Shown here in pieces: positions 1-64,000 of a DNA stretch of 64,000 nucleotides. The notes under the pieces are model-generated. The model saw only the letters and a program-made list of their open reading frames with translations, was not told the DNA's origin and ran no database searches. Both the position numbers and the translations under genes were made by a program. Position 1 is the first letter of the stretch, and every line of letters starts with the position of its first letter. Origin of the DNA: Arthrobacter sp. APC 3897 (GTDB lineage: Bacteria > Actinomycetota > Actinomycetes > Actinomycetales > Micrococcaceae); NCBI RefSeq assembly GCF_030407495.1, contig NZ_JASDDG010000021.1:1-64000 (forward strand). Direction: 5' to 3'.

Positions 1-1030
1 TCAGCAGCAGCGCCGCCGCCCAGGCGCGCTGCGTGCTGGGATCGGTGTTGGTGGGCGAGGTGGGACTCATCAGCTGACGGTAAATGTAGGTGGGCAGGGT
101 GCTCATCCAGCCCGCGAAGACGTTCATGTTGATGGTGTTCACGAAGCCTGCGGTGACCAGCAGCGGGGCGGTCTCTCCGATGACGCGGGCAATGGCCAGG
201 GTGACGCCCGAAGCGATGCCGGAAATCGCCGTCGGCACCACCACTTTGAGGATGGTGCGCCACTTGCGCACCCCCAGGGCATACGCGGCCTCGCGCAGCT
301 CGTTCGGTACGATCTTGAGCATTTCTTCGGTGGAACGCACCACCACGGGAATCATCAGGACGGAAAGCGCGACGGCGGCCACAAAGCCGGTGCGCATGCC
401 CGGTCCGAAGACGAGGGCGAAGAAGGCTGCCGCGAACAGGCCGGCAACAATCGACGGGATTCCGGTCATGACGTCCACGAAGAAGGTGATGGCCCGGGAC
501 AGCGGTCCGCCGTTGCTGTACTCCACCAGGTAGACGGCGGTCAACAGACCAATCGGCACCGAAATGAGCGTGGCCCACAGGGTAATCAGGAGCGTGCCCA
601 CAATGCCGTGGTACGCCCCGCCCAGCACCGGGCCGCCTGTCTGGGCACTGTTGTTGTCCACGGCGCCGGTCATGCCGCCCATGGAGGTGAACAGGAAGTC
701 CGGGCTCAGGCCCGCCAGGCCCTTGGACAGGACGGTGAAGATCACGGAGACCAGGGGAACCAGCGCCAGGAGGAAGGAGCCGCAGATCAGGTAGGTGGCG
801 AAGCGGTCAACCGCGCGCCGGCGTCCTTCGACGATCCCGGTCATGGCGGTGGCGCCGAGCACAAAGATCACCGCGGTGAAGATGGTGAAGCTCGTAATGC
901 CGAAGCCGATCAGCGCGGACAGGGCTGCGCCCAGGATGACCGCGGCTCCCAGCACCACCCACACTGCGTACGGCGGGAGCTGGTTCTTGGTCAGTGTCGC
1001 CGGGCGGCGGCTGAGTGTTTGAGTCTGCAT
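1..1030 (-). CDS. pstA: PstA, phosphate ABC transporter permease (3' end cut by window)
   Basis: Inner-membrane permease of the high-affinity phosphate importer PstSCAB. The frame is open from the ATG at 1030 to the window edge with no stop, giving 343 residues. It shows several hydrophobic segments and a cytoplasmic EAA loop near residues 235-250 (NELREAAYALGVRKW), which docks on the ATPase PstB. The last visible residues lie in the final membrane segment, so only a short tail should be missing. The ATG shares one base with the pstC stop (TGATG), so translation is coupled. pstB is expected just off the left edge. Function is well supported by the EAA loop and the pstS-pstC context. Confidence 0.95.
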   Translation of the reverse strand, partial: MQTQTLSRRPATLTKNQLPPYAVWVVLGAAVILGAALSALIGFGITSFTIFTAVIFVLGATAMTGIVEGRRRAVDRFATYLICGSFLLALVPLVSVIFTVLSKGLAGLSPDFLFTSMGGMTGAVDNNSAQTGGPVLGGAYHGIVGTLLITLWATLISVPIGLLTAVYLVEYSNGGPLSRAITFFVDVMTGIPSIVAGLFAAAFFALVFGPGMRTGFVAAVALSVLMIPVVVRSTEEMLKIVPNELREAAYALGVRKWRTILKVVVPTAISGIASGVTLAIARVIGETAPLLVTAGFVNTINMNVFAGWMSTLPTYIYRQLMSPTSPTNTDPSTQRAWAAALLL

Positions 1031-1962
1031 CAGTTGGCTCCGGAGAATTCTTTATGGCGGCTGATGATCCAGCGCGCAATCACGTTCACGGCCAGGGTGA
1101 TGAGGAACAGCACCAGGCCGGCGGCGATCAGCTCGGACAGGCGCAGGCCGTATGCCTCGGGGAAGTTCAGGGCAATTTCCGCAGCGATTGTCTGGTTGCC
1201 CGGACGGATCAGGCTGGCAATCAGGCCGCCGGAAGAGAGAACAAGGGCCACGGCCATGGTTTCACCCAGGGCGCGTCCCAGACCCAGCATGACGGCGCTG
1301 ATGACGCCCGGGCGGGCGAACGGGAACACTGCCATGCGGATCATTTCCCAGCGGGTGGCGCCCATGGCCAGGGCTGCCTCCTCATGGAGTTTCGGAGTTT
1401 GCAGAAAGATCTCGCGGGTCAGCGAGGTAATGATCGGCAGCACCATGACTGACAGCACAATCCCCGCGGTCAGCATGGTCTTTCCGGTCTGGCTGGCCGG
1501 GCCGGAGAAGATCGGGATCCAGCCGGCATTGTCCGCCAGCCACGTGTACGGACCCACAAGGGCCGGTGCGAGCACCATCATCCCCCAGGCTCCGTAGACC
1601 ACTGACGGGATGGCTGCCAGCAGGTCAATGAGGTATCCCAGCCCCTGGGCCATGCGGCGCGGCGCGTAGTGCGAGATGAACAGCGCAACCCCGATGCCCA
1701 CCGGCGTCGCAATCAGCAGCGCAATGGCGGCTGCGATGACGGTACCGATGACCAGCGGCCAGATGTAGGTGAAGAACCCCTCGCCGCCGCTGATGTCCGC
1801 TGAATCTGCGGTAAACGTGGGCAGCGCCTGCCAGAGCAGGAAGACAGCCACGGAAAACAGGACAAGAAGGATGAGGCAGCCGGCCAGGAGCGTGATTCCG
1901 GAGAACACCTTGTCTCCGGCACGGCCGGCACCACCGGTGCCTTCTATGGACTTGCTGGACAC
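1030..1962 (-). CDS. pstC: PstC, phosphate ABC transporter permease
   Basis: Second permease subunit of the Pst phosphate importer, 310 residues. A first membrane segment lies at about 20-46, further segments follow, and the EAA loop is at about 193-215 (HEEAALAMGATRWEM). The start is a GTG at 1962 with AAGGG seven bases before it. It lies 217 bases downstream of pstS, separated by a hairpin, and overlaps pstA by one base. The gap suggests that pstS is made in excess over the membrane subunits, as is common for binding proteins. Confidence 0.95.
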   Translation of the reverse strand: MSSKSIEGTGGAGRAGDKVFSGITLLAGCLILLVLFSVAVFLLWQALPTFTADSADISGGEGFFTYIWPLVIGTVIAAAIALLIATPVGIGVALFISHYAPRRMAQGLGYLIDLLAAIPSVVYGAWGMMVLAPALVGPYTWLADNAGWIPIFSGPASQTGKTMLTAGIVLSVMVLPIITSLTREIFLQTPKLHEEAALAMGATRWEMIRMAVFPFARPGVISAVMLGLGRALGETMAVALVLSSGGLIASLIRPGNQTIAAEIALNFPEAYGLRLSELIAAGLVLFLITLAVNVIARWIISRHKEFSGAN

Positions 1963-2133
1963 TGCACAACCCTTCGGTTCTTCACTGGCAACTTCTTAAA
2001 CTCTACTGACCCTGCGCTGATCCCTTTGACACGGTGCTTCAGTCTGCCGCTGCAATCCCCCCCCATTTACTGTCCCACGGCCCGGCGAAGGCTGCGAACA
2101 GGAGGGGCTGCGAACAGGACGGGGCAGGCCCGC

Positions 2134-2165
2134 CCGGCGGCGGCACCCGGAAGCTCCGCCGCCGG
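2134..2165 (-). terminator. Hairpin between pstS and pstC
   Basis: A perfect 10-base stem (CCGGCGGCGG / CCGCCGCCGG) with a 12-base loop starts 15 bases after the pstS stop on the minus strand. There is no clear U tract, so it may act as a partial terminator or an mRNA-stabilising structure rather than a full stop. Either role would raise PstS relative to PstC and PstA. Confidence 0.5.
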
Positions 2166-2179
2166 AACCTGCACACGGA

Positions 2180-3304
2180 CTACTTGGTGACGCTGATGGT
2201 CGCCAGTGCGGCTTCTGCCTTCTCGCGCAGCGGCCCTGACAGTTCCGCGTTGCCTGCCGCGTCCGCTGCAGCTGCCTGCCCCTCTTCACTGACCACGTAG
2301 GAGCCGAAGGCCTTCACCAAATCAACGGTGTCAGCATCCGGGTAGGTTGTGCAGTAGATGTGGTAGGAGACCAGGACCACGGGGTAGGCGCCGGATTCCG
2401 TGGTGTCACGGACCAAATCCATGGCCATGTCAGCCTCGGGGCGGCCCTCGCCGGTCACCGGCGTGGAGGCTTCCACGGCCTTCGCCGCGGCCTCTGAGCT
2501 GTAGGGGACGTACTCTTCGCCAACCTTTACGGCGACAGTGCCCATGCCCTCGACTGCTGAGGCATCCGCGTAGGTGACGGCTCCGTCAGTGGCGCCGGCA
2601 GCGGAGACAACGCCGCTGGTGCCCTGTGCATTCTCCTGGCCGTCCAGCTCCGCCGGCCATTCACCGCTGGCCTCACTTGTCCAGACGGCCGGCGCTGCAG
2701 CCGCGAGGTACTCTGTGAAATTCTCGGTGGTTCCCGACTCGTCGGAGCGGTGGACCACGGTGATGGGAGTGTCAGGCAGCTCGGTGCCCTCATTCTGGCC
2801 GGCGATCGCGGGGTCATTCCACGTGCTGATGTCGCCGCGGAAAATGCCTGCAACCGTCTCGGCATCCAGGTTGAGTTCATCCACGCCGTCCAGGTTGAAG
2901 GCGATGGCGATGGGCGAGATGTAGGCGGGAATGTGCAGCGCTCCGTCCGGCCCGCACGCCTCGATGGAGGCTCCCACCTCCTCGTCCTTCAAATGGGCAT
3001 CCGAACCGGCAAACTGCACTCCACCGGCGAGCAGTGCCTTGCGTCCTGCACCCGATCCGTCCGGAGAGTACTGCACGGCGGCGTCCGGGTTTGCTGCGGT
3101 AAAGCCCGCTATCCAGGCCTGCATCGCGGAGTCCTGGGAGGAGGCACCGGAGCCGGAAAGCGTCCCGGAGAGGGCGCTTTCCGATGAGGACGACGGCGTG
3201 CTGCCGCCGGCGGGGGTGATGGCGCTGTCACTGCCGCACGCCGACAAGGCGAGAGCGGCGGCTGACAGCAGGGCTGCGGAACGAACAATGCGAATTACCG
3301 ACAC
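2180..3304 (-). CDS. pstS: PstS, phosphate-binding lipoprotein
   Basis: Extracytoplasmic phosphate-binding protein that feeds PstCA, 374 residues. The N-terminus is a lipoprotein signal with lipobox LSAC, the acylated Cys being residue 23. A Ser/Gly-rich linker follows, then the phosphate-binding motifs of the family (GSGASSQ, DGSGAGRKAL, SDESGTTENF). I chose the GTG at 3304 because AAAGGGG lies a few bases upstream and it places the signal peptide correctly. The open frame continues 72 codons further upstream but that part has no signal-peptide character. A PHO box lies about 100 bases upstream. Confidence 0.96.
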   Translation of the reverse strand: MSVIRIVRSAALLSAAALALSACGSDSAITPAGGSTPSSSSESALSGTLSGSGASSQDSAMQAWIAGFTAANPDAAVQYSPDGSGAGRKALLAGGVQFAGSDAHLKDEEVGASIEACGPDGALHIPAYISPIAIAFNLDGVDELNLDAETVAGIFRGDISTWNDPAIAGQNEGTELPDTPITVVHRSDESGTTENFTEYLAAAAPAVWTSEASGEWPAELDGQENAQGTSGVVSAAGATDGAVTYADASAVEGMGTVAVKVGEEYVPYSSEAAAKAVEASTPVTGEGRPEADMAMDLVRDTTESGAYPVVLVSYHIYCTTYPDADTVDLVKAFGSYVVSEEGQAAAADAAGNAELSGPLREKAEAALATISVTK

Positions 3305-3402
3305 GTCTGCCCCTTTCAAGGGCTCGTTTTCCGTAGAGCAGGCGCCCCGGCACGTGCCGGCACACCGGGACGTCTTGCCGTCCCTCCACCGATGGTGGAC
3401 GG

Positions 3403-3424
3403 AGAAGGTTAACGAAAGGTGAAC
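3403..3424 (-). promoter_or_regulatory. PHO box (PhoP operator) upstream of pstS
   Basis: Read on the minus strand, two 11-base direct repeats follow each other: GTTCACC plus TTTC (3424-3414) and GTTAACC plus TTCT (3413-3403), with a weaker third copy ending in CCACC just downstream. This matches the actinobacterial PHO box design of GTTCACC-type 11-base repeats bound by the response regulator PhoP. It sits about 100 bases before the pstS GTG. PhoP itself is not in the window. Confidence 0.75.
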
Positions 3425-3557
3425 GGGGACAAGCGGCGCAGGAAACTCTGTCCGGCATACCTGTATCAACGTGCTGCGGGTGTTGCCCCGCCGGATCTGC
3501 CCGGCTCCGAAGCGCGTCACAGACGCTTCCGGGATGGAGGCCGCACCGCGTGCCCCC

Positions 3558-3563
3558 TAGACT
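3558..3563 (+). promoter_or_regulatory. -10 element TAGACT of a probable leaderless gene
   Basis: TAGACT matches the actinobacterial TANNNT -10 hexamer and ends six bases before the ATG at 3570. Transcription would start at or within a base or two of the ATG. No ribosome binding site is visible. I see no good -35. Confidence 0.5.
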
Positions 3564-3569
3564 GTTGGC

Positions 3570-4700
3570 ATGCCCCCACGCGACCGCCTTGCCCAAAGCC
3601 GGGGGTTCCTGCGCAACCGGGTCAACGTTGGGCTGCGCCGAAGCCGCGACTCGATCATTCCCGCCCTGCAGATGACCATCTGCGCCGTGGGAGCCTACGG
3701 CTTTGCCGAGTATGTGCTCGGCCATGAGGGCCCGCTCTTCGCGGCCACTGCCGCACTCATTTCGCTGGGCTTTTCCCGGGAGCCGCGTACCCGCAGGGTG
3801 CTGGAGGTTGGCATTGGCTGCACCCTGGGCATCACCATCGGTGAACTCCTGCTGCATGTGCTGGGCACGGGACTGTGGCAGGCCGCCGTCGTACTCTTCT
3901 TCTCTGTCATGCTGGCCCGCTTCCTGGACCGCGGCGTCATCTTTACCACCCAGCTGGGCCTGCAGTCGCTGCTGGTGGTCCTGCTGCCCGCCCCGGACGG
4001 CGGCGTGTTCACGCGCAGCGCCGATGCCGTGGTGGGCGGGCTGTTTGCCCTCCTGGTCACCATGCTGGCTCCGCGCGATCCCCGGCGGGAACCGAAGGCG
4101 AACGTCCGCGACCTGCTGCACGAGCTCTCCGCGGTGCTGCGCCAATGCGCCGACGCCGTGGCGAAAAGTGACTCCACCATTGCCTGGCACGCCCTGGTGC
4201 GCGCCCGCAACACGCAGCCCCAGCTGGACCTGCTCACCCGCAGCGTGCGCGATGCCCGCGAGATTGCCCGGATATCCCCGGCCTACCGGCGGCATTTGGC
4301 GGAACTGGGGGACCTGCGGGGGTCCATCGGTTACCTGGACCTGGCAGTGCGCAACAGCCGCGTCTTTGCCCGCCGCACCACGTCGGTCATCAATCACGCA
4401 GCACTCGATGACGAGGCCATCGAACGGGTTACCGAGGTGGTGAACGATACGGCCGACGCCGTCGACATCCTCGCCCGCGCACTGGCCGGCGGTGAGTCCG
4501 CGGGGACGAGGGAAAGGCACCTTCGCCAGGCACGCAATGAACTTACCGCCGTCGGTTCGCAGCTGAACCCCGGCTCCCTGGGCATCACCAACATTCAGGG
4601 GGACGCGCTGATCATGCTTTTCCGGCCGCTTGTGGTGGATCTGCTCGAGTCCACGGGACTCACCCACGAGGAAGCAGTGAGCTGCCTGTCCGAAGTGTGA
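3570..4700 (+). CDS. FUSC-family membrane protein (aromatic acid exporter-like)
   Basis: 376 residues. The first ~170 contain a run of hydrophobic segments typical of the FUSC/aromatic-acid-exporter fold, with a short loop ending REPRTRR at about 70-77. The remaining ~200 residues are a soluble, helix-rich cytoplasmic part. Relatives are described as transporters of aromatic acids or as uncharacterised membrane proteins, and the substrate here cannot be told. It stands alone between the divergent pstS and the downstream radA. The ATG is preceded closely by TAGACT and has no ribosome binding site, so it is probably leaderless. Confidence 0.75.
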   Translation: MPPRDRLAQSRGFLRNRVNVGLRRSRDSIIPALQMTICAVGAYGFAEYVLGHEGPLFAATAALISLGFSREPRTRRVLEVGIGCTLGITIGELLLHVLGTGLWQAAVVLFFSVMLARFLDRGVIFTTQLGLQSLLVVLLPAPDGGVFTRSADAVVGGLFALLVTMLAPRDPRREPKANVRDLLHELSAVLRQCADAVAKSDSTIAWHALVRARNTQPQLDLLTRSVRDAREIARISPAYRRHLAELGDLRGSIGYLDLAVRNSRVFARRTTSVINHAALDDEAIERVTEVVNDTADAVDILARALAGGESAGTRERHLRQARNELTAVGSQLNPGSLGITNIQGDALIMLFRPLVVDLLESTGLTHEEAVSCLSEV

Positions 4701-4744
4701 TCACCGGGCCCGGGCTGCGGCGCGGACGTGTCAGTGCGGCGGGA

Positions 4745-4750
4745 TAGCCT
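4745..4750 (+). promoter_or_regulatory. -10 element TAGCCT of a probable leaderless radA
   Basis: TAGCCT fits the TANNNT -10 pattern and is followed by six bases (GTTTTT) and then the radA ATG at 4757. The start of transcription would coincide with the start codon. No Shine-Dalgarno sequence is present. Confidence 0.5.
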
Positions 4751-4756
4751 GTTTTT

Positions 4757-6124
4757 ATGGCCACAAAGACAACCCGCGCAAAAACCGCCAACTACCGCTG
4801 TGCCGAGTGCGGCTGGACCACCGCCAAGTGGGTGGGCCGCTGCGGTGAATGCCAGGCGTGGGGCACCGTGGAGGAAGCCGGGGAAGTCATTGCCCGAACC
4901 ACTGCTGCTGCCACCGTTACCCGCCCGGCGCAGCGCATTGCGGACGTGGACTCCACCACCGCCGCCTATCAGGCCACGGGAGTGGATGAGCTGGACCGCG
5001 TTCTGGGCGGCGGACTGGTCCCGGGTGCCGTTATCCTCCTGGCCGGTGAACCCGGGGTCGGAAAATCCACGCTTCTGCTGGATGTGGCGGCCAAGGTGGG
5101 GAACCTCGGACGGGATGTCCTGTACGTCACCGGTGAAGAATCCACGGCGCAGGTAAAACTGCGTGCCGAGCGTATCGGTGCGGTGTCGGATTTTCTGTAC
5201 CTGAGCGCTGAAACCGATCTGGGCCAGGCCCTGGGCCAGGTGGAACAGGTCAAGCCCGCCCTGTTGATCGTCGACTCCGTGCAGACCCTGAGCAGCTCCG
5301 CCGTGGACGGCAGCGCCGGCGGGGTCAGCCAGGTCCGCGAAGTGGCAGCCTCCCTGATTGCGGCGGCCAAGGAACGGAACATGACCACCCTGCTCGTGGG
5401 GCACGTGACCAAGGACGGTTCCATCGCCGGCCCCCGGCTGCTGGAACACCTTGTGGATGTGGTCTGCCAGTTCGACGGCGACCGGCACTCCCGCCTGCGC
5501 CTGCTGCGGGCCGTGAAAAACCGCTACGGCCCCACCGATGAAGTGGGCTGCTTCGACCTGACGGAAGAGGGCATTGTGGGCCTCGCGGACCCCTCCGGAC
5601 TGTTTGTGTCCCGGACCAAGGAACCCGTGTCCGGCACCTGCATTACCGTCACGCTGGAAGGGAAGCGGCCGCTGGTGGCCGAGGTCCAGTCATTGCTGGC
5701 CGAAACCAGCAACGCTCAGGCCCGGCGCGCCACCAGCGGACTGGATTCTTCTCGGGTCGCCATGCTCCTGGCGGTGCTGCAGCAGCGGGCGTCCATGAAT
5801 CTGGCCAAGGATGACAGCTACGTGGCCACAGTGGGCGGGGTCAAGCTCAGCGAGCCGGCCACCGATCTGGCAGTGGCCCTTGCCGTCGCATCCGCAAAGA
5901 TGAACAAACCCCTTCCTGCCCAGCTGATTGCCTTCGGAGAGGTTGGCCTGGCCGGAGAGGTGCGGCCCGTCCCCGGCATTGCACGGCGGATCCAGGAAGC
6001 GGAACGCCTCGGTTTCACGCACGCGGTGGTACCGGCTTCCCCCAACGGCCCCGGTGCGGTTCCGGCGGGTTTCCACGTCCGGGAGGTCTCCACCCTGACG
6101 GAGGCACTCAAGCTCTTGTTCTAG
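4757..6124 (+). CDS. radA: RadA/Sms, DNA repair ATPase
   Basis: 455-residue RecA-related helicase/ATPase that helps process recombination intermediates. A four-cysteine zinc finger lies at C15, C18, C29 and C32. Walker A is at about 97-105 (GEPGVGKST). The RadA-specific KNRYG motif follows at about 254, and a C-terminal Lon-protease-like domain fills roughly 320-455 without an obvious protease function. Length is normal for the family. disA follows 130 bases downstream in the same direction; a physical and functional RadA-DisA link is known in Bacillus subtilis. Confidence 0.97.
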   Translation: MATKTTRAKTANYRCAECGWTTAKWVGRCGECQAWGTVEEAGEVIARTTAAATVTRPAQRIADVDSTTAAYQATGVDELDRVLGGGLVPGAVILLAGEPGVGKSTLLLDVAAKVGNLGRDVLYVTGEESTAQVKLRAERIGAVSDFLYLSAETDLGQALGQVEQVKPALLIVDSVQTLSSSAVDGSAGGVSQVREVAASLIAAAKERNMTTLLVGHVTKDGSIAGPRLLEHLVDVVCQFDGDRHSRLRLLRAVKNRYGPTDEVGCFDLTEEGIVGLADPSGLFVSRTKEPVSGTCITVTLEGKRPLVAEVQSLLAETSNAQARRATSGLDSSRVAMLLAVLQQRASMNLAKDDSYVATVGGVKLSEPATDLAVALAVASAKMNKPLPAQLIAFGEVGLAGEVRPVPGIARRIQEAERLGFTHAVVPASPNGPGAVPAGFHVREVSTLTEALKLLF

Positions 6125-6254
6125 GACGGAGCACACCTGCGGCGGACGGCACAAAGGTGATCATTGTCCCGTGCGGGACCACTACTATAGGGAAAGTGTC
6201 TGTGCATTGTCCGCCCAGAACGTCAGTGGGCCCGACGGCCGGAAGGAAGTGACC

Positions 6255-7331
6255 GTGGCACGAAGTCCCGAAGATTCATTGAAGGCCACCCTGGCCCGGG
6301 TAGCACCCGGAACCGAGCTCCGCGATGGTCTGGAGCGCATTCTGCGCGGCCGCACCGGTGCCCTGATCGTCATGGGCTTTGACCGGACCGTTGATTCCAT
6401 CTGCTCCGGCGGATTCGATATCGGCATCGATTTTTCACCTACCCGTCTGCGGGAACTGGCCAAAATGGACGGTGCCATTGTCTGTGACAAGGACGCCAAG
6501 ACCATTCTGCGTGCAGCAGTGCAGCTGGTGCCGGACCACACCATCGAAACGCACGAATCCGGAACCCGGCACCGCACCGCGGAACGCGTAGCCATCGAGA
6601 CCGGTTTTCCGGTCATCTCAGTCAGCCAGTCCATGCAGATCATCCAGCTCTACGTGGGCGGACTGCGCCATGTGCTGGAAGGTTCCGAGCCGATGCTGGC
6701 CCGCGCCAACCAGGCTCTGGCCACGCTTGAGCGCTACCGGGCGCGTCTGGACCAGGTCACCAATTCCCTGTCCGCCCTGGAAATCGAAGCCATGGTCACG
6801 GTCCGGGATGTGGCTGTCACCCTGCAGCGCCAGGAAATGGTGCGCCGCATTTCCGAGGAAATCTCCCAGTATGTCCTCGAGCTCGGGGTGGACGGCCGCC
6901 TGTTGTCGCTGCAGCTCGAGGAACTCACCGCCGGCCTGGGTCCGGGCAGCGAGATGATTGTCCGGGACTACGCTGACCTGCAGGACGGCACCCAGCGGCC
7001 GGATGACCAGGTGGCCACGCTGCAGAACCTCAGCTCCTCCGACATAGTTGACCTGGCCAAAATCGCCGCAGTAGTGGGGTTCCAGCCCGGCCAGGATTCA
7101 TTGGAAGCCGTGGTGCAGCCGCGCGGCTACCGGCTGCTCAGCAACATCAAGTCAGTGCCGCCGGCGGTCTCCAACCGGCTGGTGGACCACTTCGGCGGCC
7201 TGCAGAACCTCATGGCCGCCAATATTGATGACCTGATGACGGTGGACGGCATCGGCGAGCAGCGCGCCCGCACCGTGCGCGAGGGGCTCTCACGCATTGC
7301 CGAGACCAGCCTGCTCGACCGGTTCATGTAA
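6255..7331 (+). CDS. disA: DisA, DNA-integrity scanning diadenylate cyclase
   Basis: Makes cyclic di-AMP from two ATP and stalls on branched DNA. I chose the GTG at 6255 with GGAAGG a few bases upstream; this gives 358 residues, the usual family length. The DAC domain shows the DGA motif at 72-74 and the RHRTAER motif at 105-111. A helical linker follows, and the C-terminal helix-hairpin-helix region (VDGIGEQRARTVREGL) binds DNA. A 16-base tandem repeat begins inside the last codons and runs past the stop. Confidence 0.97.
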   Translation: MARSPEDSLKATLARVAPGTELRDGLERILRGRTGALIVMGFDRTVDSICSGGFDIGIDFSPTRLRELAKMDGAIVCDKDAKTILRAAVQLVPDHTIETHESGTRHRTAERVAIETGFPVISVSQSMQIIQLYVGGLRHVLEGSEPMLARANQALATLERYRARLDQVTNSLSALEIEAMVTVRDVAVTLQRQEMVRRISEEISQYVLELGVDGRLLSLQLEELTAGLGPGSEMIVRDYADLQDGTQRPDDQVATLQNLSSSDIVDLAKIAAVVGFQPGQDSLEAVVQPRGYRLLSNIKSVPPAVSNRLVDHFGGLQNLMAANIDDLMTVDGIGEQRARTVREGLSRIAETSLLDRFM

Positions 7332-7368
7332 CGGGCGGTTCATGTAACGGGCCGTTCATGCAGCGGCC
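7321..7368 (+). repeat. Three 16-base tandem repeats across the disA stop codon
   Basis: Units at 7321-7336 and 7337-7352 are identical (GGTTCATGTAACGGGC); a third at 7353-7368 is diverged. The first copy encodes the last DisA residues and the stop. Because 16 is not a multiple of three, copy-number change would not extend the protein, since the stop is in the first unit. Confidence 0.85.
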
Positions 7369-7419
7369 GGGCACCGGGTCTACCATCCGGCGGGCCGGTC
7401 CCTCCCGCTCGAAGCCCGG

Positions 7420-8109
7420 TTACTCCAGCTCGAAGGTGGTCCGTTCGCTGCTGATGTCCCCCAGGCGCGCGGTGAACGAGTAGGTTCCCGGGTTGGGGTT
7501 GCTGGGAACATCCGCGCATCCGGGGGCCGAGCGCTGGCGTTCCCAGTTGAACTTTGCCGTTTCCACGCTGTTGGGCTTGATGGTCTTGAACAGGTCCTCC
7601 CCGGCCTGCTGGCAGTCAACAGAGGAGAAGATCCGGTCCGGCCCGCTGGTGATGATGAACTCCATTTGGCTGGTCCCCACATTGACGGCGCAGGCTTCCG
7701 TCCCGGTGTTGGTGACCGTCATGGTCAGCACCGGCGAAACGCCGGCTGCATAGCTCAAGGCGTCGGTAGTGGCGCTGACTCCCACGGAGGCCGGCGGACA
7801 CGGCTCCGGTGCGGCGGTTGCGCTGGCCGTAGCTGCCGGGCTGGGAGCAGGAGAGGTCGGAGCAGCCGTACCGGTGGCCGGCGCCGCTCCGGGCTGCTGG
7901 TTGTCCGGGCCGGGAAGAGTGGCTTCCTCTGTTGTTTCCGAGGCGGAAGCACTGTTGTCTCCCTGGAGCATCTTGACCGCGGCGGTGATGCCTGCGATCA
8001 GGCCTGTCAGGACCAGGAGCACCAGGATTCCTGCGACAATCCTGCGCCTCCGGTAGACCGCCGCGCTGGGCCGCTCTGGAGCCCTGTTAGATGTTTCGTT
8101 CCCAACCAT
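7420..8109 (-). CDS. Membrane-anchored secreted protein of unknown function
   Basis: 229 residues. Residues 1-23 are cytoplasmic and basic, one membrane segment lies at about 24-47, then a low-complexity Thr/Ala/Pro/Ser linker at about 50-105. A small extracytoplasmic domain follows with four cysteines (CPP, EACAVNV, VDCQQ, PGCAD) that could form two disulfides. The strand-rich pattern (VLTMTVTNTG) suggests an immunoglobulin-like fold of the kind found in DUF4232-type proteins. The function is unknown. The gene is divergent from mutY and convergent with disA. Confidence 0.8.
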   Translation of the reverse strand: MVGNETSNRAPERPSAAVYRRRRIVAGILVLLVLTGLIAGITAAVKMLQGDNSASASETTEEATLPGPDNQQPGAAPATGTAAPTSPAPSPAATASATAAPEPCPPASVGVSATTDALSYAAGVSPVLTMTVTNTGTEACAVNVGTSQMEFIITSGPDRIFSSVDCQQAGEDLFKTIKPNSVETAKFNWERQRSAPGCADVPSNPNPGTYSFTARLGDISSERTTFELE

Positions 8110-8196
8110 GACTTAAGGCTAGGTAACCGGCCCCGGATTACCTGCCGCACCACGCCGGTTAGTAGAGTATTGCTGGTCATAACCGAGGGAGAATGC

Positions 8197-9180
8197 ATGG
8201 AACCGGGCCTGCAGCAGGCGCCGCAGCTGCATACGGAAATCATCAGCTGGTTTACGGCTAATGCACGCGATTTGCCGTGGCGGCGTCCCGAGTGCAGCCC
8301 GTGGGGTGTGTTCGTCAGTGAAATCATGCTTCAGCAGACCCCCGTGGTGCGGGTATTGCCGGTGTGGGAGCAGTGGATGAAGCGCTGGCCTGAACCGTCC
8401 GCGCTGGCTGCGGAGCCGAGCGGGGAAGCGGTTCGCGCATGGGGCCGGCTGGGGTACCCCCGGCGAGCACTTCGGCTGCATGCCGCTGCCACCGCCATGA
8501 CGGACCGCTTCGGCGGTTCTGTACCCGCCACCCGGGAGGAACTCCTGACCCTGCCCGGAGTGGGCACCTACACCGCTGCGGCGGTGGCTTCCTTTGCTTT
8601 CGGCCGCAGGGAAACCGTAGTGGACACCAACATCCGCCGGGTCCATGCCCGGGCACTTTCCGGCAAAGCGCTGCCTGCGCCGGCGCTGAATGCCGCCGAA
8701 ATGCGCCTGGCCGCGGCACTGCTGCCCGGGGATGACGCCGCCTCCGTCGCCTGGAACGCGTCCGTCATGGAGCTGGGGGCCCTCGTGTGCACTGCCCGAT
8801 CCCCCAAGTGCGCAGCGTGTCCGGTGCGGGAGCGGTGCGCCTGGCTGGCGGCAGGAGAACCCGCCCCCGAGTACGTCCCGAAAGGACAGGCCTGGGCCGG
8901 CACCGACCGGCAGGTCCGCGGCGCCCTCATGGCCGTTCTGCGGTACGCCCGGGGGCCGGTGCCCCGGAAGACGCTCCTTGGCCCGGCGGATTTGGTGACA
9001 GCCGCGCCCGGCAACTCCGCAAGGGACGCTGCGGATGCCGCCGCAGGGACGGAAGCAGCCGCACTGGCCAAACTGCGCGCCCTGCAGGCACCCGCCGAAC
9101 AGCTGGAGCGCGCACTGGCAGGCCTGCTGGCAGACAAGCTGGCCGAAGAAAACGACGCCGGACTGCAGCTTCCCGCCTGA
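8197..9180 (+). CDS. mutY: MutY, A/G-specific adenine DNA glycosylase
   Basis: Removes adenine mispaired with 8-oxoguanine. 327 residues from the ATG at 8197, preceded by GAGGGAGA. Catalytic Glu is E42 (SEIMLQQT), the helix-hairpin-helix is at 119-130 (LPGVGTYTAAAV), and catalytic Asp is D143. Four cysteines for a 4Fe-4S cluster lie at C198, C205, C208 and C214, with the family spacing. The region after the cluster is only about 110 residues, so the MutT-like mismatch-recognition domain is short, as in other actinobacterial MutY. The open frame extends far upstream but that part is antisense to the neighbouring gene. Confidence 0.96.
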   Translation: MEPGLQQAPQLHTEIISWFTANARDLPWRRPECSPWGVFVSEIMLQQTPVVRVLPVWEQWMKRWPEPSALAAEPSGEAVRAWGRLGYPRRALRLHAAATAMTDRFGGSVPATREELLTLPGVGTYTAAAVASFAFGRRETVVDTNIRRVHARALSGKALPAPALNAAEMRLAAALLPGDDAASVAWNASVMELGALVCTARSPKCAACPVRERCAWLAAGEPAPEYVPKGQAWAGTDRQVRGALMAVLRYARGPVPRKTLLGPADLVTAAPGNSARDAADAAAGTEAAALAKLRALQAPAEQLERALAGLLADKLAEENDAGLQLPA

Positions 9181-9206
9181 CCGCGGCAGCCGCCGGGCCC
9201 GCCGGA

Positions 9207-9977
9207 CTAGATCTCGCCGAAACCGTTGCGGACTTCGAGTGCCATCATGTCCACCGCCCGGGCAGCGTCAGGCCCGCGTGCCGTCACGGTCAGGGTTTTT
9301 CCCTGTCCCAATCCGAGCGTCATCAGCATCATCACTGACTTGGCGTCCACTCCGTTGATGCGCACCTCCGCATCCAGGTCGGACATAGCCTGGGCCACGG
9401 CCGCAGCCGGGCGGGCGTGGAGTCCCGCAGGGTTTATGAGTTCCCACGAACCGGAGTGAACCCCGGGATCACCGGGACCAAAATCCCCTGCACCGGCATC
9501 GTCGGTTTCCCCGGTACCGGTTTCAGGTTCGGTTCCGGTTGCGGGGGCGGTTCCGGAATTCCCGGTGCCCGGGTCGCCGGTGCTGCCCGGCCCCGGAATT
9601 CTTCCCGCCGACTCGGCCTCCTGCAGCACTGCCTGCAGGCTCCTCCCCGTTTGGGCTGCCACTGCCGCTGCCACGGTTCCTTCAACCAGCGGCGCATCTG
9701 CCAGGCGTACACGTGCCCGCTGCTCGTCTTCGAGGAATTCCACTGCCGTTTCCGCGGTCATAACCGCTGATCCCAAATCGGCAAGCAGCAGTGCCCCGTC
9801 ACCGGAGTCCGCCGCGGCAATGGCAGCGGAGATTTTCTCCAGGCTGGTGCCGATTCCGCCGTCGTCCGTACCTCCGGCCGTTTCGATCGTGACGTCCCGC
9901 GCCATCTGGGCCGCCAGTTCCCGGACACCGTCAGCGAGTTTGGCGCTGTGTGAAACGATCACCAGTCCAACACTCAT
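9207..9977 (-). CDS. dhaM: DhaM, dihydroxyacetone kinase phosphotransfer subunit fused to HPr
   Basis: 256 residues. Residues 1-125 are the PTS EIIA-mannose-like domain with active His10 (VSH). A Gly/Thr/Pro/Glu-rich linker of about 40 residues follows. Residues 176-256 are an HPr domain with active His near 187 (GLHARP). In the Dha system DhaM passes phosphate from EI and HPr to ADP bound on DhaL. Having its own HPr may let DhaM take phosphate directly from EI. It overlaps dhaL by 4 bases. No EI-like third domain is present. Confidence 0.94.
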   Translation of the reverse strand: MSVGLVIVSHSAKLADGVRELAAQMARDVTIETAGGTDDGGIGTSLEKISAAIAAADSGDGALLLADLGSAVMTAETAVEFLEDEQRARVRLADAPLVEGTVAAAVAAQTGRSLQAVLQEAESAGRIPGPGSTGDPGTGNSGTAPATGTEPETGTGETDDAGAGDFGPGDPGVHSGSWELINPAGLHARPAAAVAQAMSDLDAEVRINGVDAKSVMMLMTLGLGQGKTLTVTARGPDAARAVDMMALEVRNGFGEI

Positions 9978-10615
9978 GAGCCCTCTTCCGCCGTTTGGGC
10001 CGCAGCCTGCAGGATAAGGACTGTTGAAGCCGCACCGGGATCAAGGTGGCCCGCGCTGCGCTCTCCAAGATAGCTGGCCCGGCCTTTGCGGGCTATCAGC
10101 GGTTCAGTACCGGCTAGCCCCGCCCGGGCGCCGTTTGCCGCGGCAGCAAGCACTTCGGCCGGTGAAGCCGAGGCGCCGGCTGCTGTCTGGGCGGCCTCTA
10201 CTGCGGGCGTCCAGGCATCCACCATGGTTTTGTCCCCCACTTCGGCTTTCCCGCGGGCAACAATCCCGTCCCTTGCAGCAGCAAGGACCGTCACCAGGGT
10301 TTCCGGTTCCAGGTCCAGTGCCTGCCCGGCCGCCGTGGCGGCCCGCAGGAAAGCCGTGCCGTACAACGGTCCCGCTGCCCCGCCAACCTTGGACATCAGG
10401 GTCATCGCGGCAAGCTTCATCACTTCGCCCGGCGTGGCCGGCGTCCCCTCCGCGTCCAGCTTCTCCACCACCGCAGAGAAACCGCGGTCCATGTTCTCGC
10501 CATGGTCCGCATCACCGATGTCCCGGTCCAGATCGATCAGATGCTGCCGGTTCTCGGCCATGGCTGCGGCTGCCGTGCGCATCCACCGGTCTGCCCATGC
10601 TGCGTCCAGTGACAT
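9974..10615 (-). CDS. dhaL: DhaL, ADP-binding subunit of PTS-dependent dihydroxyacetone kinase
   Basis: 213 residues, all-helical nucleotide-binding subunit that transfers phosphate to dihydroxyacetone on DhaK. The magnesium-binding aspartates lie in the motif DLDRDIGDADHG (D30, D35, D37). I chose the ATG at 10615, two bases after the dhaK stop and preceded by GGGGGA; an upstream in-frame ATG would lie inside dhaK. The stop overlaps the dhaM start (ATGA), so the three genes are translationally coupled. Confidence 0.95.
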   Translation of the reverse strand: MSLDAAWADRWMRTAAAAMAENRQHLIDLDRDIGDADHGENMDRGFSAVVEKLDAEGTPATPGEVMKLAAMTLMSKVGGAAGPLYGTAFLRAATAAGQALDLEPETLVTVLAAARDGIVARGKAEVGDKTMVDAWTPAVEAAQTAAGASASPAEVLAAAANGARAGLAGTEPLIARKGRASYLGERSAGHLDPGAASTVLILQAAAQTAEEGS

Positions 10616-10617
10616 GG

Positions 10618-11616
10618 TTACATCCCCCATCGCAGGGCCGGTGTGTTGACCGGCGAATCCCAAAGTTCCGTCATTTCATTGTCCAGCCGCAGCACCGTCA
10701 CCGAGGCGCCCTGCATATCCAGGGCCGTGATGTAGTTTCCCACCAGGGAACGTTCAACCCGGATGCCGCGCTCGGCCAGCACTTGCGCTGCCCGGCGGTA
10801 GACAATGTACAGCTCACTGAGAGGGGTTCCGCCCATCCCGTTCACGAACAGGAGCACTGGATCCCCGGACGAGGCTCCCAGATCCTGCAGAACCGGCTCC
10901 AGCAGCTGGTCCGTGATGGTGTTGGCATCCGCCATGGGCATCCGACGCCGGCCCGGCTCGCCGTGGATGCCCACCCCCAGCTCTATTTCATTCTCCGCCA
11001 GGGTGAAGCTTGGTTCCCCGGCGTGGGGAACGGTGCAGGAGGCGAGGGCCACGCCCATGGACCGGACATTGGCATTGACCCGTTCCGCCACCGCGGCCAC
11101 CTGCTCCAGGGTGTCTCCCCGTTCCGCCGCCCCGCCCGCGATCCGTTCCACCAGGACCGTTCCGGCTACTCCGCGGCGGCCCGCCGTGTAGAGCGAATCC
11201 TCCACTGCGACGTCGTCGTTCACCACCACAGTGGCTACCGTGATGCCCTCCGCCTGCGCCAGTTCAGCGGCGGTCTCAAAGTTCAGGATGTCGCCCGTGT
11301 AGTTCTTGACGATCAGCAGGACTCCGGCGCCGGTGTCAGTTTCAGTGATGGCAGGGAGGATCTGATCCGGGGTGGGGGACGTAAACACCGCTCCGGGGAC
11401 TGCCGCGTCCAGCATGCCGGTGCCCACGTAGCCGCTGTGCAGCGGTTCGTGTCCGCTGCCGCCGCCGGAAACCAGGGACACCTTGTCCCGTGAGGGCTCC
11501 CGCCGCAGCACAAGATCAGGGTCCGTGCGGACGCGAACCAAGTTATGGTGGGCCAGCCCAAATCCGGCGAGGGACTCGGAGACAACCCTGCGCGGGTCAT
11601 TGATTAGCTTCTTCAT
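10618..11616 (-). CDS. dhaK: DhaK, dihydroxyacetone-binding kinase subunit
   Basis: 332 residues, first gene of the dhaK-dhaL-dhaM operon. It binds dihydroxyacetone covalently through a histidine; the characteristic motifs GGGSGHEPLHSGYVG (51-65) and GIHGEPG (about 219) are present. Product is dihydroxyacetone phosphate, which enters glycolysis. The start has AAGGAG 11 bases before the ATG, a slightly long spacing. No regulator (DhaR/DhaS) lies next to it. Confidence 0.96.
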   Translation of the reverse strand: MKKLINDPRRVVSESLAGFGLAHHNLVRVRTDPDLVLRREPSRDKVSLVSGGGSGHEPLHSGYVGTGMLDAAVPGAVFTSPTPDQILPAITETDTGAGVLLIVKNYTGDILNFETAAELAQAEGITVATVVVNDDVAVEDSLYTAGRRGVAGTVLVERIAGGAAERGDTLEQVAAVAERVNANVRSMGVALASCTVPHAGEPSFTLAENEIELGVGIHGEPGRRRMPMADANTITDQLLEPVLQDLGASSGDPVLLFVNGMGGTPLSELYIVYRRAAQVLAERGIRVERSLVGNYITALDMQGASVTVLRLDNEMTELWDSPVNTPALRWGM

Positions 11617-11748
11617 CTTTGAGCAGCTCCTTCAACGCAACGGCCCGTACAGACGACGCGGCGGCACCGGGGTGGACGGGGTCAGGACATCTTCGACCCT
11701 ACCCCCGGGACTGAGCGTTGGACAGGCGATCATGGGGACCGTTTAAAC

Positions 11749-11783
11749 AGCAGCGGGAGGGGCACCATGCCCCTCCCGCTGCT
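11749..11783 (-). terminator. Terminator after the csbD-like gene
   Basis: Perfect 15-base stem AGCAGCGGGAGGGGC / GCCCCTCCCGCTGCT with a 5-base loop, followed on the minus strand by GTTTAAAC. It ends the CsbD gene 29 bases after its stop codon and separates it from dhaK. Confidence 0.85.
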
Positions 11784-11811
11784 TCTCGGACGTGTTACGT
11801 CCTAAGAAGTC

Positions 11812-11988
11812 TTACTTGCCCTTGAAGGCATCCTTGACGTTTTCGCCGGCCTGCTTGGCACTGCCCTTGGCCTGGTCCCCGTGTCCTTCAGCTTCCATGC
11901 TCTCGTTGCCGGTGGCCTTGCCGAGGCCTTCCTTGATCTTGCCGCCAAGCTTCTCGGCTGAATTCTGCACCTTGTCATCTGCGCCCAT
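11812..11988 (-). CDS. CsbD-family stress protein
   Basis: 58 residues, starting MGADDKVQNSAEKLGGK and ending VKDAFKGK. The pattern of a short Lys/Gly/Glu-rich helical protein with KIKEGLGKATGNE is that of the CsbD family, general-stress proteins of unknown biochemical role (sigma-B controlled in Bacillus subtilis). The next 5' neighbour is 160 bases away and a strong terminator follows, so it is a single-gene unit. Ribosome binding site is weak (GAAAGCGGG, about 10 bases upstream). Confidence 0.9.
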   Translation of the reverse strand: MGADDKVQNSAEKLGGKIKEGLGKATGNESMEAEGHGDQAKGSAKQAGENVKDAFKGK

Positions 11989-12147
11989 AACTGGAACCCG
12001 CTTTCTGATCGTGGTTCGCCCGGCATCTGCCGTCTTGCCGAACCGTGAATGATGCTAAGTACCCTGAGCTTATCCACCTGCAGGAGGAAAAGGCCAGCTC
12101 ATGAAGATCAGTTCCCCTGACTGCGAACACCCGCCGCAGCGGCGTCG

Positions 12148-12660
12148 CTACAGGGTGCGGATCATCCGGGTGTTCCCCAGAGTGTTGGGCTTGACCCGCG
12201 CAAGGTCCAGGAACTCGGCCACTCCCTCGTCGTGGGAGCGCAGCAGTTCGGAGTAAACCTCCGGATCCACGGCCGACTGGTTGGCCATGACCTCGAATCC
12301 GTGGCGGCGGAAGAAGTCCACCTCAAAGGTCAGGCAGAAGACACGTTCCACGCCAATCTCCACGGCATCCGCCAGCAGGGAATCCAGCAGGACATGCCCT
12401 ACTCCGCGTCCGCGCCAGCGGTGGTCTGCGGCCAGGGTCCGCACCTCGGCGAGGTCCTCCCACATAACGTGCAGCGCACCGCAGCCAACCACCTCACCGT
12501 CGGGCGCTTCCGCGATCCGGAACTCCTGCAGCCCCTCGTAGTAGGCAACGGCTTCTTTCGCCACCAGGATCCGCTCCTCGGCCAGGGGTGCCACGAGGGA
12601 ACGAATGCGGTGAACATCGGAGGTGCGGGCCCGGCGGACAGTGATGGCGGTGGAAGTCAC
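12148..12660 (-). CDS. argA: Amino-acid N-acetyltransferase (mycobacterial ArgA type)
   Basis: 170-residue single GNAT domain. The acetyl-CoA loop is HRWRGRGVGHVLL (about 81-93). The N-terminus (ITVRRARTSDVHRIRSLV) and the FEVDFFRRHGFE segment match the short stand-alone ArgA described in Mycobacterium tuberculosis, which acetylates glutamate or glutamine for arginine synthesis. No other arg gene is nearby, so the role is inferred from sequence style only. The GTG at 12660 has no Shine-Dalgarno sequence but TAGACT six bases upstream, suggesting a leaderless mRNA. Confidence 0.82.
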   Translation of the reverse strand: MTSTAITVRRARTSDVHRIRSLVAPLAEERILVAKEAVAYYEGLQEFRIAEAPDGEVVGCGALHVMWEDLAEVRTLAADHRWRGRGVGHVLLDSLLADAVEIGVERVFCLTFEVDFFRRHGFEVMANQSAVDPEVYSELLRSHDEGVAEFLDLARVKPNTLGNTRMIRTL

Positions 12661-12666
12661 CGGTCC

Positions 12667-12672
12667 AGTCTA
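12667..12672 (-). promoter_or_regulatory. -10 element TAGACT of a probable leaderless argA
   Basis: On the minus strand TAGACT is followed by six bases and the GTG start at 12660. The spacing puts the transcript 5' end at the start codon. Confidence 0.5.
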
Positions 12673-12737
12673 GGACTGCACGCACGCCCACCCGCAAAAC
12701 GGCTGTCAACGCGCGCAATGGAAAGATCCCGAAACGT

Positions 12738-12776
12738 GAAAGGACCCGGCGGGCTCAATGCCCGCCGGGTCCTTTC
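12738..12776 (-). terminator. Terminator after clpC
   Basis: Perfect 17-base stem GAAAGGACCCGGCGGGC / GCCCGCCGGGTCCTTTC with loop TCAAT, 24 bases after the clpC stop. The A/T-flanked stem base could work in both directions. It isolates clpC from argA. Confidence 0.88.
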
Positions 12777-12799
12777 AACTGTTCACACTGCTCAGTCGG

Positions 12800-15307
12800 C
12801 TAGTCGCCGACGCCCGCCTCGATGGCAGACGGTGCCTCTTCGAGGGCCTTGGGAACGCCGTGTCCCACGAACGTGAAGGTGGCGTCGTCTCCTTCGCCCT
12901 CCACGTCCACGGACACCAGTTCACCGGGCTTCAGATCCCCGAACAGGATCTTTTCGGAAAGCTGGTCCTCGATCTCGCGCTGGATGGTCCGGCGCAGCGG
13001 CCGGGCACCCATGGCGGGATCGTAGCCGCGGGTGGCTAGCAGGACCTTGGCAGCAGGAGTCAGCTCGATGGTCATGCCCTTGTCCGCCAGGCGCTTGCCC
13101 AGGCGTTCCAGGAACAGATCCACGATCTGAACAATCTCCTCCTGCGTGAGCTGCGGGAAGACCACCGTGTCATCAACACGGTTCAGGAACTCGGGACGGA
13201 AGTGCTGACGCAGTTCCTCCGTGACCCGTGCCCGCATCCGGTCGTAACCGGTCTTCGTGTCGGTGCCGGACTGGAAACCGGTGGAGACACTCTTGGAGAT
13301 GTCCCGGGTACCCAGGTTGGTGGTCATGATGATGATGGTGTTCTTGAAGTCCACCACGCGGCCCTGGCTGTCTGTCAGGCGGCCGTCTTCGAGGATCTGA
13401 AGCAGCGAGTTGAAGAGGTCCGCGTGGGCCTTTTCCACCTCGTCGAACAGCACCACGGAGAACGGACGGCGGCGAACCTTTTCGGTCAGCTGCCCGCCTT
13501 CTTCGTAGCCGACATAGCCCGGAGGGGCACCGAAGAGCCGGGAAACGGTGTGCTTCTCGGAGTATTCGGACATGTCCAGCGTGATGAGTGCATCTTCATC
13601 ACCAAAGAGGAATTCCGCCAGCGCCTTGGCAAGTTCGGTCTTACCCACACCGGTGGGACCGGCGAAGATGAAGGAACCGCCCGGGCGCTTGGGATCCTTG
13701 AGTCCAGCCCGCGTACGGCGCATGGCCTGCGAGATGGACTTGATCGCCTGATCCTGACCGATGACGCGCTTGTGCAGCTCGTCTTCCATCTTGAGCAGGC
13801 GCGTGGATTCTTCTTCGTTGAGCTTGACCACGGGGATACCGGTGGAATTGGCCAGCACCTCGGCGATGAGTTCCTCATCCACCTCGGCAATGTCATCCAG
13901 GCCGCCGGACTTCCACTGGCGCTCCTTTTCAGCCCGCTGGTCATGGAGCTTCTGCTCCTTGTCCCGCAGGTTGGCAGCACCTTCGAAGTCCTGGGAATCG
14001 ATGGCTGATTCCTTTTCCAGCTTCAGCGCAGAGATGCGCTCATCGATCTCCTTGAGCTCCGGCGGAGCCGTCATGCGGCGGATCCGCAGCCGGGCACCGG
14101 CTTCATCGATCAGGTCAATGGCCTTGTCCGGAAGGAACCGGTCGCTGATGTAGCGCTCCGCCAGGGTTGCGGCGGAAGTCAGCGCGGCATCCGTGATGGA
14201 CACGCGGTGGTGCGCTTCGTAGCGGTCCCGCAGCCCCTTCAGGATTTCGATGGAGTGCGCTACGGAAGGCTCATTGACCTGGATCGGCTGGAAACGCCGC
14301 TCCAGAGCCGCATCCTTCTCGATGTGCTTGCGGTACTCATCCAAGGTGGTGGCACCGATGGTCTGCAGTTCTCCGCGGGCCAGCATCGGCTTCAGGATGG
14401 AAGCCGCATCAATGGCGCCTTCAGCGGCACCGGCGCCCACGAGGGTATGGATCTCATCAATGAACAGGATGATGTCGCCGCGGGTGCGGATTTCCTTGAG
14501 GACCTTCTTCAGGCGTTCCTCAAAGTCACCGCGGTAGCGGGAGCCGGCCACGAGGGATCCCAGGTCAAGCGTGTACAGCTGCTTGTCCTTGATGGTTTCC
14601 GGAACGTCGCCGCGGACAATGGCCTGGGCCAGTCCCTCAACGACTGCCGTCTTGCCGACGCCGGGCTCACCAATAAGAACAGGGTTGTTCTTGGTGCGGC
14701 GGGACAGGACCTGCATGACCCGTTCCATCTCGTGCTCGCGGCCGATCACCGGATCAAGCTTGGACTCGCGCGCAGCCTGGGTGAGGTTGCGGCCGAACTG
14801 GTCCAGGACAACCGAACCTGCCGGCTGGCCTTCCTGCTGCTGTCCGCCGGAGGTGACAGGCTCTTTCCCCTGGTATCCCGAGAGCAGCTGGATGACCTGC
14901 TGGCGCACCCGGTTCAGGTCAGCACCAAGCTTAACCAGCACCTGCGCGGCCACACCTTCGCCTTCACGGATCAGTCCGAGCAGGATGTGCTCGGTGCCGA
15001 TGTAGTTATGGCCAAGCTGGAGGGCTTCCCGGAGGGAGAGCTCAAGGACCTTCTTGGCGCGCGGGGTGAAGGGGATGTGGCCGGACGGGGCCTGCTGGCC
15101 CTGACCGATAATCTCCTGCACCTGCTCACGCACGGCACCGAGCGAGATACTCAGGGATTCAAGGGCCTTAGCTGCGACACCTTCACCCTCATGAATGAGC
15201 CCGAGCAGGATGTGCTCGGTGCCGATGTAGTTGTGGTTGAGCATGCGAGCCTCTTCTTGGGCAAGCACGACAACGCGACGGGCACGGTCGGTAAATCTTT
15301 CAAACAT
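12800..15307 (-). CDS. clpC: ClpC, AAA+ unfoldase of the Clp protease
   Basis: 835 residues. Order: two Clp-N repeats (about 1-145), first AAA domain with Walker A GEPGVGKT (about 212), a UVR-like coiled middle region ([15 protein letters not shown]), second AAA domain with Walker A GPTGVGKT (about 550), and a C-terminal small domain. It unfolds substrates for ClpP. I chose the ATG at 15307 ([10 protein letters not shown], the family's conserved N-terminus) with AGGAG eight bases upstream; a GTG three codons earlier overlaps the ribosome binding site. Single-gene unit with its own terminator. Confidence 0.98.
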
Positions 15308-15430
15308 GAGGCACACTCCTAGCTAACGCGTATTTCGATGCTACGTGTCCTGCGCGTGCTTAAGGAGCATGTTCGCCGTAGGCGTGACCCCGGCGCCGGA
15401 TATGGTTCCCCGGGAGCCCCCTGCCGGGCC

Positions 15431-15757
15431 TTAGCCCTGCGCGGCTCGGTACGCTTCGATGATTTCGCTGTTTACGCGTCCGCGCTCTGAAACGGTGTAT
15501 CCGTTATTGCGGGCCCATTCACGGATCTGCGCCGCTTCGTTGCTGCGTGCAGAACCTGCAGCGCGGGGACGGCCGGTGCGGCCGCCCACCTTGCGGCCTG
15601 CGTCCAGGTACGGCTTCAGGGCTGCACGGAGATTCTTTGCATTGTCCGTGGACAGGTCGATCTCGTACTGGGTTCCGTCCAAGCCGAACCGTACGGTCTC
15701 ATCCGCACTTCCGGCATCGAGGTCATCGACCAGAATGATTTTTACCTTTTGCGCCAT
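15431..15757 (-). CDS. lsr2: Lsr2, nucleoid-associated DNA-bridging protein
   Basis: 108 residues. N-terminal oligomerisation domain (1-60) and C-terminal DNA-binding domain with the AT-hook-like RGR in VSERGRVNSEII (about 90-101). Lsr2 is the actinobacterial counterpart of H-NS and silences AT-rich, often foreign DNA. AGGAG precedes the ATG with 7-8 bases spacing. It lies between clpC and lysS, an arrangement common in this family. Confidence 0.95.
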   Translation of the reverse strand: MAQKVKIILVDDLDAGSADETVRFGLDGTQYEIDLSTDNAKNLRAALKPYLDAGRKVGGRTGRPRAAGSARSNEAAQIREWARNNGYTVSERGRVNSEIIEAYRAAQG

Positions 15758-15853
15758 GACAGGCTCCTAAGCAGTGTTAAATCGGAAAAACAGAATGAGA
15801 CCACTTAGAGTATGACGCAATTTTGAATGCCCCGTCAAAGCTTAGTCAGGATC

Positions 15854-16036
15854 TTAATTACTTTCTTTTTCCTGAGCATGGCTATTTCCATCCCGTTCGG
15901 CAGCAAGATCGGCTTCCCGTTCCGCTTCAGCCAGTGCTTTCCGCTCTGAGCGATCAACGTTCAGAAGGGCCTTCATCACAAAATAAAAGAGAGCTCCGAC
16001 ACAAACTGAGGGCAGCAGAACTTCGATATATTCCAT
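15854..16036 (-). CDS. Small single-pass membrane protein downstream of lysS
   Basis: 60 residues: short N-terminus, one membrane segment at about 7-26 (LLPSVCVGALFYFVMKALL), then a strongly charged cytoplasmic tail of Arg/Glu/Ala (RSERKALAEAEREADLAAE) likely to be helical. The ATG lies three bases after the lysS stop, so it is probably translated by coupling. I do not recognise a named family. Codon use and coupling make it a real gene. Confidence 0.75.
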   Translation of the reverse strand: MEYIEVLLPSVCVGALFYFVMKALLNVDRSERKALAEAEREADLAAERDGNSHAQEKESN

Positions 16037-16039
16037 GGT

Positions 16040-17560
16040 CTAACCCATTTCCGGCTTTAAGAGGGGGAACAAAATTGTTTCCCGGATACCTGTGTTCGTG
16101 AAAAGCATCACGAGCCGGTCAATTCCCAGCCCGATGCCGCCCATGGGCGGTGCACCGTATTCAAGGGCACGGAGGAAGTCCTCGTCAAGGGCCATCGCTT
16201 CATCGTCGCCCCCCGCAGCCTTAAGGGACTGGGCGGTGAGACGCTCGCGCTGAATCACGGGGTCAATGAGCTCCGAGAATGCGGTGCCGCGCTCCATGCC
16301 GCCGATGATCAGGTCCCAGGCTTCGATAAGGCGGGGGTCATTCCGGTTAGGCCGGGCCAGCGGCTGAGCGGACGGCGGGTAGTCATACACGAAAGTCGGC
16401 TGAATCAGCTTCGGTTCGACAATCTCGCCAAAGAGCTCAACCACGAGCTTTTCCGCATCCCAGCTCGGATCCACCTTGACTTCATGCTTTTCGGCAATTG
16501 CACGTAGCGTCTCGGCGCTGGTGTCGGGCGTGATTTCCTCGCCGACGGCCTCGGAAAGGCCCGGGTAAACGGACAGCCACTTCCACTCACCGTCCAAATC
16601 AATCGTCCCGGCTTCGGTCTCGATCTGACGGCTGCCCACAAGATCAGCGCAGTGCAGGATAATCTCCTTGATGCGGTCTGCCATCACGTACTGATCCGCG
16701 TATGCCTCGTAGCATTCCAGCGTGGTGAATTCGGGGCTGTGCGTCGAGTCCACACCCTCATTGCGGAAAATACGTCCCAGTTCAAAGACCCGTTCAATGC
16801 CGCCGACAACCGCCCGCTTAAGGTACAGCTCGGTGGCAATGCGCAGGGTCATTTTCTGGTCAAAGGCATTGAGGTGTGTTTCGAACGGGCGCGCCGCCGC
16901 ACCTCCGTGGATCAGCTGCAGCATGGGAGTTTCCACTTCCACGTACCCGTGGTTGTGGAGGGTGTCCCGGACCCCGCGGATGATGGCTGCGCGCTTGTAC
17001 ACCATGTCCCGGGCTTCCTCACGGACCATCAGGTCCACGTAGCGCTGCCGGACCCTGGTCTCCTCGTTCAGTCCGGCGTGCAGCACCGGCAGGGGGCGCA
17101 GGGCCTTGGAGGCCATGGACCAGGACTCGGCCATGACGGAGAGCTCGCCGCGGCGCGAGGAGATGACTTCGCCGCGGATGAATACGTGGTCACCAAGATC
17201 CACGAGCGCCTTCCAGCCGGCAAGTGACTCTTCTCCGACGACGGCCAGGCTCAGCATGGCCTGGACGCGGGTGCCGTTCCCCTCCTGAAGGGTAGCGAAG
17301 CACAGCTTGCCCGTGTTGCGGATGAAGACGACGCGGCCGGTGACACCGACAATTTCACCGCTGGTCTCATCCGCCTGCAGGTGTCCGAACTTTTCCCGAA
17401 TCTCCTTCAGGGAGTGCGTGCGTTCCACACCCACCGGGTAGGCCTCGGCGCCGCCGGCAATGAGACGCGCCCGCTTCTCTGCACGGATGCGCATCTGCTC
17501 GGACGTGTCGGCTGCTTCGGGAACGGGAGTGGATCCGGGAACGGAGTTAGATGTGGTCAC
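16040..17560 (-). CDS. lysS: LysS, class II lysyl-tRNA synthetase
   Basis: 506 residues. An N-terminal OB-fold anticodon-binding domain lies at about 60-170. The class II core has motif 2 (FRNEGVDSTHSPEFT) and motif 3 (GIGLGIDRLVML) near the C-terminus. I chose the GTG at 17560 because TAAACT ends seven bases upstream, the arrangement of a leaderless mRNA; the alternative GTG eight codons earlier lies upstream of that hexamer and would not be transcribed. panC ends 81 bases upstream in the same direction. Confidence 0.95.
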   Translation of the reverse strand: MTTSNSVPGSTPVPEAADTSEQMRIRAEKRARLIAGGAEAYPVGVERTHSLKEIREKFGHLQADETSGEIVGVTGRVVFIRNTGKLCFATLQEGNGTRVQAMLSLAVVGEESLAGWKALVDLGDHVFIRGEVISSRRGELSVMAESWSMASKALRPLPVLHAGLNEETRVRQRYVDLMVREEARDMVYKRAAIIRGVRDTLHNHGYVEVETPMLQLIHGGAAARPFETHLNAFDQKMTLRIATELYLKRAVVGGIERVFELGRIFRNEGVDSTHSPEFTTLECYEAYADQYVMADRIKEIILHCADLVGSRQIETEAGTIDLDGEWKWLSVYPGLSEAVGEEITPDTSAETLRAIAEKHEVKVDPSWDAEKLVVELFGEIVEPKLIQPTFVYDYPPSAQPLARPNRNDPRLIEAWDLIIGGMERGTAFSELIDPVIQRERLTAQSLKAAGGDDEAMALDEDFLRALEYGAPPMGGIGLGIDRLVMLFTNTGIRETILFPLLKPEMG

Positions 17561-17567
17561 ACCCTTA

Positions 17568-17573
17568 AGTTTA
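17568..17573 (-). promoter_or_regulatory. -10 element TAAACT that fixes the lysS start
   Basis: TAAACT on the minus strand ends seven bases before the GTG at 17560. It falls inside the extended open frame, so translation from the earlier GTG at 17584 is unlikely. No -35 was evident. Confidence 0.55.
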
Positions 17574-17641
17574 CAGAGCCGCACAGCTTGGGTTTACGGC
17601 CGGCACCCAGCTTGTTCGCGGCGGGCGCACAGCAGGATGGT

Positions 17642-18598
17642 TTAGCTGTTTCCAGAGAGCTCCAGCGGAAGGTTGTCGATCAGGCGCACGGAGCCAACCT
17701 GCGCCGCCAGGAGCGCCAGCGCCGGTCTGTCCAGCGGACGGTCCAGGGACGCGAGCGGCTGCAGTGTCTGCGGATCCACAATGTCGAAGTAATCCAGTTT
17801 CACCAGCGGCTCCGCTTCCACCAGGGCGACGGCGGCAGCCAGGTCCGGGGGCGCGCCGGCCGAGACCCGGTCCCGCAGGGCAAACAGGGCGCGGGAAAGC
17901 ACCGTTGCGGCGCGGCGGTGCTCCGGGTCCAGGAACACATTGCGGCTGGATTCAGCCAGTCCGTCCGGCGCCCGGACAACGGGAACGGCTTTGATGTCCG
18001 CGTCGAAGCTCAGGTCCGCCGCCATCCGGCGGATCAGCGCCAGCTGCTGGGCATCCTTTTGTCCGAAGTAGGCCCGGTAGCGGACCGGGGTCCCGCCTGC
18101 CGCGGCGGGGGACGCGGTGGGGGACGCATAGTGCAGGAGCTTGGCCACCACGGTCAGCACGCCGTCAAAATGCCCGGGCCGCGAGGCACCCTCGTAGCGT
18201 GCCCCTAGTTCTCCGGAGCTCACCCGCACGAGCGGCGGTCCCCCCGGATACACCTCCTCCTCGGCGGGTGCGAAGACCAGGTCCACGCCGGCGTCGCCCA
18301 GCAGTTTTAGATCCGCTTCGAGGGTGCGCGGATACCGGCGCAGGTCCTCGGGATCGTTGAACTGCAGCGGATTGACGAACACCGTGGCAACGACGACGTC
18401 GTTCTCGGCCCGCGCCGCGTCCATCATGGAGCGGTGGCCCTGGTGCAGGGCACCCATGGTGGGGACCAGACCCAAACTCAAGGGACGCTGCCCGGTGGCG
18501 TTTCCGGCGTCGGCCCCGGCCCCGCCCTTTGACGCGAGCGCCTCAGCGATGGCAGATTTCAGTTCCGCTGCGGTGCGCAGCAGCCGCGGCGTGCTCAC
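17642..18598 (-). CDS. panC: PanC, pantoate--beta-alanine ligase
   Basis: Joins pantoate and beta-alanine with ATP to form pantothenate. 318 residues. The HIGH-like ATP motif is in [14 protein letters not shown] (about 46-59), and the KMSKS-like region lies in the last third ([12 protein letters not shown]). The GTG start overlaps the stop of the upstream DUF2520 gene by 4 bases (GTGA). Last gene of the long fol-PH-pan chain. panB and panD are not in the window. Confidence 0.96.
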
Positions 18599-19515
18599 TG
18601 TTCGTCCGCATCCCGGGTCAGGGCGTCAATGACGGCCTTGCCGCGGGCTTCGCTCAGCAGGCCGCGGTCCATGGCCCGCAGGGCCGTGGCCAGGGACAGG
18701 GCCCGGTAGGTATCCCGCATGTCGGCGCTGTCCCCGGCGGACATTTCCGCCAGGTGCGCGGTCACGGTTCCGGCGTCGCCGCGGGCTACGGGTCCGGTCA
18801 GGGAATGTTCTCCGGAGGCCAGGGCGTTTTCCAGCGAAGCACGCATGAGCGGACCCAGCAGCCGGTCCGGATTCTCCACCCCGATGTCCTTCAGCAGCTG
18901 GGTGGACTGGGCTGTAATGGTGACCAGGTGGTTGGAGGCATGCGCCAGTGCCAGGTGATAGTTGACCCGGTCCGCTTCATCGATGACCACGGGTTCGGCA
19001 CCCATCTCCACTACCAGGGCCTGGGCGATGGGCAGTACGGCAGCAGGGGCGGTCACGCCGAAGGAGCAGTCAGCCAGCCGGGTCAGGTCAAGGCTCATGC
19101 CGGTAAATGTCATGGCCGGATGCAGGGCCAGCCCAATGGCACCGGCCCGGCGGGCAGGTTCCAGGATCTCCGTGCCGAAGCGCCCCGATGTGTGGGCAAC
19201 CAGCTGACCGGCCTGCCAGGCATTGGTGGCCGCGAGTCCGGAAACCAGCGGACCCAGGGCGTCATCCGGAACGGCAAGGAGCACCAGTTCGGAACGTTCC
19301 ACAATGTCCGGGATGTCCATGACCGGTACGCCGGGCAGCAGGTTGGCCGCGCGCTCACGGCTCTCCTCGCTCACTGCGGAAACCCCGACGACGGCGTGCT
19401 CGGCCGCGCGCAGGGCCGCACCCAGGACGGCTCCAACCCGGCCGGCGCCGATCACGCCGATACCGAGCCGGCCTCGCCGCCGTTTGTCGGCGGTGCTCAT
19501 CTCAGAGCTGTTCAT
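18595..19515 (-). CDS. Rossmann-like/DUF2520 oxidoreductase, candidate ketopantoate reductase
   Basis: 306 residues. NAD(P)-binding Rossmann motif [13 protein letters not shown] at about 20-32, then a helical C-terminal DUF2520 domain with ALHPAMTF at about 137-144. The fold resembles ketopantoate and 6-phosphogluconate reductases. It overlaps panC by 4 bases, and a protein of this predicted-oxidoreductase type has been reported as PanG in Francisella. That makes reduction of ketopantoate to pantoate the best guess. Start at the ATG 19515 with AAGGAG seven bases upstream; it overlaps the end of the preceding gene by 14 bases. Confidence 0.8.
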
Positions 19516-21103
19516 GGGGGTACTCCTTGGAAACCGGTTCAGGGGAAAGGTGTGGTGAGGGCCCGGGTGCCGGGGCGCCGCCGGAGCTGTTCCACCGGCC
19601 GGTGCGGTCCCTGCGCCGGGCGTCGCGTGCCCGGACTGCCTGTTCGAGGAACAGTGTGCGCGCGTCGCCGTCGTCGATTTTCCGCACGTGCGGACGGACC
19701 GGGCCGGGGGTGGAATGCAGGATCAGGTCAGTGGTGCCAAAGCGCCGGCGGAGCGGGCCCTGCTCCAGGGCGATGGACTGCGTGCGTTCATGCGGCACCA
19801 CCGAAAGGACCCGCCAGAGCGCTCCGCTGCGGATGAGCAGTGCAGTGTCCGTCAGGGCGTAGCCGTTGCGGCGCCAGGCCAGCGGAGCAATCCAGCGGGC
19901 CCGGCGCGGCGTCGTGATGAATCCGCCGGCACCGTCCCGTCCGGTGATGCCGGCCGTAAAGACATCCACGGGGCGGTCGGTGCCAGGCTCGGGCAGGACG
20001 AGGGCGAGGACGGCAAACACTTCGGCCAGCGTCCCTGCGGGCAGGAGCTTTGTCCGGGCCTGGGTGTCGGAGGTGGTGCCGGCACCGTAGCCTGCCACAT
20101 TGACCGACACGCGGTACCACCCGGTGAGCCGCCACAGCGGTGACTGTGTGACGGACACTGCCTGGATCCGGCCGGGAGGTACGGTCTGGGTGCGGGTGTC
20201 CAGCAGGCCGTAGCGCAGCCGGATGCCGTCCCGGGAGACCGAGGCGCGGAAATTGAAGGACGTGGAGAATTCGGTCCAGTATCCGCCCGCAGTGCCGAAG
20301 AGGATGGGCAGCATGATGGCCAGGCTAATCGCCTCTGAGGTGGCAACGGTGATCGCCAGGACCACGGCAATGCCGAAGAGCAGGAACAGGGTGGTGCCGG
20401 AGAGCAGGGTGGCTGCAATGACCCGTCCCGGCCGCAGTTCCAGGACGGGCTGCTCGGGTGCCTCGAGGTGACCGGGAACAAAGGTACCGCCGGCGGGGCC
20501 GGTTCCGGTCCCGCCGGGACTGTCCTCGGCGCCGGCGTCGTCGGAACCGGCTTCCGTGCCGCCTGTTGGGGGGACAGCACCGGCCCCGGTATCGCTGCCG
20601 GCACCGGAGGCACGGCCCAGGAGCAGGGCCCGCAGCCGCTGCGCATCGTTGAGTTTCAGGTAGGCCAGCTGGACCGCGGATTCTCCGGCGTCGGCAACCT
20701 CAAAGCGCAGTTCAGCCAGGCCGAACAGCCGCGCCAAAAGCGGCTGGACAATGTCGATGGCCTGCACCCGGTCCAGGCGGGCCTGGCGCTGTTTGCGGAA
20801 CACCACGCCGGAATGGACCCGGACGTGGTCATCGGTGACCTGGTAGCGGGTGAACCACCAGGACAGGAAAAAGATGCCGGCCAGGATCAGCAGGACCCCG
20901 GCGAGGATGCCCGCAGCAATGAGCAGGGCGGTACCGTCAAGCGGGTTTCCCGGTGCTGAGTTGTTGTCGCCGCGGAAGCCGGCGGTCTCCTCGAACCAGT
21001 TCCGGCCAATGACGAAGGCGATCGCGGCCAGTGCAATCCATCCGCGCACCAGCGGTGACACCGGATGGACGCGGGACCATTCCCCGTTGTGCGGGATGCT
21101 CAC
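19502..21103 (-). CDS. Membrane protein with bacterial PH-like domains (YdbT type)
   Basis: 533 residues from the GTG at 21103, which overlaps the previous gene's stop (GTGA). Two membrane segments near the N-terminus (about 17-35 and 52-75) precede a PH-like domain (RYQVTDDHVRVHSG, then RLDRVQAIDIVQPLL). After a low-complexity Gly/Thr/Asp linker come two more membrane segments, and the DGIRLRYGLLD and RNGYALTDTALLIRSG segments repeat the PH pattern. Bacterial PH proteins of this type sit in membranes; their function is unknown. It is paired with a smaller PH protein. Confidence 0.8.
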   Translation of the reverse strand: MSIPHNGEWSRVHPVSPLVRGWIALAAIAFVIGRNWFEETAGFRGDNNSAPGNPLDGTALLIAAGILAGVLLILAGIFFLSWWFTRYQVTDDHVRVHSGVVFRKQRQARLDRVQAIDIVQPLLARLFGLAELRFEVADAGESAVQLAYLKLNDAQRLRALLLGRASGAGSDTGAGAVPPTGGTEAGSDDAGAEDSPGGTGTGPAGGTFVPGHLEAPEQPVLELRPGRVIAATLLSGTTLFLLFGIAVVLAITVATSEAISLAIMLPILFGTAGGYWTEFSTSFNFRASVSRDGIRLRYGLLDTRTQTVPPGRIQAVSVTQSPLWRLTGWYRVSVNVAGYGAGTTSDTQARTKLLPAGTLAEVFAVLALVLPEPGTDRPVDVFTAGITGRDGAGGFITTPRRARWIAPLAWRRNGYALTDTALLIRSGALWRVLSVVPHERTQSIALEQGPLRRRFGTTDLILHSTPGPVRPHVRKIDDGDARTLFLEQAVRARDARRRDRTGRWNSSGGAPAPGPSPHLSPEPVSKEYPHEQL

Positions 21104-21612
21104 AGTCCGGCCAACTGCGTTTCGCCGCGTTCGGACAGGTGCTCCCGCAGCCGTGCGCCTTCGGCGGCGGGAAGGCCTGGCAGCACGGCGTTGGTGCCCG
21201 GTGCGGCAGTGTGCAGTTTGACGGAGCACAACCCGAAAGCCCGCTCAAGCGGGCCCACGGTGACGTCCACATACTGCATCCGGCCGTACGGAACCACGAG
21301 GGTGCGCTGGAAAAAGATGCCGCGCCGCAGCAGGAAGTCCTCGTTGCGTTCCGCGTAGCAGACCGCACGGACCTGCCGCGGCAGCAGAATCCCGCGCCAG
21401 AGATACGCGGCCGCGACCACAGCGGGAAGCCCCCAGGCGAGCCAGTCCGGAACCCAGGTCCAGGCCCCGATGCTTCGCAGGATGAGGGGAAGGCAGGCCG
21501 CGGCCACTGTGAGGACGGCTTCCACCGCCCAGCCGGTGAGGCGGACCGTAAGGTACCTGGGCGAGATGTGCTCCCAGGACAGGCCGTCCGGGTCAATGGC
21601 TTCGCTAGGCAT
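21100..21612 (-). CDS. Small membrane PH-domain protein
   Basis: 170 residues. Two membrane segments at about 25-45 and 55-75 are followed by one bacterial PH domain (LRRGIFFQRTLVVPYGRMQYVDV). Start placed at the ATG 21612, which has GGAG just upstream and overlaps the DUF3180 stop by 8 bases; ATG codons at 21639 and 21630 are possible alternatives. The pairing of a short and a long PH membrane protein is common in actinobacteria and Firmicutes (YdbS-YdbT). The role is unknown. Confidence 0.78.
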   Translation of the reverse strand: MPSEAIDPDGLSWEHISPRYLTVRLTGWAVEAVLTVAAACLPLILRSIGAWTWVPDWLAWGLPAVVAAAYLWRGILLPRQVRAVCYAERNEDFLLRRGIFFQRTLVVPYGRMQYVDVTVGPLERAFGLCSVKLHTAAPGTNAVLPGLPAAEGARLREHLSERGETQLAGL

Positions 21613-22114
21613 ATTCTCCGTCTTCCCGTTCATCTGCGTCATCCGGGCGGGCAGCGGTGCCGCGCCCGTGGGAATCATCCGGCGGAAGCCGGCAGAAGCG
21701 TTCCACCAGGAGCCCGACGGAGATCATGAGGATCCCTCCGGCGATCATAGCCAATGATCCCCAGGTGGCCGGATGTCCCGGACGCAGCGACCACAGCGGA
21801 AGCTGCTGGATGAAAACCCCTGCGTGCCAGCCCAGAAGCAGCGAACCGGCGTAGGCAGTGGCCTGGGCCAGGACGAGCGTCCGGGCGGCGGCGATCGGGT
21901 TCAGCTCGCGGTCGCGCCGGCCCTGCTGCCAGCGCCGCACCCGCAGCCCGAGGACGAGCGTGGCTCCCGATATCAGCACGACGGTCAGCAGCCCGAAGAT
22001 GCTCAGGACTGCCGGGGGCAGGGAGTTGCGGGTTGCCCAGTCGTTGATCAGCCAGCCGGCAACGCCGGATGCGAGGGCAAAGACAGCCAGCCAGCGGTAT
22101 CGGATGCTTCCCAC
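21605..22114 (-). CDS. DUF3180 membrane protein
   Basis: 169 residues with four membrane segments (about 9-26, 35-58, 84-104, 118-140) and a hydrophilic, Asp/Glu/Arg-rich tail. This matches the actinobacterial DUF3180 family, which is usually found directly after folK, as here, 8 bases downstream. GTG start. No function is known; constant linkage with fol genes suggests co-expression rather than a folate enzyme. Confidence 0.8.
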   Translation of the reverse strand: MGSIRYRWLAVFALASGVAGWLINDWATRNSLPPAVLSIFGLLTVVLISGATLVLGLRVRRWQQGRRDRELNPIAAARTLVLAQATAYAGSLLLGWHAGVFIQQLPLWSLRPGHPATWGSLAMIAGGILMISVGLLVERFCRLPPDDSHGRGTAARPDDADEREDGEYA

Positions 22115-22122
22115 GGTGAGGA

Positions 22123-22620
22123 TCAGTCCCCTTCGAAGATTTCCAGGCCGGGCAGGTCTTCGGCCCTGGCCGCCAGTTCAGCCACGCGGGTACCCGAAAG
22201 CACGGCGTCCGGGTCCATCCAGGCCCAGGGCTGGAGCACAAAGGCCCGGGTCGAGGCGCGGGGATGGGGCAGGGTCAGGGTTTCGTCGTCAAGCACCGTG
22301 TCGCCGTAGGTGATGATGTCGACGTCGAGCGTCCGCGGACCCCAGCGCACCTCGCGGACGCGGTGGTGGGCGTTTTCCACCGCCTGGCAGTGCGCCAGCA
22401 GGTCATGCGGGGCGAGGTCCGTCTCCACGGATATGACGAGATTGAGGTAATCCGGCTGGTCCGGGCCCCCCACGGGACGGGTGCGGACCACCGGGGACAC
22501 CGCCTGCAGGCGCACACCGGGATGGTCAGCCAGCTGGGCGACGGCGTCGGAGAGTGTATCTCGGCTCTCACCGAGGTTGCTGCCCAGTGCCAGGACGGCG
22601 GTCACGGGAGCGGCGCTCAT
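22123..22620 (-). CDS. folK: FolK, hydroxymethyldihydropterin pyrophosphokinase
   Basis: 165 residues. Transfers pyrophosphate from ATP to 6-hydroxymethyl-dihydropterin. Motifs: LGSNLGESRDTL near the N-terminus, the WGPRTLDVDIITYG magnesium/substrate motif (about 93-106) and LPHPRASTRAFVL. ATG overlaps the folB stop by 4 bases. Confidence 0.97.
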   Translation of the reverse strand: MSAAPVTAVLALGSNLGESRDTLSDAVAQLADHPGVRLQAVSPVVRTRPVGGPDQPDYLNLVISVETDLAPHDLLAHCQAVENAHHRVREVRWGPRTLDVDIITYGDTVLDDETLTLPHPRASTRAFVLQPWAWMDPDAVLSGTRVAELAARAEDLPGLEIFEGD

Positions 22621-23027
22621 GACCGGCTCCGGCGGATGGTCACCGATACATCACCAAACGGAACCGTGATGGGTGCCTGCGGCTTGTGCACTGTTACTTC
22701 CACGGCCTCTACGCCCGCGAAGCCGTCCAGGACGGCCGCGGCAATACGTTCGGCCAGTGCTTCGATCAGGTTCAGGGGCTCACCGCTGATGATGGCCGCC
22801 ACCTGCTCGGCAAGGATGCCGTAGTGGGCGGTCCTGGTGAGATCATCGCTGAGTCCGGCCGGCTGCAGGTCCGCATGCAGCACGAGGTCCACCACAAACG
22901 GCTGTCCGTTGCGGCGTTCCTCTTCGAAGACACCGTGGAAACCCTGCGCGGTGATCCCGGTCAGGGTGATGGTGTCGCGGACGCCGCGCACAGCGGCCTG
23001 TACGTCGTCAGTATTGGGGGTGTTCAT
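22617..23027 (-). CDS. folB: FolB, dihydroneopterin aldolase
   Basis: 136 residues. Cleaves dihydroneopterin to 6-hydroxymethyl-dihydropterin. Family signature GITAQGFHGVFEEERRNGQ (about 23-41) and the C-terminal VEVTVHKPQAPI. I placed the start at the ATG 23027, five bases after the folP TGA; the longer open frame upstream lies inside folP. Confidence 0.96.
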   Translation of the reverse strand: MNTPNTDDVQAAVRGVRDTITLTGITAQGFHGVFEEERRNGQPFVVDLVLHADLQPAGLSDDLTRTAHYGILAEQVAAIISGEPLNLIEALAERIAAAVLDGFAGVEAVEVTVHKPQAPITVPFGDVSVTIRRSRS

Positions 23028-23031
23028 GGGG

Positions 23032-23937
23032 TCAGCCTTTCCAGGCGGCAGCGGTCTTGACGGCGTCGATGCTGGGGCCGACGTTGTGCACGCGCACGCA
23101 CCAGGCGTTGGAGAAGGCAGCCAGCGCGGTGACGGCCGCCGTGGCGCTGTCACGCTCCACCGGCGGCACCGGCTCGCCGTCACGGGTCAGCAGCGAACCC
23201 AGGAAACGTTTCCGGGAGGCACCGATCAGCACTCTGTGACCCATGGCGTTCAGGCGGTCGGCAGCGCGCAGCAGTTCCCAGTTGGCGGAACCGTCTTTGG
23301 AGAAGCCCAATCCGGGATCAATGATGATCTGCTCCGGGGCAACTCCGGCCGCGTAGAACATTTCCCGGATCTGTTCGAGTTCGGAAATAACCTCGTCAAC
23401 CACCGAGTGGTAGGCCGCACGCGGATCGGCGCTGCGGACCGCGCCCCGGCTGTGCATCAGGACGTAGTGGACGCCGGTGCGGGCCACCAGTGCCGGCATT
23501 TCCGGATCGACTTCCGTGCCGGACACGTCGTTGATGAGGCAGGCGCCGGCGGCAATGGCTTTTTCCGCCGTGGAGACGTTCATGGTGTCAACGCTGACCG
23601 GGACGCCGGCACCGGCCAGGGCAGCCACCACTGGGAGGACGCGCTCCTGTTCCTCTTCGGGGCTTACCCGCACGGAGTCGGGGCGGGTGGACTCCCCGCC
23701 CACGTCAATAATGTCGGCGCCGCCGTAATACATTTTCAATCCGGCATCGACTGCTGCGCCGGTCTCGCTGAACCGGCCGCCGTCGCTGAAGGAATCCGGG
23801 GTGACGTTCAGGATTCCCATCACCAGTGTGCGGCCGGCGGGAAGGTCCCGGAACCGCCGCGTTGTCCCGGCCGGACGCAGGATCTTCAGCGGAGAAGTGG
23901 CCGGTCCGGTTCCAGGTGAAGCTGCGAGTGAATCCAT
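23032..23937 (-). CDS. folP: FolP, dihydropteroate synthase
   Basis: 301 residues. Condenses hydroxymethyl-dihydropterin pyrophosphate with p-aminobenzoate; target of sulfonamides. Motifs: GILNVTPDSFSDGG (about 40-53), DVGGESTRP, and the pterin-binding GASRKRFLG. About 35 residues precede the first motif. It lies 11 bases after folE. Confidence 0.97.
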   Translation of the reverse strand: MDSLAASPGTGPATSPLKILRPAGTTRRFRDLPAGRTLVMGILNVTPDSFSDGGRFSETGAAVDAGLKMYYGGADIIDVGGESTRPDSVRVSPEEEQERVLPVVAALAGAGVPVSVDTMNVSTAEKAIAAGACLINDVSGTEVDPEMPALVARTGVHYVLMHSRGAVRSADPRAAYHSVVDEVISELEQIREMFYAAGVAPEQIIIDPGLGFSKDGSANWELLRAADRLNAMGHRVLIGASRKRFLGSLLTRDGEPVPPVERDSATAAVTALAAFSNAWCVRVHNVGPSIDAVKTAAAWKG

Positions 23938-23948
23938 GGGCAGACTTC

Positions 23949-24566
23949 CTAACGTCCGAGGATGAGGCTCATGGCCTCGGCGCGGGTAGCCGTTTCACGC
24001 AGCTGGCCGCGCACGGCGGAGGTAACGGTCTTGGCGCCGGGCTTGCGGACCCCGCGCATGGACATGCACAGGTGTTCGCATTCAATGACGACTATGGCGC
24101 CGCGCGGGTTGAGGTTGTCCATCAAAGCTTCCACGATCTGCGTGGTCAGCCGTTCCTGGACCTGGGGGCGGCGGGCATAGACCTCCACCAGCCGGGCCAG
24201 TTTGCTGAGCCCGGTCACCAGGCCTTCCTGCGACGGGATGTAGCCAATGTGGGCAGTGCCGTGGAAGGGCACCAGGTGGTGTTCGCAGGTGGAGAAGAAG
24301 GAAATGTCCTTGACCAGCACCATCTCCTCGTGCTCGATCGCAAAGGTGGTGGCGAGCAGGTCAGCGGGGTCCTGGTGCAGCCCGGCAAAGATCTCTGCGT
24401 AGGATTTCGCCACGCGCTTGGGGGTGTCCTGCAGCCCGTCGCGGTCGGGATCCTCGCCGATCGCCAAAAGGATCTCGCGGATCGCCTTCTCGATGCGGGG
24501 CTGGTCCACGGGGGCCGGGGGAACGGAGAGGTTCTCCATTGTCAGTTCATCGTCGAAATCCGTCAC
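23949..24566 (-). CDS. folE: FolE, GTP cyclohydrolase I
   Basis: 205 residues. Opens the GTP ring to make dihydroneopterin triphosphate, the first step to folate. Zinc ligands lie in [13 protein letters not shown] and in [12 protein letters not shown], as usual for the zinc-dependent form. First gene of the fol-PH-pan chain; a hairpin separates it from ftsH, so it should have its own promoter. Confidence 0.97.
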
Positions 24567-24596
24567 TGCTTGATCCTACCGTGACTGTTCGGAACG

Positions 24597-24630
24597 ACGG
24601 CGGCCCGGCACCTCAGTGCCGGGCCGCCGT
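24597..24630 (-). terminator. Hairpin terminator between ftsH and folE
   Basis: Perfect 15-base stem ACGGCGGCCCGGCAC / GTGCCGGGCCGCCGT with loop CTCA, just after the ftsH stop. The following minus-strand bases (CGTTCC) are only weakly U-rich, so read-through into folE is possible. Confidence 0.75.
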
Positions 24631-24636
24631 TCGCTG

Positions 24637-26751
24637 CTATCGGGTGTTCTGGTCCGGGGCGCCGGTATCGTCAGTGCGCCCGGCTGTCCCGCCCGTGCCG
24701 CCCTGGCCGGGGTGCCCGGATCCGGTGCCCCCGGGCTGCGGGAGCCCGTTGCCGGACACATCAAAGTCCTGGGGCAGGTCAGCGTCCGCAATCTGGTCCT
24801 GCGGGGAGACGGTGCCCGGATCCGGCTGCCCGTTGGCCGCCGCTTCACGGCGTTCCCTGGCGGAGACCACCGGCGGCAGGCTGTGGACCTGGCGGGTGGG
24901 CTTGGACAGCCACACTTCGCGGACGCCGCGCTTGCGCACGTCGGAGAAGACCTCGGCAATTTCAGCCTGGTTCAGCGTCTCGCGCTCCAGCAGTTCCAGG
25001 GCCAGCCGGTCCAGGACGTCCCGGTTCTCGGTCAGGATCTGGTACGCCTCATCGTGGGCGTTGTCCAGCAGGCGCCGGACTTCTTCATCCACCACGTAGG
25101 CAACCTGGTCGGAGTAGTTCCGTTCCTGGCCCATGTCCCGGCCCAGGAAGGGCTCTCCCCCGCCGGAGCCGAGCTTCACGGAACCGATCCGCTCGCTCAT
25201 CCCATACTGGGTGACCATCTTCCGGGCCGTGGCAGTGGCCTTCTCGATGTCGTTGGAAGCGCCGGTGGAGGGGTCGTGGAAGACAATCTCCTCAGCAACG
25301 CGGCCGCCCATGGCATAGGCCAGCTGGTCCAGCAGTTCGTTGCGGGTCACCGAGTACTTGTCATCCTGCGGCAGCACCATGGTGTAGCCGAGGGCACGGC
25401 CGCGCGGCAGGATGGTCACCTTGGTGACCGGGTCCGTGTTCCGCAGAGCGGCCGCCACCAGGGCGTGTCCACCCTCGTGGTACGCGGTGATCTTGCGCTC
25501 GAGTTCCTTCATCACGCGGCTGCGCTTCTGCGGGCCGGCAATGACGCGGTCAATGGCTTCATCCAGTGCGCGGTCATCGATCAGCTGCGCATTGGAGCGT
25601 GCCGTCAGCAGCGCCGCTTCGTTGAGCACGTTGGCGAGGTCCGCACCGGTGAAGCCCGGAGTCTTGCGGGCCACGGTTTCCAGGTCTATGCCCTCGGCCA
25701 TCGGCTTGCCCTTGGCATGGACCTGCAGGATGTGCAGGCGGCCCTGCATGTCCGGTGCCTCGACGCCGATCTGGCGGTCGAAGCGGCCCGGCCGCAGCAG
25801 TGCGGGGTCCAGCACGTCGGGACGGTTGGTCGCGGCAATCAGGATGACGTTCGTATTGCCGTCAAAGCCGTCCATCTCGACCAGCAGCTGGTTCAGGGTC
25901 TGCTCGCGCTCGTCGTTGCCGCCGCCCACGCCGGCGCCGCGGTGACGGCCGACGGCGTCGATCTCGTCCACAAAGATGATGGCCGGGGCGTTGGACTTGG
26001 CCTGCTCAAAGAGGTCCCGGACGCGGGAGGCACCCACACCCACGAACATTTCCACGAAGTCGGAACCGGAGATGGAGTAGAACGGCACTCCGGCTTCGCC
26101 TGCCACCGCGCGGGCCAGCAGGGTCTTACCGGTACCGGGAGGGCCGTACAGCAGCACGCCCTTGGGGATCTTGGCGCCCACGGCCTGGAACTTGGCCGGG
26201 TCCTGCAGGAACTCCTTGATTTCGTGCAGTTCCTCCACGGCTTCGTCAGCTCCGGCGACGTCGGCGAAGGTGACCTGCGGCATGTCCTTATTGGTCAGCT
26301 TGGCCTTGGACTTGCCGAATTTCATGACCTGCGAACCGCCGCCCTGCATGCGGGAGAGCAGGAACCAGAAGATGACACCGATGATGATGAAGGGCAGGAA
26401 CAGTCCGAGGAAGCTGGTGAACCAGTTGGTCTGCACCGGCTGGTCGGTGAAGCCGGCGGCACCGGAATCGTTGACGGCCTCGACAATGTCATCGCCGCGG
26501 GCCGTGCCGAAGTAGAACTGGACGTTCTTGGCGGGTTCGGGGTCGTCGCCGCGCAGAGTCAGGTCAACGCGCTGTTCACCGTCATAAATCTTGGCCTGCT
26601 CAACCTTCTGGTCCTTGAGCAGCTGCAGGCCCACGCTCGTGTCCACCTGGGTTGCCCCGTTGGGGGAAAGGGTGGGAAGAATGAGCACCAAAAGGGCCAG
26701 TGCCAGGATGATCCAAATGCCCGGTCCCTTGAAGAAGTTCTTAGATTTCAT
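24637..26751 (-). CDS. ftsH: FtsH, membrane-bound AAA+ zinc protease
   Basis: 704 residues. Two membrane segments (about 10-30 and 107-127) flank a small extracytoplasmic domain. The AAA domain has Walker A GPPGTGKT (about 206-213) and Walker [12 protein letters not shown]. The zinc site is HEGGHA (about 428). The C-terminal ~60 residues are a Gly/Pro/Thr/Gln-rich tail that looks disordered. An AGGAGG-like sequence lies unusually far (about 24 bases) before the ATG, and an in-frame TGA three codons upstream excludes an earlier start. Confidence 0.97.
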
Positions 26752-26912
26752 TCGTCGTCAGGGCGTACGCCCCGTCCCTCCTGATCAACAACGCTGATAA
26801 TGCGCGGAAATATACTCGAACAAGCTATACACCGTTACCTGATGGAACACGTCCGGAATGACGGGAAAGTTCCCTCAGGGCGTAGCGGGCCGGCGTGATG
26901 CTGATCGCGGAA

Positions 26913-26957
26913 GCGGCACCGGAGGCAGTGGCCCGAAGGCCCGCCGCCCGGTGCCGC
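26913..26957 (-). terminator. Hairpin after hpt
   Basis: A 10-base perfect stem GCGGCACCGG / CCGGTGCCGC encloses 25 bases that can form a second small stem (GGCCC...GGCCC region). It begins 17 bases after the hpt stop. No U tract, so the call is moderate. Confidence 0.5.
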
Positions 26958-26973
26958 GGAAGCGCGCTGGAGC

Positions 26974-27525
26974 TTACTCGTAGACGTGCGGAGCCAGGGT
27001 GCCGATGAAGTCGAGGTTGCGGTACTTTTCGGCGAAGTCCAGGCCGTAACCCACCACAAACTCATTGGGGATGTCATAACCGACATATTTGACGTCGATT
27101 TCAACCTTCGCTGCGGTGGGCTTGCGCAGCAGGGTGCAGATCTCGACACTGGCCGGGCCGCGGGACTGCAGGTTGGTGCGCAGCCAGGAGAGGGTCAGGC
27201 CGGAGTCGATGATGTCTTCGACAATCAGCACATGCTTACCCAGGAGGTCCGTTTCAAGGTCCTTGAGGATGCGGACCACGCCGGAGGACTGCGTGCCGGA
27301 CCCGTAGGAGGAGACGGCCATCCAGTCCATGGTGACGTGGCTGTGCAGGGCACGGGACAGGTCTGCCATCACCATGACGGCGCCCTTGAGCACGCCAACC
27401 AGCAGGACGTCGCGTCCGGCGTAGTCGCGGTCGATCTCTGCCGCGAGTTCGTTAACCCGTGTTTGGATCTGCTCTTTGGTGTAGAGAACGTGCTTGAGGT
27501 CTGTCTGGACGTCGTGTGAATCCAC
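26974..27525 (-). CDS. hpt: Hpt, hypoxanthine phosphoribosyltransferase
   Basis: 183 residues. Converts hypoxanthine and guanine with PRPP to IMP and GMP. The PRPP-binding motif is VLIVEDIIDSGLTL (about 97-110), followed by the purine-binding VVGYGLDFAEKYRN. GTG start with GGGAG five bases upstream. It follows tilS by 36 bases, the usual tilS-hpt-ftsH order. Confidence 0.96.
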   Translation of the reverse strand: MDSHDVQTDLKHVLYTKEQIQTRVNELAAEIDRDYAGRDVLLVGVLKGAVMVMADLSRALHSHVTMDWMAVSSYGSGTQSSGVVRILKDLETDLLGKHVLIVEDIIDSGLTLSWLRTNLQSRGPASVEICTLLRKPTAAKVEIDVKYVGYDIPNEFVVGYGLDFAEKYRNLDFIGTLAPHVYE

Positions 27526-27561
27526 GAATGGCTCCCGGGTAAGAGATGTTGCAGCTGGATT

Positions 27562-28710
27562 TTAGGTGCTGCTCTTTTTCCTAAAGACAAGATTGCCATA
27601 GCCGGAGGTGCCTTGGGGAACCGGATTAGTGCGCACCTGCCGGTACACGCTGACTTTGCCGACCAGTTCAACGGGTCCGGCCGAGCCCGTGCGGCGCAGC
27701 AGCGCTTCCACCGACCGCAGCCGTTCCCAGCTCGGCTGGGCGCCTCCGAGTTCGACGGCGGCGAGGGCCAGAACGCGCTGCCGTACGGCGGGAGCCAGCT
27801 CACGCAGCGGTGCCTCGGGCAACAGGATGGTGTCCTCAGCGGGTGCCGCGGACGCCGCGGACGGGTCCTGCCGTCCGCGCAGCCGGGCATAGGTGTCAGC
27901 ACTCACGGTGTCCAGGTAGTCGGCGTCACCGGCGAGGATACGTGAGGAACGGAACAAAGCCTCGGCGATGCCGGGGCCAAGTTTCTCTTCCAGGAAGGGC
28001 AGCACCTCGGCACGGACCCGCGACCGGGCAAACGCCGGATCCGCATTGCTGGGGTCCAGCCAGGGGTCCAGGCCCTCGCTGGCGCAGATTTCCTCGGTTT
28101 CGCTCCTCCGCAGCCCCAGCAGCGGACGCAGATACTTTCCGCGGATCGGGCGCATCCCGGCAAGGGACCGGGTGCCTGATCCGCGGGCCAGACCCAAAAG
28201 CACCTGCTCCGCCTGGTCATCGAGCGTGTGGCCCAGCAGGACGGCGTCAGCGCCCGTCTCTTCAACGGCGGCGTCCAGCGCCGCATAGCGGACAGTCCGT
28301 GCGGCTGCCTCAGGACCCATGCCGGAGACCGGGACCGAAACAGTGCGGACCTGGACGGGATCCAGCCCCATGGCGGTAAGTTTCGCCGCTGCTGCGGCGG
28401 CAACTTCCGCCGATCCGGCCTGCAGGGCGTGATCGACGACAACGGCGCCCACCCGGTAATCGCCGCGGCGGGCGAAGAAGGAGGCGGCTTCGGCCAGTGC
28501 CAGCGAGTCAGGTCCGCCACTGCAGGCGACCAGCAGCAGGGGCGGCTGCCCTTCCGCGCTGCCGCGGGGTTCAAGGCCCGCGTCCCGGAGGGCGTCACGA
28601 AGCATATTGCGGGCTTTGCCCAGGGTCGGGTTCAGCCGTTTGCGCGGCCTGCGCTCCGGCGTGTTGCCGGCTGCGGGGGCGGGGGAATTCGAATCAGGAA
28701 ACATCTGCAC
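27562..28710 (-). CDS. tilS: TilS, tRNA(Ile)-lysidine synthetase
   Basis: 382 residues. Modifies the wobble cytidine of the minor isoleucine tRNA to lysidine, changing codon reading from AUG to AUA. The ATP-pyrophosphatase P-loop SGGPDSLALAEA lies at about 64-75, and LGHTLDDQAEQVLLGL is the second family motif. The first ~35 residues are not conserved in style, so the start (GTG 28710 or the ATG two codons on) is uncertain. It begins 6 bases after the upstream metalloprotease-like gene. Confidence 0.95.
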   Translation of the reverse strand: MQMFPDSNSPAPAAGNTPERRPRKRLNPTLGKARNMLRDALRDAGLEPRGSAEGQPPLLLVACSGGPDSLALAEAASFFARRGDYRVGAVVVDHALQAGSAEVAAAAAAKLTAMGLDPVQVRTVSVPVSGMGPEAAARTVRYAALDAAVEETGADAVLLGHTLDDQAEQVLLGLARGSGTRSLAGMRPIRGKYLRPLLGLRRSETEEICASEGLDPWLDPSNADPAFARSRVRAEVLPFLEEKLGPGIAEALFRSSRILAGDADYLDTVSADTYARLRGRQDPSAASAAPAEDTILLPEAPLRELAPAVRQRVLALAAVELGGAQPSWERLRSVEALLRRTGSAGPVELVGKVSVYRQVRTNPVPQGTSGYGNLVFRKKSST

Positions 28711-28716
28711 GTTCTG

Positions 28717-29856
28717 TTAGAGCCCCATCCGGGTCATCCAGAGGGAGGGGTTGTGAATTTCGGCTTCGGTGGGTAAATTCCCGGGCCCTTCCCAGACCCG
28801 GTTGAACCCTTCCATTCCCGCCCGGTCAACAACCGAACGGACAAATTTCGATCCGTCCCTGTACTGGCGCATCTTGGCGTCCAGGCCCATGATCTGGCGG
28901 AAAAAGCGGTCCAGCCAGCCATGGCTCTTTCCGCGGGCGTTGAACCGCTGGCGGATGGTCTTCACGCTGGGCACGATCGAGGCGTCCACGGCGTCCATGA
29001 CCACGTTGGCGTGCCCCTCCAGCAAGGACATCACTGCGGTCAGGTGGGACATCCGTTCCTTGTCCTCGGGATCCTGAAGGAGGGACATGAGGTCCACGGG
29101 GCGGTTGGGAACACCGTCGCCGCTGCCGCCGGTGAGGGCCGCGCGGCCGTCGGCGGACGCAAGCGTCCTGGCGGCCTGGTTCAGCCGCTCGGACAGGGTT
29201 TGGGCCTTGTCCATCAGGCCGTTGGTCAGCAGGCCGATCTGTTCCACCATGTGCCCGCGGAGCCAGGGTGCGGCCGCGAACTGCACCCGGTGGGTCTGCT
29301 CATGCAGGCACACCCAGAGCCGAAAGTCCGCCGGGTCCACGTTCAATTCGCGTTCCAGCGAGATGATGTTGGGCGCCACGAGCAGCAGCCTTCCTCCGGC
29401 GGGGCCTCCGGGGGTCTGCGCTGCGAAGGGATCATACTGTCCCAGGACCTTGGAGGCGAGGAAGGCCAGGACGGCGCCCATTTGGGCACCGGTCAGGGTT
29501 CCGCTGAGCGCGGTGTTGGCTCCCTTGAGCTGCTCCGGATGCGTCCGGGCCAGATTCTCCAGCGCAGGATTCAGGAGCGCGGCAAAACTGCGGGAGTTTG
29601 CTTTGGCCCAGGAAGCGCGGTCAACCACAAGGACTTCGGAATCGCGCAGGTCGCGCGCGGCTTCCAGGCCGGTGATGCGGTGTACGTGGGTGACCGCAGC
29701 ATCTGCCCTCGACCGGAGGTCCGCTACCGCAGCGCGGATTTCTCCGGCGGTCATCTTTGGTCCGGCGGACACCAGGGTGGCAGCCGTTCCTGCGGCCAGG
29801 TCCCAGTTCACGAGGTCGGCGGCGGCAGGGACGGGGTGCTGCTGATAGCTCTCCAT
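28717..29856 (-). CDS. Zinc-dependent metalloprotease-like protein (F420-biosynthesis-associated family)
   Basis: 379 residues. The HEQTH zinc motif (HExxH) is in CLHEQTHRVQFAA, and a conserved EGHANVVMDAVD downstream could give the third ligand. The family is annotated in actinobacteria as a zinc-dependent metalloprotease or as an F420-biosynthesis-associated protein; its substrate is unknown. The dacB-protease-tilS-hpt-ftsH order is conserved in this group, so the link with F420 is doubtful here. I chose the ATG at 29856 (GGACGG just upstream); the open frame runs 24 codons further into dacB. Confidence 0.78.
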   Translation of the reverse strand: MESYQQHPVPAAADLVNWDLAAGTAATLVSAGPKMTAGEIRAAVADLRSRADAAVTHVHRITGLEAARDLRDSEVLVVDRASWAKANSRSFAALLNPALENLARTHPEQLKGANTALSGTLTGAQMGAVLAFLASKVLGQYDPFAAQTPGGPAGGRLLLVAPNIISLERELNVDPADFRLWVCLHEQTHRVQFAAAPWLRGHMVEQIGLLTNGLMDKAQTLSERLNQAARTLASADGRAALTGGSGDGVPNRPVDLMSLLQDPEDKERMSHLTAVMSLLEGHANVVMDAVDASIVPSVKTIRQRFNARGKSHGWLDRFFRQIMGLDAKMRQYRDGSKFVRSVVDRAGMEGFNRVWEGPGNLPTEAEIHNPSLWMTRMGL

Positions 29857-29918
29857 CCGTCCATCAGAACACACGGGTACTCCGTTGACAGGATGGTTCG
29901 CTGTCCGCCGAACCCTGT

Positions 29919-31346
29919 TCAGCGGCATCCGCAGCCGGCGAGGACGGCAGCAGCCGCGTCCACGGCCGCACGGGCCTGCGCAGTGTTGTTCTCCAGTCCG
30001 TTGGCAACAATTGCGAAGGACAGGAGCCGTCCGTCAGCGTCAGTCACGAATCCGGTCAGTGATGTCACCGCGAACAGGGTGCCGGTTTTGGCGCGGACGA
30101 GTCCGGCCGCCGGGGTGTCCCCGGCGAACCGGGAGGCCAGGGTTCCACTCAATCCGGCTACCGGAAGGGCGTAGGGCAGGTCCCGGACGCTGCTGTCCGG
30201 CGATGTCAGGGCGGCCCGGACGGCAGAGGCAAGCTGCAGGGCCGAGATCTCCGTTCCGCTGCCCAGCCCGGAGACATCAGCCAGCACCATGCCGGCGGTG
30301 TTGACCCCCAGCCCTGACACTGCGGCTTCCACGGCCGCTGCTGCTCCGTCGAAGGAGCCTTCACGGCCGGTTTTCAGCGCTGCCATGCGGCCCAGTGCTT
30401 CGGCCAGGTAGTTGTCCGACGCCAGCAGCATCTGCGTTACCTGTTCTGCCACCGGCGCCGACGCCACGGTTGCCAGCCGCTCAGCGCCGTCGCCGGCTGT
30501 TCCGCGTGTGACCCGGGCGTCCACCTCAAAACCGTAGCCGGCGGCAGCGGTCTTCAGTGCGGCAGTAAAAGCGTCAGCGGCAGCGAGCGCGGCGTCGTCG
30601 ACGCGGGCGCCGTACTGCCGTCCCTCCACCGCCCACGCGGAATTGACGGCCAGCGGATAGAGCGCGGCGGCCTCCCCTGCCTGGATGTCTTCCCGGTTCC
30701 AGGCAGGCGAGAGCACGTCCCCGGTGAACAGTGAGTCATCCAGCTGGACGCTGACCGTTCCGGATACCCCGCGTCCGGACAGGGCGGCGGCTGTTTCCTC
30801 AGCCAGTGTCTGCAGTCCCGCATGCCCGACGACGGCGTTCTCATCCGATGCTCCCGTCCCCAGCAGCACATCGCCGCCGCCTGCGAGGACAACTGTTTCG
30901 GGTGTGCCGCCGGCATAAACGGAGGTTTCAAACCGGGTGTCGGATCCGAGAACCGAAAGGGCTGCGGCGGCGGTCAGGAGTTTGAGGCTGGAGGCGGGGG
31001 TTGCCGGGGCGGCGCCGTTGAGGTCATAGAGGATTTCACCCGACAGGACATCAACGACTGTGCCGTGGAACTGTCCGCTGCCGGGGACCGCCAGTTCAGC
31101 GTCGAGGAGACCGCCCAGAACCTTGGTGTCCGGCAGGGGCGCACCCGGGTCCGCCGGCGCCGGAGAATCGTCCCGGCCGGCAGATAAAACCGCAGGAGCC
31201 TGCTGGTACGCCGGTACCACCAGCTGCCGCCGGGGCTGCTCCCGGTCCAGCGCTGCCAGTACCGGCGGGCCGGCGTAGAAACACAGCGGAACCACCAGGA
31301 GGGCCAAAACCAGTGTCAGCAGGAGGCCGGAAGAAACCCTTCCCAT
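29919..31346 (-). CDS. dacB: DacB, D-alanyl-D-alanine carboxypeptidase/endopeptidase (PBP4 type)
   Basis: 475 residues. An N-terminal hydrophobic stretch (about 6-30) is a signal peptide or anchor. Penicillin-binding motifs in order: SSLK at 119-122 with S119 as nucleophile, SDN (about 310), and KTG (about 428). It trims or cleaves peptidoglycan stem peptides outside the membrane. I chose the ATG at 31346 (GAGGTG upstream) because the signal peptide starts there. It is divergent from ppa. Confidence 0.93.
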   Translation of the reverse strand: MGRVSSGLLLTLVLALLVVPLCFYAGPPVLAALDREQPRRQLVVPAYQQAPAVLSAGRDDSPAPADPGAPLPDTKVLGGLLDAELAVPGSGQFHGTVVDVLSGEILYDLNGAAPATPASSLKLLTAAAALSVLGSDTRFETSVYAGGTPETVVLAGGGDVLLGTGASDENAVVGHAGLQTLAEETAAALSGRGVSGTVSVQLDDSLFTGDVLSPAWNREDIQAGEAAALYPLAVNSAWAVEGRQYGARVDDAALAAADAFTAALKTAAAGYGFEVDARVTRGTAGDGAERLATVASAPVAEQVTQMLLASDNYLAEALGRMAALKTGREGSFDGAAAAVEAAVSGLGVNTAGMVLADVSGLGSGTEISALQLASAVRAALTSPDSSVRDLPYALPVAGLSGTLASRFAGDTPAAGLVRAKTGTLFAVTSLTGFVTDADGRLLSFAIVANGLENNTAQARAAVDAAAAVLAGCGCR

Positions 31347-31575
31347 CACCTCACCGCCGCTTTCCCTCGACAGGTCCCGCACTGCGCCGGGCAGTGATAA
31401 CGGACCAAGACATATATCTTTAAGACTAGACCGGCGCCGCCGCCCGCTTTGACGCGGACAAACATGCGGCCGTTGGAGCATTTATCAGCCTAGGTTCACG
31501 GCAGTGCTTATTCTTGACCCGCCGCGGCCTGTTCCGTTTGTGGTGCCATGCCGGCGCCACGCCAGAGGAGTATCC

Positions 31576-32121
31576 ATGAAGCTCGACGTCACCATCGAGA
31601 TCCCCAAGGGATCCCGGGTCAAGTACGAAATTGACCATGAAACCCACCGCCTGCGCCTGGACCGCATCCTGTTCACGTCCATGGCCTACCCCACCCACTA
31701 CGGCTACTTCGAGAACACCCTCGGCGAAGACGGCGATCCGCTGGACGCCCTGGTCATGCTCCAGGACTTCGACCTGATGCCCGGCGTGCTGGTGGAATCC
31801 CGTCCCATCGGCGTCTTCAACATGGTGGACGACGGCGGCGGAGACGCCAAGGTCCTGTGCGTTCCGGTTGATCCCCGTTTTGACCACATCAAGGACATCT
31901 CGGACGTTTCCGACTTCCTGCTCGATGAGATCAAGCACTTCTTCACCAAGTACAAGGATCTGGAGCCGGGCAAGTGGGTTGAAGCCGCTGACTGGGCCGG
32001 CCGTGAGGAAGCCGAGGCCGAGGTGGAAGCTTCCCTGGCCCGCTTCGCCGCTCTCGGCGAAGGCAGCGAAGAGGACGAGCCCCAGGGCCGCGACGTCGAC
32101 GCCGACCCTCAGAACGACTAG
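31576..32121 (+). CDS. ppa: Ppa, inorganic pyrophosphatase
   Basis: 181 residues. Soluble family I enzyme; active-site aspartates are in [12 protein letters not shown]. After residue ~160 there is an acidic tail ([21 protein letters not shown]) that is longer than in most members. Start at the ATG 31576, with AGAGGAG seven bases upstream. Followed by a strong terminator. Confidence 0.97.
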
Positions 32122-32158
32122 CGCGTCCCGGACCCGTTCCGGGTTCGGATCCGCGCCC

Positions 32159-32194
32159 GACGGCGGCTGTTCCCTCACGGGGACGGCCGCCGTC
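32159..32194 (+). terminator. Terminator after ppa
   Basis: Nine-base outer stem GACGGCGGC / GCCGCCGTC plus an inner stem GTTCCC / GGGGAC with loop TCAC, followed by CGTCGTTGTTGTGG, which is T-rich. It starts 38 bases after the ppa stop. Confidence 0.8.
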
Positions 32195-32333
32195 GTCGTT
32201 GTTGTGGTTTCCCTCTGCCGGGTGCGCTGATGATGGCCCCCGGAAGCTCAGCCTTCCGGCGTTAGGCCAACACCCGCAGGGCGCGCCGCAACCGATACCG
32301 GTTGTCTTTGCGGTCCTCTGGCATGCTGAACCC

Positions 32334-32984
32334 ATGCATTATGTGCTGACGATCAACCAGCGGGACTCCCGCGAATCGGGGGACCTGGTTCCTGAGCTCA
32401 TCCGTTCACTGCGCCATTTACCGGCCGTCGTTCCCTTCCAGCGCTCGGTGGGTGATGAGGCGCAGGGCGTACTCGCGGATGCCGCCGCGGCCGTCGATGC
32501 CGCGCTGGCCGCCATCCGGCAGCGCCGCTGGAACGTGGGCATCGGCGTCGGCGAAGTCCATCCGCCGCTTCGGCAGAACATCCTGGACAATGACGGGTTT
32601 GGGCTGGTCTACGCACGCCGCGCCGTGGTCAGGGCGCAGAAAACCGGCGAACGGATTCCGCTCGCCGTGGACGGACCGGACGCTGATCTTGCCGCGGAAG
32701 CCCAGGCGGTGCTGCGGCTGCTGGGCCAGATTGCGGCCAGCCGCACCGACGCCGAGTGGAAGGTGCTGGACCTGATGACTCCCGGCGCCCGCGGGCAGCA
32801 AAAATATGTGGCGGAAATCCTTGGCATCACCACGCAGGCCGTCAGCAAAGCCGTGGTGCGCTCCCACTGGCAGGAGGAGTGGGCCACCCGGCCCGCCGCT
32901 GCACGGCTCCTGACGCTGTGCGCCGGACCTGCGGCCCTTCCGTCCTCCGCCGCAGCCCTGGAACCGGCGGGCCGGGCCCGCTGA
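32334..32984 (+). CDS. SatD-like protein with a C-terminal helix-turn-helix
   Basis: 216 residues. The N-terminus (YVLTINQRDSRESGDLVPELI) resembles the SatD family, and the last third carries a helix-turn-helix (KYVAEILGITTQAVSKAV at about 160-177) of MarR or sigma-70-region type. A transcriptional role is inferred; no target is known. It lies between ppa's terminator and a convergent HAD gene. Start at the ATG 32334; no clear ribosome binding site. Confidence 0.65.
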   Translation: MHYVLTINQRDSRESGDLVPELIRSLRHLPAVVPFQRSVGDEAQGVLADAAAAVDAALAAIRQRRWNVGIGVGEVHPPLRQNILDNDGFGLVYARRAVVRAQKTGERIPLAVDGPDADLAAEAQAVLRLLGQIAASRTDAEWKVLDLMTPGARGQQKYVAEILGITTQAVSKAVVRSHWQEEWATRPAAARLLTLCAGPAALPSSAAALEPAGRAR

Positions 32985-33010
32985 GCAGGCAACCCGCCTG
33001 CCCCTGCCGG

Positions 33011-33856
33011 TTAGCTGTTTGCCAGCCCGCGCAGGATGGTGGCAGCGCCGTCTTCATACACGGTGCCGGTGACCTCGGTTGCCGCCTGGAGCACTTCGGC
33101 CGGAGCCTGGCCCATGGCCACTCCGCGGGCCGCCCAGCCCAGCATTTCGATGTCATTGCGGCCGTCGCCCATGGCGAGCGTGTACTTCCGGTCAATGTCC
33201 AGCCTGCTGCGGACCTTTTCCAGTGCGCTGGCCTTGGTGACGCCTTCGGCGGCGATGTCCAGCCAGGCGGTCCAGCCCACTGAGTACGTCACGCCGTGCA
33301 GGCCGATGGCCCGCACTGCCTCGCCGAATTCCTCGGCCGTGGAATCGACGCTGAAGACCACCACGCGGACTGCTTCGGCACTGCGCAGGCGCTCAAAGTC
33401 CACCGCCTGGGCCTCCACGCCAAAGCTGGCATCCTGGAACCGCTCGGTGGAAAGAAAGTTGCCGTGTGAATCTTCGAGGGCAAACTTGGCGGTGGGCAGC
33501 TTGCTGCGCAGGGCGTCCAGGGCGGTCCGGGGATCGAATACAACCCGGTCCATTACTTCGTAGCCGTCCGGAAGAGCGGTATCGACCCGCAGGGTCACGC
33601 CGCCGTTGGAGGCTACGCAGTAGCCCTTGGTGATGCCAAGACGCTCCAGGATGGGCAGGGCTGCCCCGTAGGACCGTCCGGTGGCGATGACCAGTTGATG
33701 GCCGGCGGCAATTGCAGCCGCCGCAGCTTCGCGGACTCCCGCGGACATGTGCCCGTCGTGGTCCACCAGGGTGCCGTCCACGTCCAGTGCCACCAGATGG
33801 GTGTTGTGATCAGGGTTCTGCCGGTCTTCGATGCCGGTACTTGTCATAGTTGTCAT
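33011..33856 (-). CDS. HAD-superfamily (Cof-type) phosphatase
   Basis: 281 residues. Motif I DVDGTLVDHDG (about 24-34), motif II (ATGRS, about 65), and motifs III/IV in the C-terminus (TKASALEKV, AMGDGRNDIEML). A C2-type cap sits between. Such proteins hydrolyse sugar phosphates or nucleotides with broad specificity; the substrate is unknown. Start at the ATG 33856, preceded by GAGGCG. A serS terminator separates it from serS. Confidence 0.9.
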   Translation of the reverse strand: MTTMTSTGIEDRQNPDHNTHLVALDVDGTLVDHDGHMSAGVREAAAAAIAAGHQLVIATGRSYGAALPILERLGITKGYCVASNGGVTLRVDTALPDGYEVMDRVVFDPRTALDALRSKLPTAKFALEDSHGNFLSTERFQDASFGVEAQAVDFERLRSAEAVRVVVFSVDSTAEEFGEAVRAIGLHGVTYSVGWTAWLDIAAEGVTKASALEKVRSRLDIDRKYTLAMGDGRNDIEMLGWAARGVAMGQAPAEVLQAATEVTGTVYEDGAATILRGLANS

Positions 33857-33931
33857 CGCCTCATTTAAACAGATAGCCGCAGATCCCGAAAGGACGCGGC
33901 TCACATATGTGCGCAGGTGGGGTGCGGAAAA

Positions 33932-33965
33932 CAGTTCCTGTCCCGGGTATCCGGAACAGGAACTG
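33932..33965 (-). terminator. Terminator after serS
   Basis: Stem CAGTTCCTGT / ACAGGAACTG plus CCGG/CCGG with loop GTAT and one mismatch, followed on the minus strand by TTTTCC. It lies 33 bases after the serS stop. Confidence 0.85.
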
Positions 33966-33998
33966 CCGCAGGGTTGAACCCGGTAACTGCGGGTCGTA

Positions 33999-35276
33999 TT
34001 ACAGGACCGGCAGGACCTCGAGTCCGCCCAGGTACGGGCGCAGGGCAGCCGGAACCGTGACGGACCCGTCCGGGTTCTGGTGGTGCTCCAGGATGGCTAC
34101 AATCCACCGGGTGGTGGCCAGGGTGCCGTTCAGCGTGGCCACCGCACGGGTGCCCTTGCCGTCGCCGTCCTGGCGTTCGCGGATGTTCAGGCGCCGGGCC
34201 TGGAACGTGGTGCAGTTGGAAGTTGAGGTCAGCTCGCGGTAGGCGTTCTGGGTGGGAACCCAGGCTTCACAGTCGAACTTGCGGGCAGCTGACATGCCCA
34301 GATCGCCGGCGGCGGTATCGATCACCCGGTAGGGCAGCTCCACCTTGGCAAGCATTTCTTCTTCCCAGGCCAGCAGCCGCTGATGTTCCGCCGCAGCGTC
34401 TTCCGGCTTGGTGTAGATGAACATTTCCACTTTGTTGAACTGGTGGACGCGGATGATTCCGCGGGTGTCCTTGCCGTGCGAGCCTGCCTCGCGGCGGTAG
34501 CAGGAGGACCAGCCGGCGTATCGGACCGGTCCGCCGTTGAGGTCCAGGATTTCGTCGGCGTGGTAGCCGGCCAGCGGCACCTCGGACGTGCCTACCAGGT
34601 ACAGGTCATCCTCGGCGAGGCGGTAGATCTCGGCGTCGTGCGCCACGTCAAAGCCGGTGCCCTGCATGGTTTCCGGGCGCACCAGCGTGGGCGTGATCAT
34701 GGGGACAAAGCCGGCCTGGACGGCCTGGTCCATGGCCATGTTCAGCAGGGCCAGTTCCAGGCGGGCACCAACGCCGCGCAGGAAATAGAACCGGGAGCCG
34801 GACACCTTGGCGCCGCGCTCCATGTCAATGGCGCCCAGCAGTTCACCGATCTCCAGGTGGTCGCGGGGCGTGAAGCCTTCGGCTTCGAAGTCACGGGGGG
34901 TGCCGACCGTTTTGAGGACCTCGAAGTCATCCTCTCCGCCGGCGGGGACGCCGTCCTGCACCAGGTTCGGGATGCGGCGCAGCAGGGCATCGGATTCGGC
35001 CTGGGCGGCGTCCGCCTCGGCACCGGCCGCCTTAACGGCAGCGGCCAGCTCCTTGACCTCTGCCAGGAGGGCCTGCTTTTCCTCGCCCTTCGCCTTGGCA
35101 ACGCGCTTGCCGAAGGCATTCTGCTCGGCCCGCAGGCTCTCAAAGCGGGTGCGCGAGTCACGGCGCGCGGCATCAGCAGCGATGATCGCGTCCACCAGGG
35201 ACTCGTCCGCTTGGCGGGCGCGCTGGGAGGCTCGGAATTTTTCGGGGTTTTCGCGGAGCTCATTAACATCGATCAC
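33999..35276 (-). CDS. serS: SerS, seryl-tRNA synthetase
   Basis: 425 residues. The N-terminal ~110 residues form the tRNA-binding coiled-coil arm (Lys/Glu/Ala-rich). The class II core has motif 2 ([22 protein letters not shown]) and motif 3 ([16 protein letters not shown]). GTG start 35276 has no ribosome binding site, but TACTCT ends six bases upstream, so it is probably leaderless. Divergent from the diacylglycerol-kinase-like gene. Confidence 0.97.
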
Positions 35277-35282
35277 GTTTCA

Positions 35283-35288
35283 AGAGTA
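35283..35288 (-). promoter_or_regulatory. -10 element TACTCT of a probable leaderless serS
   Basis: TACTCT on the minus strand is followed by six bases and the GTG at 35276. It faces the TAGGCT element of the divergent gene, about 60 bases away. Confidence 0.5.
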
Positions 35289-35346
35289 CCGAAAACGCGG
35301 ACGGGCACCGGCACGGGCTTCGGCCGGTCTCCGCCCGGGACCGGGT

Positions 35347-35352
35347 TAGGCT
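35347..35352 (+). promoter_or_regulatory. -10 element TAGGCT before the diacylglycerol-kinase-like gene
   Basis: TAGGCT fits TANNNT and ends ten bases before the ATG at 35363. The leader would be only a few bases long. Confidence 0.45.
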
Positions 35353-35362
35353 GGGAACCACT

Positions 35363-36481
35363 ATGTCCGCACCGCTGATCGTCCTTCTTGTGCTGCTGGC
35401 CGCTGCCCTGGCGGCCCTGGCAGCATGGCAGGTGGCCAGACGGCGGCGGCGGGAGGCTGCGAAGCGGGCTGTCGTCCAGACCCTCGCCCCGGGTGACCAA
35501 CGGATTGCCCTGGTGCTGAACCCCGTGAAGGCGCAGGCTCCGGCCGCACGGACCCTGTTGGCGGAGGCGTGCGAACTGGCCGGCTGGGATCCCCCTTTGA
35601 TCCTCGAAACCACCCGGCAGTCCCCGGGATACGAGCAGGCGCGCCGGGCCGTGGAGCTGGGGGCCGACGTCGTCCTTGCAGGCGGCGGTGACGGAACAGT
35701 GCGGGAGGTGGCCCGCGCACTGGCCAACTCTCCAGCCGCACTGGGGCTGCTGCCGCTGGGGACAGGCAACCTGCTGGCACGGAACCTGGGGATTCCGGTG
35801 GCGGACCTGGCAGCTTCGGTCCGCACGGCGCTTCACGGGGACCAGAGGCGCATTGACATGGGCAATATTGACCTTCTCGATGCCGTCACCGGTGAGCGGC
35901 ACAGCAGTACGTTTCTGGTCATGGGCGGAATTGGACTCGATGCCGAAGTCATTGCCGCCACCCGGGACGACCTGAAGAAACGGGTGGGCTGGCTGGCCTA
36001 CAGCGAGGCCGGCGTGCGGCTGCTGCCCGGCCGCCGTACCAAGATGAGCATCTCGCTGGACGGCGAGCCGCACCAGGTCCGCAAGGTCCGCAGCATCCTC
36101 TTCGCCAATCTGGGCAGGCTTCCGGCCGGGATCGACTTCATCCCCGAGGCAAAAATGGATGACGGGCTGCTGGACGTGGTGATTATGAGTCCGCGCAGCC
36201 TGGCCGGCTGGCTGTGGGTGGCGGGCAAGGTGGTCACCAGGTATCCCCGGGACATTCCGGTTATTGACTACCGCCGTGCCCGGACCGTGGAGATCCGGGT
36301 GGCACATCCCACCGAAACCCAGCTGGACGGTGACCTGACCGGAGCGGCAACCAGCGTCCGGGTGGAGGTGGATCCCCAGGCGCTGCTGGTCCGGGCACCG
36401 TCACCGGACCAGCAGCATCCACGGCTGCCGGGCTCGTACCCTTTGGCGCGGTCCTCGGCGCGGGCGGGCCGCCGGAACTAG
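35363..36481 (+). CDS. Diacylglycerol/sphingosine-kinase-like lipid kinase
   Basis: 372 residues. An N-terminal membrane segment (about 4-24) is followed by an Arg-rich stretch, then the DAGK catalytic domain. The nucleotide-binding motif is VLAGGGDGTVREVA (about 104-117), then GLLPLGTGNLLARNLGI. Such enzymes phosphorylate diacylglycerol or related lipids at the membrane. The last ~25 residues are a Pro/Ser/Arg tail. The stop codon shares the palindrome CTAG with the stop of the convergent gene. Confidence 0.9.
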   Translation: MSAPLIVLLVLLAAALAALAAWQVARRRRREAAKRAVVQTLAPGDQRIALVLNPVKAQAPAARTLLAEACELAGWDPPLILETTRQSPGYEQARRAVELGADVVLAGGGDGTVREVARALANSPAALGLLPLGTGNLLARNLGIPVADLAASVRTALHGDQRRIDMGNIDLLDAVTGERHSSTFLVMGGIGLDAEVIAATRDDLKKRVGWLAYSEAGVRLLPGRRTKMSISLDGEPHQVRKVRSILFANLGRLPAGIDFIPEAKMDDGLLDVVIMSPRSLAGWLWVAGKVVTRYPRDIPVIDYRRARTVEIRVAHPTETQLDGDLTGAATSVRVEVDPQALLVRAPSPDQQHPRLPGSYPLARSSARAGRRN

Positions 36482-36747
36482 TCCTGCGTGCCCTCGGCGT
36501 CCGTGTAGCCGCCTTCATCCTTGGGGTTCCGGGCAGCGTCGGTTTCGTCGCGGTCCGTGTATTCACCCTCGCCGTCCTTGTCCAGCGACGCCGGTGACGC
36601 CTGTTCCCGGATCAAAGCTTCTTCCTCGGCAAACCGGATGTCATTGCCCTGGTCGCCGGCGTCTCCGCGATAGTTGTCGTCGCCGGTGGACTGGCCGCTG
36701 GGCTTGGGGTCGGTCAGCTGTTCTTCCTCATTGGGGTACTCAGACAT
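36478..36747 (-). CDS. Small acidic hydrophilic protein, unknown function
   Basis: 89 residues rich in Asp, Glu, Gly and Asn, with two similar segments (GEYTDRDETDAARNPKDEGG and GGYTDAEGTQD). No membrane segment and few hydrophobic residues, so it is probably disordered. ATG at 36747 has GGAAGG six bases upstream, which supports a real gene. It overlaps the convergent kinase gene by 4 bases. Confidence 0.65.
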   Translation of the reverse strand: MSEYPNEEEQLTDPKPSGQSTGDDNYRGDAGDQGNDIRFAEEEALIREQASPASLDKDGEGEYTDRDETDAARNPKDEGGYTDAEGTQD

Positions 36748-36899
36748 TCGCTTACCTTCCTGGCTAGTGAGGCAGGACCAGTGGCAGGCCCCGCAGCTCA
36801 GGTGCGGAAAATACCGCACCTTCAACATCAGCATACTTACGAACAGCGGAACCGGGAAAGTGCAGCCGGACCGGCCGCCGCATCACAGACCGGCAAATC

Positions 36900-37866
36900 C
36901 TAGTCCGTGAGCATCAGCCGGACGGCTGTCTCCGAAGCGGAAAAGCCCGTCACCTCAATGACTTCGCCGTCAAAGAAACGGTCCACCACGCGGGGATCGA
37001 TATAGGACTTGCGGGCGATGGAGGGCGTATTGCCCAAATGATCAGCCACTTTCCGGGCGGTGGCGGCAACGGCCTTGCGCTTGTCAGTCTTGGTGGCCGC
37101 CAGCGGAAAGGCGCGGGCCAGGTGCATCGCGGCCACCACGGTGGCCTGCCAGGTGCGGAAGTCCTTCGCGGTGAAGTCCCCGCCGGTGACTTCACGCAGG
37201 AAGCCGTTCAGGGCCGAGGCTGAAATGCTGTGCCAGTTACCGTCGACGCCCTCATAAGCCAGCGCCGTATCAGCGCCCGGGCGGGCAAGCATTGGCGTCA
37301 GGGCAGCCACCAGGTCCGCATCCTCGATCAGGGTGTGCCATTCCTGTCCGCTCTTGCCGGGGAAATCGAACCGCACCTCATCCCCCTGCACCGTGACATG
37401 TTCGACGCGCAGCGTGGTGGTGCCGTAGGAACCGTTGACCTCGGCGTAGCGTTCGCCTCCGATCCGCAGCGCACCGGCGTCGACAATCCGCAGCGCCGCT
37501 GCAAAGGCCCGCTGGGGGCTGTTTTCGCCGGAGGTGCTTGGTGATCAGCCGCCGGGCTGCGGGCAGGGACTGGGCAAACTCCAGGGACCGGTCAAACTTC
37601 TCCCGGTCCTTCAGTTCCCTCCAGTGGGGATGGTAGATGTACTGCCGCCGTCCGGCCGCATCCGTGCCGGTGGCCTGGATGTGGCCGTTGGCGTACGGGC
37701 TGATCCACACGTTGGTCCAGGCCGGCGGAATGGCCAGTGCCCGGATCCGGTCCCGGGTTTCCCGGTCCGTCAGCAGATCCCCTCGCGGCCCGCGGTAGCT
37801 GAAGCCCCTGCCCCGTTTCTGCCGGGTAAATCCCGGATGCTCACAGTTGCTTCGCCTCAGCCGCAC
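36900..37866 (-). pseudogene. DNA topoisomerase IB split by a frameshift
   Basis: Eukaryotic-type topoisomerase I that relaxes supercoils. The first part starts at the GTG 37866 (GGAGGG upstream; VRLRRSNCEHPGFTRQKRGRGF) and reads to about 37530 (LPAARRLITKHL). The rest is in a different frame, from about 37525 (ENSPQRAFAAALRIVDAGAL) to the stop at 36900, and contains the catalytic Tyr in ARKSYIDPRVV. One extra base or two missing bases near 37521-37534, around CTCCGGCGAAAAC on the minus strand, account for the break. Both halves keep normal codon use, so the lesion is recent or a sequencing error. Confidence 0.85.
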
Positions 37867-37925
37867 GATGCCCTCCCTCCACGGTTTTGCAGTGCCGATG
37901 GACACAGTACCGCCCTGCGGTGCGG

Positions 37926-38885
37926 TTAGCCTCTGAGGAGCCCTTCCAGCCAAAAGTCCGCGCGCCGGAACGCTTCGTCACTGTTATGCCGGGGCACCTC
38001 GGGCTCCTTGTGGTCCGCCCGGGGATAGGAACCGAGGAACCGCAGGTTGGGACTGATCCGGTGCAGGCCCCGGAGCGCATCGGCCATCCTGGCGTCGCGG
38101 ATATGGCCGTCTGCGTCGATGCTGAAAAAGTAGTCGCCCAGGAACAGTCCGGTGGGCCGGGACTCAATCCTGCTCAGGTTCACTCCGCGGGCCGAGAACT
38201 GGTCCAGGATCTCCATCAGGGCGCCGGGATGATCCTCCGGGAGGGGCACCACCAGTGTGGTCTTGTCCGCTCCGGTGGGGGCCGGCAGCGACGTGGGCAG
38301 GCTGAGCAGGACAAAGCGGGTCACGGCATCGGCAACATCTCCGATGCCGGAGACCAGCACGGTCAGTCCCAGCCGCTGCGCCACCAGCGGTGAGCAAATT
38401 GCCGCGTCAAAGCCCGACTCCGGATCCTGAAGCGCCACGGCGGCGGCGGCCGTGGAGGAAGCCGGCAAATATGCAGCCTGGGGAATATTGGCTTCAGCCC
38501 AGTCCCGGCACTGCGCCCAGGCGTGTGAATGGGTGGAAACAGTGCCAATGTCAGCCAGGCCCAGCCCCGGCCTGACGGCCAGGACAAAGGTGATGGGCAC
38601 CAGGATTTCCCGCAGGATACGCAGCGGCTCACCGGAGGAGATCGCATCCAGGGTTGCACTCACACCGCCCTCGACGGAGTTTTCAATGGGCACGACGGCG
38701 GCATGGGCACGCCCGCTGCGTACCATTTCCAGGGCGGAATTGACGCTGGTTGCCGGAATACGTTCAGACGCTTCGGCACCCGGAACCTGCAGCAGAGCCG
38801 CTTCGGTGAAGGTGCCTTCCGGGCCCAGATAGGTGTAGATCACCGGGTCCGCCGCTGCGGAACCGGCGCCTGGGGAAAGGCTCAT
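37926..38885 (-). CDS. pheA: PheA, prephenate dehydratase
   Basis: 319 residues. Catalytic domain 15-195 with YLGPEGTFTEAAL, PIENSVEGGV and the active-site Thr-Arg-Phe (AVTRFVLLS). A C-terminal ACT domain (about 210-290) has ESRPTGLFLGDYFFSID, which binds phenylalanine for feedback inhibition. Converts prephenate to phenylpyruvate. Overlaps the rhodanese gene start by 4 bases. Confidence 0.96.
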   Translation of the reverse strand: MSLSPGAGSAAADPVIYTYLGPEGTFTEAALLQVPGAEASERIPATSVNSALEMVRSGRAHAAVVPIENSVEGGVSATLDAISSGEPLRILREILVPITFVLAVRPGLGLADIGTVSTHSHAWAQCRDWAEANIPQAAYLPASSTAAAAVALQDPESGFDAAICSPLVAQRLGLTVLVSGIGDVADAVTRFVLLSLPTSLPAPTGADKTTLVVPLPEDHPGALMEILDQFSARGVNLSRIESRPTGLFLGDYFFSIDADGHIRDARMADALRGLHRISPNLRFLGSYPRADHKEPEVPRHNSDEAFRRADFWLEGLLRG

Positions 38886-39199
38886 ACGACGGTGGGATCC
38901 TGACCATTGTCGGAAACCATCGGCTTTCCGGCTTCCAGCCAGGCACCCATCCCGCCGGTGACATTCACTGCCGAGTAACCGTGGGACTCCAGCCAGGCCG
39001 TGGCCCGTGCGCTGCGTCCACCGCTGCGGCAGATGACGGCCAGGTCCGTGTCCGGATCAAGGTCATCGAGGCGGTCCGGCAGGGAGTCCAGCGGAATGTG
39101 GAGGGCGCCGTCAACATGGCCGGCTTCCCATTCATAGTCTTCGCGCACGTCCAGGATCTTGGCGTCCTTGCTGATGGAGTCAACCGATACGTTTTCCAT
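38882..39199 (-). CDS. Rhodanese-like sulfurtransferase domain protein
   Basis: 105-residue single rhodanese domain with the active-site loop ICRSGGRS (Cys at about 57) and the LDVREDYEWEAGHVDGA N-terminal signature. It likely transfers sulfane sulfur in the cytoplasm; the partner is unknown. It sits just upstream of pheA with a 4-base overlap. Confidence 0.93.
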   Translation of the reverse strand: MENVSVDSISKDAKILDVREDYEWEAGHVDGALHIPLDSLPDRLDDLDPDTDLAVICRSGGRSARATAWLESHGYSAVNVTGGMGAWLEAGKPMVSDNGQDPTVV

Positions 39200-39329
39200 T
39201 TTTCCGGTTCCTGTCCTTGCATTGTGGGGAGCTCGGGCCGTGTGCCGGCGGCGGCCCCGGGAGTCTGTTCGTTCCCAGCCTATAGTGGGAGCCCTGACCG
39301 GAAAATAATAATCCCGTCCCGGAGGTCAC

Positions 39330-40757
39330 ATGACAGTTCAGCCGCCGTCCGCTCCGTCCGCCGGCCTGCAGGAGGCCACAGCCCTGCAGCTGCGGAACAG
39401 CCTTGCCTCCGGTGAACTCAGCGCCCGCGAGGTGACGGAGCATTTCCTGGCCCGGATCGAAGTGCTGAACCCGGACCTGGGCGCGTTCCTTGTCACCACT
39501 CCCGAAACCGCTCTCGCCGAGGCAGCCGCCGCCGATGAACGGTTTGCCCGCGGCGAGCCGCTGGGGATGCTCCACGGGATGCCGCTGGCGCACAAGGACC
39601 TCACCGACGTCGCCGGGGTTCCCACCACGCAGGGAACGGCAGCACTGCCCGCCTATGTGCCGGAAGCAGACGGCCCGCTTCCCGCCGTGCTGCGCCGGGC
39701 CGGTGCCATCAGCCTCGGCAAGACGCAGGTTCCCGAATTTGGCCTGAGCAGTTACAGCGAAAACCGCATCGGCCCTCCGGCCCGCAACCCCCTGGACCCC
39801 GCACTCAGCCCCGGAGGCTCCAGCGGAGGCAGCGCCGCGGCAGTCGCTGCCGGCATGCTGCCCTTTGCGCCGGGGACCGACGGCGGTGGTTCGGTCCGCA
39901 TTCCGGCTGCCGCCACCGGACTGGTGGGGCTCAAACCGAACCGGGGACGCGTCCCGTCCGGATCCGGACAATCGGATCTGGGCCAGTTTGTGGTGGCCGG
40001 ACCACTGGCACGCACAGCAGCGGATGCCGCACTGCTGCTGGACGCCATGGTGGCTGAGCCGAACTTTCATGCAACTTCCGCAGCGCCGGCGACGGAAAGT
40101 TTTCTTGCCGCTGCCCAACGTGCGGAGGGCCGGTTCCGGATTGGGGTGAGCACCGTTTCACCCTTCTCCTCCCGCCTGGAGATCATCCTGGACCCGGAGG
40201 CGGTGCAGGCACTGGAAGCCGGCATCAGGGCCCTGACCGGCGCCGGACATGAGGTCTCGGAGGCCCGCCTGAGCTACGACGAGCGTTATCCGGACGCTTT
40301 CCAGACCGTGTGGACCGCAGGCCTGTCCACCCTCAACCTGCCGGCCGGCGGAGGGGAGCGGCTCCTGCCCCTGACCGCTGCCGTGCGCCGCCGCGCGCAG
40401 CAGCGGTCCGCGGCGGACCTTGTCTCAGCAATCGATGTCCTGCGCCGCTTCGAACAGGACACCATCCAGGCCTACAGCAGCTACGACATGATCCTGACCC
40501 CGGCACTGGGCCAGACGCCGCGCCCGGTGGGCTGGTACTGGGACAGTGCCCTTGATGGTGACGCGCAGGGACTTCGGGATTATGACCTGCAGTGCCAATA
40601 CTCGCCCTTCACGTCAATGGTGAATGTGTGCGGACTGCCGGCCATCACCTTTCCCACCCACCGGACCGGGAGCGGACTGTCCATGGGAGTCCAGCTGATC
40701 GGGCGGCCGGGAGCCGAGGCAGACCTCCTCGCCGTTGCCGCACAGCTGGAAAAGTGA
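39330..40757 (+). CDS. Amidase (amidase-signature family)
   Basis: 475 residues. The Ser-cisSer-Lys triad of the family is visible: the Lys in LAHKDLTD (about 90), the cis-Ser in SPGGSSGGSAAAVAAG (about 165-170) and the nucleophile in GTDGGGSVRIPAA. It hydrolyses amides but the substrate cannot be read from sequence. Not GatA: no gatB/gatC next to it. Isolated single gene. Confidence 0.9.
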   Translation: MTVQPPSAPSAGLQEATALQLRNSLASGELSAREVTEHFLARIEVLNPDLGAFLVTTPETALAEAAAADERFARGEPLGMLHGMPLAHKDLTDVAGVPTTQGTAALPAYVPEADGPLPAVLRRAGAISLGKTQVPEFGLSSYSENRIGPPARNPLDPALSPGGSSGGSAAAVAAGMLPFAPGTDGGGSVRIPAAATGLVGLKPNRGRVPSGSGQSDLGQFVVAGPLARTAADAALLLDAMVAEPNFHATSAAPATESFLAAAQRAEGRFRIGVSTVSPFSSRLEIILDPEAVQALEAGIRALTGAGHEVSEARLSYDERYPDAFQTVWTAGLSTLNLPAGGGERLLPLTAAVRRRAQQRSAADLVSAIDVLRRFEQDTIQAYSSYDMILTPALGQTPRPVGWYWDSALDGDAQGLRDYDLQCQYSPFTSMVNVCGLPAITFPTHRTGSGLSMGVQLIGRPGAEADLLAVAAQLEK

Positions 40758-40910
40758 CGGCGAATCCTATCGCAGCAGTTGCGGATGTTCCGCCCCCCGG
40801 CTTGTAACACTGCACCTCGGAGCCGAAATCCGGGTGAGACTTGTCACGTTTAGTAACCATGCTGACCCTTGGATACGGGAGAATTCACCCTTTACCCCTT
40901 CAAGGCACAC

Positions 40911-42404
<1,494 letters not shown>

Positions 42405-42436
42405 GCACCTTCCCCGGCTGCGGCCTTTACGCCCGC

Positions 42437-42470
42437 GAACGACGACGGCGGCCTCCCGCCGTCGTCGTTC
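42437..42470 (+). terminator. Terminator after the peptide transporter
   Basis: Perfect 15-base stem GAACGACGACGGCGG / CCGCCGTCGTCGTTC with loop CCTC, then TGTGTTTAAC. It starts 33 bases after the transporter stop. Confidence 0.9.
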
Positions 42471-42473
42471 TGT

Positions 42474-42503
42474 GTTTAACGGCGTTTAACGGCGGCGTTT
42501 AAC
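42474..42503 (+). repeat. Three GTTTAAC heptamers
   Basis: GTTTAAC occurs at 42474-42480, 42484-42490 and 42497-42503, spaced by GGC and GGCGGC. The cluster lies directly after the transporter's terminator and 78 bases before pgm. A decayed duplication of the terminator tail is the simplest explanation. Confidence 0.6.
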
Positions 42504-42580
42504 CTTCAGCGGCGGCCTTTCACGCCGCCGGGAGCGGGGATTTCTGCCGCAGGCGGCATTTGTTTGGCATGCTTAGGGGT

Positions 42581-44212
42581 ATGTCTAATCGCGCCGGCAC
42601 AGTTGCCCAATCCTCCGACCTCGTTGATCTGACGACCCTCCTGGACGCTTACCAGGACCGTTCTCCGGATATGGATGACCCCTCGCAGCGGGTGGTCTTC
42701 GGGACCTCGGGGCACCGCGGTTCGTCGCTGAACGGCGCCTTCAATGAGCCGCACATTGCCGCCATCACCCAGGCAATCGTTGAGTACCGCAGCGGCCAGG
42801 GCATCACCGGCCCGCTGTTCATGGGCAAGGACACCCACGCACTGTCCGAACCAGCCCAGAACACTGCGCTGGAAGTGCTCGCCGGGAACAACGTGAACGT
42901 ACTCATTGATGCGCGCAACGGGTTCACCCCCACTCCGGCACTGAGCCACGCCATCCTGAAGTACAACGCCGGCCGCACCGAGCAGGCCGACGGCATCATC
43001 ATCACTCCCTCGCACAACCCCCCGGCCGACGGCGGTTTCAAATACAACCCGCCCACCGGCGGCCCGGCCGGATCCGAGGCAACCAACTGGATTGCCAACC
43101 GCGCCAATGAACTGCTCGAGGACGGACTGCGCGGCGTGAAGCGCATTCCGCTGGGCCAGGCCCGCCTGGCGGACAGCGTTGGATCCTATGACTTCCTGCA
43201 GAACTACGTGGACGATCTGCCCTCGGTCCTGAACCTGGACGCCATCCGCGCATCGGGGCTGCACATCGGCGCTGATCCGCTGGGCGGGGCATCCGTGGAC
43301 TACTGGGGCGCCATTGCGGAACGGCACAACCTCAACCTGACCGTCGTGAACCCGAACGTGGATCCGCAGTGGGCGTTCATGACCCTGGACTGGGACGAGA
43401 AGATCCGCATGGACTGCTCCTCCCCCTATGCCATGGCCTCGCTGATTGCCCGGGCCGGAGAGTACGACATCGCCACGGGCAACGACGCCGACGCCGACCG
43501 CCACGGCATTGTCACGCCCGACGCCGGGCTGATGAACCCGAACCATTACCTCGCCGTGGCCATCGACTACCTGTACCGGAACCGCTCGGGCTGGCCGAAG
43601 GATGCCATGGTGGGCAAGACCCTGGTCTCCTCCTCCATGATCGACAGGGTGACCGCCGATCTGGGCCGCACCCTGATGGAGGTCCCCGTAGGCTTCAAGT
43701 GGTTCGTGCCCGGACTGCTCTCCGGCGAGGCGGCCTTCGGCGGCGAGGAATCCGCCGGCGCGTCCTTCCTGCGCCTGGACGGCAAGGCCTGGACCACTGA
43801 CAAGGACGGGATCCTGCTGGCACTGCTGGCCTCGGAAATCACCGCCGTGACGGGAAAGACCCCGTCCCAGCGGTACCGGGAGCTCACAGCGCAGTTCGGT
43901 GATCCGGAATACGCCCGCGTGGATGCGCCCGCCAGCCGGGAACAGAAGGCAGCGCTGGCCAAGCTCTCGCCGTCGGACGTCACCGCCACCACCCTGGCCG
44001 GCGAGGAGATCACAGCCCGGCTCACCGAGGCGCCCGGCAACGGCGCGCCCATCGGCGGCCTGAAGGTCACCACGGAGAACGCCTGGTTTGCGGCACGGCC
44101 CTCCGGTACGGAGGACGTGTACAAGATTTACGCCGAATCCTTCAAGGGCGAGGAACACCTGCACCAGGTGCAGGCCGAGGCCAAGGCCATTGTGGACGGG
44201 GTTATTTCCTAG
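42581..44212 (+). CDS. pgm: Phosphoglucomutase, alpha-D-glucose phosphate-specific
   Basis: 543 residues. Interconverts glucose 1-phosphate and glucose 6-phosphate. The phosphoserine loop is [11 protein letters not shown] (about 144-154), the metal-binding loop NDADADRHG (about 304), and GFKWF and GEESAG are substrate-binding. Start at the ATG 42581 (AGGGG three bases upstream); an in-frame ATG seven codons earlier is possible. Confidence 0.96.
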
Positions 44213-44246
44213 CTTCCGCAGGACCCGGAGGGATGGCTCCGGCCGG

Positions 44247-45659
44247 TCAGAGCAGGCGGCGCAGCAGCCGCCGCTTGAGCCCGTTATACGGCGGATAGGC
44301 CACCTTCAGCGTGTCCAGCGCCGTGCCCTTGGTGAACACCGGGCGCAGCTGGCTGAACGTGTCGAACGTGTACTTGCCGTGGTAGGCGCCGGTGCCGCTG
44401 GCCCCGGCGCCGCCAAAGGGCAGCCCGGGAACGGCCAGCTGCACGGTGCTCACGTTGTGGTTCACGCTTCCGGCCCGGACCCGGGCCTCGAAGGTTTTCC
44501 GGGCGGCCGCGGACTGCGAATAAAGATAGGACGCCAGCGGCACGGGACGGTCATTGATGAAGGAGATGGCCTCATCCAGGTCCTTCACTGTCAGCACCGG
44601 CAGGATGGGTCCGAAGATTTCCTCCTGCATCACAGGCGAGTCCGGTGACACATCGGTGAGGATGGTCGGTTCCAGGTACAGCGAATTGCGGTCCCCGCGC
44701 CCGCCTGTGAGCACGGTGCCGCTGTCCAGCAGGCCGTGCAGCCGGTCCCAGTGCCGCCCGTTGATAATCCGCCCCAGGTCCGCACTCTGTGCCGGATCCT
44801 TCCCGAACAGCTCAGCCACGGCCCGCACCAGATGCCTGCGCAGTTTGGGTGCCGCTTCCTCGGTGACGAGCACATAATCCGGTGCCACGCAGGTTTGGCC
44901 GGCGTTGAGCATTTTGCCGTACACCAGACGGCGGGCAACGACGGCGAAGTTGCCGTCCAGGACCACCGCCGGTGATTTACCGCCCAGTTCCAGCGTGACC
45001 GGCGTCAGGTACTGTGCGGCGGCCTGCAGGACCACCCGGCCCACCCGTTCTCCGCCGGTAAAGAAGATGGAATCGAACCGTTCTGCCAGCAGCGCCGTAC
45101 TGGCTTCCTGCCCGCCCTCCACTACGGCGACGGCGGCCGGGTCCAGGTACAGGGGCAGCAGGCCGGCAATGGCCCGGGACGTGGCGGGCGCCAGTTCGGA
45201 GGGTTTCAGCACCGCGGCGTTGCCTGCGGCGAGCGCTCCAATGAGCGGAGCCAGCAGCAGCTGCACCGGGTAGTTCCACGGCGCAATAATCAGGACCACG
45301 CCCAGCGGCTGGGGTTCGGTCTTGGCGGAGCCGGGCTGCAGGCCCAGCGGCACAGGGACCTTGGTGCTGCGGGTCCACTGCGCCAGGTGCTTGAGGGCGT
45401 ATTCGGTCTCCGAAATGGTGATGGAGATTTCGGTCAGATAGCCTTCCAGCGGGTTTTTGCCCAGATCCTGTGCCAGCGCGGCACTGAACTCGGCTTCCCT
45501 TTCCCTCAGCATCCTCATCAGGCCCTGCAGCTGTGTCCGGCGCCATTCCAAGGGGCGGGTAACACCGGAATCGTAGGTGCGGCGCACTCCCGCCACCACG
45601 GAGCTGACGGAGGCGCCGAAGGTGCCTCCCGTGACGTCGGACAAGGTTTCGGTGCTCAT
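44247..45659 (-). CDS. Aldehyde dehydrogenase (ALDH3/coniferyl aldehyde dehydrogenase-like)
   Basis: 470 residues. Catalytic Cys in GQTCVAPDYVL, general-base Glu in LELGGKSP, and PWNYPVQLLL of the NAD-binding domain. The short length and C-terminal hydrophobic region fit the ALDH3 group that oxidises fatty, aromatic or coniferyl aldehydes. The ATG overlaps the upstream SDR stop by 4 bases, so SDR and ALDH should work on the same alcohol-to-acid route. Confidence 0.93.
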   Translation of the reverse strand: MSTETLSDVTGGTFGASVSSVVAGVRRTYDSGVTRPLEWRRTQLQGLMRMLREREAEFSAALAQDLGKNPLEGYLTEISITISETEYALKHLAQWTRSTKVPVPLGLQPGSAKTEPQPLGVVLIIAPWNYPVQLLLAPLIGALAAGNAAVLKPSELAPATSRAIAGLLPLYLDPAAVAVVEGGQEASTALLAERFDSIFFTGGERVGRVVLQAAAQYLTPVTLELGGKSPAVVLDGNFAVVARRLVYGKMLNAGQTCVAPDYVLVTEEAAPKLRRHLVRAVAELFGKDPAQSADLGRIINGRHWDRLHGLLDSGTVLTGGRGDRNSLYLEPTILTDVSPDSPVMQEEIFGPILPVLTVKDLDEAISFINDRPVPLASYLYSQSAAARKTFEARVRAGSVNHNVSTVQLAVPGLPFGGAGASGTGAYHGKYTFDTFSQLRPVFTKGTALDTLKVAYPPYNGLKRRLLRRLL

Positions 45660-46507
45660 CGGTTTTCCTCCCCTGCCGCAGCGGCGGGACGTCCGGTGAA
45701 GTGGTCCATGGATTGGTACACCTTGAAGACCCGGCCGGCCACCACGTCCCAGAGCGGCTGCGGCAGCAGCCCTCTCAGTGCGCTGCCCAGCGGCACCGTC
45801 CAGGGCAGCTGGAGCCGGGCCCTGCCCTCCAGCAGGGCTGCCCAGGCCCGGTCCACCACGTACTGCGGTTCCATCAGCGGTGTCATCAGCGGACCCCGCG
45901 CTCCGGCAAACATTCCGGTCTTGATGTAGCTCGGGATCAGCGTAGTGACCTGGATGTGCCCGTTGCCTGATTCATTCAGTTCCAGCCGCAGCGAGTCGCT
46001 CCAGCCAATAACGGCCCATTTTGAGGCGGTGTAGACGCTCATCTTCGGCACGGAGAGAGTGCCCGACGCCGAGGCGACGTTCAGGATCCGGGCCGGGGTG
46101 CGGCGGGCAATCATCTGCGGCAGGAACGCACGGGTGACGTGCATGGGGGCAAGCGTGTTCACCTGCATGACAGCGTCAATGTCTGCAGGGGAGTGCTCCC
46201 AGAAGTACTTTCCGCGCACAATGCCGGCATTGTTGATCAGGATGTCCGGAACCCCGGCCTCAGCCTGGACCCGCCCGGCCGCGGCGGTGACGTCAGCCAG
46301 CGAACTCACATCCAGGGCACAGGGATGGACGGTGCTGCCGCCCAGGGCGCGCAGGTCCGCAGCGGCGGCCTCCAGCGCCTCGGCGTCGCGGTCCCAAAGC
46401 ACCACCCGTGCGGCGCCGTCGCGCACTGCCCGCTCCGCATAGAGTTTGCCCATGCCCATTGCCGCGCCGGTTACAAGGACCGTGCGGCCCGCTGCTGATA
46501 TGCCCAT
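45656..46507 (-). CDS. Short-chain dehydrogenase/reductase paired with ALDH
   Basis: 283 residues. The dinucleotide motif VTGAAMGMGKLYA is at about 12-24, NNAG at about 92, and the catalytic YTASK follows. The C-terminal ~30 residues after the Rossmann core resemble the SDRs that carry a membrane-associating tail. Together with the overlapping ALDH it probably oxidises an alcohol to an acid. Start at the ATG 46507. Confidence 0.9.
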   Translation of the reverse strand: MGISAAGRTVLVTGAAMGMGKLYAERAVRDGAARVVLWDRDAEALEAAAADLRALGGSTVHPCALDVSSLADVTAAAGRVQAEAGVPDILINNAGIVRGKYFWEHSPADIDAVMQVNTLAPMHVTRAFLPQMIARRTPARILNVASASGTLSVPKMSVYTASKWAVIGWSDSLRLELNESGNGHIQVTTLIPSYIKTGMFAGARGPLMTPLMEPQYVVDRAWAALLEGRARLQLPWTVPLGSALRGLLPQPLWDVVAGRVFKVYQSMDHFTGRPAAAAGEENR

Positions 46508-46653
46508 GCTGTTCCGTCCGTTGGCGGGCGGGACCGCTATCTCCGCCCGGTTGCTCTCCGGTAAAATAATCCGGGTGCAACAAAGCACCCCCGGCTGTCA
46601 AAGCCCGGTACTATTCTGCACGAACCAACCGCGGGTCTTTGGAAGGCACACCT

Positions 46654-47967
46654 ATGAGTAAATTCGGTACGGCCTGGACAATTCACGGCGACGGCAAGAC
46701 CATCAAGCCCGGAGAATACGTTGCTCCCGATGAACGGTTGAGCTGGCCGCGGACCATCGGAATCGGATCCCAGCATGTGGTGGCCATGTTCGGAGCAACC
46801 TTCCTGGTGCCCCTGCTTACCGGCTTTCCGCCGGCCACCACCCTGCTGTTCTCGGGAATCGGCACCATTCTCTTCCTGATCATTACCGCCGGGCGGGTGC
46901 CCAGCTATCTGGGATCCAGCTTCGCCTTCATAGCCCCGATCACGGCCGCCACCAGCCAGCACGGCCCCGGCGGCGCCCTGGGCGGAATCATCATGGCCGG
47001 CGCCGTCCTGTTCCTGGTGGGCCTGGCTGTCCAGCGGGCCGGCACCAAATGGATCCAGATCCTGATGCCGCCCGTGGTCACCGGCACCATCGTGGCGCTT
47101 ATTGGCCTGAACCTCGCCGGTTCCGCGCGGGACAACTTCGAGAAGGGCCCGCTGACGGCCACCGTCACCGTGGTGGCCATTTTGCTGGCGACCGTCCTGT
47201 TCAAGGGTTTCCTGGGCCGCCTCTCAATCCTGATCGGGGTTGTTGCCGGTTACATTGCCGCCATCATCCAGGGCGAAGTGGATTTCCAGGCCATCAATGA
47301 TGCCGCCTGGTTCGGGCTGCCCGAGTTCCAGTCCCCCACCTTCCATTTCTCGCTCATCGGACTGTTTGTGCCCGTGGTCCTGGTACTGGTGGCGGAGAAC
47401 ATCGGCCATGTGAAGTCGGTTGCCGCCATGACCGGACGGGACCTGGACCCCTACGCCGGACGGGCGCTGATGGCCGACGGCCTCGCGACGGTCCTGGCCG
47501 GCGCCGGCGGCGGCTCGGCAACCACCACCTACGCGGAGAACATCGGCGTCATGGCGGCGTCCCGCGTGTACTCCACGGCTGCCTACTGGGTGGCCGGCAT
47601 TGTCGCCATCCTGCTGAGCCTGTTTCCGAAGTTCGGCGCCATGATCGCCACCGTCCCCGGCGGCGTCCTGGGCGGCGCCGGCGTCATCCTCTACGGCATG
47701 ATCGGCATCCTGGGCGTGCGGATCTGGGTGGACAACCGGGTGAACTTCTCCAACCCGATCAATCTGTCCACCGCCGGTTTGGGGCTGATCATCGCCATTG
47801 CCAACTTCACCTGGGTTGTTGCCGGGGTGGAGTTCGGCGGCATTGCCCTGGGCACCGGCGCCACCCTGGTTGCCTTCCACGGCATGCAGTCGATTGCCCG
47901 GTGGCGCGGCACCGATCCCGATGAGCCCGGCGAGGATCTCGGCGCCAAGCCGAGCCGCCTGGGCTAG
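46654..47967 (+). CDS. Uracil-xanthine permease (NCS2 family)
   Basis: 437 residues. About 14 membrane segments. Family features: ATFLVPLLTGFPPATTLLFSG near the N-terminus, the ENIGHVKSVA substrate motif (about 248), and GGGSATTTYAENIGVMA in the middle. Takes up uracil or xanthine with protons or sodium. GGAAGG precedes the ATG by 7 bases. Divergent from the SDR-ALDH pair and convergent with glycerate kinase. Confidence 0.94.
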   Translation: MSKFGTAWTIHGDGKTIKPGEYVAPDERLSWPRTIGIGSQHVVAMFGATFLVPLLTGFPPATTLLFSGIGTILFLIITAGRVPSYLGSSFAFIAPITAATSQHGPGGALGGIIMAGAVLFLVGLAVQRAGTKWIQILMPPVVTGTIVALIGLNLAGSARDNFEKGPLTATVTVVAILLATVLFKGFLGRLSILIGVVAGYIAAIIQGEVDFQAINDAAWFGLPEFQSPTFHFSLIGLFVPVVLVLVAENIGHVKSVAAMTGRDLDPYAGRALMADGLATVLAGAGGGSATTTYAENIGVMAASRVYSTAAYWVAGIVAILLSLFPKFGAMIATVPGGVLGGAGVILYGMIGILGVRIWVDNRVNFSNPINLSTAGLGLIIAIANFTWVVAGVEFGGIALGTGATLVAFHGMQSIARWRGTDPDEPGEDLGAKPSRLG

Positions 47968-47972
47968 GCGGG

Positions 47973-49082
47973 CTACGCCCCTTCCAGCGCCTGAACGGTG
48001 GCCCGGGTCAGCCACCGCTGCGCGTGGACCATTGCATCGGCCGGATCCTGCACGAGGTCCAGCAGGCTGACGGCCGCCACCACACCGTATTCCGCCAGGA
48101 CGTGCTGCGGCAGGGTGATGCGGCCGGCGACGGCCACCACGGGAATTCCCGCATCCCGTGCACGCTCGGCCACAGCCAGCGGGGCCTTGCCGTAACGGGA
48201 CTGCTCGTCCAGTGACCCCTCACCCGTCAGCACCAGATCAGCCTTTTCCAGTGCTGTGTCCAGTCCGGTGAGCAGGGAAATCACGTGGAAGCCGCTTTCC
48301 AGCGTGGCGTTGGTGACCGCCAGGAACCCCGACGGGAAGCCTCCGGCCGCACCCGCACCGGCAATATCAACGTCGACGCCGGTGGTTTCCAGCAGCAGGG
48401 CCGCCCATTTGGCCAGCGCCTCATCCAGCAGCAGCCGCGCGGTGGCGTCCGCTCCCTTTTGGCCGGCAAAAACATGCGCCGCCCCCTCGCTGCCGGTCAG
48501 CGGATTGGTGACGTCGGCTGCAATGCGGATCCGTACGCCGGCCAGCCGGGGATCCAGTCCGGAGGTGTCGACGGCGGCGGCGAGGGACAGGCCTGCCCCG
48601 CCGGGCGGCACCGGATTGCCGGAAACATCGAGGATCCGCAGCCCGAGGGCGGTCAGGGCACCGGAACCGCCGTCGGTCATGGCGGATCCGCCGATGCCCA
48701 GGACAATTTCCGACGCTCCTGCATCCAGTGCTTCACGGATCAGTTCTCCGCTGCCGTAACTCGACGCGGCCAGGGAGGACTGCACGGAAGGTTCCACCAG
48801 CATCAGGCCCGAGGCCCGGGCGGTTTCAATCACGGCCGCACTGCCGGTCAGAGCCCACAGGGCGGTGACGTTTCCGCCCAGCGGTCCGCGGACGGTGGCA
48901 GTGCGTTCCTGCGCTCCCGCCGCCAGCGCCGCTTCGAGGGTACCCTCGCCGCCGTCGGCCACCGGAACAAGCATCACATCCGCTTCCGGGTACACAGCGA
49001 GTACCCCTTCCGCCATGGCGGCGGCCGCCTCCACAGCGGAAAGGGAACCTTTGAACTTGTCCGGGGCTATGAGAACGCGCAT
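47973..49082 (-). CDS. Glycerate kinase (GarK/GlxK family)
   Basis: 369 residues. Phosphorylates glycerate to 2- or 3-phosphoglycerate. Signature IAPDKFKGSLSA at the N-terminus, VADGGEGT, and LGIGGSAMTDGGSGAL. Start at the ATG 49082, four bases after the GDPD stop. It stands next to GDPD but away from other glyoxylate genes. Confidence 0.95.
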   Translation of the reverse strand: MRVLIAPDKFKGSLSAVEAAAAMAEGVLAVYPEADVMLVPVADGGEGTLEAALAAGAQERTATVRGPLGGNVTALWALTGSAAVIETARASGLMLVEPSVQSSLAASSYGSGELIREALDAGASEIVLGIGGSAMTDGGSGALTALGLRILDVSGNPVPPGGAGLSLAAAVDTSGLDPRLAGVRIRIAADVTNPLTGSEGAAHVFAGQKGADATARLLLDEALAKWAALLLETTGVDVDIAGAGAAGGFPSGFLAVTNATLESGFHVISLLTGLDTALEKADLVLTGEGSLDEQSRYGKAPLAVAERARDAGIPVVAVAGRITLPQHVLAEYGVVAAVSLLDLVQDPADAMVHAQRWLTRATVQALEGA

Positions 49083-49086
49083 GCCC

Positions 49087-49887
49087 CTATCCTGCCATCC
49101 CCTTCGGATCCCGCTGCGGCCAGACAGCACGCTCCGCCAGGATTTCGGCCAGCAGATCGGCGCGGTCCGACACCAGTCCGTCCACACCCTCGTCCAGCAG
49201 CCGCTCCATCTCGGCCGGCTCGTTGACCGTCCAGACATGCACCTGCAGCCCCGCCCGGTGGCAGCGGCGCAGGAACGACGGCGTCACCACCTTCACGGGG
49301 CCGTAGCGCGGAGGCACCTGCAGGCACTGGTACCGGCCGGCGCGTGCCAGCAGTCCGGTCAGCCCGAAAGGACCGAGCAGCACCGTGAGCGCGGTAAAAA
49401 CGGCTCCCGCGGAACTCGCGGACCGGCGGCCGGCACGCCGCAGAATCCGCAGTGCCGCCAACCGCCGCCGGTCGGAGAAGGAGGTGACGAGCACGCGCTC
49501 ATGCGCATCATGCTTTTCCAGCAACCGGGCCAGTTCAGCCGATCCCGCGGCGTCCTTGATGTCCACATTCAGGCGCAGGCCCGGCAGTTCGGTCAGCAGC
49601 TGTTCAAAGGTGGGAATCGCGGCGCGTCCGCCGATTCTGGCTGACTGGATCTGCCGGTAGCTGAGCTTTCCCACCGGGCCTCCGGCACCGGCAACCCGGT
49701 CCAGCGTGGCGTCGTGAAAGGCGAGAAGTACTCCGTCACTCGTGGTGCGGACATCCGTTTCCAGATAACCGAACCCCAGGGCGGCGGCGGCACGGAACGC
49801 CGGCAGGGAGTTTTCCAGACCTTCCCGGGAGAAACCGCGGTGGGCGAAGCCCAGCGGGCCGGGGGTGTTCAAGTAGGGGTAGCTCAC
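49087..49887 (-). CDS. Glycerophosphodiester phosphodiesterase
   Basis: 266 residues. Catalytic residues: HRG (about 16), ETD (about 43) and the His in FHDATLDR. A metal-binding region follows at LRLNVDIKD. It hydrolyses glycerophosphodiesters to glycerol 3-phosphate and an alcohol. No signal peptide, so cytoplasmic. GTG start. Coupled to glycerate kinase. Confidence 0.94.
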   Translation of the reverse strand: MSYPYLNTPGPLGFAHRGFSREGLENSLPAFRAAAALGFGYLETDVRTTSDGVLLAFHDATLDRVAGAGGPVGKLSYRQIQSARIGGRAAIPTFEQLLTELPGLRLNVDIKDAAGSAELARLLEKHDAHERVLVTSFSDRRRLAALRILRRAGRRSASSAGAVFTALTVLLGPFGLTGLLARAGRYQCLQVPPRYGPVKVVTPSFLRRCHRAGLQVHVWTVNEPAEMERLLDEGVDGLVSDRADLLAEILAERAVWPQRDPKGMAG

Positions 49888-50026
49888 CCGCGTACTTTAT
49901 CCGGCTTACGGCACTGCAGGGCCGTAAGCCATCCCTAAACGGGTTCCCGGAGTCCTAGACTTGCACCACCCCGACTCCCTGCACCATTTTCCGGTTCCGG
50001 GCGTTCGTGCACTGCGGAGGTATGGC

Positions 50027-52576
50027 TTGACCACAACGTCCCCCACTGAACATGCGGTGCGCGTCCGCCGCACCGGATTTAACCGAGCCCTTCGATGGCC
50101 CGCCGAAGTGCTGGGCGGCAGTGTCCGCCGTGCTCCCGTGACGCTTGGCTTTGTTGTTGTTCTGTGGCTGGCAGGCGCGTTCACCGGGAGCCTGGAAACA
50201 GGCCCCGAAGGTGCCCTCCAGGACTGGGTGGTTTTGTCCGCCGGGTCTTTTCCCGCCCATTGGCCCGCGCTGCTGCTGTCCGGCTTCTGGGCAACAGGCC
50301 TGGCCGGATACGTCTCCGGCACCCTGCTGGTCCTGGCCGTCGGGCTGCCGTCCGAACGCCGGATGGGATCAGTGCGGTTCGCCGCTGCTGCCGGGATATC
50401 CCAGGTACTGGGTTCCCTGCTGGCCCTGGGATTCGCCCATGCAGCCATTGCCGGGGACTGGTCCCGGGCACTGGAGTCGGAATCCTTTGTTGGACCGGTG
50501 GCCCTTACCTGCGGTGCCGCCGCCGCCCTGAGCGCCACATTATCCACTCTCTGGCGCCGCCGGCTTCGGCTCGGGCTGTTCACACTGCTGATGCTGCTGG
50601 CACTGTACGGAGGTTCCCTGCAGAGCGTGACCGTCCTGGCCGCCGCAGCCGTGGGCGGAGTGGGCGGACCACTGCTCTTCGGGCGGCTGCCGCGCTGGCC
50701 CGGCCGCCTTGTCTCCAGCCGCCGGGAGGCACGCGTGCTCGTGGCCCTTGTCGTGGCAGCCTCCGCCGCCGGTCCGGTAATCTCGGCTCTCAGCTCACAG
50801 GCAGTGGGCCCGCTGGCTGTTCTCCGCTATCTCTTCACCTACGTGGATATCACGGACCCGCAGGCCCTGGCCGAGCTGTGCACCGATACCGGCGAGGCCG
50901 CACAGTGCCACGCGGCCAAGCTTCAGCTGCGTGCCGGTCCGGCCGGTTTCTTTTTGGCCACCCTGCCCCAGATCCTGCTCGTGGTCTTCTCCGACGGCCT
51001 TAGACGGGGCCGGCGCTTTGCATGGGGGGCCGCTTTGGTCCTGCAGGCAGTCATGACAGTCCTGGCCGGCATCCGGATACTGCGTCACCTTACCGGCGCG
51101 GACCGCGGCGGCCGCTATGAACTGGGCACGGCCCAGAATGCGCTGGCCCTGGTGCTGCCGATGCTGGTTCCGCTGGCGGTGCTGGTGCTCCTGGCGGCCA
51201 CGCGCAGCCTGTTTACCGTTTCCGCTCCGCCGGGTACCTACCGCAGGCTGGCCGTCTGGGTGGGCAGTGCCGCCGTCGTCCTCAGCGCCCTGTACGTGGC
51301 AGCGGGGCTGCTGCTGCCCGGGGGGTTCACCCCCGCGGCTTCCCTCGGCACCCTGCTGGCGGACCTCCCCGAACGCTTCCTGCCTGTCCTGGTGCTGGCG
51401 ACGCCCGCACCGGTCCTGCTGCCCGCCTCGGCTTTCGCTTCGCTGCTGTACGAGGGCGTCGGCGTGGCGTTTTGGGGCCTCACCTGCATAGTTCTGCTCT
51501 ACTCGTTTGTACAGCCGGCCCACGGCCGGCAGGCACGGGACGGCGACCGCGCCCGGGGCCTTCTCAAGGCACACGGCGGCGGCACCATGGCCTGGATGAC
51601 GCTCTGGCCCGGCAACAGGTACTGGTTTGCGGCGAGCGGGAACTCCTATGTCGCGTTCCGCGGGGATCTCGGTGTTGCCCTGACCGTAGGAGAGCCCGTG
51701 GGCCCCCGCAGTGAACTGCGCAGCACCGTTGAGGAGTTTTCCGCCTACTGCACGGCCAACGGCCTGGCCGCCTGCTTTTATTCGGTGACCGCGGACGTGG
51801 AAGAGATCACCGGGAACCTGGGTTTTTCCCGGCTGCAGGTTGCCGAGGAGACCATCCTGCCGCTGGGGCAGCTGGAGTTCAAAGGGAAGAAGTTTCAGGA
51901 TGTCCGCACGGCCATGAACCACGCCCGGAAAGCAGGCATTGAGGCCAAATGGATTGACTATTCCTCGGCGCCGCTGGCACTCCTTGACCAGCTTCATGCG
52001 ATCTCCGAAGAATGGGTGGCGGACAAGAAGATGCCGGAAATGGGGTTCACACTCGGTGGGCTGGACGAGATCAATGATCCCGAAGTGCGGTGCCTGCTGG
52101 CGCTCGACAGGGACGGCACCGTCCACGGAGTGACGTCCTGGCTGCCCATCTACCGGGACGGCCGGGTGATTGGATGGACGCTGGACTTCATGCGGCGGCG
52201 CAGTTCAGGTTTCCGGCCCAGCATGGATTTTTTGATCGCCTCCGCTGCAACTCTGCTCCAGGATGAAGGCTATGAACTGATCAGCCTTTCCGGGGCGCCT
52301 TTGGCCCGTTCCCGGCAGGGCGGGAAAAGCGAAGCTCCGCTCCTGGACCGTGTGCTGAACCTGCTGGGAGCAACACTGGAACCGGTGTACGGTTTCCGTT
52401 CCCTGCTGGCCTTCAAGGCGAAGTTCCAGCCGCAGTACGTCCCGCTGTACATGACGTACCTCGATCCCGCATCGCTGCCGATGATCGGCAACGCGGTTGC
52501 CCGGGCCTATTTGCCCGGCGTCTCGCTTAGCCAGAGCCTCACCTTGGTGCGTCGGATTGTCGACGGCGTCCGATGA
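50027..52576 (+). CDS. Membrane aminoacyl-lipid synthase with an inactive rhomboid-like N-terminal module
   Basis: 849 residues from the TTG at 50027, preceded by GCGGAGG. Residues ~35-230 read like a rhomboid fold (LLLSGFWATGLAGYVSGTLL, SERRMGSVRF) but the GxSG serine site is replaced (GPVALTCG, 156-163) and the His before the Gly-rich last helix is Ala (AAAAVGGVGG, 205-214). More membrane segments run to about 490. The C-terminal DUF2156 domain (about 511-830) has the MprF features GKKFQDVRTAMNHARK and SLSGAPLA. It should transfer an amino acid from aminoacyl-tRNA to a lipid headgroup; which amino acid and lipid is unknown. It overlaps the next gene by 4 bases. Confidence 0.82.
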   Translation: MTTTSPTEHAVRVRRTGFNRALRWPAEVLGGSVRRAPVTLGFVVVLWLAGAFTGSLETGPEGALQDWVVLSAGSFPAHWPALLLSGFWATGLAGYVSGTLLVLAVGLPSERRMGSVRFAAAAGISQVLGSLLALGFAHAAIAGDWSRALESESFVGPVALTCGAAAALSATLSTLWRRRLRLGLFTLLMLLALYGGSLQSVTVLAAAAVGGVGGPLLFGRLPRWPGRLVSSRREARVLVALVVAASAAGPVISALSSQAVGPLAVLRYLFTYVDITDPQALAELCTDTGEAAQCHAAKLQLRAGPAGFFLATLPQILLVVFSDGLRRGRRFAWGAALVLQAVMTVLAGIRILRHLTGADRGGRYELGTAQNALALVLPMLVPLAVLVLLAATRSLFTVSAPPGTYRRLAVWVGSAAVVLSALYVAAGLLLPGGFTPAASLGTLLADLPERFLPVLVLATPAPVLLPASAFASLLYEGVGVAFWGLTCIVLLYSFVQPAHGRQARDGDRARGLLKAHGGGTMAWMTLWPGNRYWFAASGNSYVAFRGDLGVALTVGEPVGPRSELRSTVEEFSAYCTANGLAACFYSVTADVEEITGNLGFSRLQVAEETILPLGQLEFKGKKFQDVRTAMNHARKAGIEAKWIDYSSAPLALLDQLHAISEEWVADKKMPEMGFTLGGLDEINDPEVRCLLALDRDGTVHGVTSWLPIYRDGRVIGWTLDFMRRRSSGFRPSMDFLIASAATLLQDEGYELISLSGAPLARSRQGGKSEAPLLDRVLNLLGATLEPVYGFRSLLAFKAKFQPQYVPLYMTYLDPASLPMIGNAVARAYLPGVSLSQSLTLVRRIVDGVR

Positions 52577-53874
52577 ACTCGGTCTCCCTGCTGACGGGGG
52601 TGGTGCCGGTTGTCCTGCTGGCCCTCGGCGGAATGTCCCTGATCTGGCTCGCTTCCGGCGGGGCACGGCATTTGCTCGTGGTGGTTCCGGCGGCGGCCCT
52701 GGCCTCTGCGGCGCTGACGTTTTCCCTGTTCCTCTTGGCTGAAGGCGTCTTCCATTGGTGGGATGCTTCATTTCCGCGGATATTGTACGTATATGCCGGA
52801 TTAGGAATACTTGCTGTGATCCTGGCCGGCGTCCGTTTGCGGACCGGAAGGTCCGCTCCGCCCAAGATCCTGGCGTTGACCGCTGCATCCCTGGCACTGC
52901 TGGCCGTGGCCGTCACCGTCAATGCTGCCTACGCCCAGTATCCAACGCTGGAGTCCCTGGTCAGCCCGCCAAGGCCGGTGGATGAAGCTCTTCCGGAACG
53001 GGATCCCGCAACGGCCGCCGGCCTGCCGGCCACAACGGAGGCGAACTGGACTGCACCCCCGGACATGCCGTCGGAGGGCAGGATCTACTCGGCGGAGATC
53101 CCGGGCAGCACTTCCGGTTACGCCTCCAACTCCGCACTGGTTTACCTTCCTCCCGCTTATCTGGCTTCGCCGGCCGCGGTGAACCTTCCAGTTCTGGTGC
53201 TCATCCACGGCCAGCCCGGAAACCCCAGCGACTGGCTGGTGGGCGGGCAGCTGCTGACTATGGTGGACACGTTCGCGGCCAAACACCACGGGCTGGCGCC
53301 GGTAGTGGTCATGCCCGATGCCTCCAACGCGGATAACGCCAACTGGCCCCTCTGCCTCGATTCGGACATCAGCTCCTCGGCAACCTATCTGGCCGTGGAT
53401 TTGCCGGCCTGGGTGCGGCAGCATCTGGCCGCAGGCCTCAGCGGAGGCAGCCAGTGGGCCGTGGCCGGCTATTCCTACGGCGGCACCTGTGCTCTGCAGC
53501 TGGCCACGAACTTTCCGGACACCTACCCCACTTTCATTGACATCGCCGGCGAATCGGCGCCCACCGTGACACAGGGCCAGGATTTCCTCATCAACACCTA
53601 CTTTGGCGGAAACAAGTCGAGGTTTACGAGCCAAAACGCACTGGACCTGCTGGCAGCGAAATCGTTTCCGGATTCCGCGGGCATCTTTGCCGTCGGCGCC
53701 GATGACTCCGTGTACACACCCGAAGGCCGCCGGGTCTACGCGGCCGCCAAAGCTGCGGGCATGGATGTCAGCCTGCAGGTGCTGCCCGGCGGCCACTCCT
53801 GGCAGGTGTGGAAGGCGGGGCTGGCGAACAACCTGGACTGGCTCTGCCGCCGATTGGGCATACTGGGTTCATGA
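52573..53874 (+). CDS. Membrane-anchored extracytoplasmic esterase
   Basis: 433 residues. Four membrane segments (about 4-25, 31-56, 65-82, 96-120) precede a soluble alpha/beta hydrolase domain like esterase D or antigen 85. The nucleophile elbow is GYSYGG (Ser at about 301), an acid is near GADDSV, and the His is in GGHSWQ (about 406). The domain should face the cell exterior. The ATG overlaps the synthase stop (ATGA), so the two are co-translated. It could reverse or trim the lipid made by the synthase, but this is a guess. Confidence 0.8.
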   Translation: MNSVSLLTGVVPVVLLALGGMSLIWLASGGARHLLVVVPAAALASAALTFSLFLLAEGVFHWWDASFPRILYVYAGLGILAVILAGVRLRTGRSAPPKILALTAASLALLAVAVTVNAAYAQYPTLESLVSPPRPVDEALPERDPATAAGLPATTEANWTAPPDMPSEGRIYSAEIPGSTSGYASNSALVYLPPAYLASPAAVNLPVLVLIHGQPGNPSDWLVGGQLLTMVDTFAAKHHGLAPVVVMPDASNADNANWPLCLDSDISSSATYLAVDLPAWVRQHLAAGLSGGSQWAVAGYSYGGTCALQLATNFPDTYPTFIDIAGESAPTVTQGQDFLINTYFGGNKSRFTSQNALDLLAAKSFPDSAGIFAVGADDSVYTPEGRRVYAAAKAAGMDVSLQVLPGGHSWQVWKAGLANNLDWLCRRLGILGS

Positions 53875-54674
53875 CCGATAGCCCAGAAGGGACCCCTCCC
53901 TCCGATCCCCGGGACCAAGGCGGCCGCCCTCCCCGGCCCGGCACGCGGGCCTGGGCGGCTTCGCTGCTGCACCGCCTGGCGCAGTGGACATCTCCGCACG
54001 CCGCCCTGCTGATCACACTGGCACTGGGGCTGATTCCCGCGATGCTCCTGACACTGGGTTCTGCCGAGGTTTATGAAGCGGTGGCGGAGTCCGAGGGCGT
54101 GGCCCTGCTGGATGAGCCCGCACTGGATGCGGCACTGGCGGTGCGTTCACCCTGGACGGATGCGGCTGTAACTGCGTTCACGAATCTGGCCGGCACGGTG
54201 GGCATGCCCATCCTGGCAGGTACGGCAACGCTGGTGCTGGCCTGGCGCTGGAAGTCCTGGACCCCGGTACTCCTTATGGTGTCCGCCGCGGCCGGGTCAC
54301 TGCTGATGACGGTGGCGGGGAAGGATTTGATCGGCCGGACCCGGCCTCCGCTGTTGGACGCCGTTCCGCCGTATGAATACTCGGCGTCGTTTCCCAGCGG
54401 GCATTCCCTGAATTCGGTGGTCATTGCCGGCATGGTGGCATACCTGATCATCCTGCGGCTTCAGGCACGGCGGGCCAAGCTCCTGACGGCGGCGGCCGCC
54501 GCGGCTTTCGCCGTTGCCGTAGGACTGAGCCGTGTCTACCTGGGACACCACTGGCTCACCGACGTCCTGGTGGCATGGACGCTGGGACTGGCCTGGCTGG
54601 CGGTGGTCATCACCGTCCACCGGCTGCTGCACTCACGCCGGGCAGCAGCTCAGGGTATCGACGCCGGAGGGTAA
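53871..54674 (+). CDS. PAP2-family membrane phosphatase
   Basis: 267 residues, six membrane segments. Phosphatidic-acid-phosphatase type 2 motifs: KDLIGRTRPP, SFPSGHS and SRVYLGHHWLTD, complete with all catalytic residues. It dephosphorylates lipid phosphates or undecaprenyl pyrophosphate. The ATG overlaps the esterase stop by 4 bases. Third and last gene of the coupled lipid operon. Confidence 0.93.
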   Translation: MTDSPEGTPPSDPRDQGGRPPRPGTRAWAASLLHRLAQWTSPHAALLITLALGLIPAMLLTLGSAEVYEAVAESEGVALLDEPALDAALAVRSPWTDAAVTAFTNLAGTVGMPILAGTATLVLAWRWKSWTPVLLMVSAAAGSLLMTVAGKDLIGRTRPPLLDAVPPYEYSASFPSGHSLNSVVIAGMVAYLIILRLQARRAKLLTAAAAAAFAVAVGLSRVYLGHHWLTDVLVAWTLGLAWLAVVITVHRLLHSRRAAAQGIDAGG

Positions 54675-54691
54675 GCACGCCGGACCGTAAG

Positions 54692-55495
54692 TTAGAGCCT
54701 GCGCAGGAGGGATTCCAGCACCTGGGCCACGCCGTCGTCAGCGAAGGCCGGGGCTACCCGGTCAGCCGCCGCCAATGCATCGGCGTGGCCGGACGCCATG
54801 GCGTAGCCGCGCCCGGCCCACTGCAGCATCTGCACATCATTGGGCATGTCACCGAAGGCCACCACATCCGCCGGAGCAATGTCGCGGGATGCGGCGTAGT
54901 CGGCCAGCGTGACCGACTTGTTCAAGCCGTGCAGGGACATCTCCAGCAGCGGAACCGCAGGCGCGGAGTGCGTGGTGGACACCAGGTGCGATACCGCCGG
55001 GCGGACCCGGTGCAGGAACTCATCCGGAGACGTGCCGTCCACGCGTGCCAGGAACTTCACCACCGTGTCCGCCTCGGAGAGGCTGGATTCCAGCGGGGCG
55101 GGAGCCGCCGCGCCCGGCAATTCCCTTGAACCGGGTTCGAGGAATCCCGGAGCCAGATGGAAGCCGTCCACGGTTTCCGCAGCGAACCGGACCGCCGGGT
55201 AGAGCTTCCGAATGATCTCAGCGGCCGTGAAGAGATCCGACAACGCCAGGGCCTGCGCCTTGAGCACCCGTCCGGCACCCAGATCGTAGGTTACGGCACC
55301 GTTGGAACAGATGACGGTGCCGGTATGCCCCAGGGCATCGGTGAGCGGGGTCAGCCAGCGCGGGGGCCGGCCCGTGACAAAGACAATCTCGACACCGGCG
55401 TCCACGCAGTCCCGGAACGCACGGACGGTGCGGTCGCTGATCCTGTTGTCGGGCCCCACAATGGTCCCGTCCAGGTCGCTTGCTACCAAACGCAC
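54692..55495 (-). CDS. HAD-superfamily (Cof-type) phosphatase
   Basis: 267 residues. Motif I DLDGTIVGPDN (about 7-17), motif II VTGRPPRW (about 40-47) and motif III/IV FGDMPNDVQML (about 214-224). A C2-type cap lies between. It is the second Cof-type phosphatase in the window (the other ends at 33011). Substrate unknown. GTG start at 55495. Confidence 0.9.
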   Translation of the reverse strand: MRLVASDLDGTIVGPDNRISDRTVRAFRDCVDAGVEIVFVTGRPPRWLTPLTDALGHTGTVICSNGAVTYDLGAGRVLKAQALALSDLFTAAEIIRKLYPAVRFAAETVDGFHLAPGFLEPGSRELPGAAAPAPLESSLSEADTVVKFLARVDGTSPDEFLHRVRPAVSHLVSTTHSAPAVPLLEMSLHGLNKSVTLADYAASRDIAPADVVAFGDMPNDVQMLQWAGRGYAMASGHADALAAADRVAPAFADDGVAQVLESLLRRL

Positions 55496-55599
55496 CGGGC
55501 ACCCCGTTCACTCGCTGTGTTCTGCACATCTGCGCAGACCTCCAGCCTATCCGGCCCGGGCAGCCCGATGCGGCCGGATGCGGGCTCAGGCGCCCCGGG

Positions 55600-56139
55600 T
55601 CAGTCGGCGGAAACTTCAGCCAGACCCACCAGGACGCCGCGGGCCAGGGTGTGGCTGAACAGGTTGAACCCCAGGAACGCCGGGGTGGCATCAGCCGGAA
55701 CATCCAGGGTTTCGACGTCTACGGCGTGAACCACAACAAAGTAGCGGTGCGGTCCGTGTCCGGGAGGCGGTGCCGCTCCCACAAACCCGGCAAACCCGGC
55801 GTCGTTTCGAAGCTGCACCGTACCCTGCGGCATGTTGTCGCTGTTGGCGGCATCGGCGGGCAGCGAGGTGGTGGACACGGGAATGTTGAAGGCCGCCCAG
55901 TGCCAGAAGCCGCTGGCAGTGGGCGCGTCGGGGTCATACATGGTGACCGCAAAACTCCTGGTGCCTTCCGGGGCTCCGGACCAGCTCAACTGCGGGGATG
56001 CGTCCTTCCCGCCCGGAATCCCCATTTTTCCGCTGTACTGTGCGGGGCCAAAGGGCTCCATGTTGGCGATGTCCCCGCTGGTGACGGCAAAGGACGGTAC
56101 GGAGGGAAGGGCTTCATACGGATCATGGATTTGCATCAT
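55600..56139 (-). CDS. YbhB/YbcL-type PEBP protein
   Basis: 179 residues. Phosphatidylethanolamine-binding-protein fold with the signature [20 protein letters not shown] and the second site [13 protein letters not shown]. Bacterial members are small cytoplasmic proteins of unclear function. Two adjacent ATGs follow GGAGAAC; the second (56136) has better spacing. It lies 23 bases after the PfkB kinase and may be co-transcribed with it. Confidence 0.93.
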
Positions 56140-56162
56140 GTTCTCCTTGGCGTGACTGCTCG

Positions 56163-57083
56163 TCAGGGGTTGGAAAGATCTTCGCGGGAGGGCGGGTTGG
56201 CACCCGCCCGTGAGACGGTGACGGCTGCGGCGCGGACCGCAAAGCCCAGCACGGTGCTCAGGTCCCCGGCGCCAATGCGGACCAGCTCGGGACGGCGGGC
56301 ACCGCCGTCGAGCTCCAGATCCATGAGTGACACCAGCAGCGCGGACATGAAGGAGTCTCCGGCACCCACAGTGTCCACCACGGCAACCGGCGGAACGGAG
56401 GCCTCGGCCTCCCCGGCGGCGGTGACGGCCCAGGCTCCCTTGGATCCGCCGGTGACGGCGACGAGCGCGGGGCCCATGGCCAGCCAGCGCCGGGCGGTGT
56501 CGCGGGGGTCTTCCTCCGGGTACAGCCAGGCGAGGTCCTCGTCCGAGGCCTTGACGACGTCGGCCAGGGCGACGAATTTCTCCGCCTGGTCCCGGGCGTA
56601 GGCCGCATCGGTAATGATCGAGGGCCGGCAGTTGGGATCATAGGTAATGGTTGCCGAGGGGCGGGCGCGTTCCACCGCCCGCAGCACGGCGTCTGCGCCG
56701 GGCTGCAGCATGGAGGCAATGGACCCGGTGTGCAGCATGGTGGTGCCGTCCAGCAGCCGGGGCAGTGCCTCGGCCAGGGACGGGAGCTGCCAGGCGAGGT
56801 CAAAGGTGTAGCGGGCGCCGCCGGCCGGATCCAGCAGTGCGGTGGCGACGCTGGTGGGCAGGTCATCCGGCGGCAGCGGGGTCAGGACGGAGTTGCCCCG
56901 CAGATGTTCATGGATCAGCTGCCCGTAGGCATCGGTGCCGTAGCGGCCCACGAACTGCACCGGCCGGCCGAGCCTGGCAACGCCGACAGCCACGTTGAGG
57001 GGGCTCCCGCCGGGATGGAACCGTTTGGGAGCGGTGTCGCTGAGAACCTCGTCCACGAGGGCTTCGCCGATGACTGTAAGCAC
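56163..57083 (-). CDS. PfkB-family sugar kinase (fructokinase-like)
   Basis: 306 residues from the GTG at 57083; a TTG three codons earlier is possible. Ribokinase/PfkB motifs: [15 protein letters not shown] near the N-terminus and [13 protein letters not shown], with the catalytic Asp (about 245-257). The N-terminus ([10 protein letters not shown]) is fructokinase-like, so fructose is the likely but not certain substrate. Confidence 0.88.
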
Positions 57084-57118
57084 GCTTCTCAACCTAACAG
57101 AGCGCCGGCCAGGTTTCC

Positions 57119-57892
57119 TTATGTTAGCCGCGCCTGAGACAGTGCGGCCACCGCTTCGATGACGGCGGCCCAGGCTTCGGTTCCCGGGGTGATCAGGTCA
57201 AAGTGGTCTCCCGGGACCATCCGCAGTTCGGCGGGCGAGCCGGACTGCACGGCCGCCTCCACGAATCCTGCCGATTGGCTCAGCGGTACATGCCGGTCAG
57301 CATCCCCGTGCAGGGCAACCACGGGAACGGACAGCGGCAGGCACAGCAGGGGGTCCGCGCTGCGGTAGCGGTCCGGATCTGCTTCCGGGGAGGACCCCAG
57401 GAAATTGCGCACCGCTCCGTCGCTCAGGTTCAGCTCCATTGCCTCCGCCAGGTTCAGGACCCCGGCCTGGCTCACGACGGCGGTGACGGGCACGGCGGCT
57501 CCGGTTCGGCCGGCAGCCCACACAGCCAGGTGTCCGCCGGCGGAGTGTCCCAGGACGGTAACCCGCGAGAGGTCCAGGCCGTACTCCGGGGCTGCCGGGG
57601 CGAGCGCATCGATTCCGGCACTGATGTCCTCGAACGTTTCAGGCCAGCCGCCGCCGCTTCCCGCCCGGCGGTACTCCAGGTTCCAGCAGGCATACCCCCG
57701 TGCTGCGAGATCCTGCGCGGCCGGCCGGCCGAGCTCCGCCGTGTACCGGGAGCGCCAGTACCCGCCGTGGATGATGACCACCACTGCGGGGAGCTGGGCA
57801 GGCGCAGTGCCGCCGCCGTCGGGCAGCGTTAGTTCCGCGTACTGATCCGGGTGCTTACCGTAGGCAAGGCGCTGCGGGTCCGACGGCATCAT
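57119..57892 (-). CDS. Alpha/beta hydrolase with HGGYW motif
   Basis: 257 residues. Oxyanion motif HGGYW at 42-46, nucleophile elbow GHSAGG with S117, acid near HGDADRHV and His in PGDHFDLI. HGGYW is typical of kynurenine formamidase-like esterases, but no tryptophan-degradation gene is adjacent, so a general esterase is equally possible. GGAGG lies 5 bases before the ATG 57892. Confidence 0.85.
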   Translation of the reverse strand: MMPSDPQRLAYGKHPDQYAELTLPDGGGTAPAQLPAVVVIIHGGYWRSRYTAELGRPAAQDLAARGYACWNLEYRRAGSGGGWPETFEDISAGIDALAPAAPEYGLDLSRVTVLGHSAGGHLAVWAAGRTGAAVPVTAVVSQAGVLNLAEAMELNLSDGAVRNFLGSSPEADPDRYRSADPLLCLPLSVPVVALHGDADRHVPLSQSAGFVEAAVQSGSPAELRMVPGDHFDLITPGTEAWAAVIEAVAALSQARLT

Positions 57893-57992
57893 AACCACCT
57901 CCTCATCTGGCCTAATCTGGTAGTTGAGCCTAGCGTCCGGTACGCCGGACGGCCGGCGACACAACCAAGGGTGAAGGAACGGGGATTTTTCT

Positions 57993-59102
57993 ATGGGCGC
58001 GTGGGACAGCCTCGATGACCGGCTGCGTCCGGTGGTCCAGGCGAGCACCGATGAATACGCACGGGTCCGGCCGGCTCTGGAGAAACTTACCCGCGAAATG
58101 GAGGAGAGCCTCCGGGCCACCTTCACGGACAGCCCCGTCCGCCCGCTGTTCGTGGCTTCACGGACCAAAACGGTGGAATCTTTCCGGGATAAGGCGTCCC
58201 GGACCCTGCCGTCCGAGGATCCTGCGGAGCTGCCGACCCTGCTCTTTCCGGATCCGCTGCGGAACCTGATCGATCTCGTGGGCCTGCGGGTCATTGTGAC
58301 CCTGCCGCACGAGGTGGATGAAGCCGCCAACCTGATCAAGCGCCAGCGTTCCGAGTTTGACTGCCGCGGGGACCGGGAAAAGGACATCGGATCCATCGAA
58401 TCCGGAACCTACGGCTATTCCAGCCGGCACCTGGTCCTGCGGACCATTCAGAATGACACCGTTAGGGAATTCCACAAGCTCCTGGACCCGGACCAGCGGC
58501 CCAACGGCAGCTACCAGTTTGAAGTGCAGATCCGCACCGTGCTGGCTCACGCCTGGTCCGAAATCGAGCATGACATCCGGTTCAAGGCCGGTGACCCGCG
58601 GGCCTGGAGCCCGTACTTCGACCGCCAGTTCACCGCAACGGCGGCCATGCTGGAGACTGTGGAAACAGCGTTTGCCGAACTGCACGAGCGCTATGAGACC
58701 GTCACCGGTTTCTGGGACGAGGATGGACAGGGAAGCGCGCCGCTGACCCCCAACCGGATCCGCGACGTCTGGATGACCCTGCTGCCGCACGTCAACCGCA
58801 AGGCCGGCGATGACTGGGGGTGGGCCGCCGAACTGCTGGCCGCCCACGGCATGAAGACCACCATGGACCTGGCCGGACTGCTGCAGGCGGACATCATCAC
58901 CAAGGTCCGCAGGGCCCTGGACCACCGCTACTCCCCCGGACCGGACCGGCTGCTCGATGACCTGCTGCTGTGGCGCTTCGGCAAGGAACACATTGACCTC
59001 ACCGCAGAGCCGGAGGACGCCCCGGTCAAGCCCCGGCGGGAGTCCCTGGGCCGCCGCTACCGGCAGATGCAGCTGTTCCGGGCCCGGGAAGAGAACGCCT
59101 AG
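57993..59102 (+). CDS. Stand-alone (p)ppGpp synthetase (small alarmone synthetase)
   Basis: 369 residues with a RelA/SpoT synthetase domain but no hydrolase, TGS or ACT domain. Key residues: D94 in DLVGLRV, GYSSRH (141-146), and E177, Q179, R181 in FEVQIRT, followed by HAWSEIEHD. The synthetase part spans about 50-230. About 140 residues follow with no recognisable domain. It should transfer pyrophosphate from ATP to GTP or GDP. No antitoxin-like gene is adjacent. GGAACGGGG precedes the ATG. Confidence 0.88.
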   Translation: MGAWDSLDDRLRPVVQASTDEYARVRPALEKLTREMEESLRATFTDSPVRPLFVASRTKTVESFRDKASRTLPSEDPAELPTLLFPDPLRNLIDLVGLRVIVTLPHEVDEAANLIKRQRSEFDCRGDREKDIGSIESGTYGYSSRHLVLRTIQNDTVREFHKLLDPDQRPNGSYQFEVQIRTVLAHAWSEIEHDIRFKAGDPRAWSPYFDRQFTATAAMLETVETAFAELHERYETVTGFWDEDGQGSAPLTPNRIRDVWMTLLPHVNRKAGDDWGWAAELLAAHGMKTTMDLAGLLQADIITKVRRALDHRYSPGPDRLLDDLLLWRFGKEHIDLTAEPEDAPVKPRRESLGRRYRQMQLFRAREENA

Positions 59103-59237
59103 GATTCTGCGGCCGCTTTGAGGTTTCGCGCACGGGTTGGGAAATCGCTGCCAAGGCGGACCGGCCGCACTTTCCCAAAGTTGCAGGGAAATCCCAAAAC
59201 AGAGGTTTTCTGACCTGTCCGTCGCCGGCGCTGATCC

Positions 59238-59266
59238 TTGCAGCACGTCCCTTCGCCGCCTACGGT
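59238..59266 (+). promoter_or_regulatory. Promoter of the AlkZ-like gene, probably leaderless
   Basis: TTGCAG (59238-59243), a 17-base spacer and TACGGT (59261-59266) make a good sigma-A-type promoter. The ATG at 59273 lies six bases after the -10, so the mRNA should start at or next to the ATG. Confidence 0.65.
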
Positions 59267-59272
59267 GAGCGG

Positions 59273-60325
59273 ATGACGATCCAGCTCAGTGTCCGGGACG
59301 CACGGCGGATGCGGTGGCAGTCCCAGCTGTTGGGCGGCTCGGATCTGGGGCCGGCCGACGTCGTGAACCGCGCCGTCGCACTGCAGGGACAGAATCTGCC
59401 CGCTGTGCTGCGCGCCCTCGCCCTGCGCTCCCGCCCGGGAACATCCGCGGCTGATGTCCGTGCCGCCTTTAACAGCGGCGCACTGGTCCGCAGCTGGCCC
59501 ATGCGGGGCACCCTGTTCGCTACGACCCCGGAACACCTGGGGACGCTGCTGTGGTTCACGGCGGAACGCATTCACCGGGCAACAATGAGACGCAGGGAGG
59601 AGCTCGGGCTGGATGACCATACGGTTGGCCGCGCCCGGGACCTGCTGCTGGAAGCTCTCGGGACGCGCCCGCTGCGCCGGGCGGAAGTGCTTGCCCTATG
59701 GGACGCTGCGGGCATCCCCACGGCGGGCGGCCCCGGGTATCACCTGCTTCTGCATCTGGCGGTCGGCGGCCATGTGCACTGGGGCGCCTTCGATCCGGAC
59801 CGCCCGGAACAACTCCTCACTTTCTCTCCCGTCTATGCGCCCGCCGATCCGGAGGCAGCACTGGCGGAGACAGTGCGCGGATTTGTCCTCGCCCGGGGCC
59901 CGGTAACCGAAGGGGACCTCGCGTGGTGGACCAAGCTGCCCCGGACGGTCCTGCGGCGGGCGGCTGCCGCGGTGGAGGACCTCACCACGGTGGAGGTGGG
60001 CGGCGCCGCCTACTGGATGATCGGTGAGCCGGGCCCGGCGAGGACCAGGGGAGCGGTGCTGCTGCCCGGGTTTGACGAGTGGATCCTCGGCTACGGGGAC
60101 CGCTCGCTGACCACCAGTCCTGCCATGTTCCAGGCCGTGGTGCCGGGCCGCAACGGGATTTTCCGTCCCACAGTGGTGGTGGACGGAATCACCGTGGGCA
60201 CGTGGAGGCTGCCGCGCACCTCTTCCCGTGCCGCAGTGGAACCGGTGGTGGAACTGGTGGAACAGGTTCCGGCGGCGGCGCGGCGGGCGATTGCTCAGGC
60301 GGCCGCCGCCTGGCCGCACGGTTAG
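59273..60325 (+). CDS. AlkZ-like winged-helix protein (HTH_42 family)
   Basis: 350 residues. The HTH_42 family contains DNA glycosylases such as AlkZ, which unhooks bulky N-alkylated bases and crosslinks. The catalytic QxQ of AlkZ (Gln37 and Gln39 in the Streptomyces enzyme) is matched by Q38 and Q40 here (ALQGQN). Other family features are SWPMRGTLF and LLPGFDEWILGYGDR. Glycosylase activity is an inference from this motif. Not near a biosynthetic cluster, so it may be a general repair enzyme. Its stop shares TTAG with the LacI gene. Confidence 0.82.
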   Translation: MTIQLSVRDARRMRWQSQLLGGSDLGPADVVNRAVALQGQNLPAVLRALALRSRPGTSAADVRAAFNSGALVRSWPMRGTLFATTPEHLGTLLWFTAERIHRATMRRREELGLDDHTVGRARDLLLEALGTRPLRRAEVLALWDAAGIPTAGGPGYHLLLHLAVGGHVHWGAFDPDRPEQLLTFSPVYAPADPEAALAETVRGFVLARGPVTEGDLAWWTKLPRTVLRRAAAAVEDLTTVEVGGAAYWMIGEPGPARTRGAVLLPGFDEWILGYGDRSLTTSPAMFQAVVPGRNGIFRPTVVVDGITVGTWRLPRTSSRAAVEPVVELVEQVPAAARRAIAQAAAAWPHG

Positions 60326-61284
60326 GCTGAAGCCCGCTGCACCAGGCTGATGTGCGGCAGCCCGTTGCCCGCGTGGGCTTCCCCCAGCGCCATTTGCGCA
60401 AACCGCTTCCCCAGCTGTTCAGCATCAAGGCGGACGCTCGTCAGCGGAGGCACGGCAAGGGACGCCAGCGGGATGTCTTCGGCTCCGATCACCGCCAGGT
60501 CCTGAGGTGCCGACAGGCCGGCAGCGGCGAGGCCTGCCAAAAGGGCGAAGGCATGGTCGTCGTCGAATGCGCACACCGCACTCACCGGCTCCGGGCCCTC
60601 CAACAAGCGCGCGACGGCGGCCGCTGCGTCAGCGGCGTCCAGGCGCAGATGCGCGACGGCGGGACGCGGCAGTCCGCGGACGGCACACTCCTGTTCAATG
60701 GCAGCCAGCCGCATCCGCACCCGCCAGCCGTAGCCGGAACCCACCGGCACCGCCACGCCGATCCGCCGGTGCCCGGCCTCGGCCAGGTATTGGACCTGCA
60801 ATTCGCCGATGCCCAGGTCCGGACCAAGGGGATCATTCAGGGTCAGCTGCAGCGAGGCCACCCGAATCCCGGTCGCCTGCAGGGCAGCCAGCTCCGCGTT
60901 GTCCAGCGGAGTAATGAGGATCAGCGCCGCAGGAACCAGGGAATGCACCAGGGACACCGCACCGCCGCTCCGGGGCAGCCGGTGGGCCACCAGGCGCAGG
61001 CCATTCTGCTCCAGATATTCCGAGGCGGCATCAATCACCATGGCCTGGGCGCGGCCCAGAGGTTCGGGCGGCAGCAGCATCAGCACCAGTTTGCTGCGGC
61101 CGCTGCGCAGCGTGCGGGCCGCAGCGGACGGGATGTAGCCAAGATCGCGGGCAGCGGCCAGCACCCTGTCCCGGGTGGCGCCGGAGATGCTTTGCCCGCT
61201 GCGGCCGTTGAGGACATAGCTCACTGTTGCCCGGGAAACGCCCGCCTCCCGGGCCACGTCACTGGAGGTGGTCCTGCGTTCCAC
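60322..61284 (-). CDS. LacI-family transcriptional regulator
   Basis: 320 residues. An N-terminal LacI helix-turn-helix (SDVAREAGVSRATVSYVLNG, 8-27) is followed by a periplasmic-binding-protein-like effector domain. It is divergent from the SDR-dehydrogenase pair, which it should repress; the effector is probably a sugar acid or polyol. Palindromic sites lie between the two. Confidence 0.95.
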   Translation of the reverse strand: MERRTTSSDVAREAGVSRATVSYVLNGRSGQSISGATRDRVLAAARDLGYIPSAAARTLRSGRSKLVLMLLPPEPLGRAQAMVIDAASEYLEQNGLRLVAHRLPRSGGAVSLVHSLVPAALILITPLDNAELAALQATGIRVASLQLTLNDPLGPDLGIGELQVQYLAEAGHRRIGVAVPVGSGYGWRVRMRLAAIEQECAVRGLPRPAVAHLRLDAADAAAAVARLLEGPEPVSAVCAFDDDHAFALLAGLAAAGLSAPQDLAVIGAEDIPLASLAVPPLTSVRLDAEQLGKRFAQMALGEAHAGNGLPHISLVQRASA

Positions 61285-61300
61285 GGGCCGTCCTTTCCTC

Positions 61301-61311
61301 CGAGAATCTCG
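61301..61311. promoter_or_regulatory. Short inverted repeat near the LacI start
   Basis: CGAGAATCTCG, two five-base arms around one base, 17 bases upstream of the LacI ATG. It could be an autoregulatory half-site but differs from the perfect palindrome further on. Confidence 0.3.
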
Positions 61312-61357
61312 ACCTTATGCCTGCCGGTTTTCTCCGGTACTCTGACATTACAGGCAA

Positions 61358-61371
61358 CTTACACGTGTAAG
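61358..61371. promoter_or_regulatory. Perfect 14-base palindrome, likely LacI operator
   Basis: CTTACACGTGTAAG is a perfect palindrome with a central CG, as in LacI-family operators. It lies 74 bases upstream of the LacI start and 77 bases before the SDR start, overlapping a possible promoter (CTGACA, 18 bases, TGTAAG). Binding would block both divergent genes. Confidence 0.7.
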
Positions 61372-61447
61372 CAGTCTTCCCGCATGGAACGCCTGGCAAA
61401 CCGCGGCCGCCACAACCCGGCCGCCTCCGCAACGAAAGGATCGGTTC

Positions 61448-62446
61448 ATGGCCAACTCGCCCATCACCGCCCAGAACACCGTCCAGCAGTGGCTCGACCA
61501 CCCGGCGGGCGGGCCCGCCATCCGGGGCATGCTCGCGCAGGCCGGGAGCGATGAGTCCACCCTGGGCCCGGCACTGACCCTGAAGCTGCAGCAGCTGGTG
61601 GATCTGAGCCAGGGCAAGTTCCCGCAGGCAGCCGTGGATGAACTCGTCAAGGCTGCGAACGGGGGCGTCATGCCCGAAACCGAAGCCGCCGCGCTGCCCA
61701 CGGTTGCCGGCCGCTTTGAAGGCCGCACCGTCATTGTCACCGGCGCCGGTTCCGGCATCGGCCGTGCCACGGCCGGACGGATCGCCCGCGAAGGCGGCCG
61801 CGTCATCGCCGTGGACATGGCTGAAACGAAGATCAAGGAGCTCGCCGAAGAGCTGGGGGATGCCATTGTTCCGGTCGCCGCAGATCTGACGGACGCCGAC
61901 GCCGTCGAGCGGATCATTACCGCCGCCGGCGGACGGATTGACGGCCTGGCCAATGTGGCCGGCATCAATGATGACTTCTCTCCCCTGCATGAAGTCACTG
62001 ACGCCATGTGGCAGAAGATCTTCGCCGTGAACGTGGAGGGCCTGATGCGCCTGACCCGCGCCGTGCTGCCAACCATGCTCGAGGCCGGCAAGGGATCCAT
62101 CGTCAACATCACCTCCGAAGCAGGCCTGCGCGGCTCCGCGTCCGGCGTGGCATACACCGCTTCCAAGCACGCCGTCGTGGGCATCACCCGCAGCACCGCC
62201 TTCATGTATGCCCGTGAAGGAATACGTGTTAATGCCGTGGCTCCGGGAGGCGTGGCCACCGGCATCCCGATGGGGGGCAAGGTCAGCGAGTACGGCGAGG
62301 CACGCCTTTCCCCGGCCCGCGGCAACATCCCCGGCCTGGCCTCCGCCGAGGACCTGGCGGCGTCCATCACCTTCCTGCTGAGCGACGACGGCGTGAACAT
62401 CAACGGCGCCATCCTGCCCTCAGACGGCGGCTGGTCCGCGGTCTAA
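61448..62446 (+). CDS. SDR oxidoreductase with an extra N-terminal domain
   Basis: 332 residues, about 80 more than a typical SDR. Residues 10-70 form a separate unit (NTVQQWLDHPAGGPAIRGML, then LQQLVDLSQGKFPQAAVDEL). The SDR core starts at about 90, with VTGAGSGIGRATA (97-109), the Ser in ITSEAG and YTASK (about 236). GAAAGGA precedes the ATG by about 10 bases. Divergent from LacI and 47 bases before a zinc dehydrogenase. It likely oxidises a sugar acid or polyol, as gluconate 5-dehydrogenases do. Confidence 0.88.
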   Translation: MANSPITAQNTVQQWLDHPAGGPAIRGMLAQAGSDESTLGPALTLKLQQLVDLSQGKFPQAAVDELVKAANGGVMPETEAAALPTVAGRFEGRTVIVTGAGSGIGRATAGRIAREGGRVIAVDMAETKIKELAEELGDAIVPVAADLTDADAVERIITAAGGRIDGLANVAGINDDFSPLHEVTDAMWQKIFAVNVEGLMRLTRAVLPTMLEAGKGSIVNITSEAGLRGSASGVAYTASKHAVVGITRSTAFMYAREGIRVNAVAPGGVATGIPMGGKVSEYGEARLSPARGNIPGLASAEDLAASITFLLSDDGVNINGAILPSDGGWSAV

Positions 62447-62493
62447 CGGCTGCGGGAAAACACGGAAACAGTCACCGAGAACCGAGGAGAAAC

Positions 62494-63510
62494 ATGAAGT
62501 CTGTCCACGTCACCGGCCCGGACACCAACGAGTGGGTGGAGGTTGAGCAGCCTGTCACCGGAGCCCGCGATGTCCTGCTGAAGATAAAGGCCTGCGGCAT
62601 CTGCGGCTCCGACGCGATGTACACCCATGTGGGCGGCATTCCGCCCCGTCAGGGAGCCACCCCGCTGGGCCATGAACCGGCCGCCGAGGTCGCCGAAGTC
62701 GGCGCCGAAGTTGAGGGCTTCGCCGTCGGTGACCACGTGGTCATCGACACCATGGCGTTTACCGACGGGCTGCTGGGCAGCGGCGGCGCCCAGGGCGGAC
62801 TCTCGGAGTATGTCCTGGTGAAGGACGCCGAGCCGGGACGCCAGCTCCGGGTTATCCCCCGGGAGATCCCCTGGGAGGTGGCCGCGCTCAACGAGCCGAT
62901 GGCCGTGGCCTACCACGCGGTGAACCGCACCGGTCCGAAGCCCGGCGACAAGGTTGTGGTCTTCGGCGCCGGCCCCATCGGCCTCGGCGCGGTGCTCGGC
63001 TACCGCCGCCGCGGCGTCTCGCACATCGTGGTGGTGGACATCATTCCTTCCCGGCTCCAGAAGGCACTGGAGATCGGCGCTGATGCCGTCATCAACTCCG
63101 CAGAAGAAGATGTGGCAGCCCGTCTGGTCGAACTGCACGGGGACGGGGCCACCATGATGGTGCGCGGAACCCGTTCCGGGACCGATATCTTCCTCGATGC
63201 CGCCGGAGCTCCCGTAATTCCCCAGACGGTCGGCGCCGTGGCGAAAGCCGGGGCGGTGCTGGGCGTCGTGGCGGTACACAAGAAGCCGGTTGAGCTGGAC
63301 TTCGGTTCCATCCTCACCACGGAACTCACCATCGTGTTCGCGATGGGCTACCCCACGGAGATCTTCGAGGTCACCGATGACATCATCGAGAACTGGCAGA
63401 AGTATCAGCTGATCATCAGCGATGTGCTGCCCTTCGAGAAGTCCCTCGAGGCCCTGGAACTGGCAAAGACCCCGGGTGCCGCGGACAAAGTGGTGGTCCG
63501 GTTCGACTGA
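62494..63510 (+). CDS. Zinc-dependent medium-chain dehydrogenase lacking the structural zinc
   Basis: 338 residues. Catalytic zinc ligands C37 (CGICGSD), H60-E61 (GHE) and E134 (NEPMAV). The Cys4 structural zinc loop expected at about 90-115 is absent, which fits sorbitol, idonate or threonine-type dehydrogenases. NAD-binding motif GAGPIGLGAV at about 158-167. Its 3' end overlaps the antisense SRPBCC gene by 106 bases. Confidence 0.92.
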   Translation: MKSVHVTGPDTNEWVEVEQPVTGARDVLLKIKACGICGSDAMYTHVGGIPPRQGATPLGHEPAAEVAEVGAEVEGFAVGDHVVIDTMAFTDGLLGSGGAQGGLSEYVLVKDAEPGRQLRVIPREIPWEVAALNEPMAVAYHAVNRTGPKPGDKVVVFGAGPIGLGAVLGYRRRGVSHIVVVDIIPSRLQKALEIGADAVINSAEEDVAARLVELHGDGATMMVRGTRSGTDIFLDAAGAPVIPQTVGAVAKAGAVLGVVAVHKKPVELDFGSILTTELTIVFAMGYPTEIFEVTDDIIENWQKYQLIISDVLPFEKSLEALELAKTPGAADKVVVRFD

Positions 63511-63995
63511 CGTCGGCTGACTGGGTTTAACGCGGATTTAACGACGGCGGCCAGCATGTTCAGGGACTGCTCCAGCTCGTCCTTGGACACCATTGGGAAG
63601 GACACCTGCTTCAGCGTGTCCTTGTCGGTGACGTGGGACCAGTCGTAGGTCAGCGTGACCTCGGTGGAGTCCGCACCCTGGGGCTCAAGCTCCCAAACCC
63701 ACTGCCAGCCCTTGGGCTCGGTGCCGGCCGGAGCCGTCTGCCAGGCCAGGAGCTTGTTGTGGTCATACCCTGTGACGTGGTTTTCCGTCTGGTAGTCGCC
63801 CATTTTTTCGTTGTTCATGTTCATGGTGAAAACCTGGCCGGATGCGGTGATGCGGTCGGTCTTCTCATCGGAAACAACCATGCCGGAACCGTCCAGCTCA
63901 TGGTGGCGCTCCGGATTGGACAGCAGGTTGAAGATGTCTGCGGCGGAAGCGTCAATGATTCGCGAGACAACAATGCTCGTCTGATCAGTGGTCAA
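63405..63995 (-). CDS. SRPBCC-domain protein, C-terminus running antisense into its neighbour
   Basis: 196 residues from a TTG at 63995; ATG alternatives may lie beyond the window edge. Residues 1-150 are an SRPBCC (polyketide cyclase-like) domain (ASAADIFNLLSNPERHHELD, WQWVWELEP). The domain ends at about LNMLAAVVKSALN; the last ~36 residues read through the end of the dehydrogenase gene in antisense. A lost stop by indel is possible. Ligand unknown. Confidence 0.78.
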   Translation of the reverse strand: MTTDQTSIVVSRIIDASAADIFNLLSNPERHHELDGSGMVVSDEKTDRITASGQVFTMNMNNEKMGDYQTENHVTGYDHNKLLAWQTAPAGTEPKGWQWVWELEPQGADSTEVTLTYDWSHVTDKDTLKQVSFPMVSKDELEQSLNMLAAVVKSALNPVSRRQSNRTTTLSAAPGVFASSRASRDFSKGSTSLMIS

Positions 63996-64000
63996 TGAAC

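Follow-up and report, generated by a model that had tools for sequence, protein, structure and literature searches.

An Arthrobacter lipid operon with a rhomboid pseudoprotease domain in the flippase place of an MprF-type synthase

By what route does an aminoacyl-lipid get from the cytosol, where it is made, to an esterase that is probably external, if the synthase carries no flippase domain? This question is raised by a three-gene operon in the window (the whole stretch of 64,000 nucleotides that was analysed; see Table 1 for the coordinates), in which a lipid enzyme bears a bacterial rhomboid pseudoprotease as a fused domain in the flippase slot. We consider it likely that the operon is an Arthrobacter form of the AlaDAGS-PesT module to which a PAP2 phosphatase has been added, a judgement that applies to the explanation as a whole, including the mechanism proposed below. 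The Arthrobacter operon is hereby tied to a published lipid-aminoacylation pathway.

Layout of the operon and its three products

Table 1. Features of the operon on the forward strand of the window
Feature	Position	Strand	Remarks
Shine-Dalgarno-like GGAGG	50016..50020	+	6 nt 5' of the TTG start of gene 1, read from the sequence
Gene 1	50027..52576	+	849 aa; pseudo-rhomboid and MprF-type synthase (probable AlaDAGS ortholog)
Six-TM rhomboid fold	50120..50698	+	residues 32-224; TM6 His missing; Val158 where the catalytic Ser would be
Second TM region	50759..51526	+	residues 245-500; aligns partly with the synthase-side TM region of MprF/LysX
PF09924/DUF2156 aminoacyl-tRNA:lipid transferase domain	51527..52513	+	residues 501-829
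Gene 2	52573..53874	+	433 aa; 4 hydrophobic windows and PF00756 serine esterase (probable PesT ortholog)
Gene 3	53871..54674	+	267 aa; PAP2 phosphatase, K-x6-RP, PSGH and SR-x5-H-x3-D motifs intact

Re-reading of the sequence returned the same coordinates, TTG start codon (gene 1, 50027) and 4-nt ATGA overlaps (genes 1/2 at 52573-52576, genes 2/3 at 53871-53874) as the initial annotation. Its proposal of a coupled operon is supported by the overlaps as well as by the relatives: the synthase-esterase junction measures -4 to +16 nt in 13 of the 14 loci of the genus (the window locus counted), the exception being L012 with its split esterase frame. Between esterase and PAP2 the junction could be measured in 13 loci, 8 of which show -4 and the remaining 5 -31 to -67, lengths that rest on a crude choice of start codons.

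The domain scan places PF09924 at residues 512-811 of the gene 1 protein (271.6 bits), and this is the sole PF09924 match in the window genome. A crude hydropathy scan finds 13 hydrophobic windows in the protein, and two cysteines (C285 and C294) in a loop of the second TM region are invariant. The PF03706 flippase domain is absent from gene 1 at E up to 1 (the positive controls L136 and L224 do match), and so is a C-terminal lysyl-tRNA synthetase domain, the protein ending with PF09924 as its last domain. When the full model is compared with MprF, its part from residue 234 on chains to the stretch that begins at MprF residue 341 or 355 (at an rmsd of about 20, so that domain order alone is meant), which puts the N-terminal domain in the place of the flippase.

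Gene 2 gives a PF00756 esterase match of 51.4 bits, preceded by four hydrophobic windows (residues 6-117), in keeping with the outside-facing, membrane-anchored esterase that had been annotated; the outward side is probable only, a basic loop before the last helix suggesting that the catalytic domain lies outside. Across 68 linked esterases, S301 and D378 are each conserved in 67 and H408 in 65; C261 and C306 are each kept in 67. Judged by the conservation of S301, D378 and H408, gene 2 is an intact, active-type serine hydrolase. The motif set of PAP2 phosphatases consists of K-x6-RP, PSGH and SR-x5-H-x3-D; all three are present in gene 3, which together with a PAP2 match of 82.7 bits agrees with the earlier assignment.

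A rhomboid fold without its catalytic dyad

Structure and alignment show a six-TM rhomboid fold in the N-terminal domain of gene 1, including the E-x3-G motif of TM2, and iRhom1 and iRhom2 are among its best fold matches. A Pfam scan of this one protein would overlook the domain, which was revealed by alignment and structure: the PF01694 rhomboid score is 11.8 bits for the whole protein and 17.7 bits for the domain alone, against a cut-off of 22.6. In the profile check suggested with the initial annotation, PF09924 is strong and relatives match rhomboid profiles; the window protein itself stays below the rhomboid cut-off. Among the 36 aligned relatives, PF01694 is matched by 28 at E up to 1 (best 1.8e-7) and Rhomboid_2 (PF20401) by 23 (best 1.5e-12). 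Comparison with two Rhomboid_2 proteins at the profile level succeeded; hhalign found no match between the domain and the window genome's own two rhomboids (probability 1.1%).

The replacement of both catalytic residues had been read correctly: GPVALTCG stands at 156-163 and AAAAVGG at 205-211. The GxSG serine of TM4 is missing in the window protein, with Val158 instead. For TM6 the register is ambiguous, placing the expected catalytic histidine at 203 or 207; neither column has one in any of the 59 rows, one row having His at 208. (The 59 rows leave out L001, the frame-split L011, six alphaproteobacterial MprF loci and six duplicates, and include the frame-split L016 as its longer frame.) It might be argued that the domain still cleaves peptides through a rearranged active site, given that Ser occupies the GxS column in 19 of the 59 relatives, many as GPSA. 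We regard this as highly improbable in view of the Val in the window protein, the Asp at this column in the Corynebacterium glutamicum ortholog and the missing TM6 His throughout, and also because the window genome's two true rhomboids retain GASG/AHLGG and GISG/AHLFG.

Catalysis is lost, but constraint is retained. In the 43-row alignment A1 seven residues are invariant: E110 and G114, which belong to the TM2 motif of rhomboids (kept in 58 of the 59 relatives), R178, R179 and R181 (an RR-x-R cluster located after TM4), G196 and G210. The mean column identity is 41% for the domain (36 rows) against 51% for the whole protein (43 rows). In short, the N-terminal domain has a genuine rhomboid fold without the catalytic dyad, and the annotated fusion of an inactive rhomboid with an MprF-type synthase is upheld by this fold next to the strong PF09924 match.

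Linkage, spread and lineage

Matches to gene 1 occur in 75 of 149 genomes of the family and matches to gene 2 in 64. We retained 67 near-full-length gene 1 places out of 101 rows (34 partial or LysX-like rows were left out). An esterase homolog lies at most 1.5 kb away in 46 of the 67 and within 10 kb in 4 more; it is far away in 5 and not on the contig in 12. Gene 2 is also present in 50 of the 54 genomes having a near-full gene 1, and 14 of the 64 genomes with gene 2 are without one. The linkage of the two genes is beyond chance. Among named loci the pair is seen, in either order, in Streptomyces, Yinghuangia, Kibdelosporangium, Actinocrispum, Catenulispora, Klenkia, Modestobacter, Dactylosporangium and Rhodococcus.

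PAP2 homologs are found 3' of the esterase in Arthrobacter and directly 5' of the synthase in L010/L052, L015, L016, L022 and L053; in L139 the homolog precedes the esterase. Among the loci searched, PAP2 is near the module only in Arthrobacter, in Pseudarthrobacter-type loci and in one Mycobacteriaceae locus (by a single phmmer query, with flanks of only 1.5 kb for many loci). Of the three-gene order that was to be looked for in relatives, the synthase-esterase pair is thus widely linked, whereas PAP2 is linked in some lineages only. PAP2 is a recurrent, not a universal partner and, standing beside the module in few lineages, seems dispensable for it.

In the genus of C. glutamicum, 20 places with a PF09924 match were picked (LysX-like ones left out). 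The pseudo-rhomboid is present in 18 of the 20, an adjacent esterase in 18 and both in 17. L214 has neither the domain nor a neighbouring esterase, and L219 has the domain with no esterase nearby. In L136 and L224 a like esterase lies directly 5' of an MprF that carries the PF03706 flippase; hence the same esterase partner stands by either N-terminal domain.

Across the phylum the spread of pseudo-rhomboid synthases is patchy. The N-domain profile finds matches in 41 of 296 genomes, but only the top 10 places, at E 2.2e-17 or below, belong to pseudo-rhomboid synthases, as assigned through the tree or through identity with loci in the tree; the search scored at most 10 candidates per genome, by which weak synthases may be missed. 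Weaker matches were not accepted as synthases: two that were checked are stand-alone Rhomboid_2 proteins.

The tree, built from 97 synthase domains (thinning had reduced 94 pseudo-rhomboid types to 66; quick method, SH-aLRT only), groups all 66 pseudo-rhomboid types and one truncated member in one clade with support 100. Proteins labelled LysX because of a long extension at the C-terminus fall outside, as do the short Streptomyces type and flippase-type MprF; L136 and L194 are flagged for long branches, and long-branch joins are possibly false. From these sequences, the rhomboid-synthase fusion seems to have arisen once and early within Actinomycetota. One could still regard the N-terminal domain as a structural remnant and PAP2 as a mere operon neighbour, since PAP2 is linked in few lineages and the domain is less conserved than the whole protein. 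This is decidedly unlikely: seven residues of the domain are invariant, 66 of the 67 thinned clade members keep it (two of them, L079 and L080, from outside the class), and PAP2 joins the module in three arrangements.

Proposed route and comparison with known systems

A search of 242 genomes of the C. glutamicum genus led to G674 (single contig, 3,309,401 bp), which we take to be C. glutamicum ATCC 13032. Its single PF09924 gene shares 36% identity with gene 1 over 824 positions and carries the pseudo-rhomboid domain (E 3.1e-39), with Asp, Met and Thr at columns 158, 203 and 207. Directly 5' of it lies a gene 2 homolog (E 4.5e-112 against the esterase profile; 33% identical over 399 positions). 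Given identity, domain and neighbour, the synthase is very probably AlaDAGS and the upstream esterase PesT, and the published AlaDAGS very probably carries a pseudo-rhomboid domain. The G674 gene is outside the tree sample; other members of its genus are in the pseudo-rhomboid clade. Smith et al. are said to have found in 2015 that the esterase upstream of C. glutamicum alaDAGS (PesT) is needed for Ala-PG.

The accessible text of PMC10580965 (2023) reports that AlaDAGS makes Ala-DAG, that a C. pseudotuberculosis alaDAGS deletion mutant is without both Ala-DAG and Ala-PG, and that its resistance to every antimicrobial tested is not significantly altered. By analogy with C. glutamicum, the amino acid is proposed there to pass from aminoacyl-DAG to PG. 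The same text predicts six TM helices for C. pseudotuberculosis AlaDAGS and does not use the word rhomboid. This helix count might cast doubt on the C. glutamicum orthology; in the C. glutamicum synthase, however, the crude hydropathy scan finds 8 windows (two of them within the N-terminal domain). With 8 windows there and 13 in gene 1, the published six are perhaps an under-prediction. A PF03706 search of the C. glutamicum control genome does give a match, which has no bearing on AlaDAGS.

Based on these orthologs, the gene 1 product would use cytosolic aminoacyl-tRNA to make an aminoacylated diacylglycerol, probably with alanine. The aminoacyl-DAG would reach the outer leaflet, and the gene 2 enzyme (four-TM anchored, probably outside) would pass the amino acid from DAG to phosphatidylglycerol by transesterification, as the published dependence on PesT suggests. 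PAP2 may provide DAG as the acceptor by acting on phosphatidate, or else PG by acting on PGP. The pseudo-rhomboid most likely aids transmembrane transfer of the product or docking of the esterase, not proteolysis. The sequences themselves show the domains, the fold, the lost dyad, the linkage and the orthology with the C. glutamicum pair; alanine, DAG as acceptor lipid and an involvement in Ala-PG are assigned to the window operon by analogy.

The initial annotation had favoured a make-and-trim system, in which the esterase hydrolyses the aminoacyl-lipid and lowers its level. The PF00756 family includes the antigen 85 acyl-transferases, so transfer has precedent in the family of gene 2. Trimming does have a precedent in the lpiA-acvB synthase-hydrolase operon of Agrobacterium, where AcvB acts on Lys-PG (PMC13197417, in the part available), and an intact, probably outward-facing serine hydrolase would suit it. 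However, no VirJ-type family is among the gene 2 matches at E up to 1 in the domain scan, PF00756 being matched instead. The orthologous pair is, moreover, very probably AlaDAGS-PesT, whose partner step is tied to making Ala-PG from Ala-DAG in what PMC10580965 proposes; on this ground gene 2 is better read as a transferase than as a trimmer. We hold trimming to be unlikely, and that part of the annotation is not supported.

The initial annotation had the pseudo-rhomboid guiding or sensing lipid, as it conceivably may. Within the preferred transfer route, two roles for the domain have to be weighed. It may serve as a docking platform only, iRhom-like, for the esterase or another membrane partner, the lipid crossing alone or via a separate flippase. 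This would fit the iRhom fold matches, the linkage of gene 2 to pseudo-rhomboid synthases in many genera, the stand-alone PF03706 protein encoded by the window genome, and L214, which lacks domain and neighbouring esterase alike. Against it, docking can dispense with the pseudo-rhomboid, as the esterase beside flippase-type MprF in L136 and L224 indicates, and L219 has the domain with no esterase nearby; docking alone is a serious candidate, if on the doubtful side. Alternatively, the domain might itself translocate aminoacyl-DAG (or aminoacyl-PG) between the leaflets, replacing the MprF flippase domain. Its position in the flippase slot and the esterase standing by either domain are the ground for this lipid-moving role, which we put forward tentatively and consider rather improbable. 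Equally tentatively, this role would hold for a single old lineage of actinobacterial synthases to which the AlaDAGS prototype belongs. Aminoacyl-DAG may also flip unaided, in which case a translocator is not a necessity.

The AlaDAGS-PesT module is already known; what varies here is the PAP2 gene joined to it and a pseudo-rhomboid in the flippase place. The published module, its patchy spread in the phylum, the lineage-limited linkage of PAP2 and the flippase position of the domain had all escaped the initial annotation. A literature search, mostly without subscription journals, gave no paper joining rhomboid with DUF2156, MprF or lysyl-phosphatidylglycerol; in the accessible part of PMC6656915 both terms occur, but for different proteins. 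A pseudo-rhomboid replacing the flippase in a synthase is apparently undescribed.

Compared with MprF/LpiA (PDB 7duw, 7f47, 9j8s), gene 1 has the pseudo-rhomboid in the slot of the PF03706 flippase. LysX, described as an actinobacterial aminoacyl-DAG synthase in the available text of PMC10580965, matches gene 1 partially (NF002821, residues 315-827, below cut-off), but has a C-terminal LysRS domain that gene 1 lacks and is on the other side of the tree. From the rhomboid pseudoproteases iRhom and Derlin the gene 1 domain differs by its fusion to a lipid-modifying enzyme. Its nearest profile relative among those compared is Rhomboid_2 (PF20401) of Actinobacteria, whose proteins are stand-alone, the two examined retaining GVS and GHF at the equivalent positions. 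In S. coelicolor, SCO3396 (esterase) and SCO3397 (MprF) resemble the window in pairing an esterase gene with a DUF2156 gene under consecutive numbers; both are sigma-E dependent (PMC6767563, in part), and loss of SCO3397 increases vancomycin and bacitracin sensitivity (PMC3123327, in part). Other Streptomyces-type sequences and the tree suggest that SCO3397 is probably of the shorter Streptomyces synthase type without pseudo-rhomboid. The closest system is AlaDAGS-PesT, alike in the orthologous synthase, the same pseudo-rhomboid and the adjacent PF00756 esterase; the order differs, the esterase coming first in C. glutamicum and following the synthase in the window, where PAP2 comes next.

Surroundings of the operon

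Both neighbours of the operon were identified by reading their translations.

Genes flanking the operon in the window
Gene	Position	Strand	Relation to operon
Glycerophosphodiester-phosphodiesterase-like	49087-49887	-	diverges from it
HAD-like	54692-55495	-	converges on its end

Altered modules and flippase-domain proteins

Among the related loci, L081 and L142 encode shorter variants of about 700-745 aa, in which pseudo-rhomboid and synthase are kept while the second TM region is much shortened. The synthase of L214 is reduced to about 460 aa and is found without the pseudo-rhomboid and without an esterase neighbour; possibly the two were lost jointly. Two loci, L011 and L016, have gene 1, the synthase, divided between two frames, and in L012 it is the esterase that is spread over two frames.

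Two Corynebacterium-like genomes (L136, L224) carry a flippase-type MprF (PF03706 + PF09924) with a PesT-like esterase, a homolog of gene 2, directly upstream. The window's genome itself holds a stand-alone PF03706 flippase-domain protein away from the operon (L228, G000:C50:2649-3557).

Short synthases of Streptomycetaceae

Short PF09924 synthases, with a frame of about 600-680 aa, occur in Streptomycetaceae (G254:C6, G308:C11, G170:C1 and others), and the synthase tree places the short Streptomyces types on the LysX side. Often a gene-2-like esterase lies 1-3 kb away from such a synthase in opposite orientation, such pairs being present in at least 20 of 41 genomes (pairing judged by eye). 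These esterases match gene 2 weakly (E mostly 1e-12 to 1e-24). The pairing of short synthase and gene-2-like esterase resembles SCO3396/SCO3397.
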